Shown: positions 1 to 41,978 of the stretch, piece by piece
Numbering within the stretch: position 1 is the first letter of the stretch
How the letters are laid out: each line of letters starts with the position of its first letter
Assembly: GCA_900316805.1 (NCBI GenBank)
Contig: ONEJ01000027.1
Span: forward strand, 1 to 41,978
Length of the DNA: 41,978 nt
Direction: 5' to 3'
Origin: an uncultured Lachnospiraceae bacterium
GTDB taxonomy: Bacteria > Bacillota > Clostridia > Lachnospirales > Lachnospiraceae
The notes under the pieces: generated by a model
The model's input: only the letters and a program-made list of their open reading frames with translations
Databases searched by the model: none
What the model was told of the DNA's origin: nothing
Translations under genes and position numbers: made by a program

Positions 1-3
1 AGT

Positions 4-130
4 ATGAATTTTCATATGCAAGGCGGATTTTCGACGGCGTAGCGGGGGCTACGGCTAGAAAATCCAACGAAGCAGATGGAAATTCAGGCAAGTCATATGG
101 CCAGATACTTATTATTCGGTGTACTAGTGT
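4..130 (+). repeat. Structured 127-bp dispersed repeat, copy A
   Basis: This segment matches the reverse complement of 25092-25218 along its full length without gaps; I count about 12 mismatches in 127 bases. It can fold: GGATTTTC at 25-32 pairs with GAAAATCC at 58-65, and inside that CGTAGC (38-43) pairs with GCTACG (48-53) around a GGGG loop. Two CATATG palindromes lie near its ends. One reading frame stays open through both copies. I infer a dispersed structured repeat, either a noncoding RNA or a small non-autonomous element. No transposase is nearby. Confidence 0.8.
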
Positions 131-174
131 CCAAATATCATCTTATAAACAAAATCAAGAACATAATCCAGCAT
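124..174 (-). CDS. Possible 16-residue hydrophobic peptide gene
   Basis: A very strong ribosome binding site (AAAGGAGGTG) lies about six bases before an ATG at 174. The frame reads MLDYVLDFVYKMIFGH and stops at 124-126, just inside the end of repeat copy A. The peptide is hydrophobic with two acidic residues and no cysteine, so it does not look like a thiolactone autoinducer. It is divergent from the GHKL kinase. It could be a short membrane-active peptide, a leader peptide, or the fossil start of a larger gene cut off by the repeat. Only the ribosome binding site argues for translation. Confidence 0.35.
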   Translation of the reverse strand: MLDYVLDFVYKMIFGH

Positions 175-280
175 ATTTTACACCTCCTTTTTTTAGGAAA
201 GCATAAAATATCTCCCGGCAATTCACTATTACATCAATAGGATGCTTTTATGTAGGATAATGTTATGTAAAGGACTGCTT

Positions 281-1750
281 ATGTATTTTTTCATCTTAAA
301 GAATTTTTTTATTCTGATAACTTGTTTTTATGTATACACCAAATTAATGAACATAAAGACTTCCTTTTCGAAAATATTAATTTGCAGTACCATTCTGTCG
401 GTTACTACCTCGGTTCTTACCATAAACAGCCGATTGTTCTGTGTTGTCTTCTCGTATACTTTGTTTTACTTTGCCGCACTGATTGCATTCTATTCCACCC
501 CTAAATTATGTTTTACCGTATCAATGATTGCCTATGCATTTAGCAACGGCTGTTTCATCCTATCAAGCATATTTTGGGGCGTTGTGTTTTTTCTTTTGTC
601 TAAATTAAATTATTCACCTACAGATGTCATCTCCTCTATCTGCTGTGGAATTTTATCCTTCAGCATCGCTCATATTCCCTTCCAATTCAGGAAGTACCAA
701 AAAGGAATCAAGAATATCTGCAGTGAAAATTTTTCCAATATCGTATTTTATGTTGGTCTGCTGATTATTCTCATTTTGACGGTTGGATATCAGATTTCCC
801 GCCCAAGTAAAATTGATCTGTTTATGCCCTACTATATATTATTAGCAGCAGCTCTCCTCTTTCTCCTCTGGAAGCAGCAGATCAAGCGCTACTATCTGGC
901 CAAACTTCGAAAATTAGAATTAGAATCCCTCCGGCAGGAGCTTGAAGAAAAAGATGCGAAAATAAGAGCTTTAATGAAGAGCAATGAGGATTTGGCTCGA
1001 ACCATCCACAAAGACAACAAGCTCATTCCGGCAATGCTTTCTGCCATCACCGACTATTTAGAAAGTTCCGGTTCTGATGATTCCGGTGGCACCGTACAGG
1101 CAGAAGCACTGATCCGGCAGTTGAATGCTCTGGGCAGCGACCGCATGAAGCTTCTTGAAAAATCCACCCGGACCGACAGCACACTCCCGCAAACCGGACA
1201 CGCGGCAGTAGACGCGATGCTCAGTTATATGGGAAAACGGGCGGAAGCGGAGAAAATTACATATCAGGTAAAACTGCATCCTGAATTTCCAGCCCGGATC
1301 GGAACAGAAATTTCTGAATCCGATCTGACCCATCTGCTTTCTGATCTGATAGAAAATGCATTGATTGCCACAAAATCAACCGATACCAGATCTGTGCTGG
1401 TGCATCTTGGCATCCTCTCTGATGCACCGGCCGTAGAAATCAGTGACACCGGTCTTCCCTTTGCGCCGGAGGTATATGAAGATCTTGGACTATCCCGGCA
1501 TTCCACCCACCTGGACAGCGGCGGAAGTGGTATAGGACTCATGGATATCTGGAAGCTCAAGAAAAAGTATGCTGCTTCCCTGCATATCTATGAATATCCA
1601 ACAGATTCAAAGGTATTTAACAAAAAGATCTGCCTTGTTTTTGACCATCGGAAACATTACCTGATCCAAAGCTGCCGAGCAGAAGAACTGTTGCAGGTAC
1701 ACACCCGCGGAGACCTCTACATTCTTCCTCTCGATAAGGCAGCAAGCTAA
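281..1750 (+). CDS. GHKL-domain sensor histidine kinase, AgrC-like
   Basis: This is a membrane sensor kinase of about 489 residues. The first ~205 residues form several hydrophobic segments, followed by a charged coiled coil (residues ~210-250, rich in E, K and L) and the segment RTIHKDNK, whose histidine may be the phosphate acceptor. The C-terminal ATPase domain shows an N-box (DLIENA), a G1-like box (ISDTGLPF) and a G2-like box (GSGIGL), typical of HATPase_c_5/GHKL kinases that sense peptides or envelope state. I prefer the ATG at 281, which has AAAGGA seven bases upstream, over in-frame ATGs at 242 and 260. No response regulator lies beside it in the window; a partner could be outside the left edge or elsewhere. 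The ligand cannot be read from the sequence. Confidence 0.8.
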   Translation: MYFFILKNFFILITCFYVYTKLMNIKTSFSKILICSTILSVTTSVLTINSRLFCVVFSYTLFYFAALIAFYSTPKLCFTVSMIAYAFSNGCFILSSIFWGVVFFLLSKLNYSPTDVISSICCGILSFSIAHIPFQFRKYQKGIKNICSENFSNIVFYVGLLIILILTVGYQISRPSKIDLFMPYYILLAAALLFLLWKQQIKRYYLAKLRKLELESLRQELEEKDAKIRALMKSNEDLARTIHKDNKLIPAMLSAITDYLESSGSDDSGGTVQAEALIRQLNALGSDRMKLLEKSTRTDSTLPQTGHAAVDAMLSYMGKRAEAEKITYQVKLHPEFPARIGTEISESDLTHLLSDLIENALIATKSTDTRSVLVHLGILSDAPAVEISDTGLPFAPEVYEDLGLSRHSTHLDSGGSGIGLMDIWKLKKKYAASLHIYEYPTDSKVFNKKICLVFDHRKHYLIQSCRAEELLQVHTRGDLYILPLDKAAS

Positions 1751-1785
1751 ATTATGTATTTTTTACCATACATATTTGAAAAATC

Positions 1786-1814
1786 TTGCACTTTGGGAAC
1801 TATGTTGCTATATT
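1786..1814 (+). promoter_or_regulatory. Sigma-A-type promoter of the cation transporter
   Basis: TTGCAC (1786-1791) and TATATT (1809-1814) are separated by exactly 17 bases, in the short gap between the kinase gene and the transporter gene. It would allow the transporter to be expressed independently of the kinase. Confidence 0.5.
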
Positions 1815-1860
1815 GTGAGGATATACATAAAACATTAGCTCTTAAAGGGGAAATATTTTT

Positions 1861-2742
1861 ATGACAAATGATTTTCAGAAAACTGCCAATCGGGTTTCCC
1901 TGGTTAGCATCTTTGGCAATCTGATTCTTTCGGCTTTCAAACTTCTGGCAGGCATCATTGCCCACTCCGGTGCCATGATCTCCGACGCTGTTCATTCGGC
2001 ATCAGATGTGTTCAGTACAATTGTAGTAATCATCGGAATCCGCGTCTCTGCCAAGGACTCTGACAAAGATCATCCTTACGGTCATGAGCGGATGGAATGT
2101 GTGGCAGCTGTCATCCTTGCGACCATTCTGCTGATTACCGGCTTGTCCATCGGAATCGATGCCGTCCGGACTATTATAGGCGGCAATTACGGCGATCTGG
2201 CTGTCCCGGGGATGCTGGCTCTTGTAGCGGCAATCATTTCAATCATCACCAAGGAAGCCATGTTCTGGTACACCAGGATTAACGCAAAACGCATTGACTC
2301 CTCTGCGCTGCTGGCAGACGCCTGGCATCACCGTTCCGATGCCCTTTCCTCCATCGGGGCTATGATTGGTATCGCTTTTGCAAGGCTGGGATTTCCCATT
2401 ATGGATCCCATCGCGAGCCTTGTGATCTGCCTGTTCATCGCAAAGGCCTCCTACGACATTTTCAAGGATGCCATCAATAAAATGGTGGATCACGCCTGTG
2501 ACGAGGAAACTGAGGAACAGTTCCGCAGCTGTGCAGCCAGTGAAGAAGGCGTTCTTCGCATCGATGATCTGCGCACCCGTGAATTTGGTAATAAAATATA
2601 TGTGGATATTGAAATTTCTGCCGATGGGAACCATACCCTGTGGGAAACCCATGATATCGCCGAGCGGGTTCATAACAAACTGGAGGAACAGTTTCCGAAG
2701 GTGAAGCATGTGATGGTGCATGTGAATCCCTATACGGAATAA
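1861..2742 (+). CDS. Cation diffusion facilitator family transporter
   Basis: This 293-residue protein is a full-length CDF (FieF/ZitB-like) inner-membrane antiporter, a family that exports divalent metals such as Zn, Fe, Mn or Cd in exchange for protons. Six hydrophobic segments fill residues ~15-205. The metal-site motifs are visible as SDAVHSASD in the second membrane helix and DAWHHRSD in the fifth. A soluble C-terminal domain (~210-293) carries histidines near its end (HVMVHVNP), as in the family's cytoplasmic dimer domain. The ribosome binding site AAAGGGG precedes the ATG. The gene has its own promoter and is followed by a strong hairpin terminator. The metal cannot be assigned from sequence alone. 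Confidence 0.9.
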   Translation: MTNDFQKTANRVSLVSIFGNLILSAFKLLAGIIAHSGAMISDAVHSASDVFSTIVVIIGIRVSAKDSDKDHPYGHERMECVAAVILATILLITGLSIGIDAVRTIIGGNYGDLAVPGMLALVAAIISIITKEAMFWYTRINAKRIDSSALLADAWHHRSDALSSIGAMIGIAFARLGFPIMDPIASLVICLFIAKASYDIFKDAINKMVDHACDEETEEQFRSCAASEEGVLRIDDLRTREFGNKIYVDIEISADGNHTLWETHDIAERVHNKLEEQFPKVKHVMVHVNPYTE

Positions 2743-2760
2743 CACACTGAAAAAATGCAC

Positions 2761-2812
2761 AAAAGAGTCCTATACTGCTTTGTTTTTTGCAGTGATGTGG
2801 GACTCTTTTTTC
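2761..2812. terminator. Bidirectional hairpin terminator
   Basis: AAAAGAGTCC (2761-2770) pairs perfectly with GGACTCTTTT (2799-2808), and an inner ACTGC/GCAGT stem extends the hairpin. A T-run follows on the + strand and an A-run precedes it, so it can stop transcription in both directions. It ends the transporter gene and also sits in the wreckage of the oxidoreductase pseudogene. Confidence 0.8.
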
Positions 2813-2819
2813 CTTCCTC

Positions 2820-3780
2820 TGCCATCCCCGATGATATAAAGCCCGGGGTATTTGGACTGCGGAAAAATGCTTTGCCACCAGAAGGGCAAAGTTGGTATTT
2901 TCCGCGCGAAGATCCGGACTGTCATAGCTGTGGCCGTTGACGGTAACAATACCGTTGGTGTTCTCATTTACCACCATGCCGTAAGGATTCATACAGAAGG
3001 TTCTTACATTGTCCTCAAATCGTTCCGTCCGATACACGATCTTGCTCTCATAGAGTTCGTCCGTCAGATGAGAAAAAATGATGGCTGGAAGTTCCACCCG
3101 GACACCGATATCCAACCGGTTGGATTTGGTGGGAATGGCAAGGTCACTGCAGACCTGCTCCATCCACTTACTTCCGCTCCTTCCCACAGACACAATACAT
3201 CTGCGGCAGTCATAGGTTTTGTCCTTTGTCAAAACACGGTAGCCATCCTCTGCCACCTCAATCTTTTCCACCGGCGTATCGAAAAAGAAGTCCATGTGTT
3301 CCTTCATCTCGTTGTACAGATTCTCCAGAACCACGTAGTTGACGTCTGTCCCCAGATGGCGCACAGAAGCATCCAGCAGTTTCAACTTATTCTGCATGCA
3401 GAGCTTCTTGAGAGAAGTTCCGGCAGTGGAATACATTTTCGTTCCCTCGCCACCGTGGGACATATTGATGCTGTCCACATATTTCATCAGTTCAAAAGCC
3501 CGTTCTCTTCCGATGTACTCATAGAGGGTGCCGCCAAAATCGTTGGTGATATTGTATTTTCCATCGGAAAAAGTTCCCGCCCCGCCAAATCCGTTCATGA
3601 TGGCGCAGGTCTTACACTTGATACAGCTTTTGACCTGATTTCCGTCAATGGGACAATGGCGCTGCTCCAGAGAATGTCCCCCATCAAATACAGCAATTTT
3701 TAAGTCTTTTCTCTTCTGCATCAGTTGTAGGCCGAAAAGATTCCTCCCGGTCCTGCTCCGATAATAATCACATCATACAT
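2820..3780 (-). pseudogene. Decayed FAD-dependent oxidoreductase (COG2509-like)
   Basis: The start at 3780 has a good ribosome binding site and encodes the Rossmann motif VIIIGAGPGG, but the frame hits TGA at 3721-3723. Shifting one base restores the expected continuation (L-M-Q-K-R-K-D), so a single-base deletion near 3724-3727 breaks the gene. The long middle part is intact in the other frame (IKCKTCAIMNGFGGAG; SVGRSGSKW; NGIVTVNGHSY; ENTNFALLV). It then stops matching around 2870 and jumps, in yet another frame, to YPGLYIIGDG, a C-terminal FAD-binding motif of this family. This implies an internal deletion of roughly a hundred or more codons. The remainder after IGDG is missing. COG2509 proteins are uncharacterised FAD-dependent dehydrogenases. 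The open frame continues artificially into the antisense of the transporter gene, which I do not regard as coding. Confidence 0.75.
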
Positions 3781-3827
3781 CCTTTATTCCTCCCATACAC
3801 TGAATAACTTTTGGCAACCTTTTTATG

Positions 3828-3863
3828 AAAAATCAGCCCCCTGCTGATGCAGCATGGGGGCTG
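3828..3863 (-). terminator. Rho-independent terminator of leuA
   Basis: On the minus strand CAGCCCCC (3863-3856) pairs with GGGGGCTG (3841-3834) around a 14-base loop and is followed by ATTTTT. It lies 22 bases past the stop codon of the isopropylmalate synthase gene. Confidence 0.85.
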
Positions 3864-3884
3864 TGGTTAATTTTTCAAACAAAT

Positions 3885-5885
3885 TTATTTATTCTCCCGA
3901 CTCTGGTTGCGGTACTGCAGCGGCGTCTTGTCGAAGGTTTTCTTAAAGGTGCGGGTGAAATGCTCCACATTCTGATACCCTACTGCATAGGCAATGTTTT
4001 CAACGGTCATATTGCCGTTCTTCAGAAGAGTCTTGGCACGTTTCATACGGATGCGGGCCACATGCTCCCCGAAGGTCTTGCCGGATTTATCCTTAATATA
4101 CTTGGAAATATAAGGCTCCGACAGATGGAACTGCTCTGCCATACTCTCCAGGGTCACCGTCTGGTAATTGTTCTGGATATAGTTAAGCATTGCCGTCAGA
4201 CGCTCATCCTGACCCTCTTCATTCTGCTCAATCTGCGGCAGTTTATTCACGGCAACGATCAGCGCGTCGATGGAAGCACGGATAATATCCTCATCCATGC
4301 CGACACCCCAGTAATTCTTTCCGTCGCAGGTAATGCCCACATAGGCAATGGCCTTGGAGGAAGAGCCATGGGAAAGGGCGTGCTCCTCATAGGTGGAAAG
4401 CTCATAGCTGACGCCGAAGAACTGCTTGAAGGTGTTGCTGACTGCATCCAGACGTCCGTTACCGTTGGCATCTACGATTGTCTTCTTACCGCCACATACA
4501 ATTTCCACCTCTGCCATAATACCGTCATTCTGCTTAAAGTGGCAGGAATTTATAGTGAAATACGGTCTCGGATTGACATACTGCTCCTCGAAAATATTGT
4601 AAACCCACTGAGGAGAAAGCTCCTTGTGCTCCTCATCGGAAACCTGCTTTACCGCATAGCCGACTTCCTCCCGCATTGCCATTGGCAGGGAAATAGAGAA
4701 GTTCTGCTTTAAGATGTAGCTGATTCCGCCCTTGCCGGACTGGCTGTTGATGCGGATGACATCGGAATCGTAGGTTCTTCCCACATCCACCGGATCGATG
4801 GGCAGATACGGAACGGTCCAGGTCTTTAAGTTTTTCTCCTCACGCCATGCCATACCCTTGGCGATAGCATCCTGATGAGAACCAGAAAAAGCGGAAAATA
4901 CGAGATTTCCTGCATAAGGAGCACGATCTCCCACCTGCATTCTGGTAAGGCGCTCATAGGTCTCGCGAATCTTTGGCATATTTTCAAAATCAAGTCCAGG
5001 ATCCACACCATAGGAATACATATTCATGGCAACGGTGATAATATCCACGTTACCGGTACGCTCGCCGTTTCCGAAGAGGGTTCCCTCGATACGGTCCGCT
5101 CCCGCAAGAATACCAAGCTCCGCATCACTGACACCGCAGCCTCTGTCGTTGTGCGGGTGCAGACTTAATACCACATTGTCTCTGTATTTCAGATGCTTGC
5201 TCACATACTCGATCTGGGTGGCAAATACATGAGGCATCGCCGTCTCCACGGTGGCCGGAATATTGATGATGGCCTTGTGCTCCGCATCCGGCTGCCATAC
5301 ATCCAGCACTGCGTTGCAGACATCCACCGCATATTCTACTTCCGTACCATGGAAGCTCTCCGGACTGTACTCAAAGGAAAAATCCCCGTCCGTCTCTAAA
5401 GCCAATTCCTTCAGAAGCTTTGCCCCGTCCACAGCCAGCTTCATGATCTGATCCTTATCCTTCTTAAACACCTGCTCACGCTGAGCCACAGAGGTGGAAT
5501 TGTACAGATGGATTACTGCGTGTGGCGCTCCCTTTACCGCCTCAAAGGTCTTCTTAATAATGTGCTCTCTGGCCTGAGTCAGCACCTGAACCGTCACATC
5601 ATCCGGGATCATATCCCGCTCGATCAGAGTTCTCATAAAAATAAACTCCGTCTCAGAGGCTGCCGGGAAGCCCACCTCGATTTCCTTAAAGCCGATATCC
5701 ACAAGCATCTGGAAAAATTCCAGTTTCTCGTCCAGACTCATAGGCTCGATCAGCGCCTGATTGCCGTCACGTAAATCAACGGAACACCAGATTGGTGCCT
5801 TTTCTATATGATCCTTCTTCACCCAGTCATATTCACAAACCGGTGGAAGGAAATACTGTCTCTCGTACTTGTCATAATTCTTCAT
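3885..5885 (-). CDS. leuA: 2-isopropylmalate synthase fused to an AraC-type DNA-binding domain
   Basis: Residues 1 to ~555 are a complete type-2 LeuA, which condenses acetyl-CoA with 2-oxoisovalerate in the first committed step of leucine synthesis. The catalytic HMGL-like barrel shows the metal/substrate motif DLRDGNQ (residues 37-43), the metal histidines in HPHNDRG, and GNGERTGN. The C-terminal LeuA regulatory/dimer domain follows, with VDANGNGRLDA and YVGITCDGKNYWGVGMDEDI. After a short E/Q/D-rich linker, residues ~562-666 form a full AraC/XylS double helix-turn-helix: MAEQFHLSEPYISKYIKDKSG as the first HTH and IAYAVGYQNVEHFTRTFKK as the second, ending in the usual TPLQYR. There is no stop or frameshift between the parts. 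The ATG follows AGAGGATC and the gene stands alone with its own terminator. I infer that the protein may bind DNA in response to leucine or substrate, perhaps at its own or other leu/ilv promoters. Confidence 0.93.
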   Translation of the reverse strand: MKNYDKYERQYFLPPVCEYDWVKKDHIEKAPIWCSVDLRDGNQALIEPMSLDEKLEFFQMLVDIGFKEIEVGFPAASETEFIFMRTLIERDMIPDDVTVQVLTQAREHIIKKTFEAVKGAPHAVIHLYNSTSVAQREQVFKKDKDQIMKLAVDGAKLLKELALETDGDFSFEYSPESFHGTEVEYAVDVCNAVLDVWQPDAEHKAIINIPATVETAMPHVFATQIEYVSKHLKYRDNVVLSLHPHNDRGCGVSDAELGILAGADRIEGTLFGNGERTGNVDIITVAMNMYSYGVDPGLDFENMPKIRETYERLTRMQVGDRAPYAGNLVFSAFSGSHQDAIAKGMAWREEKNLKTWTVPYLPIDPVDVGRTYDSDVIRINSQSGKGGISYILKQNFSISLPMAMREEVGYAVKQVSDEEHKELSPQWVYNIFEEQYVNPRPYFTINSCHFKQNDGIMAEVEIVCGGKKTIVDANGNGRLDAVSNTFKQFFGVSYELSTYEEHALSHGSSSKAIAYVGITCDGKNYWGVGMDEDIIRASIDALIVAVNKLPQIEQNEEGQDERLTAMLNYIQNNYQTVTLESMAEQFHLSEPYISKYIKDKSGKTFGEHVARIRMKRAKTLLKNGNMTVENIAYAVGYQNVEHFTRTFKKTFDKTPLQYRNQSRENK

Positions 5886-5933
5886 GATGATCCTCTTTTC
5901 TAATCAAATAAATATTATCAATTTCTTTGACCT

Positions 5934-5942
5934 ATTTTAGCA
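5934..5942 (-). promoter_or_regulatory. Possible extended -10 promoter of leuA
   Basis: The minus strand reads TGCTAAAAT about 50 bases before the leuA start codon, an extended -10 element without a convincing -35. Just upstream (5943-5960) is a run of overlapping short repeats (TAGCA, GCATGC, ATGC-GTT-GCAT) that could be an operator for the AraC domain. Both points are tentative. Confidence 0.35.
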
Positions 5943-6004
5943 TAGCATGCAACGCATTGGAATGATTAAATTTATTCAGTTTTATTGATTTATTTTAACA
6001 TCCT

Positions 6005-6640
6005 TTAGGCATGATAGGACCTTCTTTTCCTCCTTTTTCTTCTGCGGGGTTTCTGTCCGTTCTCCTTCCGGAATGTCTGAATGGTGTCCCAGATCTTCGT
6101 ATAGTCCCGCTGAAACAGTTCCTCGGAAATCTGCAGAGAAAGCGTCTCCCCCGGAACCGTCTCCACGATCTTATCAGCCACAAACCGCTTGCTTTTCTGC
6201 TTGTAGGCATGCATGCCGTTGAGTTCCTGAATGTGGGCCAGCTCCGGCCGCCAGAGTATCTCAATCTTTCGGTTTGGATCCATCCGGGGATTCTTTTCCG
6301 GCTGACGCAGCAGATAAAAATCGGTATGGTCTTCTTCCTGCTCCACGGTAATGATGCCCCACCACCGGGGCACATGTTCTTCCACATGGGCTCCGTGGCT
6401 GGCTCCCACCACAATCATATTATAATCATAGTAAAGATTGTAGTCCTTTACCTGCCTCTCCAGCCTGGCATAGGTATCTGCATCACTTTTGATCTCAATG
6501 CCATAAAGGGCATTTGGCACCACCATCACCACATCGGCTCTGGACTTTCCCATCACCTGTTCTTCCAGAAGTCGGACTTTTCCAAAAGTATTCTCCAGGT
6601 ACTCAAACAGCGGTTCCCTGATATCTTTATCGTACAGCAT
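6005..6640 (-). CDS. sce7726 family protein (PD-(D/E)XK nuclease-like fold)
   Basis: This is a 211-residue protein of the sce7726 type. The N-terminal part, DIREPLFEYLE then LLEEQVMGKSRADVVMV followed by YGIEIKSD, has the pattern D-(x)n-E-x-K (D in RADVVMV, E and K in GIEIKSD) expected for a PD-(D/E)XK nuclease core, then a conserved QVKDYN helix. The C-terminus is a very basic tail (RRRKRRKRR), which could bind nucleic acid. The molecular role of the family is not established. It overlaps the thioesterase stop codon by one base (TAATG), so the two genes are translationally coupled and co-transcribed with the MATE transporter gene. Confidence 0.75.
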   Translation of the reverse strand: MLYDKDIREPLFEYLENTFGKVRLLEEQVMGKSRADVVMVVPNALYGIEIKSDADTYARLERQVKDYNLYYDYNMIVVGASHGAHVEEHVPRWWGIITVEQEEDHTDFYLLRQPEKNPRMDPNRKIEILWRPELAHIQELNGMHAYKQKSKRFVADKIVETVPGETLSLQISEELFQRDYTKIWDTIQTFRKENGQKPRRRKRRKRRSYHA

Positions 6641-7029
6641 TACTTCTCCAGTTTGGCATCTGCTTTTGCCTGGAATTTCTCGTTGAATACGATAAAACGC
6701 TCATGCTCGCCCTCTCCGATAAGCCCCTTCTCATCAAAGGCCTTTACGGAAAATGTCAGGGCTCTGCCATCCACCTCCACCAGTTCTGTCTCACAGACCA
6801 CCTTCATTCCCACCGGTGTGGCAGCTACATGCTTCACCTTCAATGCCGTACCCACCGTGCCGCTTCCCTCTTCCAATTCTCCCGCCACACTTTCGAAAGC
6901 AGTGTTTTCCATCAGAGCAATCATGGCCGGTGTGGCAAAGACATCCAGTGTGCCGCTGCCCATGGCTTTGGCTGTTTTCTCCTGTGTAACAACGATTTCT
7001 TTTCTTCCTTTCATTCCTGTTTCTAACAT
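6640..7029 (-). CDS. Hotdog-fold thioesterase family protein
   Basis: The 129-residue protein resembles the FlK-like (fluoroacetyl-CoA thioesterase-like) hotdog family. The pattern is MGSGTLDVFATPAMIALMENTA, then a long helix, GTALKVKHVAATPVGM and a C-terminal sheet ending in GEGEHERFIVF. These small enzymes hydrolyse acyl-CoA thioesters in the cytoplasm as dimers. The threonine, glutamate and histidine positions that act in FlK have plausible counterparts here (ATP, MENTA, KHVA), but the substrate is unknown. A GAGG ribosome binding site precedes the ATG. The gene lies 18 bases after the MATE gene and overlaps the next gene by one base. Confidence 0.8.
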   Translation of the reverse strand: MLETGMKGRKEIVVTQEKTAKAMGSGTLDVFATPAMIALMENTAFESVAGELEEGSGTVGTALKVKHVAATPVGMKVVCETELVEVDGRALTFSVKAFDEKGLIGEGEHERFIVFNEKFQAKADAKLEK

Positions 7030-7047
7030 GCTTTTTCCTCTCTCTTT

Positions 7048-8421
7048 CTACACCAGTTTAATCTTCTTCCAGCCCCCCTGCCGGTAGCGGCAGTAAGCGA
7101 TCAGGAAACCTACGCCCCAGCCAATGGGGTTTGCCCAGATAATGATCATGCCCGCCGTAGCATCTGCCAGCAGAAACGTCAGAGACACCCGCAAAGCAAG
7201 ATTGATCAATGTAATAGACAGAAACCACCTCATATCTCCTGCGCCGCGAAGAACAGAGCTGGTGACGGTCATAGCTCCCATGACAAAGTAGAACATGGAA
7301 ACCAGACTAATGTATTTTGCACCCACAGCGATAGCCGCAGCATCTGTGGAAGCGTCCATAAAGGCACCCACGCAGGCATCCCCGAAAAAGAACATAATCA
7401 CACCAATGAGAAGTCCAATTCCCATGCCCATCACAAGACCGATGTGGTATCCCTGCTTTGCCCGCTCCGGCTTGCCGGCTCCCATATTCTGAGCCACAAA
7501 GGTGGACACGGCATTTCCCGCATTGACCATGGGGACAATGGCGATGCCGTCAATCTTGCAGGCCGCAGTATAGCCGGCGATGAACACCGGGCCGAACCGG
7601 TTTACCACTGTCTGAATCAGAAGCATTCCCACGGAAACCATGGACTGCTGCAGAATGGTGGGAATCGCCACTCTGGTCATATTGGAAAGCATCTTCCCGT
7701 CAAAATACCGGAAACTCCCGCATTGGATCCTGCTCAGCTTATGCAGCAGTACTCCGAAAGAGAGAACTGCAGAAAGCGCCTGAGCGATAAGGGTAGCCCA
7801 GGCTGCCCCGGCAATCCCCCAGCCGAATTTTCCCACAAACAAAAGATCCAGCCCGATATTAAATACAGAGGAAAACAACAGAAAGTACAAAGGCTTCTTC
7901 GAATCCCCCAGGGCATTAAACACCGCCGAAAATGCGTTGTACAGAAATAAAAAGAAAAATCCATAAAAATAGATATTCATATAAGTTTCGGCACCGGAAA
8001 ATATATCCCTCGGCGTACCCATCAGCTGTAAAATGCTGCGGCTGAAGACTCTTCCTGTGATACTTAACAGCAGGGAAAAGACCATGATGGAAATCAGCGC
8101 GGTGGAAATCGCCGTCTTCATTTCCCTGATCTTCTCTGCCCCGAAGAGCTGGGAGATCACCACGGAACATCCTATTCCCGTTCCCACAGCCACCATGACA
8201 AACAGCATGGTAATGGCGGTGGAAACACCAACTGCTGCCAGAGCCTCCTGCCCCACCAGCTTTCCTACGATCATGGAATCCACCAGATTATATAACTGCT
8301 GAAAGAGATTTCCCAGAATCATAGGGATTGCAAAGGTCACCATACAGCGGACGGGACTGCCCTCCGTCATGCTTCCTTTTCTATTTGTTTCTATTTGACC
8401 TTTTTGTTCTTCTTCTGACAT
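7048..8421 (-). CDS. MATE family efflux transporter
   Basis: This 457-residue integral membrane protein has the twelve-helix arrangement of MATE exporters, which expel drugs or metabolites using Na+ or H+ gradients. The opening GSPVRCMVTFAIPMILGNLFQQLYNLVDSMIVGKLVG and the repeat of this design near residue 240 (RVAIPTILQQSMVSVGML) mark the two six-helix halves. NAGNAVSTFVAQNMGAGKPERAKQG is also typical. I start it at the ATG at 8421 because GGAGG lies five bases upstream; an in-frame GTG at 8433 would overlap that ribosome binding site. It heads an operon with the thioesterase and the sce7726 protein. The substrate is unknown. Confidence 0.92.
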   Translation of the reverse strand: MSEEEQKGQIETNRKGSMTEGSPVRCMVTFAIPMILGNLFQQLYNLVDSMIVGKLVGQEALAAVGVSTAITMLFVMVAVGTGIGCSVVISQLFGAEKIREMKTAISTALISIMVFSLLLSITGRVFSRSILQLMGTPRDIFSGAETYMNIYFYGFFFLFLYNAFSAVFNALGDSKKPLYFLLFSSVFNIGLDLLFVGKFGWGIAGAAWATLIAQALSAVLSFGVLLHKLSRIQCGSFRYFDGKMLSNMTRVAIPTILQQSMVSVGMLLIQTVVNRFGPVFIAGYTAACKIDGIAIVPMVNAGNAVSTFVAQNMGAGKPERAKQGYHIGLVMGMGIGLLIGVIMFFFGDACVGAFMDASTDAAAIAVGAKYISLVSMFYFVMGAMTVTSSVLRGAGDMRWFLSITLINLALRVSLTFLLADATAGMIIIWANPIGWGVGFLIAYCRYRQGGWKKIKLV

Positions 8422-8615
8422 GTAATCCTCCACATTCTATCGATTCTAACAGGACCTATCCTATCTATCTTGCGTAATGAATCTCGCGGTAGCAATCGTA
8501 ACATTTTTTCCACAAAAAGTCCATGTTTTTCCGCAAATACAATGTCATTGCCCTAGTTTAGAAAGATTTTATAATTCCCGCAGCCCTTGATTTTACTTGT
8601 TTTTTCCGTGTTTTG

Positions 8616-8642
8616 TTAGCACTCAACGTTATAGAGTGCTGA
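8616..8642 (+). promoter_or_regulatory. CIRCE operator (HrcA binding site)
   Basis: TTAGCACTC, nine bases, then GAGTGCTGA: this is the CIRCE inverted repeat with two differences at the distal end of the right arm. It sits just before the -35 hexamer of htpG, so the HrcA repressor would block transcription when not titrated by heat stress. The heat-shock role follows from known CIRCE function. Confidence 0.9.
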
Positions 8643-8649
8643 TTTTTTG

Positions 8650-8678
8650 TTGACTTTTCCTTTTAATGGATTTATCAT
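8650..8678 (+). promoter_or_regulatory. Sigma-A promoter of htpG
   Basis: TTGACT (8650-8655) and TATCAT (8673-8678) are spaced by 17 bases directly downstream of CIRCE. Confidence 0.65.
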
Positions 8679-8724
8679 TATTTATAGTAAAAAACAAGGA
8701 AAAATAATAAGGAGATGCAAAGCT

Positions 8725-10839
8725 ATGGCAAATAAACACGGAAATTTATCTATTGACAGTGACAACCTGTTTCCAATTATTAAGAAATGGTTATATTCTG
8801 ACCACGATATTTTCTATCGTGAGCTGATTTCCAACGGCTGTGACGCCATCACCAAATTGAAAAAACTGGATATGATGGGAGAATACTCACTTCCCGCCGA
8901 TTATAAGCCAAAGATTCAGGTCATCGTTAACCCGGAGGAGAAAACCCTGAAATTTATCGATAACGGACTTGGAATGACTGCCGATGAGGTGGAGGAATAC
9001 ATCAACCGGATCGCTTTTTCCGGTGCTACGGATTTCATCGAGAAGTACAAGGACAAATCCAATGATGACCAGATTATCGGCCATTTCGGATTAGGCTTCT
9101 ACTCTGCTTTCATGGTGGCAGATGAGGTAACCATCGATACTCTTTCTTATAAAGAAGGTGCCACACCGGTTCACTGGTCCTGCGACGGCGGTACGGAGTT
9201 CGATATGGTAGACGGCGACATGGATGATGTGGGAACCGAGATTACCCTTTACTTAAATGAGGATTGCCTGGAGTTCGCCAACGAGTACCGGGCAAGAGAG
9301 ATCATCGAAAAGTACTGCTCTTTCATGCCAACAGCAATCTACTTATCCAAGGCCAACGCTCCTGAAGAGTACGAGACCATCGACAAAGAGGATAAGTTAG
9401 ACACCGACACCGTCATCGAAGAGATCCACGAAGAAGCCAAGACTGAGGAGAAGGAAAACGAAAACGGCGAAAAGGAGATTGTTGAGGTTTCTCCGGCTAA
9501 GGACAAATTAAAAATCGTAAAGCGTCCGGTACCTCTCAACGATACCACCCCACTGTGGACCAAAAATCCAAGTGAGTGCACCGACGAGGAATACAAGGAA
9601 TTTTACCGTAAGGTATTTATGGATTACAAGGAGCCTCTGTTCTGGATCCATCTGAACATGGATTATCCTTTCAATTTAAAGGGTATCCTGTACTTCCCGA
9701 AGATCAACACCGAGTACGACTCCATCGAAGGAACCATCAAGCTGTACAACAACCAGGTATTTATCGCAGACAATATCAAGGAGGTCATTCCTGAGTTCTT
9801 AATGCTCTTAAAGGGTGTCATCGACTGTCCGGATCTGCCGCTTAACGTATCCCGTTCTGCACTTCAGAACGATGGATTTGTCAAGAAAATTTCCGAGTAC
9901 ATTACCAAGAAGGTTGCTGACAAGCTCATCGGTATGTGCAAGACCGACAAGGAATCCTACGAGAAATACTGGGATGACATCAGCCCATTCATCAAGTTCG
10001 GCTGCTTAAAGGATACTAAATTCTGCGACAAGATGAATGATTATATCCTGTTTAAAGATATCAATGACAAGTACCAGACCCTTCCGGAGCTGTTAGTACC
10101 GGTTGAGGAGGAAAACACAGAAGAAGCTGCTGACACAACGGATGACGCTGCAGCAGAGACGGAATCCACAGAGGGAACTGCAGAATCTGCAGAAGAAAAA
10201 ACCGATACCTCCGAACCGGAAGAGGAAAAGGAACCGGAAAAGAGCACCATCTACTACGTCACCGACAAGGTACAGCAGGGTCAGTACATTTCCATGTTCA
10301 AAGAACAGGGAATGAATGCGGTCATTCTTGACCACAACATCGATACCTCTTTTATCAGCCAGTTAGAGCAGCGCAACGAGCATTACCAGTTCAAGCGCAT
10401 TGATGCGGATGTCACCGATGCACTGAAATCTGAGGATGCCGGTGATCTGACAGAGGCCACCAACACCTTGTCCGAAGTATTCAAGAAAACTTTGAACAAC
10501 GATAAGCTGACCGTTCAGGCAGAAGCTTTAAAGAACGCAGACGTTGCCTCCATTCTCACCCTTTCCGAGCAGGGAAGACGTATGCAGGATATGATGAAGA
10601 TGTACTCCATGGGCGGCGGTATGGATGCGAATATGTTTGCCGCTGACCAGACACTGACCTTAAATATCAACAACCCATTGGTAAAATACATCTTAGATAA
10701 CAAGGATTCTGAGCATGTGCCAATGTTTACCGAACAGTTATATGATCTGGCACTGCTTGCCAACCAGCCTCTGTCACCGGATGCAATGACAAAATTTGTT
10801 AAGAGAAGCAACGACATCATGCTTCTGCTGACGAAATAA
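8725..10839 (+). CDS. htpG: Molecular chaperone HtpG (Hsp90) with acidic insertions
   Basis: This 704-residue protein is a cytosolic Hsp90 ATPase that remodels client proteins. The GHKL ATP site is clear: YRELISNGCDA, DNGLGM and IGHFGLGFYSAFMVAD. The middle domain (PLWTKNPSECTDEEYKEFY; RSALQNDG) and C-terminal dimerisation domain follow. The family is usually about 620-640 residues; the extra length comes from a charged stretch after the ATPase domain (E/K-rich, near residues 235-265) and a strongly acidic, Ala/Thr/Ser-rich stretch of about 50 residues near 490-540, just before STIYYVTD. Bacterial Hsp90s generally lack the long charged linker found in eukaryotes. The ATG at 8725 follows AAGGAG; an in-frame TTG at 8647 would fall in the promoter. 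Regulation is by CIRCE. Confidence 0.96.
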   Translation: MANKHGNLSIDSDNLFPIIKKWLYSDHDIFYRELISNGCDAITKLKKLDMMGEYSLPADYKPKIQVIVNPEEKTLKFIDNGLGMTADEVEEYINRIAFSGATDFIEKYKDKSNDDQIIGHFGLGFYSAFMVADEVTIDTLSYKEGATPVHWSCDGGTEFDMVDGDMDDVGTEITLYLNEDCLEFANEYRAREIIEKYCSFMPTAIYLSKANAPEEYETIDKEDKLDTDTVIEEIHEEAKTEEKENENGEKEIVEVSPAKDKLKIVKRPVPLNDTTPLWTKNPSECTDEEYKEFYRKVFMDYKEPLFWIHLNMDYPFNLKGILYFPKINTEYDSIEGTIKLYNNQVFIADNIKEVIPEFLMLLKGVIDCPDLPLNVSRSALQNDGFVKKISEYITKKVADKLIGMCKTDKESYEKYWDDISPFIKFGCLKDTKFCDKMNDYILFKDINDKYQTLPELLVPVEEENTEEAADTTDDAAAETESTEGTAESAEEKTDTSEPEEEKEPEKSTIYYVTDKVQQGQYISMFKEQGMNAVILDHNIDTSFISQLEQRNEHYQFKRIDADVTDALKSEDAGDLTEATNTLSEVFKKTLNNDKLTVQAEALKNADVASILTLSEQGRRMQDMMKMYSMGGGMDANMFAADQTLTLNINNPLVKYILDNKDSEHVPMFTEQLYDLALLANQPLSPDAMTKFVKRSNDIMLLLTK

Positions 10840-10883
10840 CATGGAGGTTTGGTTCTCAGGAAAATGATATAAAATCAGGGATT

Positions 10884-10918
10884 AAAAAACAGGGAGAAAT
10901 CAATTCTCCCTGTTTTTG
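10884..10918. terminator. Bidirectional terminator between htpG and the PAP2 gene
   Basis: ACAGGGAGAA pairs with TTCTCCCTGT around a short loop, with a run of A before and T after. It can end both htpG and the convergent operon whose last gene is the PAP2 gene. Confidence 0.85.
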
Positions 10919-11030
10919 TTACTAATGATTCATATTCTCTCTGCATGCAGTCCTTCCACACATGTCCCTTCTGCATATATGCATTCCGAATATATCCCTC
11001 CCGTAAACATTTGCAAAACAGCAGGACATC

Positions 11031-11540
11031 TCACGCTTTCCTGCTGTACACATAATGCACAAGCATCCCACAGACACTTCCAACGATCACGCCCGCAAAC
11101 ACATCCGTTGGAAAATGAACAAACAGATACATTCTGGAAAAGGCGATAGCCGATGCCAGAATCACCGCAGGAATTCCCAGCATTCTGTCATTACATAAAA
11201 GCGTCACTGCTGCCGCAAATCCGTTCACCGTATGCCCGGAGGGAAAAGAATAATCCTTCGGATTCTTAATTAAAAGCTCTACTTCCGGATCAATCCAGCA
11301 GGGTCTGTCCCGGGCCACCAGATTCTTTATGATCAGGTTGGCCAAAATGAAAGCAACCGCGATGGTGATAAGCATCTGTATGCCGGTTTTCCGGTATTTT
11401 TTCATTGCAAGAAACACGAGAGAAAGTATCATCCAGAAGATTCCCGCATTTCCCAATGCTGACAGACAGACCATGATTTCATCCAGCAATGGTCCATGTA
11501 GTTCCTGCAGTCCATAAAGCCAGTCAAATTCCCATGCCAT
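11031..11540 (-). CDS. PAP2 family membrane phosphatase
   Basis: This 169-residue protein carries all three motifs of the PAP2/BacA-like acid phosphatase family: KNLVARDRP, YSFPSGHT and SRMYLFVHFPTDV, with the catalytic histidines in PSGH and HFPTD. Several membrane helices surround them. Such enzymes dephosphorylate undecaprenyl pyrophosphate or phospholipid phosphates on the outer face of the membrane. I place the start at 11540 because GGAGG lies ten bases upstream; the ATG at 11570 has no such site and would overlap the upstream gene more. The chosen start still overlaps the lipoprotein gene by 17 bases, implying coupling. The exact lipid substrate is not known. Confidence 0.88.
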   Translation of the reverse strand: MAWEFDWLYGLQELHGPLLDEIMVCLSALGNAGIFWMILSLVFLAMKKYRKTGIQMLITIAVAFILANLIIKNLVARDRPCWIDPEVELLIKNPKDYSFPSGHTVNGFAAAVTLLCNDRMLGIPAVILASAIAFSRMYLFVHFPTDVFAGVIVGSVCGMLVHYVYSRKA

Positions 11541-12546
11541 CTTCTGTATTCCTCCGTAAATACCGGTCATATACCCGGAAAAAGGAATCCGTTTGAATTT
11601 CCTGTGTATCGGAAAGAGAAATCTTATCCCACAGATGATCGTTCATCCGGAAATCAGCCTCATCCACAAATCCCTGGTAGCTGTCCTCAAACTTCTCTTT
11701 TTCCCTGCGGATCCGGATTTTTTCCTTGTTGGACTGGGTCAGCTCCTCCTCAAACTTATTCAGGCATTTCAGGAAATAATACCCATCCTCCGTCTCGATT
11801 CTGCCGGAAAGAGCATCATTATCCAGATTAAAAGCGATGTCCTCGATCTGCTGCGGGTATTCTCCCCTGGCCACGGTCCTTTCTGATTCCCCCGACAGAT
11901 TGTATGTTTCTGCCACGGTTCGAAAGTCCGTCCCTGCCTTCAGTTCTTTCTCCACAGCCGCCGCACTCTTCTCATCCGTCACATAAATCTCCAGCAGACG
12001 GATGACACGGGCTTCGTCGTCACTGACCTCCTCCTGGGTGTTCTCCGTCAGAACCTCATACAGCTTATTGGCCAGCGCATAATCCTCGTAGGCCTGCTGC
12101 ACCTGCTTAAGGCTGATCTCCATAAAGGAAAGCTCCGCTTCCGTCAGCGACTCATAATATTCCTCTGCAGCCTTCCCTGCAAGCTTCTGTTCCTTCTCCG
12201 ACAGTTCTAAACCCTTTTCCTCTGCCAGAAGATCCATGCAGACAATCCGGGAAAGCTCCTGGATCGTCACAGACTTCACATAGGTTTCCAGATCAGCGGT
12301 ATCTGTATTCTCCCAGAGATCCAGCCCATTGGTCCTGCCGTACAGATTCCGGTAATTGCAAAGATACAGCTTCGCGATTTCCACCGGATATTTCTCATCA
12401 TTGATCTGAAAGACATTCTTATAGCTGGTGAGCTCGTTTTTCTCCACACGGATCTCAAGATTCCCAACCCGGCAGGCTCCCAGCTGCGTAAAGGCACAGC
12501 AAAGAAGCAGCGCTGCCCCAATGATTTTTCCCCGTTTACTATGCAT
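11524..12546 (-). CDS. Lipoprotein with parvulin-like (PrsA/SurA-type) foldase domain
   Basis: The 340-residue protein starts with a basic n-region and hydrophobic stretch ending in the lipobox LGAC (cysteine at residue 25), so it should be a membrane-anchored lipoprotein outside the cell. A helical SurA_N-like region spans residues ~50-165. A PpiC/parvulin-like segment follows (~180-265; RLLEIYVTDEKSAAAVEKELKAGTDFRTVAETYN and IETEDGYYFLKCLNKF), then a C-terminal helix. PrsA-like proteins fold secreted proteins by prolyl isomerisation. The segment is shorter and less conserved than in PrsA, so catalytic activity is uncertain. The gene is three bases after the 87-residue gene and overlaps the PAP2 gene. 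Confidence 0.8.
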   Translation of the reverse strand: MHSKRGKIIGAALLLCCAFTQLGACRVGNLEIRVEKNELTSYKNVFQINDEKYPVEIAKLYLCNYRNLYGRTNGLDLWENTDTADLETYVKSVTIQELSRIVCMDLLAEEKGLELSEKEQKLAGKAAEEYYESLTEAELSFMEISLKQVQQAYEDYALANKLYEVLTENTQEEVSDDEARVIRLLEIYVTDEKSAAAVEKELKAGTDFRTVAETYNLSGESERTVARGEYPQQIEDIAFNLDNDALSGRIETEDGYYFLKCLNKFEEELTQSNKEKIRIRREKEKFEDSYQGFVDEADFRMNDHLWDKISLSDTQEIQTDSFFRVYDRYLRRNTEDGMGI

Positions 12547-12549
12547 CCC

Positions 12550-12813
12550 TTATCCTTCCACAATCAGAAAACGTCCATCTCCTACCGCGAAAACCTCACA
12601 GGCCTCCAGCAGTTCCTCATCGCTCATCCCCGCTGCGTCCATCCCGGCCTCATCAAAGTACTCCCTGACCTGCCCAAGATTCTTCACCACTACGGCCATA
12701 CAATCCTCCAGAAAGGCCTCTGCTTCCTCCATGGTATCTGCAACATTCTCCGGAAAAAGCTGTCCCTGCTTCTCTAAAAAGCAGGAGAGAACCTTGTCAT
12801 CATATTCTCCCAT
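12550..12813 (-). CDS. Conserved-looking small acidic protein of unknown function
   Basis: An 87-residue acidic, helical protein (ADTMEEAEAFLEDCMAVVVKN; MSDEELLEACEVFAVGDGRFLIVEG). It has a clear AGGAGG site nine bases before the ATG and sits between maf and the lipoprotein gene with gaps of 51 and 3 bases, which supports its being real. I do not recognise a family. The position suggests a cytoplasmic helper of the neighbouring gene products, but nothing in the sequence proves this. Confidence 0.7.
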   Translation of the reverse strand: MGEYDDKVLSCFLEKQGQLFPENVADTMEEAEAFLEDCMAVVVKNLGQVREYFDEAGMDAAGMSDEELLEACEVFAVGDGRFLIVEG

Positions 12814-12864
12814 CCCTTATTTCCTCCTATTATGGCTTTTACTCATAGACACATTATAATACAC

Positions 12865-13482
12865 TCAATAGGGAAATCCAAGCTTTTTCAGTTCCTGACA
12901 AAGCCTTGCCACCGGAAGTCCCACCACATTGTTGTAATCGCCGCAGATTCCTTTCACGTAAGCTGCAAAGGGTCCCTGAATCCCGTAACTGCCGGCCTTG
13001 TCCATAGGATCCCCGCTGGCTGCGTAGGTATCAATTTCCTTTTCTGACAAGGGATAAAACTCCACCCTGGTTTCTTCGTAAAAGGAATACTGCCCGCACC
13101 GGCCTTCCCTGTCCATGAAAATAAAAGTCACACCGGTAAAGACACTGTGGGTATTGCCGGAAAGCAGAAAAAGCATCCTTTTTGCATCTGCCTCATCCTT
13201 GGGTTTCCCCAGAATCTGCCCCTCATAAGCCACCACGGTATCCGCCCCGATCACAAGGATATCCTGGGGTGTCACCAGCTCGGGGTGTTTTTCGTTATAA
13301 GAAAGGATCCCGGCTGCCACCTCCTTTGCCTTCTGGGCAGACAATTCCTGCACCACCTGATCCGGCTTACCGGCGGTGATGACTTCCTCCCCTCTGGCTG
13401 GGCAGATCTCAAACTCAATTCCCACCTGTTCCAAAAGCTCCTTACGTCTCGGGGACGCAGATGACAGCACGATTCGACTCAT
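12865..13482 (-). CDS. maf: Maf-like nucleoside triphosphate pyrophosphatase
   Basis: The 205-residue protein has the Maf signature at its start (VLSSASPRRKELLEQVG) with further family residues in QELSAQKAKEVAAG, VIGADTVVAYEGQILGKPKDEADAKRML and GSYGIQGPFA. Maf proteins hydrolyse canonical or modified dTTP/UTP/CTP and are linked to housecleaning of the nucleotide pool and to control of septum formation. An AAGGAGG site precedes the ATG. It overlaps the 3' end of addA by four bases (ATGA), so repair and pool sanitation are coupled here. Confidence 0.95.
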   Translation of the reverse strand: MSRIVLSSASPRRKELLEQVGIEFEICPARGEEVITAGKPDQVVQELSAQKAKEVAAGILSYNEKHPELVTPQDILVIGADTVVAYEGQILGKPKDEADAKRMLFLLSGNTHSVFTGVTFIFMDREGRCGQYSFYEETRVEFYPLSEKEIDTYAASGDPMDKAGSYGIQGPFAAYVKGICGDYNNVVGLPVARLCQELKKLGFPY

Positions 13483-16400
13483 AATTTCACGACCTCCTTC
13501 AGGTGGAAGGAATAGATCAATCTTTCCTCCACCGTTATCTTACGCTCCTTCGTGGAAAAAATCCGGCACAGGGCTTCCCCATACAGCTGCAGCTGTGTCT
13601 GGTATCGAAGCTTAAGTTCCTCTCCCCGGGTAACCCGGTCGGTCTTATAATCCAGCACCACAATGGAATCCCCCTCGATCCAGAATACATCGATGATTCC
13701 CTGCACCAGTACCCCGTCATGCTCCATGACAAAGGGCTTTTCCCGGTAAAGCTGGCTCCTTTCGGCGGCAGCCGCCATCCGCGCCGCCACCGGATCCCTG
13801 ACAAAGGCCTCGATCATTGCCGGATACACCAGCCCAGAGGATGCTTCATCCAGTTCTCCCTGCGACAGCATGCGTGAAAGCTCTTTCTTTACAAATTCTT
13901 TTACTTCCCCCGGACTGCTTGGATCCAGCGATGCCAGCCCGCCAAAATCAAGGCACTCCATCACCCGGTGTACGGCAGTTCCCCGCAGTGCTCCCGGACT
14001 TACGCCCTGATTATCCGAATTCGCAGACTTCTCCTGCCCGGACAATACAAAGGAAGGCAGACAGGGTTCCCTGTCGTTTTTCAAAAACTCCGGAATCTCC
14101 GCTTCTTTCTCCTGACGGTCAAAGGCCAGCACCATGGAGGCATGCTTTATTTCCGACACGGAATATTTGCTTTTGCGCTGCAATTCCTCACGGTAGGGAT
14201 ACTGGTAGGAAAAAAGTTCCCTGTACTGTCCCACCTTTTCCTCATCTGCCTGTTCCACCAGCGCCATGAGTTCCCCATATTCCAGCCGTTCCTTCACCAG
14301 TTTCTTTGTGATTTCCCCTGCAAGTCCACCGGGATCCACCGTTTCAATGGTGTATTTCTCCGGGTAGGAAAGCATGGCCGGAAGAATCCAGTCCAGATAA
14401 CAGGACGCTCCCACCCGCTGTCTGTAGCTGATGGGCGCAAAAGCCGTAACATTTCCGGTATAGCCGGAAAGGGTCTTAGACAGATCAGCAATACTGCCGG
14501 TCAGAATCAGTTTCTCTTTCGCTCTGGTCATGGCAACGTAGAGGATCCGAAGCTCCTCCCCCAGATTTTCCCGCCGCAGCCGGTCAGCGATTTCTGTGCG
14601 CACAATACAGTTTTTCCGCACCTTAGGACGGCCGGAAATCTCCGCAAAGCCCATCCCCAGATCCGAATGCACCACCAGCATTGCATTGGATTCCGTCCGG
14701 TTAAACCGCTTGGAAAGGCCGGACACAAACACCACCGGAAATTCCAATCCCTTGCTCTTATGAATGGTCATGAGCCGCACTACATCCGCATTTTCGCTGG
14801 TGGAATCTGCCTCACCGAAATCGATCTCATAGGTCTGCAGCGCCTCAATGTAGCGCACAAAGTGAAAAAGGCCCCGGTAGCTGGTTTTCTCGAAATCCAC
14901 AGCCTTTTCCACCAGCATGGCCAGGTTCGCCCCCCGGCGTTCTCCCGCCGGAAGAGCCTTCGCATAATTGCCGTACCCGGTCTCCTCCAGAATTTTTAAG
15001 ATCAGCTCATGAACCGGCAGTTCTCTGGCCTCCCGAAGTCTGGTGTAAACCTCATAAAAGTCATGAAGCAGCCCTTCCTCCTGCTGTCTCATCCGGGACA
15101 GGGCAGCCTCCGCAAAAGTATGCTCCTTATCATCCACCCGGATCTGGGCCAGTTCCTCATCATCCAGCCCCGCCATGGGAGATTTTAACACCGCCGCCAT
15201 GGGGATATCCTGATAGGGATTATCCAGAATCCGAAGCATATTTAACACCGTCTGCACCTCAATGGCTGAAAAATAGCCGGTGGCAGACTCCACATAGGCG
15301 GGAATCCCGTGTTCTGACAAAATCCCTGCAAATTCCGTCCCCCAGTCCCTCAGGCTTCGGAAAAGAATCACGATATCGGAATACCGAAGGGGGCGAAGCT
15401 GTCCGCTTTCCTTATCCTTGACCTTTGTCTTTTCCATAAGCTTCTCAATCCTGGCAGCCACCATGTGAGCCTCCAGCTGGCGGCTGCTTTTGTTATTTTC
15501 CTCTGCCAGCAGCTCATCTGCGGTATCCAGAAGTAAAAGCTCCGCCTCCATCCCCGGATTTTCGGGATACTCTCCCCCGCCGTGCAGGGCAGCATCCTGA
15601 TCATAGGCTACCCGGCCCAGATCCGGGCTCATGATCTTGTAGAAAATATCATTGCAGAAGTTCAGCACCTGACTGCGGCTTCTGAAATTCTCGTGCAGGT
15701 CGATCCGCTGCCGGACACCGGCCTCGGTGGAAAAGGCGCCATATTTTTCCATAAAAAGTTCCGGTCTCGCCAGCCGGAACCGGTAGATGCTCTGCTTCAC
15801 ATCCCCCACCATGAACCGGTTATGGCCTCCCTCCTCTTCTCTGGATACAGCCTTTAGGATTTCTTCCTGCACCTGATTGCTGTCCTGGTACTCGTCGATC
15901 ATGATCTCGGCAAAATGCTCCCGGAACTCCCCGGCAGCGGGACGGCATTTTCTTGTCTTCTCATCCACCAGAATATTCAGGGCAAAGTGCTCAATATCCG
16001 AAAAATCCACGATGCGCTTTTTGCGCTTGGCCCGGTCCATGGCATCCGTATAGGAAAGCGCCAGATGCACCAGTTCTTCTGCCACCGGTGAAAGACGCTT
16101 CAGCTGTTCAAGAAGTTCCTCCACACTGCCGGTAAAGTACTCCTTTTTCAGCTCCCCCAGTTCCTTTTTGATTCCGCTCCTGCCATCCTGGACCGCGGCC
16201 TTCTTGCCCCCGTCTCCCGTAAATTTGCGGATGGCGGAAAGGTTCTTGAAATTCAGATTCTGGAAAAATTCGTTCATGGCAGCAAAATCCGTGATCTCTT
16301 CTGCTTTTTTCAGCTGCTTAAGATCCTGCTGCAGGGTTTCTGCATAGGCGTTGGGACCGTCTGTAGCCAGTGCCAGCTGAAGAAGTTCTTCCTCCTGCCT

Positions 16401-17078
16401 TGCGGCATCAAGAAGCAGAAGCCGGCAGTGCTCCGCGATATCCTGAAGGATCGGCGTCTTCTCCAGTTCCTCTGTGGAAGCAACCCGGTAGGGATCCATA
16501 AGCCCCCTCAGCCATTCTCTGGGCCAGGGACTGCTGAGAGAAAAATGGTACAGTTTTAATACCATATCCTTCACGGCCCGGTCGCTTCTCTTACCGGCGT
16601 AGGTGTCCACCAGCTTTAAAAAGCTTTCTCTTTCTTCCCTGTAGTTTTCCTCAAATACCGCAGACAATACATCTTGCTCCAAAAGCTTCATTTCCCCTTC
16701 ATCGGCAATACGGAAATTGGGGTCTAAGCCGATATCTTCAAAATGATTCCGCACCACAAAAAGGCAGAAGCTGTCGATGGTGGTGATCATGGCATGATGT
16801 ACCAGAGCGGACTGTCTTCTTAGGTGGGTATTTTCCGGCTGTTCCTCGCAGAGCTTACCCACAGCAGCACCAACTCTCTCACGCATTTCTGCCGCCGCTG
16901 CTCTGGTGAAGGTTACCACCAGAAGCTGGTCAATATCCAAAGGCGGTTCATCCCTTGTGATACGGCTGATGATCCGCTCTACGAGAACCGCTGTTTTTCC
17001 GGAGCCCGCCGCTGCGGACACCAGCAAATCCCTGTCTCTCAAATCAATTACACTCTGCTGTTCCTTCGTCCACTTCAT
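13479..17078 (-). CDS. addA: ATP-dependent helicase/nuclease subunit A (AddA)
   Basis: This 1199-residue protein is the AddA subunit of the AddAB helicase-nuclease, the Firmicute counterpart of RecBCD that processes double-strand ends and loads RecA. The UvrD/Rep helicase motifs are in order: Walker A AAAGSGKT (residues ~18-25), motif II MIDEYQDSN, GDVKQSIYRFR, LMTIHKSKGLEFPVVF and LRILYVAMTRAKEKL. The C-terminal RecB-type nuclease is present, with VLDYKTDRV near residue 1150 supplying the catalytic Asp and Lys. Length agrees with the family. A GGGAGG site precedes the start, which lies six bases after the end of addB. Confidence 0.97.
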   Translation of the reverse strand: MKWTKEQQSVIDLRDRDLLVSAAAGSGKTAVLVERIISRITRDEPPLDIDQLLVVTFTRAAAAEMRERVGAAVGKLCEEQPENTHLRRQSALVHHAMITTIDSFCLFVVRNHFEDIGLDPNFRIADEGEMKLLEQDVLSAVFEENYREERESFLKLVDTYAGKRSDRAVKDMVLKLYHFSLSSPWPREWLRGLMDPYRVASTEELEKTPILQDIAEHCRLLLLDAARQEEELLQLALATDGPNAYAETLQQDLKQLKKAEEITDFAAMNEFFQNLNFKNLSAIRKFTGDGGKKAAVQDGRSGIKKELGELKKEYFTGSVEELLEQLKRLSPVAEELVHLALSYTDAMDRAKRKKRIVDFSDIEHFALNILVDEKTRKCRPAAGEFREHFAEIMIDEYQDSNQVQEEILKAVSREEEGGHNRFMVGDVKQSIYRFRLARPELFMEKYGAFSTEAGVRQRIDLHENFRSRSQVLNFCNDIFYKIMSPDLGRVAYDQDAALHGGGEYPENPGMEAELLLLDTADELLAEENNKSSRQLEAHMVAARIEKLMEKTKVKDKESGQLRPLRYSDIVILFRSLRDWGTEFAGILSEHGIPAYVESATGYFSAIEVQTVLNMLRILDNPYQDIPMAAVLKSPMAGLDDEELAQIRVDDKEHTFAEAALSRMRQQEEGLLHDFYEVYTRLREARELPVHELILKILEETGYGNYAKALPAGERRGANLAMLVEKAVDFEKTSYRGLFHFVRYIEALQTYEIDFGEADSTSENADVVRLMTIHKSKGLEFPVVFVSGLSKRFNRTESNAMLVVHSDLGMGFAEISGRPKVRKNCIVRTEIADRLRRENLGEELRILYVAMTRAKEKLILTGSIADLSKTLSGYTGNVTAFAPISYRQRVGASCYLDWILPAMLSYPEKYTIETVDPGGLAGEITKKLVKERLEYGELMALVEQADEEKVGQYRELFSYQYPYREELQRKSKYSVSEIKHASMVLAFDRQEKEAEIPEFLKNDREPCLPSFVLSGQEKSANSDNQGVSPGALRGTAVHRVMECLDFGGLASLDPSSPGEVKEFVKKELSRMLSQGELDEASSGLVYPAMIEAFVRDPVAARMAAAAERSQLYREKPFVMEHDGVLVQGIIDVFWIEGDSIVVLDYKTDRVTRGEELKLRYQTQLQLYGEALCRIFSTKERKITVEERLIYSFHLKEVVKL

Positions 17079-17084
17079 ATGCAG

Positions 17085-20000
17085 CTACTCCCTCCCTTCC
17101 TCATTTGCCTTATTATCTGTCTTATGCTTCCCCTCATTTTTTGCGTTTTCTGTACGCATCAAATCCATTACATCCTCTTTTTTCATGGAGTCCAGATCTA
17201 GAAACCCATACCCCGGAATGCGGCTTTTTACTCCGCACACAGAGCCATAAGGGCAGTAGGTGCAGCTGCACTCGGCTTTGTAGCGGTAGGGATTTATCCC
17301 AATCTTTCCCCCATAGATGTCTCTTCCGATCTCTGCAATCTTCCCTCTGGAATACTGCTCCATCACCTGAAACTCCTCTGTGGACGCCACATGGGAACGG
17401 GCCGTAGAAAGTTCTCCGTTCTTTTTCAGTTCCACCGGAATGACCGCAGAGCGGCCTTCTAAATTCTCATCCATCGCCCGGTAAATCTGCTCATCGTCGT
17501 TGACCACGCCATCGGGACAAAGAGCCTTTAAAAGCGCCTGTTCTGCTTCCTGCTCTGTCAGGTTGCCTTCATCCTGCAGCACCGGATCGTCAATATGGTA
17601 ATAGAGGATTCCACCCGGCTGCAGATCCTGCTCCTGATATTCCTTCGCCATCAGCTCCATGGCTGCATCCAGATAGACCACCAGCTGCAGGGAAAGCCCC
17701 CGGTAAAGCTTAACCATATCGAACTGTGCCTTTCCGGATTTGTAGTCGATTATTTTAATCGAGATTTGATTTTCTTCTTTGAATGTATCTATTCGGTCAA
17801 TTCTTCCCACCAGATGCATTTTCACATCTGACGGCAGCGTATAGGAAAGAGCCCCCACATCCTCCATCTCCGAGAAGGAAAGTTCAAACTTCTCCGGCAC
17901 AAATTTCCCCGCCCGGACCTGCTTCGTCAGAGCCCAGACGGTCTGCTGAAAGATTTCCCCCATGCGCTTAACCTGGTATGTATTTTCAGCGGTGGCATAA
18001 AGGCCTATATTCGGACAGGCCTCCAAAGCTTCTCCCATGGCTTCTGCCGCCATGGCTTCCCGGGCATCGTCCGGAATCCCAAACCAGTCGTACTTGGACT
18101 GCTCCAGCTTCCGGCTGTAACGCTCCAAAGCATCGTGATAGATATTTCCCATGTCCACCCCTTCAAAGCTGCTCTTCTCACGCTCCCGAAGCTGCAGCCC
18201 ATAAGCAAGGAAATGGGAATAAGCACAGGAAGCAAACCGTTCCAGTCTGGTAATACTCTCTGCCGGTTTTCTTCCGTATAAGGCCAGCGCCACCGCCCGG
18301 CTAATAGGTTCCTCCTCATAACAGACATAGGGAGCCTCTAAAAGCTGTCTGGTCTGCTGTCCCACCTGCCCTTCTTCACAAAGCAGATAGTGGGCAAGAC
18401 CATACCAGTCCTCATCCCGTTCTCCGCGAATCAGGTAAGAGAAGGCAGCCTCCTTTGTATAGAAGTCCGGTCGTGCCTCCACCTCTTCATACTCCACTTT
18501 TACCATTGCCGGGAAAAGCTTCTGTAAAACTCCAATCAAATAGGAAGGTCTTAGGGCATGTCCCTCCCGGTCAGATTTGACATAGCTGATATAAAGTTGT
18601 TCCGATGGTTTTGTTAAATTTCGGTACAAATAAAACCGCTGGACGAAAGCCAGCTGTCTGGCCCCTGGAGCCAGCTCCACATCCCGGGACAAAAGCAGCT
18701 GCCTCTCATACTCGGAAATAATACCTCCTGCCTTCGCCTCCTTAGGGATGATACCGTCATTCACCCCGGCAAAAAATAAAATCTTAATATGATTGAGTCT
18801 GGTTCTCTCGATATCTCCAATGGTCACACAATCATATCCCGGCGGAATGGAGGCAACGGTCGCTGCGGAGAGCCCGGCATCGAGAATTTCGGAGAATTTT
18901 TCTATATCAAGTTCCTCTTCTCCTAGAAAATCATAGTATTTTTCCAATAATTCAATGATGATTTTATAAATTTGGCCATATTCCCCGGACTTTGTCTGCT
19001 GTCCCTGCTCCAGAAGGGACTGTTCTTTGTCCCACAACTGCTGTTCGCAGTCTAAGGCTGTAAACAGTTCATACACAGCAACAATCCCATCCCGAACCTG
19101 GGCATCCTTTCGCATAAACACCTGCCAAAGAGGTTCCAAAACAGCCGTGATTTTTCCCCGGAGTGTCTCCAGCATTTCCTGATCATACAGGGATTTCTGC
19201 TTTGGTGTTTGAGCAAAGCGTTTGCTCCAGGCCTTATGTCCCCGGATTCCTGTGGCCAGCAGATAGCTGTCCAGCCGGTCAATTTCCTCGTCCGAAAAGT
19301 CACAGAACCCGCAGCGCAGAAAATGGATCACCGCCTCATAACTGTAATCGCAGGCTACAATCTCCAGCGCTGCACGAATCATCTCGATAAAAGGATGAAA
19401 CAGTACCTCCTGGGTCGTATCCAGAAAATACGGAATATCATAGGTAGTAAACACCGGCTCCACATAGCTTTTATAGGTTTCCACCGAGCCCGTTACCACG
19501 GCAATTTCCCGGTAACGATACCCTTTTCGAATCAGTTCGTTGATTTTCCGTGCGATCAGAACCAGTTCTTCCCTGGGAGAGGTGGTAACGGAAAGATGAA
19601 TTTCTTCCGGTTTTTCTTCCATTCTTCCTGCCTTTGGCCGGAACAGGTTTTGTTCCAGAAAAGCAAGGGAGGGAGATTTCACAAACCGTTTCTCCTCACT
19701 TTGCGCCAGCACCACCGGCTCTTTCACTTCTACTTGAAGCTTTCCGGCCATTTTCATCAGAGAGGCAATGGTCCGCTTAGACAGATCAAACAGTTCCTCA
19801 CTTCCCCTGCTGTGGTAAAAATCTTCCTGATGGTCGATGGTAAGGGTCACATAGATTTGTTCCGACACGCACAAAAGCTCCCGCAGCAGATCATTCTGGA
19901 TCGGTGTGAATCCGGTAAATTCATCCAGCAGAATCACACTGCCCTTCAGAAGCGCCGAACGTTCTGCCAGATCCTTTAGAACATGAAGGATCTCCTCTGC

Positions 20001-20528
20001 GGTCATGCAAGTGCCCGCAAGAAAATCTTCGAAGGCATTGTACATGGCGCAGACATCTCCCAGCTTTGCCCTAAGCACCTGAGGAAGCGTGGAATCCTCT
20101 GCCAGCTTCTTAAGCTCCTCCGGGGAAATATTGTACTGCACCAGCTCGGAAATCAGGGATTTTACCTCTCCGATATAGCCCATGCGGCTCATATTTGGCC
20201 TCAGCACCGTAAGGGACTCCTCTTCCTTCTGGGCAAGTCTGCGCAGCACCAGGTTTTTTCCGGTTTCATCCAGCACCTTAAGGTCTGTGATTCCTAATTC
20301 ATCGAACACACGATAGGCCAGACGCTTGAAACTCAGCACATCGATATTCATGATGGCATGGCCCGGCGCCAACTCCACCAGCTTCTGCTGGGTCTGCAGG
20401 GTAAACTGCTCCGGCACGATCACCAGATAATTTTTGTCCGGGTGAAGGCCGGCTTCTTTTACGATTCTGCCGTAAATATATTCTGTTTTTCCACTTCCGG
20501 ATGGACCCAGGATAAATTGAAGAGACAT
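17085..20528 (-). CDS. addB: ATP-dependent helicase/nuclease subunit B (AddB)
   Basis: A protein of 1147 residues beginning MSLQFILGPSGSGKTEYIYGRI, the Walker A motif of AddB. The ATG at 20528 is preceded by AAAGGAGA; the frame is open 20 codons further, but without a ribosome binding site. The C-terminal nuclease domain includes IDYKSGKAQFD, and a four-cysteine iron-sulphur staple is visible: one Cys in LERFASCAYSHF (near residue 790) and three in ECSCTYCPYGSVCG (near 1100). AddB recognises the Chi-like sequence and contributes the second nuclease. It opens the addB-addA-maf operon. Confidence 0.97.
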   Translation of the reverse strand: MSLQFILGPSGSGKTEYIYGRIVKEAGLHPDKNYLVIVPEQFTLQTQQKLVELAPGHAIMNIDVLSFKRLAYRVFDELGITDLKVLDETGKNLVLRRLAQKEEESLTVLRPNMSRMGYIGEVKSLISELVQYNISPEELKKLAEDSTLPQVLRAKLGDVCAMYNAFEDFLAGTCMTAEEILHVLKDLAERSALLKGSVILLDEFTGFTPIQNDLLRELLCVSEQIYVTLTIDHQEDFYHSRGSEELFDLSKRTIASLMKMAGKLQVEVKEPVVLAQSEEKRFVKSPSLAFLEQNLFRPKAGRMEEKPEEIHLSVTTSPREELVLIARKINELIRKGYRYREIAVVTGSVETYKSYVEPVFTTYDIPYFLDTTQEVLFHPFIEMIRAALEIVACDYSYEAVIHFLRCGFCDFSDEEIDRLDSYLLATGIRGHKAWSKRFAQTPKQKSLYDQEMLETLRGKITAVLEPLWQVFMRKDAQVRDGIVAVYELFTALDCEQQLWDKEQSLLEQGQQTKSGEYGQIYKIIIELLEKYYDFLGEEELDIEKFSEILDAGLSAATVASIPPGYDCVTIGDIERTRLNHIKILFFAGVNDGIIPKEAKAGGIISEYERQLLLSRDVELAPGARQLAFVQRFYLYRNLTKPSEQLYISYVKSDREGHALRPSYLIGVLQKLFPAMVKVEYEEVEARPDFYTKEAAFSYLIRGERDEDWYGLAHYLLCEEGQVGQQTRQLLEAPYVCYEEEPISRAVALALYGRKPAESITRLERFASCAYSHFLAYGLQLREREKSSFEGVDMGNIYHDALERYSRKLEQSKYDWFGIPDDAREAMAAEAMGEALEACPNIGLYATAENTYQVKRMGEIFQQTVWALTKQVRAGKFVPEKFELSFSEMEDVGALSYTLPSDVKMHLVGRIDRIDTFKEENQISIKIIDYKSGKAQFDMVKLYRGLSLQLVVYLDAAMELMAKEYQEQDLQPGGILYYHIDDPVLQDEGNLTEQEAEQALLKALCPDGVVNDDEQIYRAMDENLEGRSAVIPVELKKNGELSTARSHVASTEEFQVMEQYSRGKIAEIGRDIYGGKIGINPYRYKAECSCTYCPYGSVCGVKSRIPGYGFLDLDSMKKEDVMDLMRTENAKNEGKHKTDNKANEEGRE

Positions 20529-20615
20529 AGAATGAAGATTCTCCTTTCTTCTGCATGTGCTGCGGGCGGATGGAAATATTTTTCCCATTACCCAGGTGGG
20601 GGAAATCTAAATCTG

Positions 20616-20640
20616 ATAAGTGAAAAAGCATTTTCACTAA
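20616..20640 (-). terminator. Hairpin after lrgB
   Basis: The minus strand reads AGTGAAAA, TGC, TTTTTCACT immediately at the lrgB stop codon. The stem is A/T-rich and its T-run lies inside the right arm, so it may be a weak terminator between lrgB and addB. Confidence 0.4.
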
Positions 20641-21329
20641 TAAATTGGGGAGAATAACAGGGACACCACTACGGTGAGTAATCCCGATACCGCAATGGAC
20701 AGACTGCTCATAGCACCTTCCACCTCCCCCAGTTCCATAGCCTTTGCGGTTCCCATGGCGTGGGAAGCAGAGCCAATCCCGATACCTTTTGCCACAGGAT
20801 CTGTGATATGAAACAGCTTGCAGATGCTCTCTGCAAACATATTTCCAATAACACCGGTAACCACAATGACCGCAACAGTGATGGTGACGATTCCTCCCAA
20901 TTCTTCGGAAAGCCCCATACCGATGGCTGTAGTAATGGACTTCGGCAGCAAGGTCACATACTGCTGATGGTTCAGATGAAACAGCATGGACAATACCAGT
21001 ACACAAAGCGCTGAAGTTAGTGTTCCTGACAGAATGCCGGCCATAATGGCCTTCCAGTTGTTCTTCAAAGGCTCAATCTGCTCATAGAGGGGCACCGCCA
21101 GTGCCACCGTTGCCGGTGTCAGAAAATACGACAGATACTTTGCCCCTGCCTCATATGTTTCATAATCCACACGGAACACAAGCAGGAAAATGATAATCAG
21201 CGCAATAGAAATTAAAAGTGGATTAAATATTGCAAGTTTCAGTTTTTTCTTAATCAGTGCACCTGCTTCATAGGTAAGTATACTAATAAAAATTCCAAAA
21301 AACACAGAGTTCTGTAAAAATTCATTCAT
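20637..21329 (-). CDS. lrgB: LrgB/CidB family membrane protein
   Basis: This 230-residue multi-pass membrane protein is a member of the LrgB family (YohK-like). The conserved segments are FLTPATVALAVPLYEQ, PKSITTAIGMGLSEELGG and a C-terminal GIGSASHAMGTAKAMELGEVEGAMSSL. LrgAB and CidAB were named for control of murein hydrolase export and are now linked in several Firmicutes to pyruvate or related carboxylate transport. It follows lrgA in the same direction after a 119-base purine-rich gap. The ribosome binding site is GAAGGAAG. Confidence 0.93.
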   Translation of the reverse strand: MNEFLQNSVFFGIFISILTYEAGALIKKKLKLAIFNPLLISIALIIIFLLVFRVDYETYEAGAKYLSYFLTPATVALAVPLYEQIEPLKNNWKAIMAGILSGTLTSALCVLVLSMLFHLNHQQYVTLLPKSITTAIGMGLSEELGGIVTITVAVIVVTGVIGNMFAESICKLFHITDPVAKGIGIGSASHAMGTAKAMELGEVEGAMSSLSIAVSGLLTVVVSLLFSPIY

Positions 21330-21448
21330 TACTTTTTTCTTCCTTCTCTAATTCTTTCTAGCGATTATTTTTCGTGTATTTTTTCCTCGAGTCTCTCTTT
21401 CATTATTTCCTCGAATTTTTTCTATCATTTTTTCTGACTTTTCTCATT

Positions 21449-21820
21449 TTAGCTGTTTCCATTTTTTTGATTTTTTGGGGATTTCCGGATCATCGCCTGA
21501 GTCACCATTCCGGAAATGCCCATAACCAGAATGGTGGACACCACAACGATCACACAAACCGGCAGTAAAATCGTTCTTAATTCACCCCAGCTTTCCAGAA
21601 GACCGACGCCCGCCGGAATAAACATCAGAGGCATCACGGTAATCAGCAAATTCGCAGTCTCCCTGATCTGGGGCAGCTTTACCCAGCCTGCCAGCAGGGC
21701 GATAAATAACAGCACCAGCCCATAGATGCTGGCCGGAACCTGCATGGGAATCAATGCGTGGAGCACTTCCCCCGCAAAAGAAAATGCCAGTATTATAAAA
21801 AATTGTCTCAGGTATTTCAT
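21449..21820 (-). CDS. lrgA: CidA/LrgA family holin-like protein
   Basis: The 123-residue protein has four hydrophobic segments and the family signature ALIPMQVPASIYGLVLLFIAL in the first half, then MPLMFIPAGVGLLESW and a basic C-terminus (RKSPKNQKNGNS). It is the small partner of LrgB in a holin-like or carboxylate-transport pair. The start has a GAGG-type site. No LytS/LytR regulators lie next to it in the window. Confidence 0.92.
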   Translation of the reverse strand: MKYLRQFFIILAFSFAGEVLHALIPMQVPASIYGLVLLFIALLAGWVKLPQIRETANLLITVMPLMFIPAGVGLLESWGELRTILLPVCVIVVVSTILVMGISGMVTQAMIRKSPKNQKNGNS

Positions 21821-21965
21821 TTCTCTTTTCCTCTTTTCCAGTTCTATTCAAGTCCCCTATGATTTTTCTATAACTCTTCTCTTCAAGAGACCCACCAAAT
21901 TTATCCAGTCTTATAAATGAAATCATCTGCAAAACTCTACGGAATTTCAAATACCCAGGGTTCGC

Positions 21966-22538
21966 CTACAGAATTCCGCACCGATTCAGGTAGTCAAGAA
22001 TCACTTCCACTGCTTCCTCAATACTAAAAACTGAGTCATTGATACACAGATCATAATTTCCCGCATATCCCCACTCCTGCCCGGTGTAAAATCTGTGGTA
22101 TTCTTTTCGTCTGCGATCGGTTTTATCCAAAGTTTCCTCCGCATCCTGTCTACTAACCCGGTGTTTCTCCATCAGATGAGCAACCCGTTTGTCCTTGTCC
22201 CCGCTCAAAAAGATTCTTACTGTCCCCGTTGTTTCCTTGTAGGCATAGTTGCCACATCTGCCCATGATTACACAGGAATCCTCTCCCACTACCTCTTTCA
22301 AAGCTTTTTCCGGGGTCTTTCTGGCAATTCCAAGCTGTTCCTCCTCATCAATGACTGACAAAAATATATTGCCTTCCTTTTCCTCGTAAAAGGAAGGATA
22401 TTTCTCGTATACGCCTCTTTTTCTGGCAAGTTCTTTAATTTTCTCCTTATCGTAAAAAGGAATTTGAAGTTTTTCTGCCAGCTGCATGCCGATCTCATCG
22501 CCGAAGCAACCGCATTCTCTTGCTATTGTAATAATCAT
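21966..22538 (-). CDS. Cytidylate kinase-like family protein
   Basis: A 190-residue protein of the cytidylate-kinase-like family. It begins MIITIARECGCFGDEIG, where the usual GxxGSGK loop is replaced by ECGCFGDE as in many members of this group, followed by LQIPFYDKE, VIMGRCGNYAY and DKRVAHLMEKHRVSRQDAEE with the lid-like arginines DRRRKEYHRFYTG. The true nucleotide substrate of these proteins is not established. I start it at 22538, where AAGGA lies five bases upstream; the frame is open to 22634, but that extension would translate the upstream 8-bp tandem repeat. Confidence 0.82.
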   Translation of the reverse strand: MIITIARECGCFGDEIGMQLAEKLQIPFYDKEKIKELARKRGVYEKYPSFYEEKEGNIFLSVIDEEEQLGIARKTPEKALKEVVGEDSCVIMGRCGNYAYKETTGTVRIFLSGDKDKRVAHLMEKHRVSRQDAEETLDKTDRRRKEYHRFYTGQEWGYAGNYDLCINDSVFSIEEAVEVILDYLNRCGIL

Positions 22539-22554
22539 ATGTGTGTCCTTCTTT

Positions 22555-22602
22555 CCAATATTCCAATATACCAATATACCAATATACCAATATTCCAATA
22601 TT
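22555..22602. repeat. Tandem repeat of the octamer CCAATAT(A/T), six copies
   Basis: Six uninterrupted 8-base units fill 48 bases between the metallopeptidase stop codon and the ribosome binding site of the kinase-like gene. The last base of the unit varies between A and T. Slipped-strand copying could change the spacing or, if the upstream ATG is used, the frame, because 8 is not a multiple of 3. Confidence 0.95.
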
Positions 22603-22614
22603 TCTTTGTAGAAT

Positions 22615-23190
22615 TTACCGGATACCGATATCATGAAGCCTCTTCTGATACTCCTTGTATTCCGGCATATAGGCCTGCACCAGTCCCCAGAATTTCGATG
22701 AATGATTCATGTATACCCGGTGCGCCAACTCATGCACGATCACATAATCCATCAGTTCCTGTGGAAGATAATGCAGCCGGTAGTTGAAATTCAGATTGCC
22801 TTTACTGCTGCAACTGCCCCAGCGTCCTTTCTGGTTACGAATATGCACCTGTCCATAGTCTACCCCCATAAGCGGCGCATAATGTTCCAGCCGATCTATA
22901 AAATGCTGACAAATCATATCTTTTTCTGCCTGTCCCAGTGAATCATAGGGAGGGATGCCGTATTGTTCCTGCTGTTCTTTTCTCTGTTCCGCCCGTTGTT
23001 CCATCTGATGCCGTTTCGTCAGGATCCAGGCTCTGTGTTTCTCCATGAACTCCAATGCCTCCCTGTCCTTCACACATTTGGGTGCCCGGATTACAACGCT
23101 ACCATCTCCAAACACCTGCAGGGACATAGTTTTTCTGGCGCTGCGAACCAGTTCCGCGGATAGCGTTCCATCGGAGGACTGTATGGTCAT
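22615..23190 (-). CDS. YgjP-type (DUF45, M48-like) metallopeptidase
   Basis: This 191-residue protein has the architecture of the YgjP/DUF45 family: a beta-rich N-terminal part (SARKTMSLQVFGDGSVVIRAPK), a basic coiled helix (EQRAEQRKEQQEQ), the conserved RNQKGRWGSCSSKGNLNFNYRL, and the zinc motif VIVHELAHRVYMNHSSKFW with HExxH-type residues HELAH and a later His as third ligand. These are predicted cytosolic SprT-like metalloproteases, often found with restriction or repair functions; the substrate is unknown. The ribosome binding site is GGAGAA. Confidence 0.9.
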   Translation of the reverse strand: MTIQSSDGTLSAELVRSARKTMSLQVFGDGSVVIRAPKCVKDREALEFMEKHRAWILTKRHQMEQRAEQRKEQQEQYGIPPYDSLGQAEKDMICQHFIDRLEHYAPLMGVDYGQVHIRNQKGRWGSCSSKGNLNFNYRLHYLPQELMDYVIVHELAHRVYMNHSSKFWGLVQAYMPEYKEYQKRLHDIGIR

Positions 23191-23738
23191 ATTTCTCCTT
23201 CTTTCTTAAATAATTACATTTAATTTAAATCGTTTTTGAGCAACTTCTTTTTTGTTTTTCTGCCTGCTTTAGGCTTTTCAGCGATAAAGCATATGCAGCA
23301 ACTGAATTTACACGGCAACCTCCAGCAAATCAGCAAGCGATCGCTGGAAATGCATAAAAACAAGAAGCTTTCTAAATTATAATACAAACAAAAGTGACCC
23401 ACAAGCAGAAAGTCGGCTCATTTTTCTTTTCCCAGAACCACTTTAGTAACCTAATTTGGGCGGTGTACATGGCTTTTTTACGTATACGCCCATTTTTTCA
23501 GAAATAATGGGCGTATCGGATTTTTATATCCTCCACCGCCCATTTTCAGCCATTCATATCCATTTTTCATCCATGATTTGGGCGTATAGAAAATAAATTG
23601 CTTCCAGCGCCCATTTCTCGTTTGATGTTCTCTCAAATGAAGATATTCTCTCAACCGAAGAAAATCTTGCTCATCTGTACAGCGAATAACAGGCACATGA
23701 ACATGAATCTGTTTTCAATCGTACGGCATCACCATATC
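23191..23738. other. 548-base gap without a convincing gene, containing GGGCG/CGCCC repeats
   Basis: Between the metallopeptidase and hydF no frame has a ribosome binding site. Short open frames (23478-23696 and 23364-23470 on the minus strand) encode Trp/Lys-rich peptides made largely from repeated motifs. In 23453-23620 the motif (A/T)TGGGCG alternates with its reverse complement CGCCCA six times, including TATACGCCCATT (23483-23494) and AATGGGCGTATC (23506-23517), which form a good hairpin. It may act as a terminator or a palindromic repeat cluster. Confidence 0.6.
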
Positions 23739-25025
23739 CTACGGCATCACCACATGCTCCAGAATTCCGGTCAGATGGGCAATCACCACCCCATAATTCG
23801 TCATAGGAATCTGCTGCTGCTTCGCCCGGTCAATTCTCGCCATCACATATTTTCGGTTGAACATGCAGGCGCCGCACTGGATCACCAGATCATACCCAGA
23901 CAAATCCTCCGGGAAATCTGTTCCGCTGACATTGTCGATGGTGAGTTTCTCCCCGAAACGCTTCCGAAGCATTCTTGGAATCTTCTCCCTTCCAATGTCT
24001 TCTGACAGAGGCGCATGGGTACAGCATTCTGCGATCAAAACTCTTGACTGCTCCGTCAGGGAATCAATCTTCTTCGCCCCTTCCACATAGTAGGGCAGAT
24101 CGCCCTTATAGGCGGCAAACAATACGGAAAAAGAGGTCAGCATACTCTCCTTCGGCTTGTGTTCATAGACATAACCAAAAACCTGGGAATCCGTGATGAT
24201 GAGCTTCGGCGGCTTTGCCAAAGTGGAAAGAGCCGGCAGAAGCTTGTCCGTTGTGACGCTCATAACCAGACATTTCTTATCCAAAAGTTCTCTGGTGGTC
24301 TGCACCTGCGGCAGGATCAGACGCCCTTTCGGCGCCTGGATATCCTGGGGCATCACAAGCATTACCAAGTCATTTTCCCCTACCAGATCTCCGGTGATAA
24401 ATCGTTCACCGAAATTCTCCGGCACTTTTCTTGTAAGAGCCTCCTTTACCCGGGACATTCCTTCCCCGGTGGTGGCACTCACCAGCAGAGCCTCCTCTTT
24501 GGTCCGGCTTTTCAGAAAATCAAATAATGGCTTGGGATCTGCTAAATCTGTTTTGTTGATCACAAGAAGTACCGGCGTATTCTTTTCCCTAAAGAACTGA
24601 TACCATTCCAGTTCATCCTGCAAACCTTTTTCCCGGTATTCCTCCTGACTTGTCTTTTCATCGCCAGCTGTTGCCTCTTCTCCCACGGGTACACAATTAT
24701 TCGCCGTTGGCTTTTCGTCCGCCGCAAACACGATCACCGCCAGATCCGTCTTATCCGCAGCCAGTTTCGTCCGCTCCACACGCCGTTCCCCGAGAACGCT
24801 GTCATCATCAAACCCGGCAGTATCAATAATGGTGCAGGGACCCAGAGGATGAATTTCCATTGCTTTGTATACGGGATCCGTCGTGGTACCCGCCACATCC
24901 GCCACAATGGAAACCTGCTGTCCGGTAAAGGCATTGATAAAAGAAGATTTTCCGCTGTTCGTTTTCCCGAAGACACCGATATGAAGCCGGTTAGCCGACG
25001 GAGTATCATTTAATGTCACACCCAT
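23739..25025 (-). CDS. hydF: [FeFe]-hydrogenase maturation GTPase HydF
   Basis: HydF is the scaffold on which the 2Fe subcluster of the [FeFe]-hydrogenase active site is built before delivery to the apo-enzyme. The 428-residue protein begins with a GTPase domain: Walker A GKTNSGKSS (residues 20-28), the switch region VAGTTTDPV, DTAGF and NKTD. A dimerisation region follows. The C-terminal Fe-S domain has the diagnostic CxHx46CxxC motif with Cys335, His337, Cys384 and Cys387. AAAGGAG precedes the ATG. It is the last gene of the maturation cluster, 229 bases after hydG; repeat copy B lies in that gap. Confidence 0.97.
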   Translation of the reverse strand: MGVTLNDTPSANRLHIGVFGKTNSGKSSFINAFTGQQVSIVADVAGTTTDPVYKAMEIHPLGPCTIIDTAGFDDDSVLGERRVERTKLAADKTDLAVIVFAADEKPTANNCVPVGEEATAGDEKTSQEEYREKGLQDELEWYQFFREKNTPVLLVINKTDLADPKPLFDFLKSRTKEEALLVSATTGEGMSRVKEALTRKVPENFGERFITGDLVGENDLVMLVMPQDIQAPKGRLILPQVQTTRELLDKKCLVMSVTTDKLLPALSTLAKPPKLIITDSQVFGYVYEHKPKESMLTSFSVLFAAYKGDLPYYVEGAKKIDSLTEQSRVLIAECCTHAPLSEDIGREKIPRMLRKRFGEKLTIDNVSGTDFPEDLSGYDLVIQCGACMFNRKYVMARIDRAKQQQIPMTNYGVVIAHLTGILEHVVMP

Positions 25026-25091
25026 ATAAAATTCTCCTTTCTATTCTGCTTTTTACAATTCCATCTATCACACTTAATTTCTCTTTTTACT

Positions 25092-25218
25092 ATACTTGTA
25101 CACCGAATAATACGTTCCCAGCCATATGACTTGTCTGAATTTCCATCTGCTTCGTTGGATTTTCTAGCCGTAGCCACCGCTACGCCATCGGAAATCCTCC
25201 TTGCATATGAAAATTCAT
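25092..25218 (-). repeat. Structured 127-bp dispersed repeat, copy B
   Basis: This is the inverted partner of the repeat at 4-130, the same length and about 90% identical. The nested hairpin is kept (CGTAGC/GCTACG; outer stem with one mismatch), with the loop changed to GGTG. It lies between hydG and hydF, in the direction of their transcription. A frame of 70 codons (25228 to 25016) runs through it and into hydF but lacks a ribosome binding site, so I do not call it a gene. Confidence 0.8.
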
Positions 25219-25254
25219 TTTTCGTCATACAACTAGAAACTTAATTTTCAATGT

Positions 25255-26682
25255 CTAGAACCTGAAGTCCCTCTTGCCCTCAGAGATATCATGAATATGC
25301 TCAAAGGTCGTCTGCTTTACCTTGGGATTCGGGATATTTTCAATCTCCCGCTCAATCAGCTCCATACCAATTTTTCTGGTTTCCGGGCTGGCATAATCCT
25401 CCAGATACTCTTTTAAGGTCATCAGTGCGTTTGGATGACAGCAGTTTAAAATCTGCATGTTCTTGCAGAGCGCCATGAAACGATCCCCGGTTCTGCCCTC
25501 TCTGTAGCAGGCAGTGCAGAAAGAAGGAATATAGCCCATCTGCATCAGCCAGTTCACCACCTCGTCCAAGGTTCTCTGGTCGCTGACATCAAACTGCTCA
25601 GAAGTTTCCTCTGCCAGCTTCTCTGCCTCCGGATCCGCATAGCCGCCGACGCTGGTCTTTGAAGCGCCGCTGATCTGGGAAACCCCTAAAGGCAGAACCT
25701 TTTCACGGACAGCCTGGCTCTCACGGGTGGAAATGATCATGCCGGTATAAGGCACGGAAACACGAATCAAAGCACAGATCTTCGCAAAGGTGTCATCGCT
25801 GATTCCATTGTCGAAGGCAGTTGGATCAATATCATCTGCCTTTCTCAGACGGGGAACGCTGATGGTGTGGGGGCCAACGCCGTGGACAGCTTCCAGATGC
25901 TCTGCATGCATGAGAAGTCCCGCAAACTCATAACGGTACTTGTCCAGTCCGAAAAGTACCCCAAGTCCTACATCATCGATGCCACCCTCCATGGCGCGAT
26001 CCATGGCCTCGGTGTGGTAGGCATAATCATGCTTCGGACCTGTTGGATGAAGTTCCTCATATCCGGCCTTGTGGTAGGTTTCCTGGAAAAGGATATAGGT
26101 TCCGATGCCTGCATCCTTAAGCTTCCTGTAATTTTCCACGGTGGTTGCCGCAATATTGACATTGACACGGCGGATGGCACCATTTTTGTGCTTAATGCTG
26201 TAAATGGTGTTGATACACTCCAGGATGTACTCAATGGGATTGTTCACCGGATCCTCTCCCGCCTCGATCGCCAGACGCTTATGACCCATATCCTGCAGGG
26301 CCGTCACCTCTTTGACGATTTCCTCCTGAGTCAGCTTCTTTCTGGCAAGGTGCTTATTTTTCAAATGATAGGGGCAGTATACGCAGCCGTTCACACAGTA
26401 ATTGGAAAGATACAGCGGTGCAAAAAGCACAATGCGGTTTCCGTAGAAATCCTTCTTGATCTGCTGGGCCAGCTCGTATACCTCCTGAATCTTCTCCTCA
26501 TTTTCACAGGCCAACAGTACGGAAGCCTCCCTGTGATTCAAGCCTTTGCGCTCCCTTGCCTTCTCAATAATGGCATCCACCAGTTCCATGTTGTCCTTGT
26601 TGGCATCGGCATAAGCCAATGTTTCCCTGATTTCCTCATCAGAGATAAATTCCTCAGCTTTCATTGATTTTACATCGTACAT
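25255..26682 (-). CDS. hydG: [FeFe]-hydrogenase maturase HydG (tyrosine lyase)
   Basis: HydG is a radical-SAM enzyme that splits tyrosine to give the CO and CN- ligands of the H-cluster. The 475-residue protein has the radical-SAM CX3CX2C motif at Cys96, Cys100 and Cys103 (NYCVNGCVYCPYH). The long C-terminal extension carries the second cluster site in SFCTACYREGRTGDRFM, with CxxC near residue 390, typical of HydG and absent from ThiH. AGGAGG lies eight bases before the ATG. It follows hydE after a 12-base gap in the cluster. Confidence 0.97.
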   Translation of the reverse strand: MYDVKSMKAEEFISDEEIRETLAYADANKDNMELVDAIIEKARERKGLNHREASVLLACENEEKIQEVYELAQQIKKDFYGNRIVLFAPLYLSNYCVNGCVYCPYHLKNKHLARKKLTQEEIVKEVTALQDMGHKRLAIEAGEDPVNNPIEYILECINTIYSIKHKNGAIRRVNVNIAATTVENYRKLKDAGIGTYILFQETYHKAGYEELHPTGPKHDYAYHTEAMDRAMEGGIDDVGLGVLFGLDKYRYEFAGLLMHAEHLEAVHGVGPHTISVPRLRKADDIDPTAFDNGISDDTFAKICALIRVSVPYTGMIISTRESQAVREKVLPLGVSQISGASKTSVGGYADPEAEKLAEETSEQFDVSDQRTLDEVVNWLMQMGYIPSFCTACYREGRTGDRFMALCKNMQILNCCHPNALMTLKEYLEDYASPETRKIGMELIEREIENIPNPKVKQTTFEHIHDISEGKRDFRF

Positions 26683-26694
26683 TGATATTTCCTC

Positions 26695-27741
26695 CTATTT
26701 TTTATAGTCCCCGCGGCTCACCACCACCTCGTATCCGATGCTCTCCATCCGTCTCTGCATACAGTACCGGCACTCCGCCGCCTCATCCCCTGTACAGATC
26801 TTATTGTCATACAAAAGGTACTTATCTCTCACCGCCACCGGCGACAAATTGGGCATCACCACATTGGCTCCCGCCTGAATGCCCTTTTCCCGCCCCAGAG
26901 GATGAATGGTGCCCAGTGCCGTGGTGGCAGGCAGCAGCACGTGGGGATGGATCAAACGGATAACGGAAAGGAGCCTTAGGGTATCCTCCATGGTTCCCGC
27001 CTTTTCCTGGCCAAAGGGTGTGTCCTTTTGCGGAATAAAGGGGCCGATTCCCACCATCTGAGGCTGCAGTTCACGGATAAACTGCAGGTCTTCATATAAG
27101 GTATCCACCGTCTGTCCCGGGGAACCCACCATGAATCCGCATCCTACCTGATACCCGATTTCTTTCAGGTTCCACAGACATTGTTTCCGGTTGGAAAGAG
27201 ACATTTCCGGTGGATGCAGCAATCGGTAATGCTCCTCATCCGCTGTCTCATGGCGCAGCAGATACCGGTCTGCCCCGGCATCAAAATACGCCTGATAACT
27301 TTCCTTGGATTTTTCCCCAATGGAAAGGGTGATGGCACAATCGGGATAAACCCTCTTGATTTTCCGAAGCAGATCACAGATCTTTTCATCCGTGTAAAAC
27401 GGATCCTCCCCGCCCTGCATCACAAAGGTGCGAAAGCCCAACTCATAGCCGTTGGCACAGCAGGAAAGAATCTCTTCCTCCGTCAGCCGGTAGCGGTCCG
27501 CATTGCGATTGCTGCGGCGGATGCCACAATACTTACAGTCATTTTTGCAGTAGTTGGTGAACTCGATCAGCCCCCGGATAAAGATTTGCTTTCCGTAGAC
27601 CCGGTCTGCCGTCTCCCTTGCTCTGGCACGAAGATAATCAACCGAATCACGGTCCTCCGTGGTAAGCAAAAGCGCCAGACTTTCTCTGTCAATATTCTGT
27701 TCCTTTTCGACTCTGTCAACGATTTCCCGTAGCATTTGCAT
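26695..27741 (-). CDS. hydE: [FeFe]-hydrogenase maturase HydE
   Basis: HydE is the radical-SAM enzyme that acts on the HydG product to make the bridging dithiolate part of the H-cluster. The protein of about 348 residues has Cys65, Cys69 and Cys72 in FTNYCKNDCKYCGIRRSN, and MQGGEDPFYTD, HETADEEHY and GCGFMVGSPGQT in the barrel. I choose the ATG at 27741 because it gives the usual N-terminus (LREIVDRVEKEQ), although no clear ribosome binding site precedes it; 27765 has a weak GGAAG, and the frame is open to 27816. The start lies within the 3' end of the regulator gene, so the two overlap by about 26 bases and are probably translationally coupled. Confidence 0.95.
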   Translation of the reverse strand: MQMLREIVDRVEKEQNIDRESLALLLTTEDRDSVDYLRARARETADRVYGKQIFIRGLIEFTNYCKNDCKYCGIRRSNRNADRYRLTEEEILSCCANGYELGFRTFVMQGGEDPFYTDEKICDLLRKIKRVYPDCAITLSIGEKSKESYQAYFDAGADRYLLRHETADEEHYRLLHPPEMSLSNRKQCLWNLKEIGYQVGCGFMVGSPGQTVDTLYEDLQFIRELQPQMVGIGPFIPQKDTPFGQEKAGTMEDTLRLLSVIRLIHPHVLLPATTALGTIHPLGREKGIQAGANVVMPNLSPVAVRDKYLLYDNKICTGDEAAECRYCMQRRMESIGYEVVVSRGDYKK

Positions 27742-27973
27742 ATACCGTTTTGGCGCTGACGCCATCCAATCTTCCAATTTTCCCAGACAAGGCATTGATG
27801 GTATCCTGTGGGGCATCCACCGCCACGCTGATGATATTTACGCCCTTTTCCCGATAGGGAATGCCCATACGCCCCACCACGCAGTCCCGGTATTGGTGAA
27901 GCAGGGTATTGAGAGGCTCTGCCGCCTCGTCCTTCTCTATGATAATTCCAATTAACGCAATTCTTGTTTCCAT
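27716..27973 (-). CDS. TM1266-type iron-only hydrogenase system regulator
   Basis: An 85-residue ACT-like small protein (METRIALIGIIIEKDEAAEPLNTLLHQY; VVGRMGIPYREKGVNIISVAVDAP; INALSGKIGRLDGVSAKTVYA). This matches the TM1266 family, which resembles the NikR C-terminal domain and is regularly encoded beside hydE, hydF and hydG. Its biochemical role is not settled. AAAGGAGG lies six bases before the ATG at 27973. It is the first gene of the maturation cluster and is preceded by a structured leader. Confidence 0.9.
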   Translation of the reverse strand: METRIALIGIIIEKDEAAEPLNTLLHQYRDCVVGRMGIPYREKGVNIISVAVDAPQDTINALSGKIGRLDGVSAKTVYANATGNR

Positions 27974-28130
27974 GCCTCTCCTCCTTTCTGTTTTCCCATA
28001 CATGCCACACAAAAAAGAGCCATACCCAGCCGAAAGGTACAGCTCCAAAAGCCCTGTCCATGACAAACAGTGCCGGAAATGCCATCCCTTTCATGTCAAT
28101 AGCAGCACAGGGCTAAGGCCTTTTTCTCAG
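27974..28130 (-). promoter_or_regulatory. Structured leader of the hydrogenase-maturation operon, possible attenuator
   Basis: Read on the minus strand, AGCCCTGT (28114-28107) pairs with ACAGGGCT (28057-28050) and encloses about 49 bases that can form a small CATGA/TCATG stem. Directly after it comes a ten-pair hairpin, GAGCTGTACC ... GGTATGGCTC (counting two G-U pairs), followed by TTTTTT (28011-28016) some 40 bases before the regulator's start codon. A terminator inside a leader, preceded by a closed multi-branch stem, is the layout of a riboswitch or attenuator. I cannot match it to a known class. A frame through it (from 28094) encodes a Trp/Phe-rich peptide but lacks a ribosome binding site. 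Confidence 0.5.
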
Positions 28131-28194
28131 CACTACATGCTCAGGTATTTTCATGTCAGAAGCATTCACTTCATTCAATTTTCTTATCTCTTTT

Positions 28195-28233
28195 GGAAAA
28201 ATTCGTAACTGTTTGGAACCATGAACAGTTACG
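28195..28233 (-). terminator. Terminator-like hairpin downstream of purH
   Basis: CGTAACTGTT (28204-28213) and AACAGTTACG (28224-28233) form a perfect ten-pair stem with a ten-base loop; the minus strand continues AATTTTTCC. It is the first structure with a T-run after the purH stop codon, about 135 bases away. The same palindrome recurs upstream of purH at 29576-29602. Confidence 0.55.
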
Positions 28234-28367
28234 TTCTAAGCCCATGCAAATTCGCCTTCGGCGAAAGGAAGAATGATCAATAGAGACCCGGAGGATCATC
28301 TGTCAGATTCTCTGCACAGAAAATGCTCCGGTATTCTCTTACTCCTCACATCATAGGCAGTTTCCAA
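28234..28367. other. Untranslated region after purH
   Basis: Together with the hyd leader this makes a gene-free stretch of 394 bases (27974-28367). This part contains a small perfect hairpin TTCGCC-TTC-GGCGAA (28251-28265) and an ATGATC/GATCAT pair (28275-28300). Neither has a T-run and I see no gene. Confidence 0.5.
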
Positions 28368-29549
28368 TTAGTGATGGAACAGTCTGATTCCCGTAAAACT
28401 CATCACCATGCCGTACTTATTGCAGGTCTCGATGACATTGTCATCCCTTACCGATCCGCCCGGTTCTGCCACATACTTGACACCGCTCCTGTGGGCGCGC
28501 TCAATGTTGTCTCCAAATGGGAAAAAGGCATCGGAGCCTAATGCCACGTCGGTGTTCTTATCCAGCCATGCGCGCTTCTCTTCAGCCGTAAATACCTCCG
28601 GTTTTACCTTGAAGATATTCTGCCATGCACCCTCAGCCAGCACATCCATATAATCCTCGCCCATATAGAGGTCGATGGCATTGTCACGGTCTGCACGCTT
28701 GATGCCATCCACAAACTGCAGTCCCAACACCTGTGGAGACTGGCGCAGCCACCAGTTGTCAGCCTTGGAACCGGCAAGACGGGTACAGTGGATTCTGGAC
28801 TGCTGTCCGGCACCGATACCGATGGCCTGACCGCCCTTCACATAGCATACGGAGTTGGACTGGGTATACTTTAAGGTAATCATGGCGATGGCAAGATCAA
28901 TCTTGGCCTCCTTGGTCAGTTCCTTATTTTCTGTTACAATATTGTCAAAAAACTTGTCATCAATGTTTAATTCGTTTCTTCCCTGCTCGAAGGTGATGCC
29001 GAACACATCCTTGCGCTCGATAGGAGCCGGCTCGTAATTCGGATCGATCTGGATCACACAGTAGTTACCCTTTTTCTTCTGATGTAAGATTTCCAGAGCC
29101 TCGTCGGTGTAGCCCGGAGCGATGACACCATCGGAAACCTCCCGCTTGATCACCAGAGCCGTACTGGCATCACACACATCGGAAAGAGAAATAAAATCAC
29201 CGAAGGAGGACATACGGTCTGCCCCTCTGGCACGGATATAGGCATTGGCCAGTGGAGAAAATTCCACTTCCATGTCATCTACCCAGTAAATCTTACGCTC
29301 CACATCCGAAAGCGGAAGTCCCACAGCTGCACCTGCCGGGGAAACATGCTTAAAAGAAGCCGCTGCCGGAAGTCCGGTGGCCTTCTTCAGTTCCTTTACC
29401 AGCTGCCAGCCGTTGAAAGCATCCAAAAAGTTGATGTAGCCTGCTCTGCCGGAGAGCACCTGAATCGGCAGTTCACCGTCATTTGCCATATAGATTCTGG
29501 CTGGTTTCTGATTCGGGTTACATCCGTATTTTAATTCATATTCCTGCAT
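28368..29549 (-). CDS. purH: AICAR transformylase (stand-alone PurH C-terminal domain)
   Basis: The 393-residue protein corresponds only to the AICAR formyltransferase domain of PurH, which formylates AICAR with 10-formyl-tetrahydrofolate. Signature segments are LKYGCNPNQKPA, SFKHVSPAGAAVG (with the catalytic Lys-His pair), LKYTQSNSVCYVKGGQAIGIGAGQQSRIHC, and SDAFFPFGDNIERAHRSGVKY near the end. The N-terminal MGS-like IMP cyclohydrolase domain of ordinary bacterial PurH is absent; that step is supplied by the PurO-type enzyme encoded just upstream. AAGGAGA lies six bases before the ATG. It is co-transcribed with the cyclohydrolase gene behind the ZTP riboswitch. Confidence 0.94.
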   Translation of the reverse strand: MQEYELKYGCNPNQKPARIYMANDGELPIQVLSGRAGYINFLDAFNGWQLVKELKKATGLPAAASFKHVSPAGAAVGLPLSDVERKIYWVDDMEVEFSPLANAYIRARGADRMSSFGDFISLSDVCDASTALVIKREVSDGVIAPGYTDEALEILHQKKKGNYCVIQIDPNYEPAPIERKDVFGITFEQGRNELNIDDKFFDNIVTENKELTKEAKIDLAIAMITLKYTQSNSVCYVKGGQAIGIGAGQQSRIHCTRLAGSKADNWWLRQSPQVLGLQFVDGIKRADRDNAIDLYMGEDYMDVLAEGAWQNIFKVKPEVFTAEEKRAWLDKNTDVALGSDAFFPFGDNIERAHRSGVKYVAEPGGSVRDDNVIETCNKYGMVMSFTGIRLFHH

Positions 29550-29575
29550 GATGATTCTCCTTATATGTTTATTTG

Positions 29576-29602
29576 GTATCTGTTCAGAACCATGAACAGT
29601 TA
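29576..29602. repeat. Second copy of the palindromic repeat, between the cyclohydrolase gene and purH
   Basis: The sequence GAACCATGAACAGTTAC is shared exactly with 28217-28232 and its neighbourhood, and the preceding bases differ at three positions. It forms CTGTTC/GAACAG, but has no T-run after it on the minus strand, so transcription should continue into purH. Confidence 0.6.
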
Positions 29603-29604
29603 CT

Positions 29605-30318
29605 TTATTTGTTCTTATTTACGATTCTGGACTCATAGCTTCCGGTTTCAATATCAATGAAACGTACAAAAAGAGAGACCTTATTGTCTTCGTTCAGGTT
29701 CTCCCAAACCATATTGGTGAAGCTGTCAATATCTCCGTCGATGTCTACCCATGCAGGCTCTCCCTCAAAGCTTGGAAGCGGGTTGCCATCACCCATATAA
29801 GTATGGATGAAATGTCCTTCCCCTGCTGCCGGATTGGAGTAAGCAAAGGTATAACGGTTGCAGGAGGATGGATCTGCGTTGTTGCTCTTTAAAATGGACA
29901 TAGCATAGTTGTACTCGCCCTTGTCAATATGTAAAATACCGGAAATGCGCGGAGTATAATTCGGTGCATCCGGCTCAAACTCTCTGGTTCTGAGAGCCTG
30001 CTCAAAGGTCTGCTGCTTGTCCATCAGCTCATAGATCGTATCGGTCTGGTCGCCGTTGGTAACGATGGTCTTGTTGCCAAGGACACGAACCGGTGCATAG
30101 ATAATGAGGCTTGGATCCTCCAGCTTGGATGGGTCAAAGGCCTGGGTACGGATACCCTCTCCGTCCTCCACGAAAATACGGTTGCGGCTGTTGGCGCTGC
30201 GCCCCATAATAAAATAGGCGGTTACCGCCTTCTTTCCATCCTTGGAACGGCCGATGACAATGCCGCGTCCCGGGTAGGTTGTTGCACATAATTCACTGCT
30301 GAGAGCTTTCTTCTCCAT
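29605..30318 (-). CDS. IMP cyclohydrolase, PurO type
   Basis: This 237-residue protein belongs to the PurO-like IMP cyclohydrolase family (IMP_cyclohyd), which closes the FAICAR ring to IMP and was first described in archaea. Typical segments are YPGRGIVIGRSKDGKKAVTAYFIMGRSANSRNR, DPSLIIYAPVR, NGDQTDTIYE, YTPRISG and NPAAGEGHFIHTYMGDGNPLPSFEGEP. The ATG at 30318 is preceded by AAGGAGAA; the frame is open 21 codons further but without a site. With the downstream transformylase it replaces the bifunctional bacterial PurH. Gene gap to purH is 55 bases. Confidence 0.9.
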   Translation of the reverse strand: MEKKALSSELCATTYPGRGIVIGRSKDGKKAVTAYFIMGRSANSRNRIFVEDGEGIRTQAFDPSKLEDPSLIIYAPVRVLGNKTIVTNGDQTDTIYELMDKQQTFEQALRTREFEPDAPNYTPRISGILHIDKGEYNYAMSILKSNNADPSSCNRYTFAYSNPAAGEGHFIHTYMGDGNPLPSFEGEPAWVDIDGDIDSFTNMVWENLNEDNKVSLFVRFIDIETGSYESRIVNKNK

Positions 30319-30474
30319 GATTTCTCCTTCCTGTAACTGAAATTTTTTTGTCTGCATTTGACACATGAATTGCTGCATCACAGCGTAATTTTCCCAATTC
30401 TACAGGCTTTGGGAATCTGTTGATTTTCCGGTGAAAACCATTGATCTCCCGTATCAATGTCAGATGCGAGTCAT

Positions 30475-30516
30475 AAAAAACAGCCCACACATCCGGTCAG
30501 AACCATCTCGCGATGT
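30475..30516 (-). terminator. Terminator of the ZTP riboswitch expression platform
   Basis: On the minus strand ACATC (30516-30512) pairs with GATGT (30493-30489), and the following GTGGGCTG ends in TTTTTT (30480-30475). GGCTG could instead pair with the CAGCC just inside the aptamer's 3' part, giving a switch between terminated and read-through forms. Confidence 0.6.
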
Positions 30517-30592
30517 CTGCCCAGACGGTCGGCTGCACTTCTTCATTCTCCGTTATACTCCATGTGGTTCTCCACTTATCCGTCAGTCATAT
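30516..30592 (-). ncRNA. ZTP (pfl) riboswitch aptamer
   Basis: The minus strand shows the two conserved blocks of the pfl/ZTP motif: GACTGACGG followed by the small hairpin GTGGAGAACCAC and TGGAG, then after a variable loop CCGACCGTCTGGGCA. ZTP riboswitches sense the purine alarmone ZMP/ZTP (AICAR nucleotides) and turn on genes that use 10-formyl-THF. Here it precedes IMP cyclohydrolase and AICAR transformylase, exactly the genes that consume the ligand. The element was recognised by eye; a covariance-model search would confirm it. Confidence 0.82.
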
Positions 30593-30602
30593 AACTACTA
30601 TT

Positions 30603-30631
30603 ATTTAATCATGGAACCGGTGGGTTGTCAA
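30603..30631 (-). promoter_or_regulatory. Promoter of the purine operon
   Basis: TTGACA (30631-30626) and TTAAAT (30608-30603) are separated by 17 bases on the minus strand, just upstream of the riboswitch. The whole gap 30319-30674 is accounted for by this promoter, the aptamer, the terminator and an untranslated leader of about 150 bases. Confidence 0.65.
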
Positions 30632-30674
30632 GGAAAAGTCTTCTCTTCTCAGGGTTGTTTAATAAAAGTTATTT

Positions 30675-32366
30675 TCACCCAATCAACACCTTTTTCCCTT
30701 CAAAAGCAAAGCCATATTTCCGGATATGGTCTGCCTGGATTCCTTTGGCGGTCAGGCTGGCTTCGTAGTGTTTTTCTTCGATCTGTGTCAGGGCAGACTG
30801 CACAGTTTCCTCGATAGATGACTCTTTTCTCGGATTGAATACTTTAAATTCTAAAATCATGGCATCCTTATTTTTGTCCTTGGGCTCTATCATAATATCA
30901 TAGCATCCGAAGCCGCTTTCTCTGTTAGATGTAATCACATACCTGTCTGCGAGATCTACCATAAGCCCTAATACGAAGCCATGGTAGAATCGTTCCGGCT
31001 GCTGTCTGGAAGGTCTTCTTCCGGTATCAAAGCTGCTAAACATTTCCTCTGACACGACATTCATATATTCATTCATCGCATCCACATCCCCAAGCAGCAA
31101 AGCTTCCACAAACTTGTTGTAGTCCACTTTTGATCTGTTAAACCAGCCTTTGACCATGCTATAAAACATTTTTTCCACCTCGTAGTTCGTTAATGCTAAC
31201 TCATACAGAGGTTCTGCAGTTCTTTCGATCTCTTCTAATTTCTCATGGCCTAACACCTTCAAATATCCACTGGCAAGAAGCAGACTAAAAATGGCATCCT
31301 CATTATCATCTAACTGATTATACACAATCTGCTCATCAATGGGGCAAAAGATGCTTTTCCCCTTCAACAAATCCTCAAAGGCTGTTTTTATATTTTCATT
31401 TCCTTCCTGTACTAATTTATCCACCAGGCTATTCGAGCTGGAATTCGCCCAGTAGGTATCTATTCTCCCGGTATCCAAGAAATTCAAAATAGACCATGGA
31501 TTGTAAATATCCTTTTGCTCTCCAAAAATGAATCCGTCATACCAGCGTTTTACTTCTTCTTTTGCCTTACCATAACCATATTCCTCCAATGCCTGAAAGG
31601 TCTCTTCTTCCGTAAAACCGAAAGTCGTGGCATATTCATCCGATGTGGTGGTCACGACTTTTAGGTTATTTAAATCGGAAAAGATGGACTCCTTACTGAC
31701 TCTGGTAATTCCTGTCATGATGCCCCGTTCCAGATATGGATTGGTTTTAAAAGTGGAATTAAAAAGACTCCTTGTAAAAGAAACTAGTTCATCCCAAAAT
31801 CCATTCACATATGCCTCCTGCATAGGAGTATCGTATTCGTCCAAAAGAATGATTACCTTCCGGCCATAATAACGGCACAAAAAATCAGATAACTGATATA
31901 GTGCTAACGGTGCATCCTCTTCACTCATATTGGAAGCCATACGCTCATAATATTCCTTCTCCGCGCGTGAAAGTAAATCACATTCCCGCAAAAACGAATG
32001 TTTCTCATATAATTTCATCAAAAACTGTCGAATACGATAACTGGTAGTTTTAAAATCTTTTTCCTTAATATTCGCAAAGGACAAGTTGATCACAGGATAA
32101 GTTCCCTGCAGTTCTCTGTATTTTTCCTCTTCCCAGATGGCAAGCCCTTCAAACAAACCGCCTCTGTCCTTATAATCCACAGAGAAAAAGGAATTGAGCA
32201 TGCTCATATTCAGACTCTTTCCAAAACGTCTCGGACGGGTTATTAAGGTAACGTCATCTCCGCTTTCCCACCATTCTTTAATAAAGCATGTTTTATCGAT
32301 ATAAAAATAGTTTCCTTCTCTGATTTTATCAAAGCTTTGAATCCCAATTCCTACCGTTCGATTCAT
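30675..32366 (-). CDS. AAA-ATPase-like protein with C-terminal PD-(D/E)XK nuclease domain, copy 1
   Basis: A 563-residue protein of the AAA-ATPase-like/DUF1703 type. The N-terminal part has a Walker A-like loop (RPRRFGKSLNMSML, about residue 50) and a Walker B motif (KVIILLDEYDTPMQ, about residue 190). A sensor-like TGITRVSKESIFSDLNN and the helical middle follow. The C-terminal ~110 residues carry the nuclease pattern YDIMIEP ... AMILEFKVF (D...E-x-K) and QIEEKHYEASL. These proteins are multiplied in many gut anaerobes; their role is unknown, with defence or mobile-element functions often suspected. GGGAGG lies six bases before the ATG at 32366. A second copy lies at 40022-41710 with very similar sequence and an almost identical leader. 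Confidence 0.85.
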   Translation of the reverse strand: MNRTVGIGIQSFDKIREGNYFYIDKTCFIKEWWESGDDVTLITRPRRFGKSLNMSMLNSFFSVDYKDRGGLFEGLAIWEEEKYRELQGTYPVINLSFANIKEKDFKTTSYRIRQFLMKLYEKHSFLRECDLLSRAEKEYYERMASNMSEEDAPLALYQLSDFLCRYYGRKVIILLDEYDTPMQEAYVNGFWDELVSFTRSLFNSTFKTNPYLERGIMTGITRVSKESIFSDLNNLKVVTTTSDEYATTFGFTEEETFQALEEYGYGKAKEEVKRWYDGFIFGEQKDIYNPWSILNFLDTGRIDTYWANSSSNSLVDKLVQEGNENIKTAFEDLLKGKSIFCPIDEQIVYNQLDDNEDAIFSLLLASGYLKVLGHEKLEEIERTAEPLYELALTNYEVEKMFYSMVKGWFNRSKVDYNKFVEALLLGDVDAMNEYMNVVSEEMFSSFDTGRRPSRQQPERFYHGFVLGLMVDLADRYVITSNRESGFGCYDIMIEPKDKNKDAMILEFKVFNPRKESSIEETVQSALTQIEEKHYEASLTAKGIQADHIRKYGFAFEGKKVLIG

Positions 32367-32384
32367 ACAATGCCTCCCATTTAA

Positions 32385-32450
32385 AAAGAAATCCTTTACA
32401 CCAATTCCTGCTTCTGCCATTAGTATAACGGATTTCTTTTACAAATACAA
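32385..32450 (-). promoter_or_regulatory. Promoter with 14-bp inverted repeat in front of AAA/nuclease copy 1
   Basis: On the minus strand TTGTAT (32450-32445) and TATACT (32427-32422) are spaced by 17 bases. An inverted repeat, AAAGAAATCCGTTA (32439-32426) and TAAAGGATTTCTTT (32398-32385, one mismatch), puts one arm in the promoter spacer and the other just before the ribosome binding site. The same arrangement precedes copy 2. Confidence 0.65.
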
Positions 32451-32452
32451 AT

Positions 32453-35400
32453 TTATTTGTCCTCTTCCCCCTCCAGCATTTCCAGATAATTTCCCTTGTC
32501 GATATGCATCATGGAAATCTGGTTTTGGAACCGGCGGAAACCGTATACGCAGTCCACATTCCGGATCAGGGACTGAAGTCTCTCATCCGGCACGCAGACG
32601 ATCAGCTGCAGATTCAGCTTTCTGGCATATTTCAGGCAGACTGCACTCCGCTCCTGGTCCATCTTGGAAAAGGCCTCGTCCAGCAGCACCAGACGGATCT
32701 TGGAATCCCGGTTGCTCTGCTGCAGATAGAGCATGGCAAAGCCCGCCAGCAATGCCACATATTTGGGGTTCTGCCCCTCGCCGCCGGAATCCCTCCCTGC
32801 CATATCGTCCACAAGGTTTTCCCGGATCACGTTTCCCTTCTCATCCGTCACCTGCTCAAACATGCTGAACGAAAGATAATTCCGGTAATCGGCGTACTGC
32901 TCCATCTCTTTTCTCTTCTGGATGCGCAGATGCTCGTCCTCTTCTTTGGGAGGCATGAATTTTTCTGTCAGAAGCTCAATCTTTTGTTCATATTTCCGGT
33001 AAAACTCATCCTCTCCCAGACTCATCTGCCCATCCATACCGTCAAAGCTCATATTCTTGCTGTCCAGTTCCTCCGCCATCAGCATTTCGTAAAACTGGCC
33101 GTTTTCATTCTTCGCAGGCTCAATCTTGATCTGGTAAGTGCTGTCGGAGAAATTGGTCTCCCGCAGAAGCCGATTAATCTCATAAGTGTGGCGCTTAGCC
33201 GCCTTAATGTCCCCATGAATGGTGGCGATCACATTTTCCCGCAGACTCTTATAGACCACCTGGCACTGTTTCTCAAACTCCTCCTCGTAGGCAGGCTCGT
33301 AATTATTCTCATACTCTTCCAACAGATTCTCGTAGCCCTCGTTGGTTTTCTCCTCACCGTTAAAGGAATCTGATGGGTACGCAAAAATGTATCTGTTTCT
33401 GGCCAGACGCAGCGTTTCCGTCTGTTCCTGTTCCTTGTCCAAAAGGTCTTTTTCCTCGGTTCTCTTCTGGTTTTTTAGGGACTGGCCGGAGCGGGTTTTC
33501 AGGATCTGACTGACTTCGTTCTCGATCTCAACATTCGGGATATAGCCCTCCAGCAGTTCCGCAAGGCCTTGCTCTCTCACTTTATTCTCTCCGGACAACT
33601 GCTGATACCGGCTGTTCTTCTCCTGGATTTCCTTCTGTCTGTCACTGATCTGTGACTGCAGATCATCCATTTCTTTCTCAAGGGACTGCTGCTGTTCCTC
33701 CAAAAGCTTATACTTCCCTTCCCGCAGGGAACGGATGGTTTCTTCCAGCTTTGCCTTCTGCCTGTTTACTTTTTCCAGTTCGGACTCTGCCGTGGAAAGA
33801 CGAACAAAGTGAGCCGGTTCCCCTTTCAGGCACTCGAAATCCCGTGCGGACTTCAGGTTTCCGATGATAGCGGTCAGTTCCTCCTGTTCCTTCGTGAGTT
33901 TTTCCACGTCCATCTCATATTCTGCCAGCCTTGCCTTGGAAACTTTGCGGCCAATGCAGGCATTTCTGGTATAATCCCGTTTCTTCAAGTGCCGGAAAAT
34001 AAAATTGCTGTAGGAATAGCAGTCCGGTGTCACGCCATCCTTTACCTGCTCTAATTCCTCTACAGATTCACATTTGATGATATGTCCCAGGTAGCGTTTC
34101 AGGCAGGCATCCACATAATCCAGATTCGTCTCCACCGCCTCATACAGCGAATGTTCCTTAACCACGGGATTACTTTCCGCCAAAGCTTTCGAATTAATGA
34201 GGTCTACCTCCTCATACTGCTTCATTCCCCTGAAAATCTTCGCCGCATCGTGGGCAAAATCCGGCTCGGTGATAAGGGAAAACTTCAGTCGTCCCATCCG
34301 TCCCTCAATGGCATTTTTCCATTTTTCCTCCTGCACATCAAAGAGATCTGCCAGAATATGTACCCTGATGGTTCTGCCGTAAATGGTGCTTAACTTCTGC
34401 TCTAAAGCACTGCGTGCTTCCCGAAGCCGGTCGCTGTAGGATTTCCGGTTGTTTTTCATGTCATCCACCAGCTTCTGTTTCTCGGAAAGTTCTTTGTCGA
34501 TTTCCCGTCTCTGCTGGGTGTAATCATCGATCTCGTTTTCGATATCCTGCTTAGCAGATTCTATCTTGAGATGAAACTCCTGACACAGTTCCTCTGTCAC
34601 AGGTTCCCTCTCGATCTGCTCCAAAAGATTCAGCACCGGATTGCTGATATAATCCGTTACAGTCTCATCCTCTTCCCAGCATTTGAGGTCCTGTAAAATA
34701 CGCTGCCACTGTCTGCTGTTATCAGCGAGCATCAAAACCCTGCTGTTCACTTCCTTCAGCTGTTGTTCCTTGCTGCCAAGATCACTGGCCTTTAAGTCCG
34801 AGCTCACCTGAATGAACGCCTGCTCCGTCTGTTTACGCTTTTCGGAAAGGGCATTCACCTCTTCCTGCAGACAATCCTGCTGCCCTTTGATCCTTTCCTG
34901 ATCCTCCTCAGCCGCCTGGATTTTTGCCCGCAGATCCTCCACATCAATGCAGCGGATCATGGATCTTACCTTCAGAATATCTGTCCGGGTATCGGTAAGG
35001 CTCCGTCCCGCTTCCCTGATTTCTGTCAGAAGCCCGATCCTCTTTCTGACATCGGCGATTTTCTCCTTGATCTGGCGGTAGGCATCCAGCTGGTCACTGA
35101 TGGTCTCAATGGTATCCGCGGAGCTCTTGGGGAACATGTAATCACGGATAAACTGCCCGGTTCCGTTGGTCATTTTCAGGGCAATGGCACTCTTTTGCAT
35201 GGTGATAAAACGGTTGGGGTCAATATACCCAAGAATCACATCGTAAAGCGTTCCAAGATAAGCCTCTTTGGAGGCATAGATCCGGTTTACCTCTCCCCTG
35301 CCCCGCCGCTCTTCCGACTGCATTCTCTCGTTTACCAGCGCCTTAATATCCTGATTGGAAAAGCAGTACCCTTCCTCTGTAATATATTCTGACTCCGGCA

Positions 35401-35812
35401 GTTGTCCTGCGTGGCTGAAATAGATATACTTTTTGATATCGGCATCATTCCTTCTCACTTCAAAAGCAATGCCGATACAGATAGACTGGTGGCTTCCGGT
35501 ATCTTCGATCTCCAAGGCGATCACGGAGCAGAAATCGCAGTTCCCGCGGTTGGCGGATCCGTCCTTCTGCTCTCCCCGCAGATAGCTTAGGACACTTCTT
35601 TTATTTTTGGCATCATCCGCCGCTTTATTTAAGAAATTCGAGTTGAAACTTCCGTATAAAATTACCTGCAGTGCATCCATGACCGTAGATTTTCCCGAAC
35701 CGCTTTTTCCGCTGAAAAGATTCACATATTCGTGAAAACGAAGTACCTTGTGGGTAATTCCGCCCCAGTTATTCAGGCACATTCCCGTAATGATTTTCTT
35801 CGACTGTGTCAT
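32453..35812 (-). CDS. jetC: Wadjet system SMC-like ATPase JetC
   Basis: The 1119-residue protein is a MukB/SbcC-like SMC ATPase, the motor of the Wadjet complex that extrudes DNA loops and recognises small circular plasmids. The Walker A is at residues 35-43 (GKSGSGKST). Two long heptad-rich coiled coils span roughly 265-480 and 645-860 around a hinge-like region. The ABC signature is DSGGEGQNPKYVALLAGFAML (near 1005) and Walker B is LVLLDEAF at about 1041. It overlaps jetB by four bases (ATGA). The next gene, AAA/nuclease copy 1, has its own promoter starting three bases after the jetC stop codon. Confidence 0.92.
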   Translation of the reverse strand: MTQSKKIITGMCLNNWGGITHKVLRFHEYVNLFSGKSGSGKSTVMDALQVILYGSFNSNFLNKAADDAKNKRSVLSYLRGEQKDGSANRGNCDFCSVIALEIEDTGSHQSICIGIAFEVRRNDADIKKYIYFSHAGQLPESEYITEEGYCFSNQDIKALVNERMQSEERRGRGEVNRIYASKEAYLGTLYDVILGYIDPNRFITMQKSAIALKMTNGTGQFIRDYMFPKSSADTIETISDQLDAYRQIKEKIADVRKRIGLLTEIREAGRSLTDTRTDILKVRSMIRCIDVEDLRAKIQAAEEDQERIKGQQDCLQEEVNALSEKRKQTEQAFIQVSSDLKASDLGSKEQQLKEVNSRVLMLADNSRQWQRILQDLKCWEEDETVTDYISNPVLNLLEQIEREPVTEELCQEFHLKIESAKQDIENEIDDYTQQRREIDKELSEKQKLVDDMKNNRKSYSDRLREARSALEQKLSTIYGRTIRVHILADLFDVQEEKWKNAIEGRMGRLKFSLITEPDFAHDAAKIFRGMKQYEEVDLINSKALAESNPVVKEHSLYEAVETNLDYVDACLKRYLGHIIKCESVEELEQVKDGVTPDCYSYSNFIFRHLKKRDYTRNACIGRKVSKARLAEYEMDVEKLTKEQEELTAIIGNLKSARDFECLKGEPAHFVRLSTAESELEKVNRQKAKLEETIRSLREGKYKLLEEQQQSLEKEMDDLQSQISDRQKEIQEKNSRYQQLSGENKVREQGLAELLEGYIPNVEIENEVSQILKTRSGQSLKNQKRTEEKDLLDKEQEQTETLRLARNRYIFAYPSDSFNGEEKTNEGYENLLEEYENNYEPAYEEEFEKQCQVVYKSLRENVIATIHGDIKAAKRHTYEINRLLRETNFSDSTYQIKIEPAKNENGQFYEMLMAEELDSKNMSFDGMDGQMSLGEDEFYRKYEQKIELLTEKFMPPKEEDEHLRIQKRKEMEQYADYRNYLSFSMFEQVTDEKGNVIRENLVDDMAGRDSGGEGQNPKYVALLAGFAMLYLQQSNRDSKIRLVLLDEAFSKMDQERSAVCLKYARKLNLQLIVCVPDERLQSLIRNVDCVYGFRRFQNQISMMHIDKGNYLEMLEGEEDK

Positions 35813-36435
35813 GCATCCGTCTCCTTAATGAAATTGCTCTGGGTTTCTGCGGTGTCCTGATATTTCTGCACCAGCTCATTCACATCCAGCGCCGAACAGA
35901 AAGTATTCACGGTACCGTAAATGTAAATCGGTGTGCGATCCTCCAGATTGTCCACAGCTCCCGGGATCTCGATCATCTGATGGGTCTTCATGAGAAGCAG
36001 ACTATCCCGCCATTCCTGAGCCGTCAGCCGTCTGGTGATAAGCCCCGTGTTCTGTCCGTATCCGCGGATTTCCTCCAGATTTGTCACTGTGGCATTCAGT
36101 CCCTCTCCCATGATTCTATCCCGGTAGATCAACTTCAGCAGGATCACCAGTTTCGTTGTCATAAGATTCATGTGCTCGGTCACAACGCCGCTTCCTGCGA
36201 TCCTAAAAAGCTTTTCCTGGGGATCATGTAACAGTTCACAGTCCAGCACCGACAGATAATCCCCGATAAATTCCCGGTGTCTTAGGCACACCTGATATCT
36301 GGGATTATCTCTCTGTACCAATGTAACCGGGTCACATTTTGTCTGTAAAATGCAGGTCTGTCGAAACAGATCCTGAATGGTTTTCCTGATATTCTCCGCT
36401 TCCCCCGGAGAAACCTGTTCCATATATTCCAACAT
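35809..36435 (-). CDS. jetB: Wadjet system kleisin-partner protein JetB (DUF4194)
   Basis: A 208-residue protein of the DUF4194/MukE-like type, the winged-helix (KITE) subunit of the JetABC complex. The helical start (EAENIRKTIQDLFRQTCIL), the central HREFIGDYLSVLDCELLHDPQEKLFRI and VILLKLIYRDRIMGEG are consistent with the tandem winged-helix layout. The start has AAAGGAAG upstream and overlaps the jetA stop codon by one base (TAATG); its end overlaps jetC by four bases. The tight A-B-C overlap implies fixed stoichiometry. Confidence 0.88.
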   Translation of the reverse strand: MLEYMEQVSPGEAENIRKTIQDLFRQTCILQTKCDPVTLVQRDNPRYQVCLRHREFIGDYLSVLDCELLHDPQEKLFRIAGSGVVTEHMNLMTTKLVILLKLIYRDRIMGEGLNATVTNLEEIRGYGQNTGLITRRLTAQEWRDSLLLMKTHQMIEIPGAVDNLEDRTPIYIYGTVNTFCSALDVNELVQKYQDTAETQSNFIKETDA

Positions 36436-37934
36436 TATTTTTCTTCCTTTGTCTTAGTACATCGAATAATCAGTTTAGAGTAGGTAAATCCGTCTGTTCC
36501 ATGAATCTCCTCTGCAGCGGAAACATTGTCCTCCAAGGTGTGATTCTCTGTTTCCTCCTGCCACAGAAACAATAGTTTCTCCAGATCCTCCATGGACTGC
36601 ACCGTCTGCTCCGTAGCTACAAAGGAATCACCCACCATATTTTTCTCACGGAAACTCCGCAGCTGGTGCTTCGTATAGAGGGGCTTGGGAATAAAATCTG
36701 CGATATCCTGCGGTGCCTGGTTTTCCTTCTCCTTAAGATCCATGGGGACAAATTCGCTGAAGCTCCGCTCCTTTCTGGAAGAGAAGCTGTCATCGGTCAG
36801 GTTCTTAAAGGAAGCCGTCATACGGATCCTGCCGCCTAGCTCCTCTATAATTTCATCCTTTTTCTCACTGTTGTTTAACAGCCGGATCAGCTTTGCCATG
36901 CCATCTTCATCCCCGGCGCCCTCCCGAAGAATATAGTGAATCCTTGCCAGAGCACGCTTTGCGAAAATCGTCTTCTGTGCAATGAGCTTATTATATTTCC
37001 GCTCGATCACATCAAATTCCCGCTCAATCTGATAAACCAGCCGGCTGGCTTCCTCACAGTACTTGAGCTTGTACCGGTTTCTTCTTCGGATGAGAGTATC
37101 CTGCCCCAGATCCATGTTCTCCAGTTCCTGCCGCAGTTCCTCCCGCCGTCTGTCGTTGGTGCCAAGAATTTTGGCAATCAGTTCCTTCACGGCCTCCTTG
37201 TACCGGTAAAAGCTGTCCGTGGTAGTAAGGATTGCATACTTCTTGCTGTCTCTGTTGTTGATTTCCTCCACCAGTACCTCCTGGATTCCGAGAAAATCCT
37301 TTCGTCCTGACAGTTCGTCAAAATATTCCCGCATGCCATCCTGCATATTGGACAGAAGCTGTCCCAGCCGTCTGGAGGTCTGCAGGGCACTCTTTAAAAT
37401 ATCATTGTTTTTCTCCGAATCCGAGACATAAGTAAAAAGCGCACTATAAATGGAGAGGATACTTTCCCTCTCCCTGCTGTCTTCCTCCTCCCCCAGCTTT
37501 AGGAACAACTCCGTATAGAGCTGGCTATACACCGGGAAAGAAATGATGTATGTATTTAGTTTTTCGTCAAAATCACTTTTCAGCCAGCCCCAGCGGATGA
37601 GGCGGTTTAAGATGCCGGAGGGGGAATCGCTGGGGAACTTCACCTCATCTGTATCTTCCCTCGTGACAATTTCTTCCCTCATAACAGCATCCGCTGCGGC
37701 AGCAATTCCTTCCGCAGCATCTGTCTCCTCTTCCTCGTCCTCCTGCCAAAGGATGCCGGCTTTCATCATAGTAGTTTCGATAATGGCACGGCACTCATCC
37801 ACTGTCAAACCGATGGTCGCGTAAATTTCATTGTTCTCCTTATATATAGCCACCAAAAACTGCATGTAGGCTTCACGATTTCTCGTGTGGAATAATTTAT
37901 AAAAATCCAGGGGGATTCGTTTGTTAAGTATCAT
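36435..37934 (-). CDS. jetA: Wadjet system protein JetA (DUF5716 type)
   Basis: This 499-residue, largely helical and acidic protein is the MukF-like kleisin of the Wadjet complex. The N-terminus RIPLDFYKLFHTRNREAYMQFLVAIYKEN, then SGILNRLIRWGWLKSDFDEKLNTYIISFPVYSQ with a winged-helix look, and a long helical region (DTLIRRRNRYKLKYCEEASRLVYQIEREF) agree with the JetA family DUF5716, found in Clostridia, rather than the DUF3375 form of type I Wadjet. AAAGGA lies eight bases before the ATG. It is followed directly by jetB and jetC. Confidence 0.88.
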   Translation of the reverse strand: MILNKRIPLDFYKLFHTRNREAYMQFLVAIYKENNEIYATIGLTVDECRAIIETTMMKAGILWQEDEEEETDAAEGIAAAADAVMREEIVTREDTDEVKFPSDSPSGILNRLIRWGWLKSDFDEKLNTYIISFPVYSQLYTELFLKLGEEEDSRERESILSIYSALFTYVSDSEKNNDILKSALQTSRRLGQLLSNMQDGMREYFDELSGRKDFLGIQEVLVEEINNRDSKKYAILTTTDSFYRYKEAVKELIAKILGTNDRRREELRQELENMDLGQDTLIRRRNRYKLKYCEEASRLVYQIEREFDVIERKYNKLIAQKTIFAKRALARIHYILREGAGDEDGMAKLIRLLNNSEKKDEIIEELGGRIRMTASFKNLTDDSFSSRKERSFSEFVPMDLKEKENQAPQDIADFIPKPLYTKHQLRSFREKNMVGDSFVATEQTVQSMEDLEKLLFLWQEETENHTLEDNVSAAEEIHGTDGFTYSKLIIRCTKTKEEK

Positions 37935-37999
37935 TCATTATGTCCTTTTTTTCTGTGGTTGTAACTTTTCGCTTCTCCTTAGAATCGTTATCTCTTACT

Positions 38000-39199
38000 T
38001 TACAACAAAAGTTCCTGCTCAATTGTCAAGTTTGTTTCCAAAATTTTTTCCTTCAAATCACTTAAAACGCCCGCCTCCATATGTTCCAATTTCGCCCTGG
38101 TATCTGGTTTTAAGGGAATTCCTGCACCGGATTCCAATGCCCAATGGAATTCTTCTACACCCATTCGATATGGAACAATTTTAGGAAATATTTTATTCTT
38201 GATAAACTGAAAAATCCGGATTCCACCATAATCCATATCTCCCCAGTGATAAAATTCACAATCCTCTGCAGCTACTTCGCAGAGTTCCTTTAAAAATCGT
38301 ACTTCTTTGGGTGTAAAAAAACCGTGACAGAAAATATATAACGTACCTTCCTCATACTTCATACTTTCATAGTTTGCCTTATTCTCAATGGTCATAATTT
38401 TCTTACAGCCTGGCAAAGCACTTATTTGTGCGTGTTCCATTGTCTGGGTATTGATCACAGTTCCATACACATTCACGGATGAATCTACAAGCACTTTCCC
38501 ATCCAACAGATATTGCAATGGTCCCTTCCATTCCAGTATCTGTGCATAAGACAAAATTCCGTGCATATGCAGTAATTCATCATCTGTCATCCCATCTTCA
38601 TAATAGGGAGAATAAATTTTTAAAACTGTAAGAAAAAAGGTCTCATAGTCATTCTTAAATTTCTTGGAGTCGCGCAAAACTCTTGCGCTGAACACCCGCT
38701 CCCAGGTAGGTTTTTCCTGCATGACAATAGCATTTAAACACCGAAAACGGTTTTCATCTTCCGCGTCTGTTTTCTCTCCTCCATTTCTCAATTTCAAGAG
38801 AAGATCATCATAATAGTCACAAAGCCAGTCACATTTTTTTACTTCTTCCCTGTACTTCCCCACCATAGCAATCAGACGCAGCTGACGTACTCTTGGATCT
38901 TCAATATGTTCCAGTTCACATAGCTCAGGAATGATAGAAATATCATAGTCGATTTTTCTAATGTTTGTATTTACTTCGCTCCATGCAAACTTAAGCTTTC
39001 CCTCTTGTCCTGCGCGGCTTTTCCGCTCCAAAATCTTTGCTTGTTCAATAAATTTCTGTCTTCCACCCACGCATGTCATCACTTTCCCGTCCACAACAGG
39101 ATGTTTCCAGCCACTTAAGGTTCCGGCACGATAACTTTTCGTATTGGTTTTATCAATAATCCAACGTGCTAATGATATATTTTTTTCAGTATTTCCCAT
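38000..39199 (-). CDS. jetD: Wadjet system Toprim nuclease JetD
   Basis: JetD cleaves the plasmid DNA that the JetABC motor has captured. The 399-residue protein has an N-terminal helical arm domain and a C-terminal Toprim domain. The catalytic acids are visible as Glu272 in IENKANYE and the Asp pair in HWGDMDYGGIRIF (Asp321, Asp323), as in DUF2220 proteins. It lies upstream of jetA with a 65-base gap, so the order is D-A-B-C rather than the A-B-C-D of type I systems. The gene looks more A/T-rich than jetA-C. Its ribosome binding site is weak. Confidence 0.9.
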   Translation of the reverse strand: MGNTEKNISLARWIIDKTNTKSYRAGTLSGWKHPVVDGKVMTCVGGRQKFIEQAKILERKSRAGQEGKLKFAWSEVNTNIRKIDYDISIIPELCELEHIEDPRVRQLRLIAMVGKYREEVKKCDWLCDYYDDLLLKLRNGGEKTDAEDENRFRCLNAIVMQEKPTWERVFSARVLRDSKKFKNDYETFFLTVLKIYSPYYEDGMTDDELLHMHGILSYAQILEWKGPLQYLLDGKVLVDSSVNVYGTVINTQTMEHAQISALPGCKKIMTIENKANYESMKYEEGTLYIFCHGFFTPKEVRFLKELCEVAAEDCEFYHWGDMDYGGIRIFQFIKNKIFPKIVPYRMGVEEFHWALESGAGIPLKPDTRAKLEHMEAGVLSDLKEKILETNLTIEQELLL

Positions 39200-39231
39200 C
39201 TATAATATTTCAAATCTATCAATAATTCAAT

Positions 39232-39660
39232 TTATTGTTGTGCTATCAATTCTAAAAATTCCTTCGGGTTTGCAGCCGGAATCTCTGAATTATCAAAATC
39301 CCTTGTATTACAGGTAATGATATAATCAACACCGACTTCTTTAGCACATTTATCCTGTAAGCAGTCCTCAAAGTCAGGAAATGAATCCTTATCAATAGCA
39401 TCTAAAATCTCTTCCTGTGATGCTGATGCTACAGTAAATATTTCACAAATATCCCGTAAATTCTCTCTTCTTTCTTTGTCACTTCGTTTGCGTAATACAT
39501 ACCACAAAGTGGATAGTGTATGAAATGCTATATATCCGATACATTCACCTTTTGCACACATCTCTACAATCCTAATTGATTGTTGAAGATATTCATCTTC
39601 TCTATTCGTGAGATAGTTAAGAAGAATATTCGTGTCAATCAATACTACCATATTTTGCAT
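39232..39660 (-). CDS. PIN-domain toxin (VapC-like)
   Basis: The 142-residue protein has the PIN ribonuclease pattern: VVLIDTNILLNYL (first Asp), an acidic residue in the middle, DSFPDFEDCLQDKCAKEVGVDYIITCNTRDF (further Asp residues), and an amphipathic C-terminus. PIN toxins cleave RNA, often tRNA or rRNA, when not held by their antitoxin. It overlaps the antitoxin gene by 26 bases; an alternative ATG at 39651 gives MVVLIDTN. The gene lies between jetD and AAA copy 2. Confidence 0.85.
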   Translation of the reverse strand: MQNMVVLIDTNILLNYLTNREDEYLQQSIRIVEMCAKGECIGYIAFHTLSTLWYVLRKRSDKERRENLRDICEIFTVASASQEEILDAIDKDSFPDFEDCLQDKCAKEVGVDYIITCNTRDFDNSEIPAANPKEFLELIAQQ

Positions 39661-39931
39661 TCATAGCAGCCTCCCTCTCACTGTCATAGTCTATCGCCTC
39701 ACTAGATTTTTTTCTTGAAGCCTCCAGCCTTTTAAATGCCTCCATCCTTCTATCAGCAACAGTATCTTTTGAGGATGCCGGTGCAGATATTATAAATGGA
39801 ATTCTTCTTTCTCTTAATGCCGTTCTGGTAAATGACTCGTAGAAAGTCTGCTTTGTTTGTCCCATTGCATCCAGCATTTCTCCTAGTTCTTCATAAATGG
39901 AATCTTCTAATCTGATACTTATTGTTTTCAT
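39635..39931 (-). CDS. Ribbon-helix-helix antitoxin (RelB/DinJ-like)
   Basis: A 98-residue protein with an RHH start (KTISIRLEDSIYEELGEMLDAMGQTKQTFYESFTRTAL), followed by a flexible charged tail that would wrap the toxin. RHH antitoxins dimerise to bind DNA and repress their own operon. AAGGGG is located upstream of the ATG. It is the first gene of a two-gene module with the PIN toxin. About 90 bases (39932-40021) separate it from AAA copy 2. Confidence 0.85.
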   Translation of the reverse strand: MKTISIRLEDSIYEELGEMLDAMGQTKQTFYESFTRTALRERRIPFIISAPASSKDTVADRRMEAFKRLEASRKKSSEAIDYDSEREAAMNAKYGSID

Positions 39932-40021
39932 AAAAATCAGCCCCTTTTTACCACAATGCTTTCAATTTGTATTTATTATAGCCGCATTTGACGCAAATCG
40001 CAAGCAACACCATTCCTTTTC

Positions 40022-41710
40022 CTATCCAATGAGTACCTTCTTCCCCTGAAAGGCAAATCCATACTTATGAATTTTCTCTTCCCTGATTCCTCTTGCAAGC
40101 AGTGCTGCTTCGTACTGTTTTTCTTCGATCTGGGCGTGGGCTGCGGCTACTGTTTCCGCCAGGGTGCTTTCCTCCTCCTTATCCTGCACCTTAAATTCCA
40201 GAATAAAGGCATCCCCGTCTGCTTTCTTTGGCTCAATCACCACATCATATCTGCCAAGACCGCTCTCCCGGTTGGAGGTAATGACGTATTCTTCGGCCAG
40301 ATCCACCACCAGTCCCAGCACAAAGCCATGGTAGAATTTCTCCGGGGTCCCGGACATGGAGGCGTCTTTTCCGGTGTCAAAATAGCTAAAGGTTTTTAAT
40401 GCCACATGGTTCATATAGACATTCATTTCCTTTATATTTCCTGCCAGCAGTGCCTTAATAAAGCCATTGTAGTTTCTTCCGGAGCACTTAAACCATCCCC
40501 GCACCATGTCATAAAACATATCCAGTACTTCCGCATTAGTTAAGGACAGCTCATACATCTGACTTCTTCCCGCCACTTTTTCATCCACAGAAAGCACTTT
40601 CAAATACCCACTGGCAAGCAGCAGGCTCCAGACTGCATCCGGGTCGTCATCCAGCTGATCATATACGATCTGCTCGTCAATCGGACATCGGATAGATTCT
40701 CCTTTTAACAGGATGCCAAAGAGTTCTTTGATCTCCTCGTCCCCTTCCCGGATTAGCTTTCCCAAAAGGCTGTTACTGCTTGTATTCGCCCAGTAGGTAC
40801 CGATTTTCCCGGTATCTAAGAAATTCAAAATAGACCATGGATTGTAAATATCTTTTTGCTCTCCAAAAATAAATCCGTCATACCAGTGCTTTACGTCTTC
40901 TTTCTGCCCGCCATAACCATATTCCTCTAAAGCAGCAAACACCTCTTCTTCCGTAAAACCAAAGGCGGTGGCATATTCATCGGATGTGGTGGTCACGACT
41001 TTTGGGTTATTTAAATCGGAAAATATAGACTCCTTGCTGACTCTGGTAATTCCTGTCATAATGCCCCGCTCCAGCCATGGGTTTGTCTTGAAGGTGGAAT
41101 TAAACAGACTCCTGGTAAAAGAAACCAGTTCATCCCAGAATCCATTCACATAAGACTCCTGCATCGGGGTGTCATACTCATCCAAAAGGATGATGACTTT
41201 TTTTCCATAGTAACGGCACAAAAAACCAGATAACTGGTACAACGCAGAGGTTGCATCTGTTTCCTCCATATTCTTAGATAAGACACTATCAAAGGTTTCC
41301 CTATCTGCATCTGTCAGAACCTCACTGTCTCTTATATATGAATACTTGATATATTCATTTCTTAAAACTTCATATATTTTTGACTTTGTTTTCTTATAAT
41401 CTGTTTCCTTTATTCTTGCAAAAGATAAGTTAATTACGGGATATGTTCCCTGTAGTTCTCTATATTTTTCCTCTTTCCAAATGGCAAGCCCTTCAAATAA
41501 AGCTCCTCTGTCCTTATAATCCAAAGAAAAGAAGGAATTGAGCATGCTCATATTCAGACTCTTTCCAAAGCGTCTCGGCCGGGTCATTAAGGTAACGTCA
41601 TCTCCGCTTTCCCACCATTCCTTAATAAAGTTTGTTTTATCTATATAAAAATAATTTTCTTCTATGATTTTATCAAAGCTTTGAATCCCAATTCCTACCG
41701 TTCGTTTCAT
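40022..41710 (-). CDS. AAA-ATPase-like protein with C-terminal PD-(D/E)XK nuclease domain, copy 2
   Basis: The 562-residue paralogue of the gene at 30675-32366 in the same orientation. The motifs are the same: RPRRFGKSLNMSML, KVIILLDEYDTPMQ, TGITRVSKESIFSDLNN and YDVVIEP ... AFILEFKVQ with QIEEKQYEAAL. Long stretches differ by only a few residues; the region after the Walker A (about residues 100-165) and parts of the middle differ more. GGGAGG lies six bases before the ATG at 41710. The DNA around the promoter is also nearly identical to copy 1, so this is a recent duplication or two insertions of the same unit. Confidence 0.85.
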   Translation of the reverse strand: MKRTVGIGIQSFDKIIEENYFYIDKTNFIKEWWESGDDVTLMTRPRRFGKSLNMSMLNSFFSLDYKDRGALFEGLAIWKEEKYRELQGTYPVINLSFARIKETDYKKTKSKIYEVLRNEYIKYSYIRDSEVLTDADRETFDSVLSKNMEETDATSALYQLSGFLCRYYGKKVIILLDEYDTPMQESYVNGFWDELVSFTRSLFNSTFKTNPWLERGIMTGITRVSKESIFSDLNNPKVVTTTSDEYATAFGFTEEEVFAALEEYGYGGQKEDVKHWYDGFIFGEQKDIYNPWSILNFLDTGKIGTYWANTSSNSLLGKLIREGDEEIKELFGILLKGESIRCPIDEQIVYDQLDDDPDAVWSLLLASGYLKVLSVDEKVAGRSQMYELSLTNAEVLDMFYDMVRGWFKCSGRNYNGFIKALLAGNIKEMNVYMNHVALKTFSYFDTGKDASMSGTPEKFYHGFVLGLVVDLAEEYVITSNRESGLGRYDVVIEPKKADGDAFILEFKVQDKEEESTLAETVAAAHAQIEEKQYEAALLARGIREEKIHKYGFAFQGKKVLIG

Positions 41711-41728
41711 ACAACGCCTCCCATAAAA

Positions 41729-41794
41729 AAAGAAATCCGTTACACCAATTCCTGCTTCTGCCATTAGTATAACGGATTTCTTTAATAAATACAA
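41729..41794 (-). promoter_or_regulatory. Promoter with 14-bp inverted repeat in front of AAA/nuclease copy 2
   Basis: TTGTAT (41794-41789) and TATACT (41771-41766) are 17 bases apart on the minus strand. AAAGAAATCCGTTA (41783-41770) and TAACGGATTTCTTT (41742-41729) form a perfect 14-bp inverted repeat. The order and spacing are as in copy 1. Confidence 0.65.
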
Positions 41795-41978
41795 ATTTAT
41801 TTCATACGGTTTATATTAACTTCTAAAACTTCCCACATGGATTTCCCAGCGGCCCCCGCCTGCCACCTGGATTCTCCGGGGATGGATAGCAGAACTCGCA
41901 TCAAATTGCTGATTTGTCTGGTATCGCATTTCGGCTCTTTTGATAATTCATGTTCATTCGACAGCTGGACACTTCCGG
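41795..41978. other. Right end of the window without a convincing gene
   Basis: On the minus strand one frame is open from the window edge to a stop at 41797, and another encodes a 37-codon peptide starting at ATG (about 41930) and ending in an Arg/Ser-rich tail; neither has a ribosome binding site. The segment may be the tail of a gene cut by the window or another repeat. I cannot decide. Confidence 0.4.

Follow-up and report, generated by a model that had tools for sequence, protein, structure and literature searches.

We describe here a gene of leucine biosynthesis whose product joins an enzyme to a putative regulator. In a 41,978-nucleotide stretch of DNA from an uncultured Lachnospiraceae bacterium, hereafter the window, positions 3885-5885 are, as read from the sequence, a complete type II 2-isopropylmalate synthase (LeuA) followed by a full AraC-type double helix-turn-helix. 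The sequences themselves show the fusion and how well it is conserved, and they show an operator that is set at a near-constant position, accompanies the fused domain and is almost confined to leuA. From these features we propose a trigger enzyme: a leucine-feedback-regulated LeuA whose AraC domain would bind this operator at its own promoter and, probably in the manner of a class II activator, turn the gene on until leucine silences it. We put the probability of this reading at roughly 0.6. The original prediction had already suggested that the enzyme may be a regulator of its own gene. As the fusion is widespread and kept by purifying selection, and as its promoter carries a conserved operator, enzyme-borne autoregulation appears to be the best reading.

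A 2-isopropylmalate synthase joined to a DNA-binding domain

Open reading frame inspection found a frame of 666 codons that begins with ATG and runs uninterrupted on the minus strand (Table 1). That it holds LeuA and an AraC double helix-turn-helix in one piece, as first claimed, was borne out by the frame, Pfam, NCBIfam and relatives. HMGL-like, IPMS_D2, LeuA_dimer, HTH_18 and HTH_AraC each exceed their Pfam curated cut-offs in the window protein, HTH_18 at residues 582-661 with 76.7 bits (cut-off 33.6), as in AraC/XylS factors, and HTH_AraC at residues 622-660 with 51.5 bits (cut-off 26.6). In NCBIfam, the subfamily model PRK03739 (NF002991; 2-isopropylmalate synthase) gave 795.8 bits against a cut-off of 455, and the equivalog TIGR00970 (leuA_yeast) stayed below its own, at 653.5 against 697.4 bits. 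The best match in both sequence and fold is the LeuA of Mycobacterium tuberculosis (PDB 1sr9, 3fig), with the same barrel, linker subdomains and leucine-binding domain; its 644-residue chain, however, ends at the regulatory domain, to which the window protein adds about 105 residues. An AlphaFold2 model of the window protein had a mean pLDDT of 85 and a pTM of 0.63, so that the mutual placing of the domains is uncertain. Within it the DNA-binding part forms seven helices between residues 561 and 664 (the first 561-572, the last 655-664), and seven helices are the expected fold of an AraC/MarA-type DNA-binding domain.

Table 1. Features of the fused leuA gene and its upstream region in the window
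Feature	Position	Strand	Basis
LeuA-AraC fusion gene, 666 codons	3885..5885	-	frame reading, Pfam, NCBIfam, relatives
Catalytic TIM barrel (HMGL-like), residues 31-308	4962..5795	-	Pfam
IPMS_D2 post-catalytic subdomain, residues 327-393	4707..4907	-	Pfam
LeuA_dimer allosteric (leucine) domain, residues 424-549	4239..4616	-	Pfam; pocket hand-mapped from a passage of PMC2704214
Variable linker, residues 550-561	4203..4238	-	mean majority-residue share 0.45 over residues 550-566
AraC-type double helix-turn-helix, residues 562-661	3903..4202	-	Pfam, conservation, AlphaFold2 model
Ribosome-binding site AGAGG	5892..5896	-	by eye
Possible weaker second operator-like site GTCAAAGAAATTGATAATAT	5913..5932	-	by eye; between promoter and start codon; weak
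Extended -10 box TGCTAAAAT	5934..5942	-	TAAAAT at 5934-5939, preceding TG at 5941-5942
Weak -35, 3 of 6 consensus bases	5957..5962	-	read from sequence
Operator TTAAAATAAATCAATAAAACTGAATAAATTTAATCA (predicted)	5963..5998	-	conserved upstream element of fused leuA
Promoter-proximal half-site ATAAATTTAATCA	5963..5975	-	near direct repeat of the distal half-site at 23 bp; abuts -35
Promoter-distal half-site TTAAAATAAATCA	5986..5998	-	upstream alignment

Relatives were sought in a sample of 299 genomes from the window's family, with about one genome per genus. The proposed search for LeuA proteins of about 660 residues with a helix-turn-helix domain was productive: an intact full-length fusion of 661-676 amino acids occurs in at least 68 of the 299, that is, in roughly a quarter of the sampled family genomes, and a further copy interrupted by a contig end (G163) still reaches into the AraC part. 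As measured by the mean majority-residue share in 68 fusions, the catalytic part (0.86) is more conserved than the DNA-binding part (0.74) and the dimer domain (0.73), and the linker is the most variable (0.45). For the DNA-binding part, pN/pS was 0.02-0.28 in 11 pairs, with synonymous sites near saturation in most of them, and by its substitutions this part is under purifying selection. At residue 567, a possible internal start for a free DNA-binding domain, methionine is the most frequent residue but occurs in only 41% of the 68 fusions, and a conserved internal start yielding such a free domain is therefore unlikely.

The enzyme part looks intact as well. The GxGERxG motif (G272-G278), H337 and Y360 are invariant in 60 aligned rows; they were mapped by hand, via the alignment, to the M. 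tuberculosis enzyme, for which a passage of PMC2704214 names the GxGERxG motif, H379 and Y410.

A predicted operator upstream of fused leuA

The upstream regions of the fused genes share the element TTAAAA-N-A-N-ATCAA-N3-AA-N-TGATTAAATT, a conserved predicted operator that is new here. It was called at no more than 6 mismatches over 24 scored positions within 600 bp upstream, and so defined it stands at 61 of 68 fused or cut leuA genes and, as a weak match, at 1 of 35 unfused ones (Fisher p 4e-19, a value that ignores kinship). These 68 leave out a fused gene with 47 bp of upstream DNA (L040), absent from the operator and T-box tables alike, and include one cut by a contig end (L078). The unfused controls were 36 genes chosen, not at random, among the higher-scoring matches, some of which were passed over; one of the 36 (L080) turned out to be split and was moved, so that 35 remained. 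Two of the 61 positive genes are doubtful: the match of L075 lies only 30 bp from the start codon, and that of G292 (L011), a member of the window's own genus, is at the threshold with 6 mismatches and is accompanied by a near-consensus -35 and no -10 at the usual offset. At six fused genes the operator was not found within 600 bp (L026, L055, L064, L066, L071, L074), and at L025 a copy with 0 mismatches lies beyond that distance and was scored as a miss in the 600-bp count.

In cross-validation, a matrix was built from one half of the set and applied to the other. The held-out upstream regions of fused genes exceeded the 99th percentile of shuffles in 60 of 67 cases, as did those of all three split or cut genes, against 1 of 35 unfused regions in either half. 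Independent fused/unfused pairs on well-supported branches number only 3; the operator was concordant in 2.7 of them on average and never opposite.

In the 27 of 63 promoters with ATCA in the second half-site, the two half-sites are 22-23 bp apart; in many others the second reads GTCAC or ACCAC. Overlapping short repeats at 5934-5960 had been proposed as the binding site. This has to be revised: the repeats cover the spacer and the -10, and the conserved operator adjoins them at 5963-5998.

Promoter layout and the sense of regulation

To work at a promoter whose -35 is weak, an AraC-type class II activator has to be bound at a constant phase. Counting the splits and the cut gene, 63 promoters have the operator, and in 45 of these a perfect TGNTANNAT lies exactly 47 bases past the first base of ATCAA. 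Three more promoters have the extended -10 within two bases of this main offset, and all other offsets from 25 to 89 together account for 7; among Butyrivibrio isolates of a second, named set of loci (described below), the box is one base closer in 7 of 8. The distance from the -10 to the start codon, in turn, is variable, with a median of 72 and a maximum of 476 bp. At 17 bp spacing the -35 matches on average 3.1 of 6 consensus bases, against 1.7 at control positions. A fixed spacing beside a poor -35, which we take to mark class II activators, is thus what the fused leuA promoters have. The layout is like that of AraC/XylS class II activators such as AraC itself, with half-sites 22-23 bp apart and the proximal one touching the -35.

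LeuA-family enzymes are dimers. In the M. tuberculosis enzyme, residues 1-50 are named for dimerization in an excerpt of PMC2704214. A LeuA dimer would present two AraC domains to two direct half-sites 22-23 bp apart, and the promoter-proximal one would touch the -35. This arrangement is that of a class II activator acting where the -35 is weak and the -10 extended. Under leucine shortage, the dimer would occupy the operator and recruit RNA polymerase. We consider binding of DNA by the AraC domain highly likely. The constant phase next to a poor -35 speaks for activation without proving it, and activation rather than repression is probably the mode of action.

The same geometry could also serve an autorepressor, in which the AraC domain would occlude the -35 with leucine as co-repressor, shutting down enzyme and gene together. 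The operator does abut the -35; the -35, weak as it is, rises above background; and PutA, an enzyme-borne regulator with a single target, is described as a repressor in the relevant passage of PMC8249747. An additional operator-like site between the promoter and the start codon would also suit repression. Its pattern is found downstream of the promoter, at no more than 2 mismatches, in 5 of 62 promoters (1.1% in shuffles), the window gene (L001) not being among them, and such a second operator is a weakly supported candidate. An autorepressor, however, would have no need of a constant distance to the -10, or of a poor -35 combined with an extended -10. Moreover, the near-consensus -35 that goes with the degraded operator of G292 looks as if the loss of an activator had been compensated, although this is a single case. 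We regard autorepression as possible but on the whole unlikely.

Leucine as the candidate signal

The leucine-pocket residues of M. tuberculosis LeuA and its relay tyrosine are named in a part of PMC2704214, and most of the positions that map to them are kept in the fusions. Over 60 aligned rows there is no variation at G475, G477, Y499, A512 or the relay tyrosine Y360, and L479 and L496 reach 90% or more. Three substitutions separate the mapped pocket from that of M. tuberculosis (V551 to L496, A536 to D480 and A565 to S510), and A503, corresponding to A558 of M. tuberculosis, is absent from the conserved columns. Because most mapped pocket positions are retained, a leucine-sensing enzyme-regulator is plausible. 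Leucine in the LeuA_dimer pocket would inhibit the synthase and would also switch the activator off; as the DNA-binding part is tethered to the leucine domain by a short linker, leucine could alter the spacing of the AraC domains, and a single leucine site would then control both enzyme activity and gene dosage. Feedback logic favours leucine turning the activator off, and leucine is likely to be the signal.

Perhaps the operator is bound in this manner while the protein reports something else: turnover, the product 2-isopropylmalate or one of the substrates, 2-ketoisovalerate and acetyl-CoA. A response to substrate is known from trigger enzymes such as PutA, as stated in the pertinent section of PMC8249747, and a LysR-type gene from which leuCD diverges could conceivably read the LeuA product. 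Nonetheless, the AraC domain is attached directly to the leucine-binding domain, whose pocket is largely conserved, and a signal other than leucine seems quite unlikely.

Targets of the operator and its tie to the fused domain

The predicted operator appears to be nearly confined to leuA. In 44 genomes with a fusion, split or cut copy, all 38 sites at no more than 2 mismatches lie upstream of leuA, one per genome, and at 3 mismatches the sites away from leuA number 19 against 15 matches of a reversed-control pattern. Across the 299 genomes, 14 of 14 sites at no more than 1 mismatch are at leuA (13 fused, 1 split). The window's own genome has one site with the core pattern. Its leuCD region, in which leuCD is divergent from a LysR-type gene, is without a site, the best match having 8 of 24 mismatches. 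The one clear candidate for an extra target is a 2-mismatch site upstream of an acetolactate synthase small-subunit gene in G036. In a scan of such loci, which covered 30 of 53 matches, one per genome, G036 scored 13.1, G282 8.4, G232 6.3, G056 6.1, and G047 and G057 3.2, against a best shuffle of 2.1; whole-locus shuffles favour AT-rich promoters. We therefore make no claim of a wider regulon, although there may be one.

In two relatives (G061 and G078) a stop follows the synthase, and the DNA-binding part is intact in another frame just behind it. The original prediction held that a stop or frameshift between the domains in close relatives would mark the fusion as chance or decaying read-through. 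Such interruptions do occur, in these two genomes, yet decay does not follow from them, as both natural splits retain the operator, which argues for function.

It could still be that another regulator binds the operator and that the AraC domain is an appendage with a structural or an unrelated role, as the six fused genes without the operator might suggest. But the operator goes with the presence of the domain, the two natural splits included, and is almost confined to leuA. In addition, P591, Y592, S594, K595, E641, H642 and R645 of the domain are near invariant across the fusions, and these positions presumably align with the DNA-contacting helices of MarA. A foreign regulator is, on these grounds, very improbable.

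Spread and ancestry of the fusion

Named genome records were scanned with a junction-spanning query, and the best 80 of 535 loci were taken. After removal of 5 without an anchor, 8 duplicates of the family set and 1 with too little upstream DNA, 66 remained; a locus counted as new if its gene differed anywhere in the first 900 bases, so that near relatives remain among them. All 66 new loci with upstream DNA are full length, as is favoured by a query that includes the AraC domain, and 57 of the 66 have the operator. Most are assigned to Lachnospiraceae or to genera placed there, and the carriers include isolates of Butyrivibrio as well as Lachnobacterium bovis DSM 14045. A few metagenome bins in the named set are labelled Muribaculaceae, Ruminobacter, Mailhella, Succinivibrionaceae or Clostridiaceae.

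The window's genome is a draft of 2.25 Mb in 103 contigs, 82% complete. Its single clear LeuA is the fusion, the other eight matches being seven AraC-type stretches and one weak enzyme match. The gene adjoining the fusion in the window looks broken. A chance read-through or an assembly error joining two genes, for which the draft state and the broken-looking neighbour might speak, is ruled out by the intact frame in family genomes and in named isolates (Butyrivibrio sp., Lachnobacterium bovis DSM 14045) and by purifying selection on the DNA-binding part.

In a sample of the class, 42 of 148 genomes, own and family members included, had a LeuA match at E 1e-100 or better. Beyond the family, one of the 148 (G373) has a fused copy, at 78% identity, in addition to a second, unfused LeuA; the fused copy possibly arrived by transfer or contamination. 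In a tree built from the synthase parts of 106 proteins, most unfused genes form one block and several stand singly among the fused. The fused label requires 10 changes on this tree, against 30.9 when shuffled. An old fusion with later losses would fit, with the deep branches weakly supported.

Relation to known regulatory systems

A passage of PMC8249747, citing Commichau and Stulke 2008, names BirA, NadR, PepA, PutA and PyrH as trigger enzymes of Escherichia coli. The fusion is likewise a metabolic enzyme and putative regulator, with an intact-looking synthase and a predicted DNA-binding domain in one protein, and it would regulate its own gene as does the single-target PutA. It differs from the listed enzymes in serving leucine synthesis, in using an AraC-type domain and in being probably an activator under end-product control. 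The comparison with AraC/XylS factors is also instructive: their sensor is a small domain, whereas that of the fusion would be a whole biosynthetic enzyme with its allosteric domain, and nearly all strong sites of the fusion are at one gene, its own.

A search of a limited collection of papers, by title and abstract opening, found no description of a LeuA-AraC fusion, and the architecture may be catalogued elsewhere. If the proposed trigger enzyme is real, the enzyme of the first committed step in leucine synthesis would, in many bacteria of gut and rumen, also be a leucine-responsive regulator of its own gene, a compact circuit acting on enzyme and gene alike, and an AraC-type activator controlled by an end product would join the short list of trigger enzymes. 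Leucine control of leuA would be predicted in cultured carriers such as Butyrivibrio, and synthetic biology would gain a ready-made candidate leucine sensor.

T-box leaders and the fusion

In Clostridia, a T-box RNA couples branched-chain amino acid genes to supply, according to a passage of PMC2494555. T-box leaders (RF00230, at the gathering score) precede 28 of 35 unfused leuA genes against 10 of 68 fused ones, and all 38 lie upstream on the strand of the gene. No T-box above the gathering score was found upstream of the window's leuA. The difference between fused and unfused genes is clear as a count; its repeated origin, with 3 independent pairs, lacks independent support. The two devices are unlike in kind, a T-box leader being an RNA that senses uncharged tRNA and the fusion a putative protein switch, and the T-box is missing at most fused leuA genes.

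Ten fused genes carry a T-box, and in each of them the operator precedes it. This is the placing that a promoter element should have, and both would act in series. The wider proposal is that the leuA enzyme is its own end-product-sensing activator, with one leucine site setting both activity and gene dosage, and that this switch stands, in roughly a quarter of the sampled family genomes, where relatives have a T-box, and in some is stacked with one. We give this extended form even odds. If it is true, fused leuA genes would offer a natural case of a protein switch and a T-box RNA switch alternating or stacked at one gene. In the window's genome, seven weaker T-box matches lie elsewhere, none on the window's contig, and the sole T-box above the cut-off precedes the phenylalanyl-tRNA synthetase genes.

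Natural variants of the LeuA-AraC fusion and its operator

The synthase and AraC parts are naturally separated at two loci, L077 (G061) and L080 (G078), where a stop codon closes the synthase and an intact AraC part follows in a different frame. The predicted operator upstream of fused leuA is retained at both splits, and neither carries a T-box leader above the cut-off. In one group of upstream regions (L024, L028, L030, L035 and L043), the operator was seen by eye to lie inside hairpin-like sequence followed by T-runs, and therefore it may also serve as a terminator for the preceding gene. At L011 (G292), from the window's genus, a degraded operator is accompanied by a near-consensus -35 (TTGACT), a sequence arrangement that possibly reflects escape from the proposed autoregulation of leuA. 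A fused LeuA with 78% identity to the window protein was found in G373, a genome of another family that additionally encodes an unfused LeuA; transfer or contamination is a possible origin.

Other leucine pathway genes

In G036, an operator-like site with 2 mismatches lies immediately 5′ of an acetolactate synthase small-subunit gene, which could represent a spread of the regulon in this one genome. The operator was not found at the leuCD/LysR-type locus of the window genome, where the LysR-type regulator might sense 2-isopropylmalate, the LeuA product.

Features at and beyond the leuA locus
Feature	Position	Strand	Basis
leuCD, divergent from LysR-type regulator gene (window genome)	L239 1159-3994 (G000:C10)		
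Broken-looking gene, directly downstream of leuA	window 2474-3780	(-)	reading frames and Pfam
Cation efflux gene	window 1861-2742		
Small protein, fluoroacetyl-CoA thioesterase family (FlK), near leuA	window 6643-7029	(-)	E 7e-41
Fused LeuA outside the family	G373:C41:83-2059		
Operator-like site	L115 1481-1507 (G036)		

Genes around leuA

The broken-looking gene begins with a short frame ended by a stop codon; its main frame had no match in the Pfam search, and its 3′ end overlaps the cation efflux gene in antisense. It may be a genuine pseudogene or an assembly fault. By eye, its product resembles an FAD-dependent dehydrogenase.
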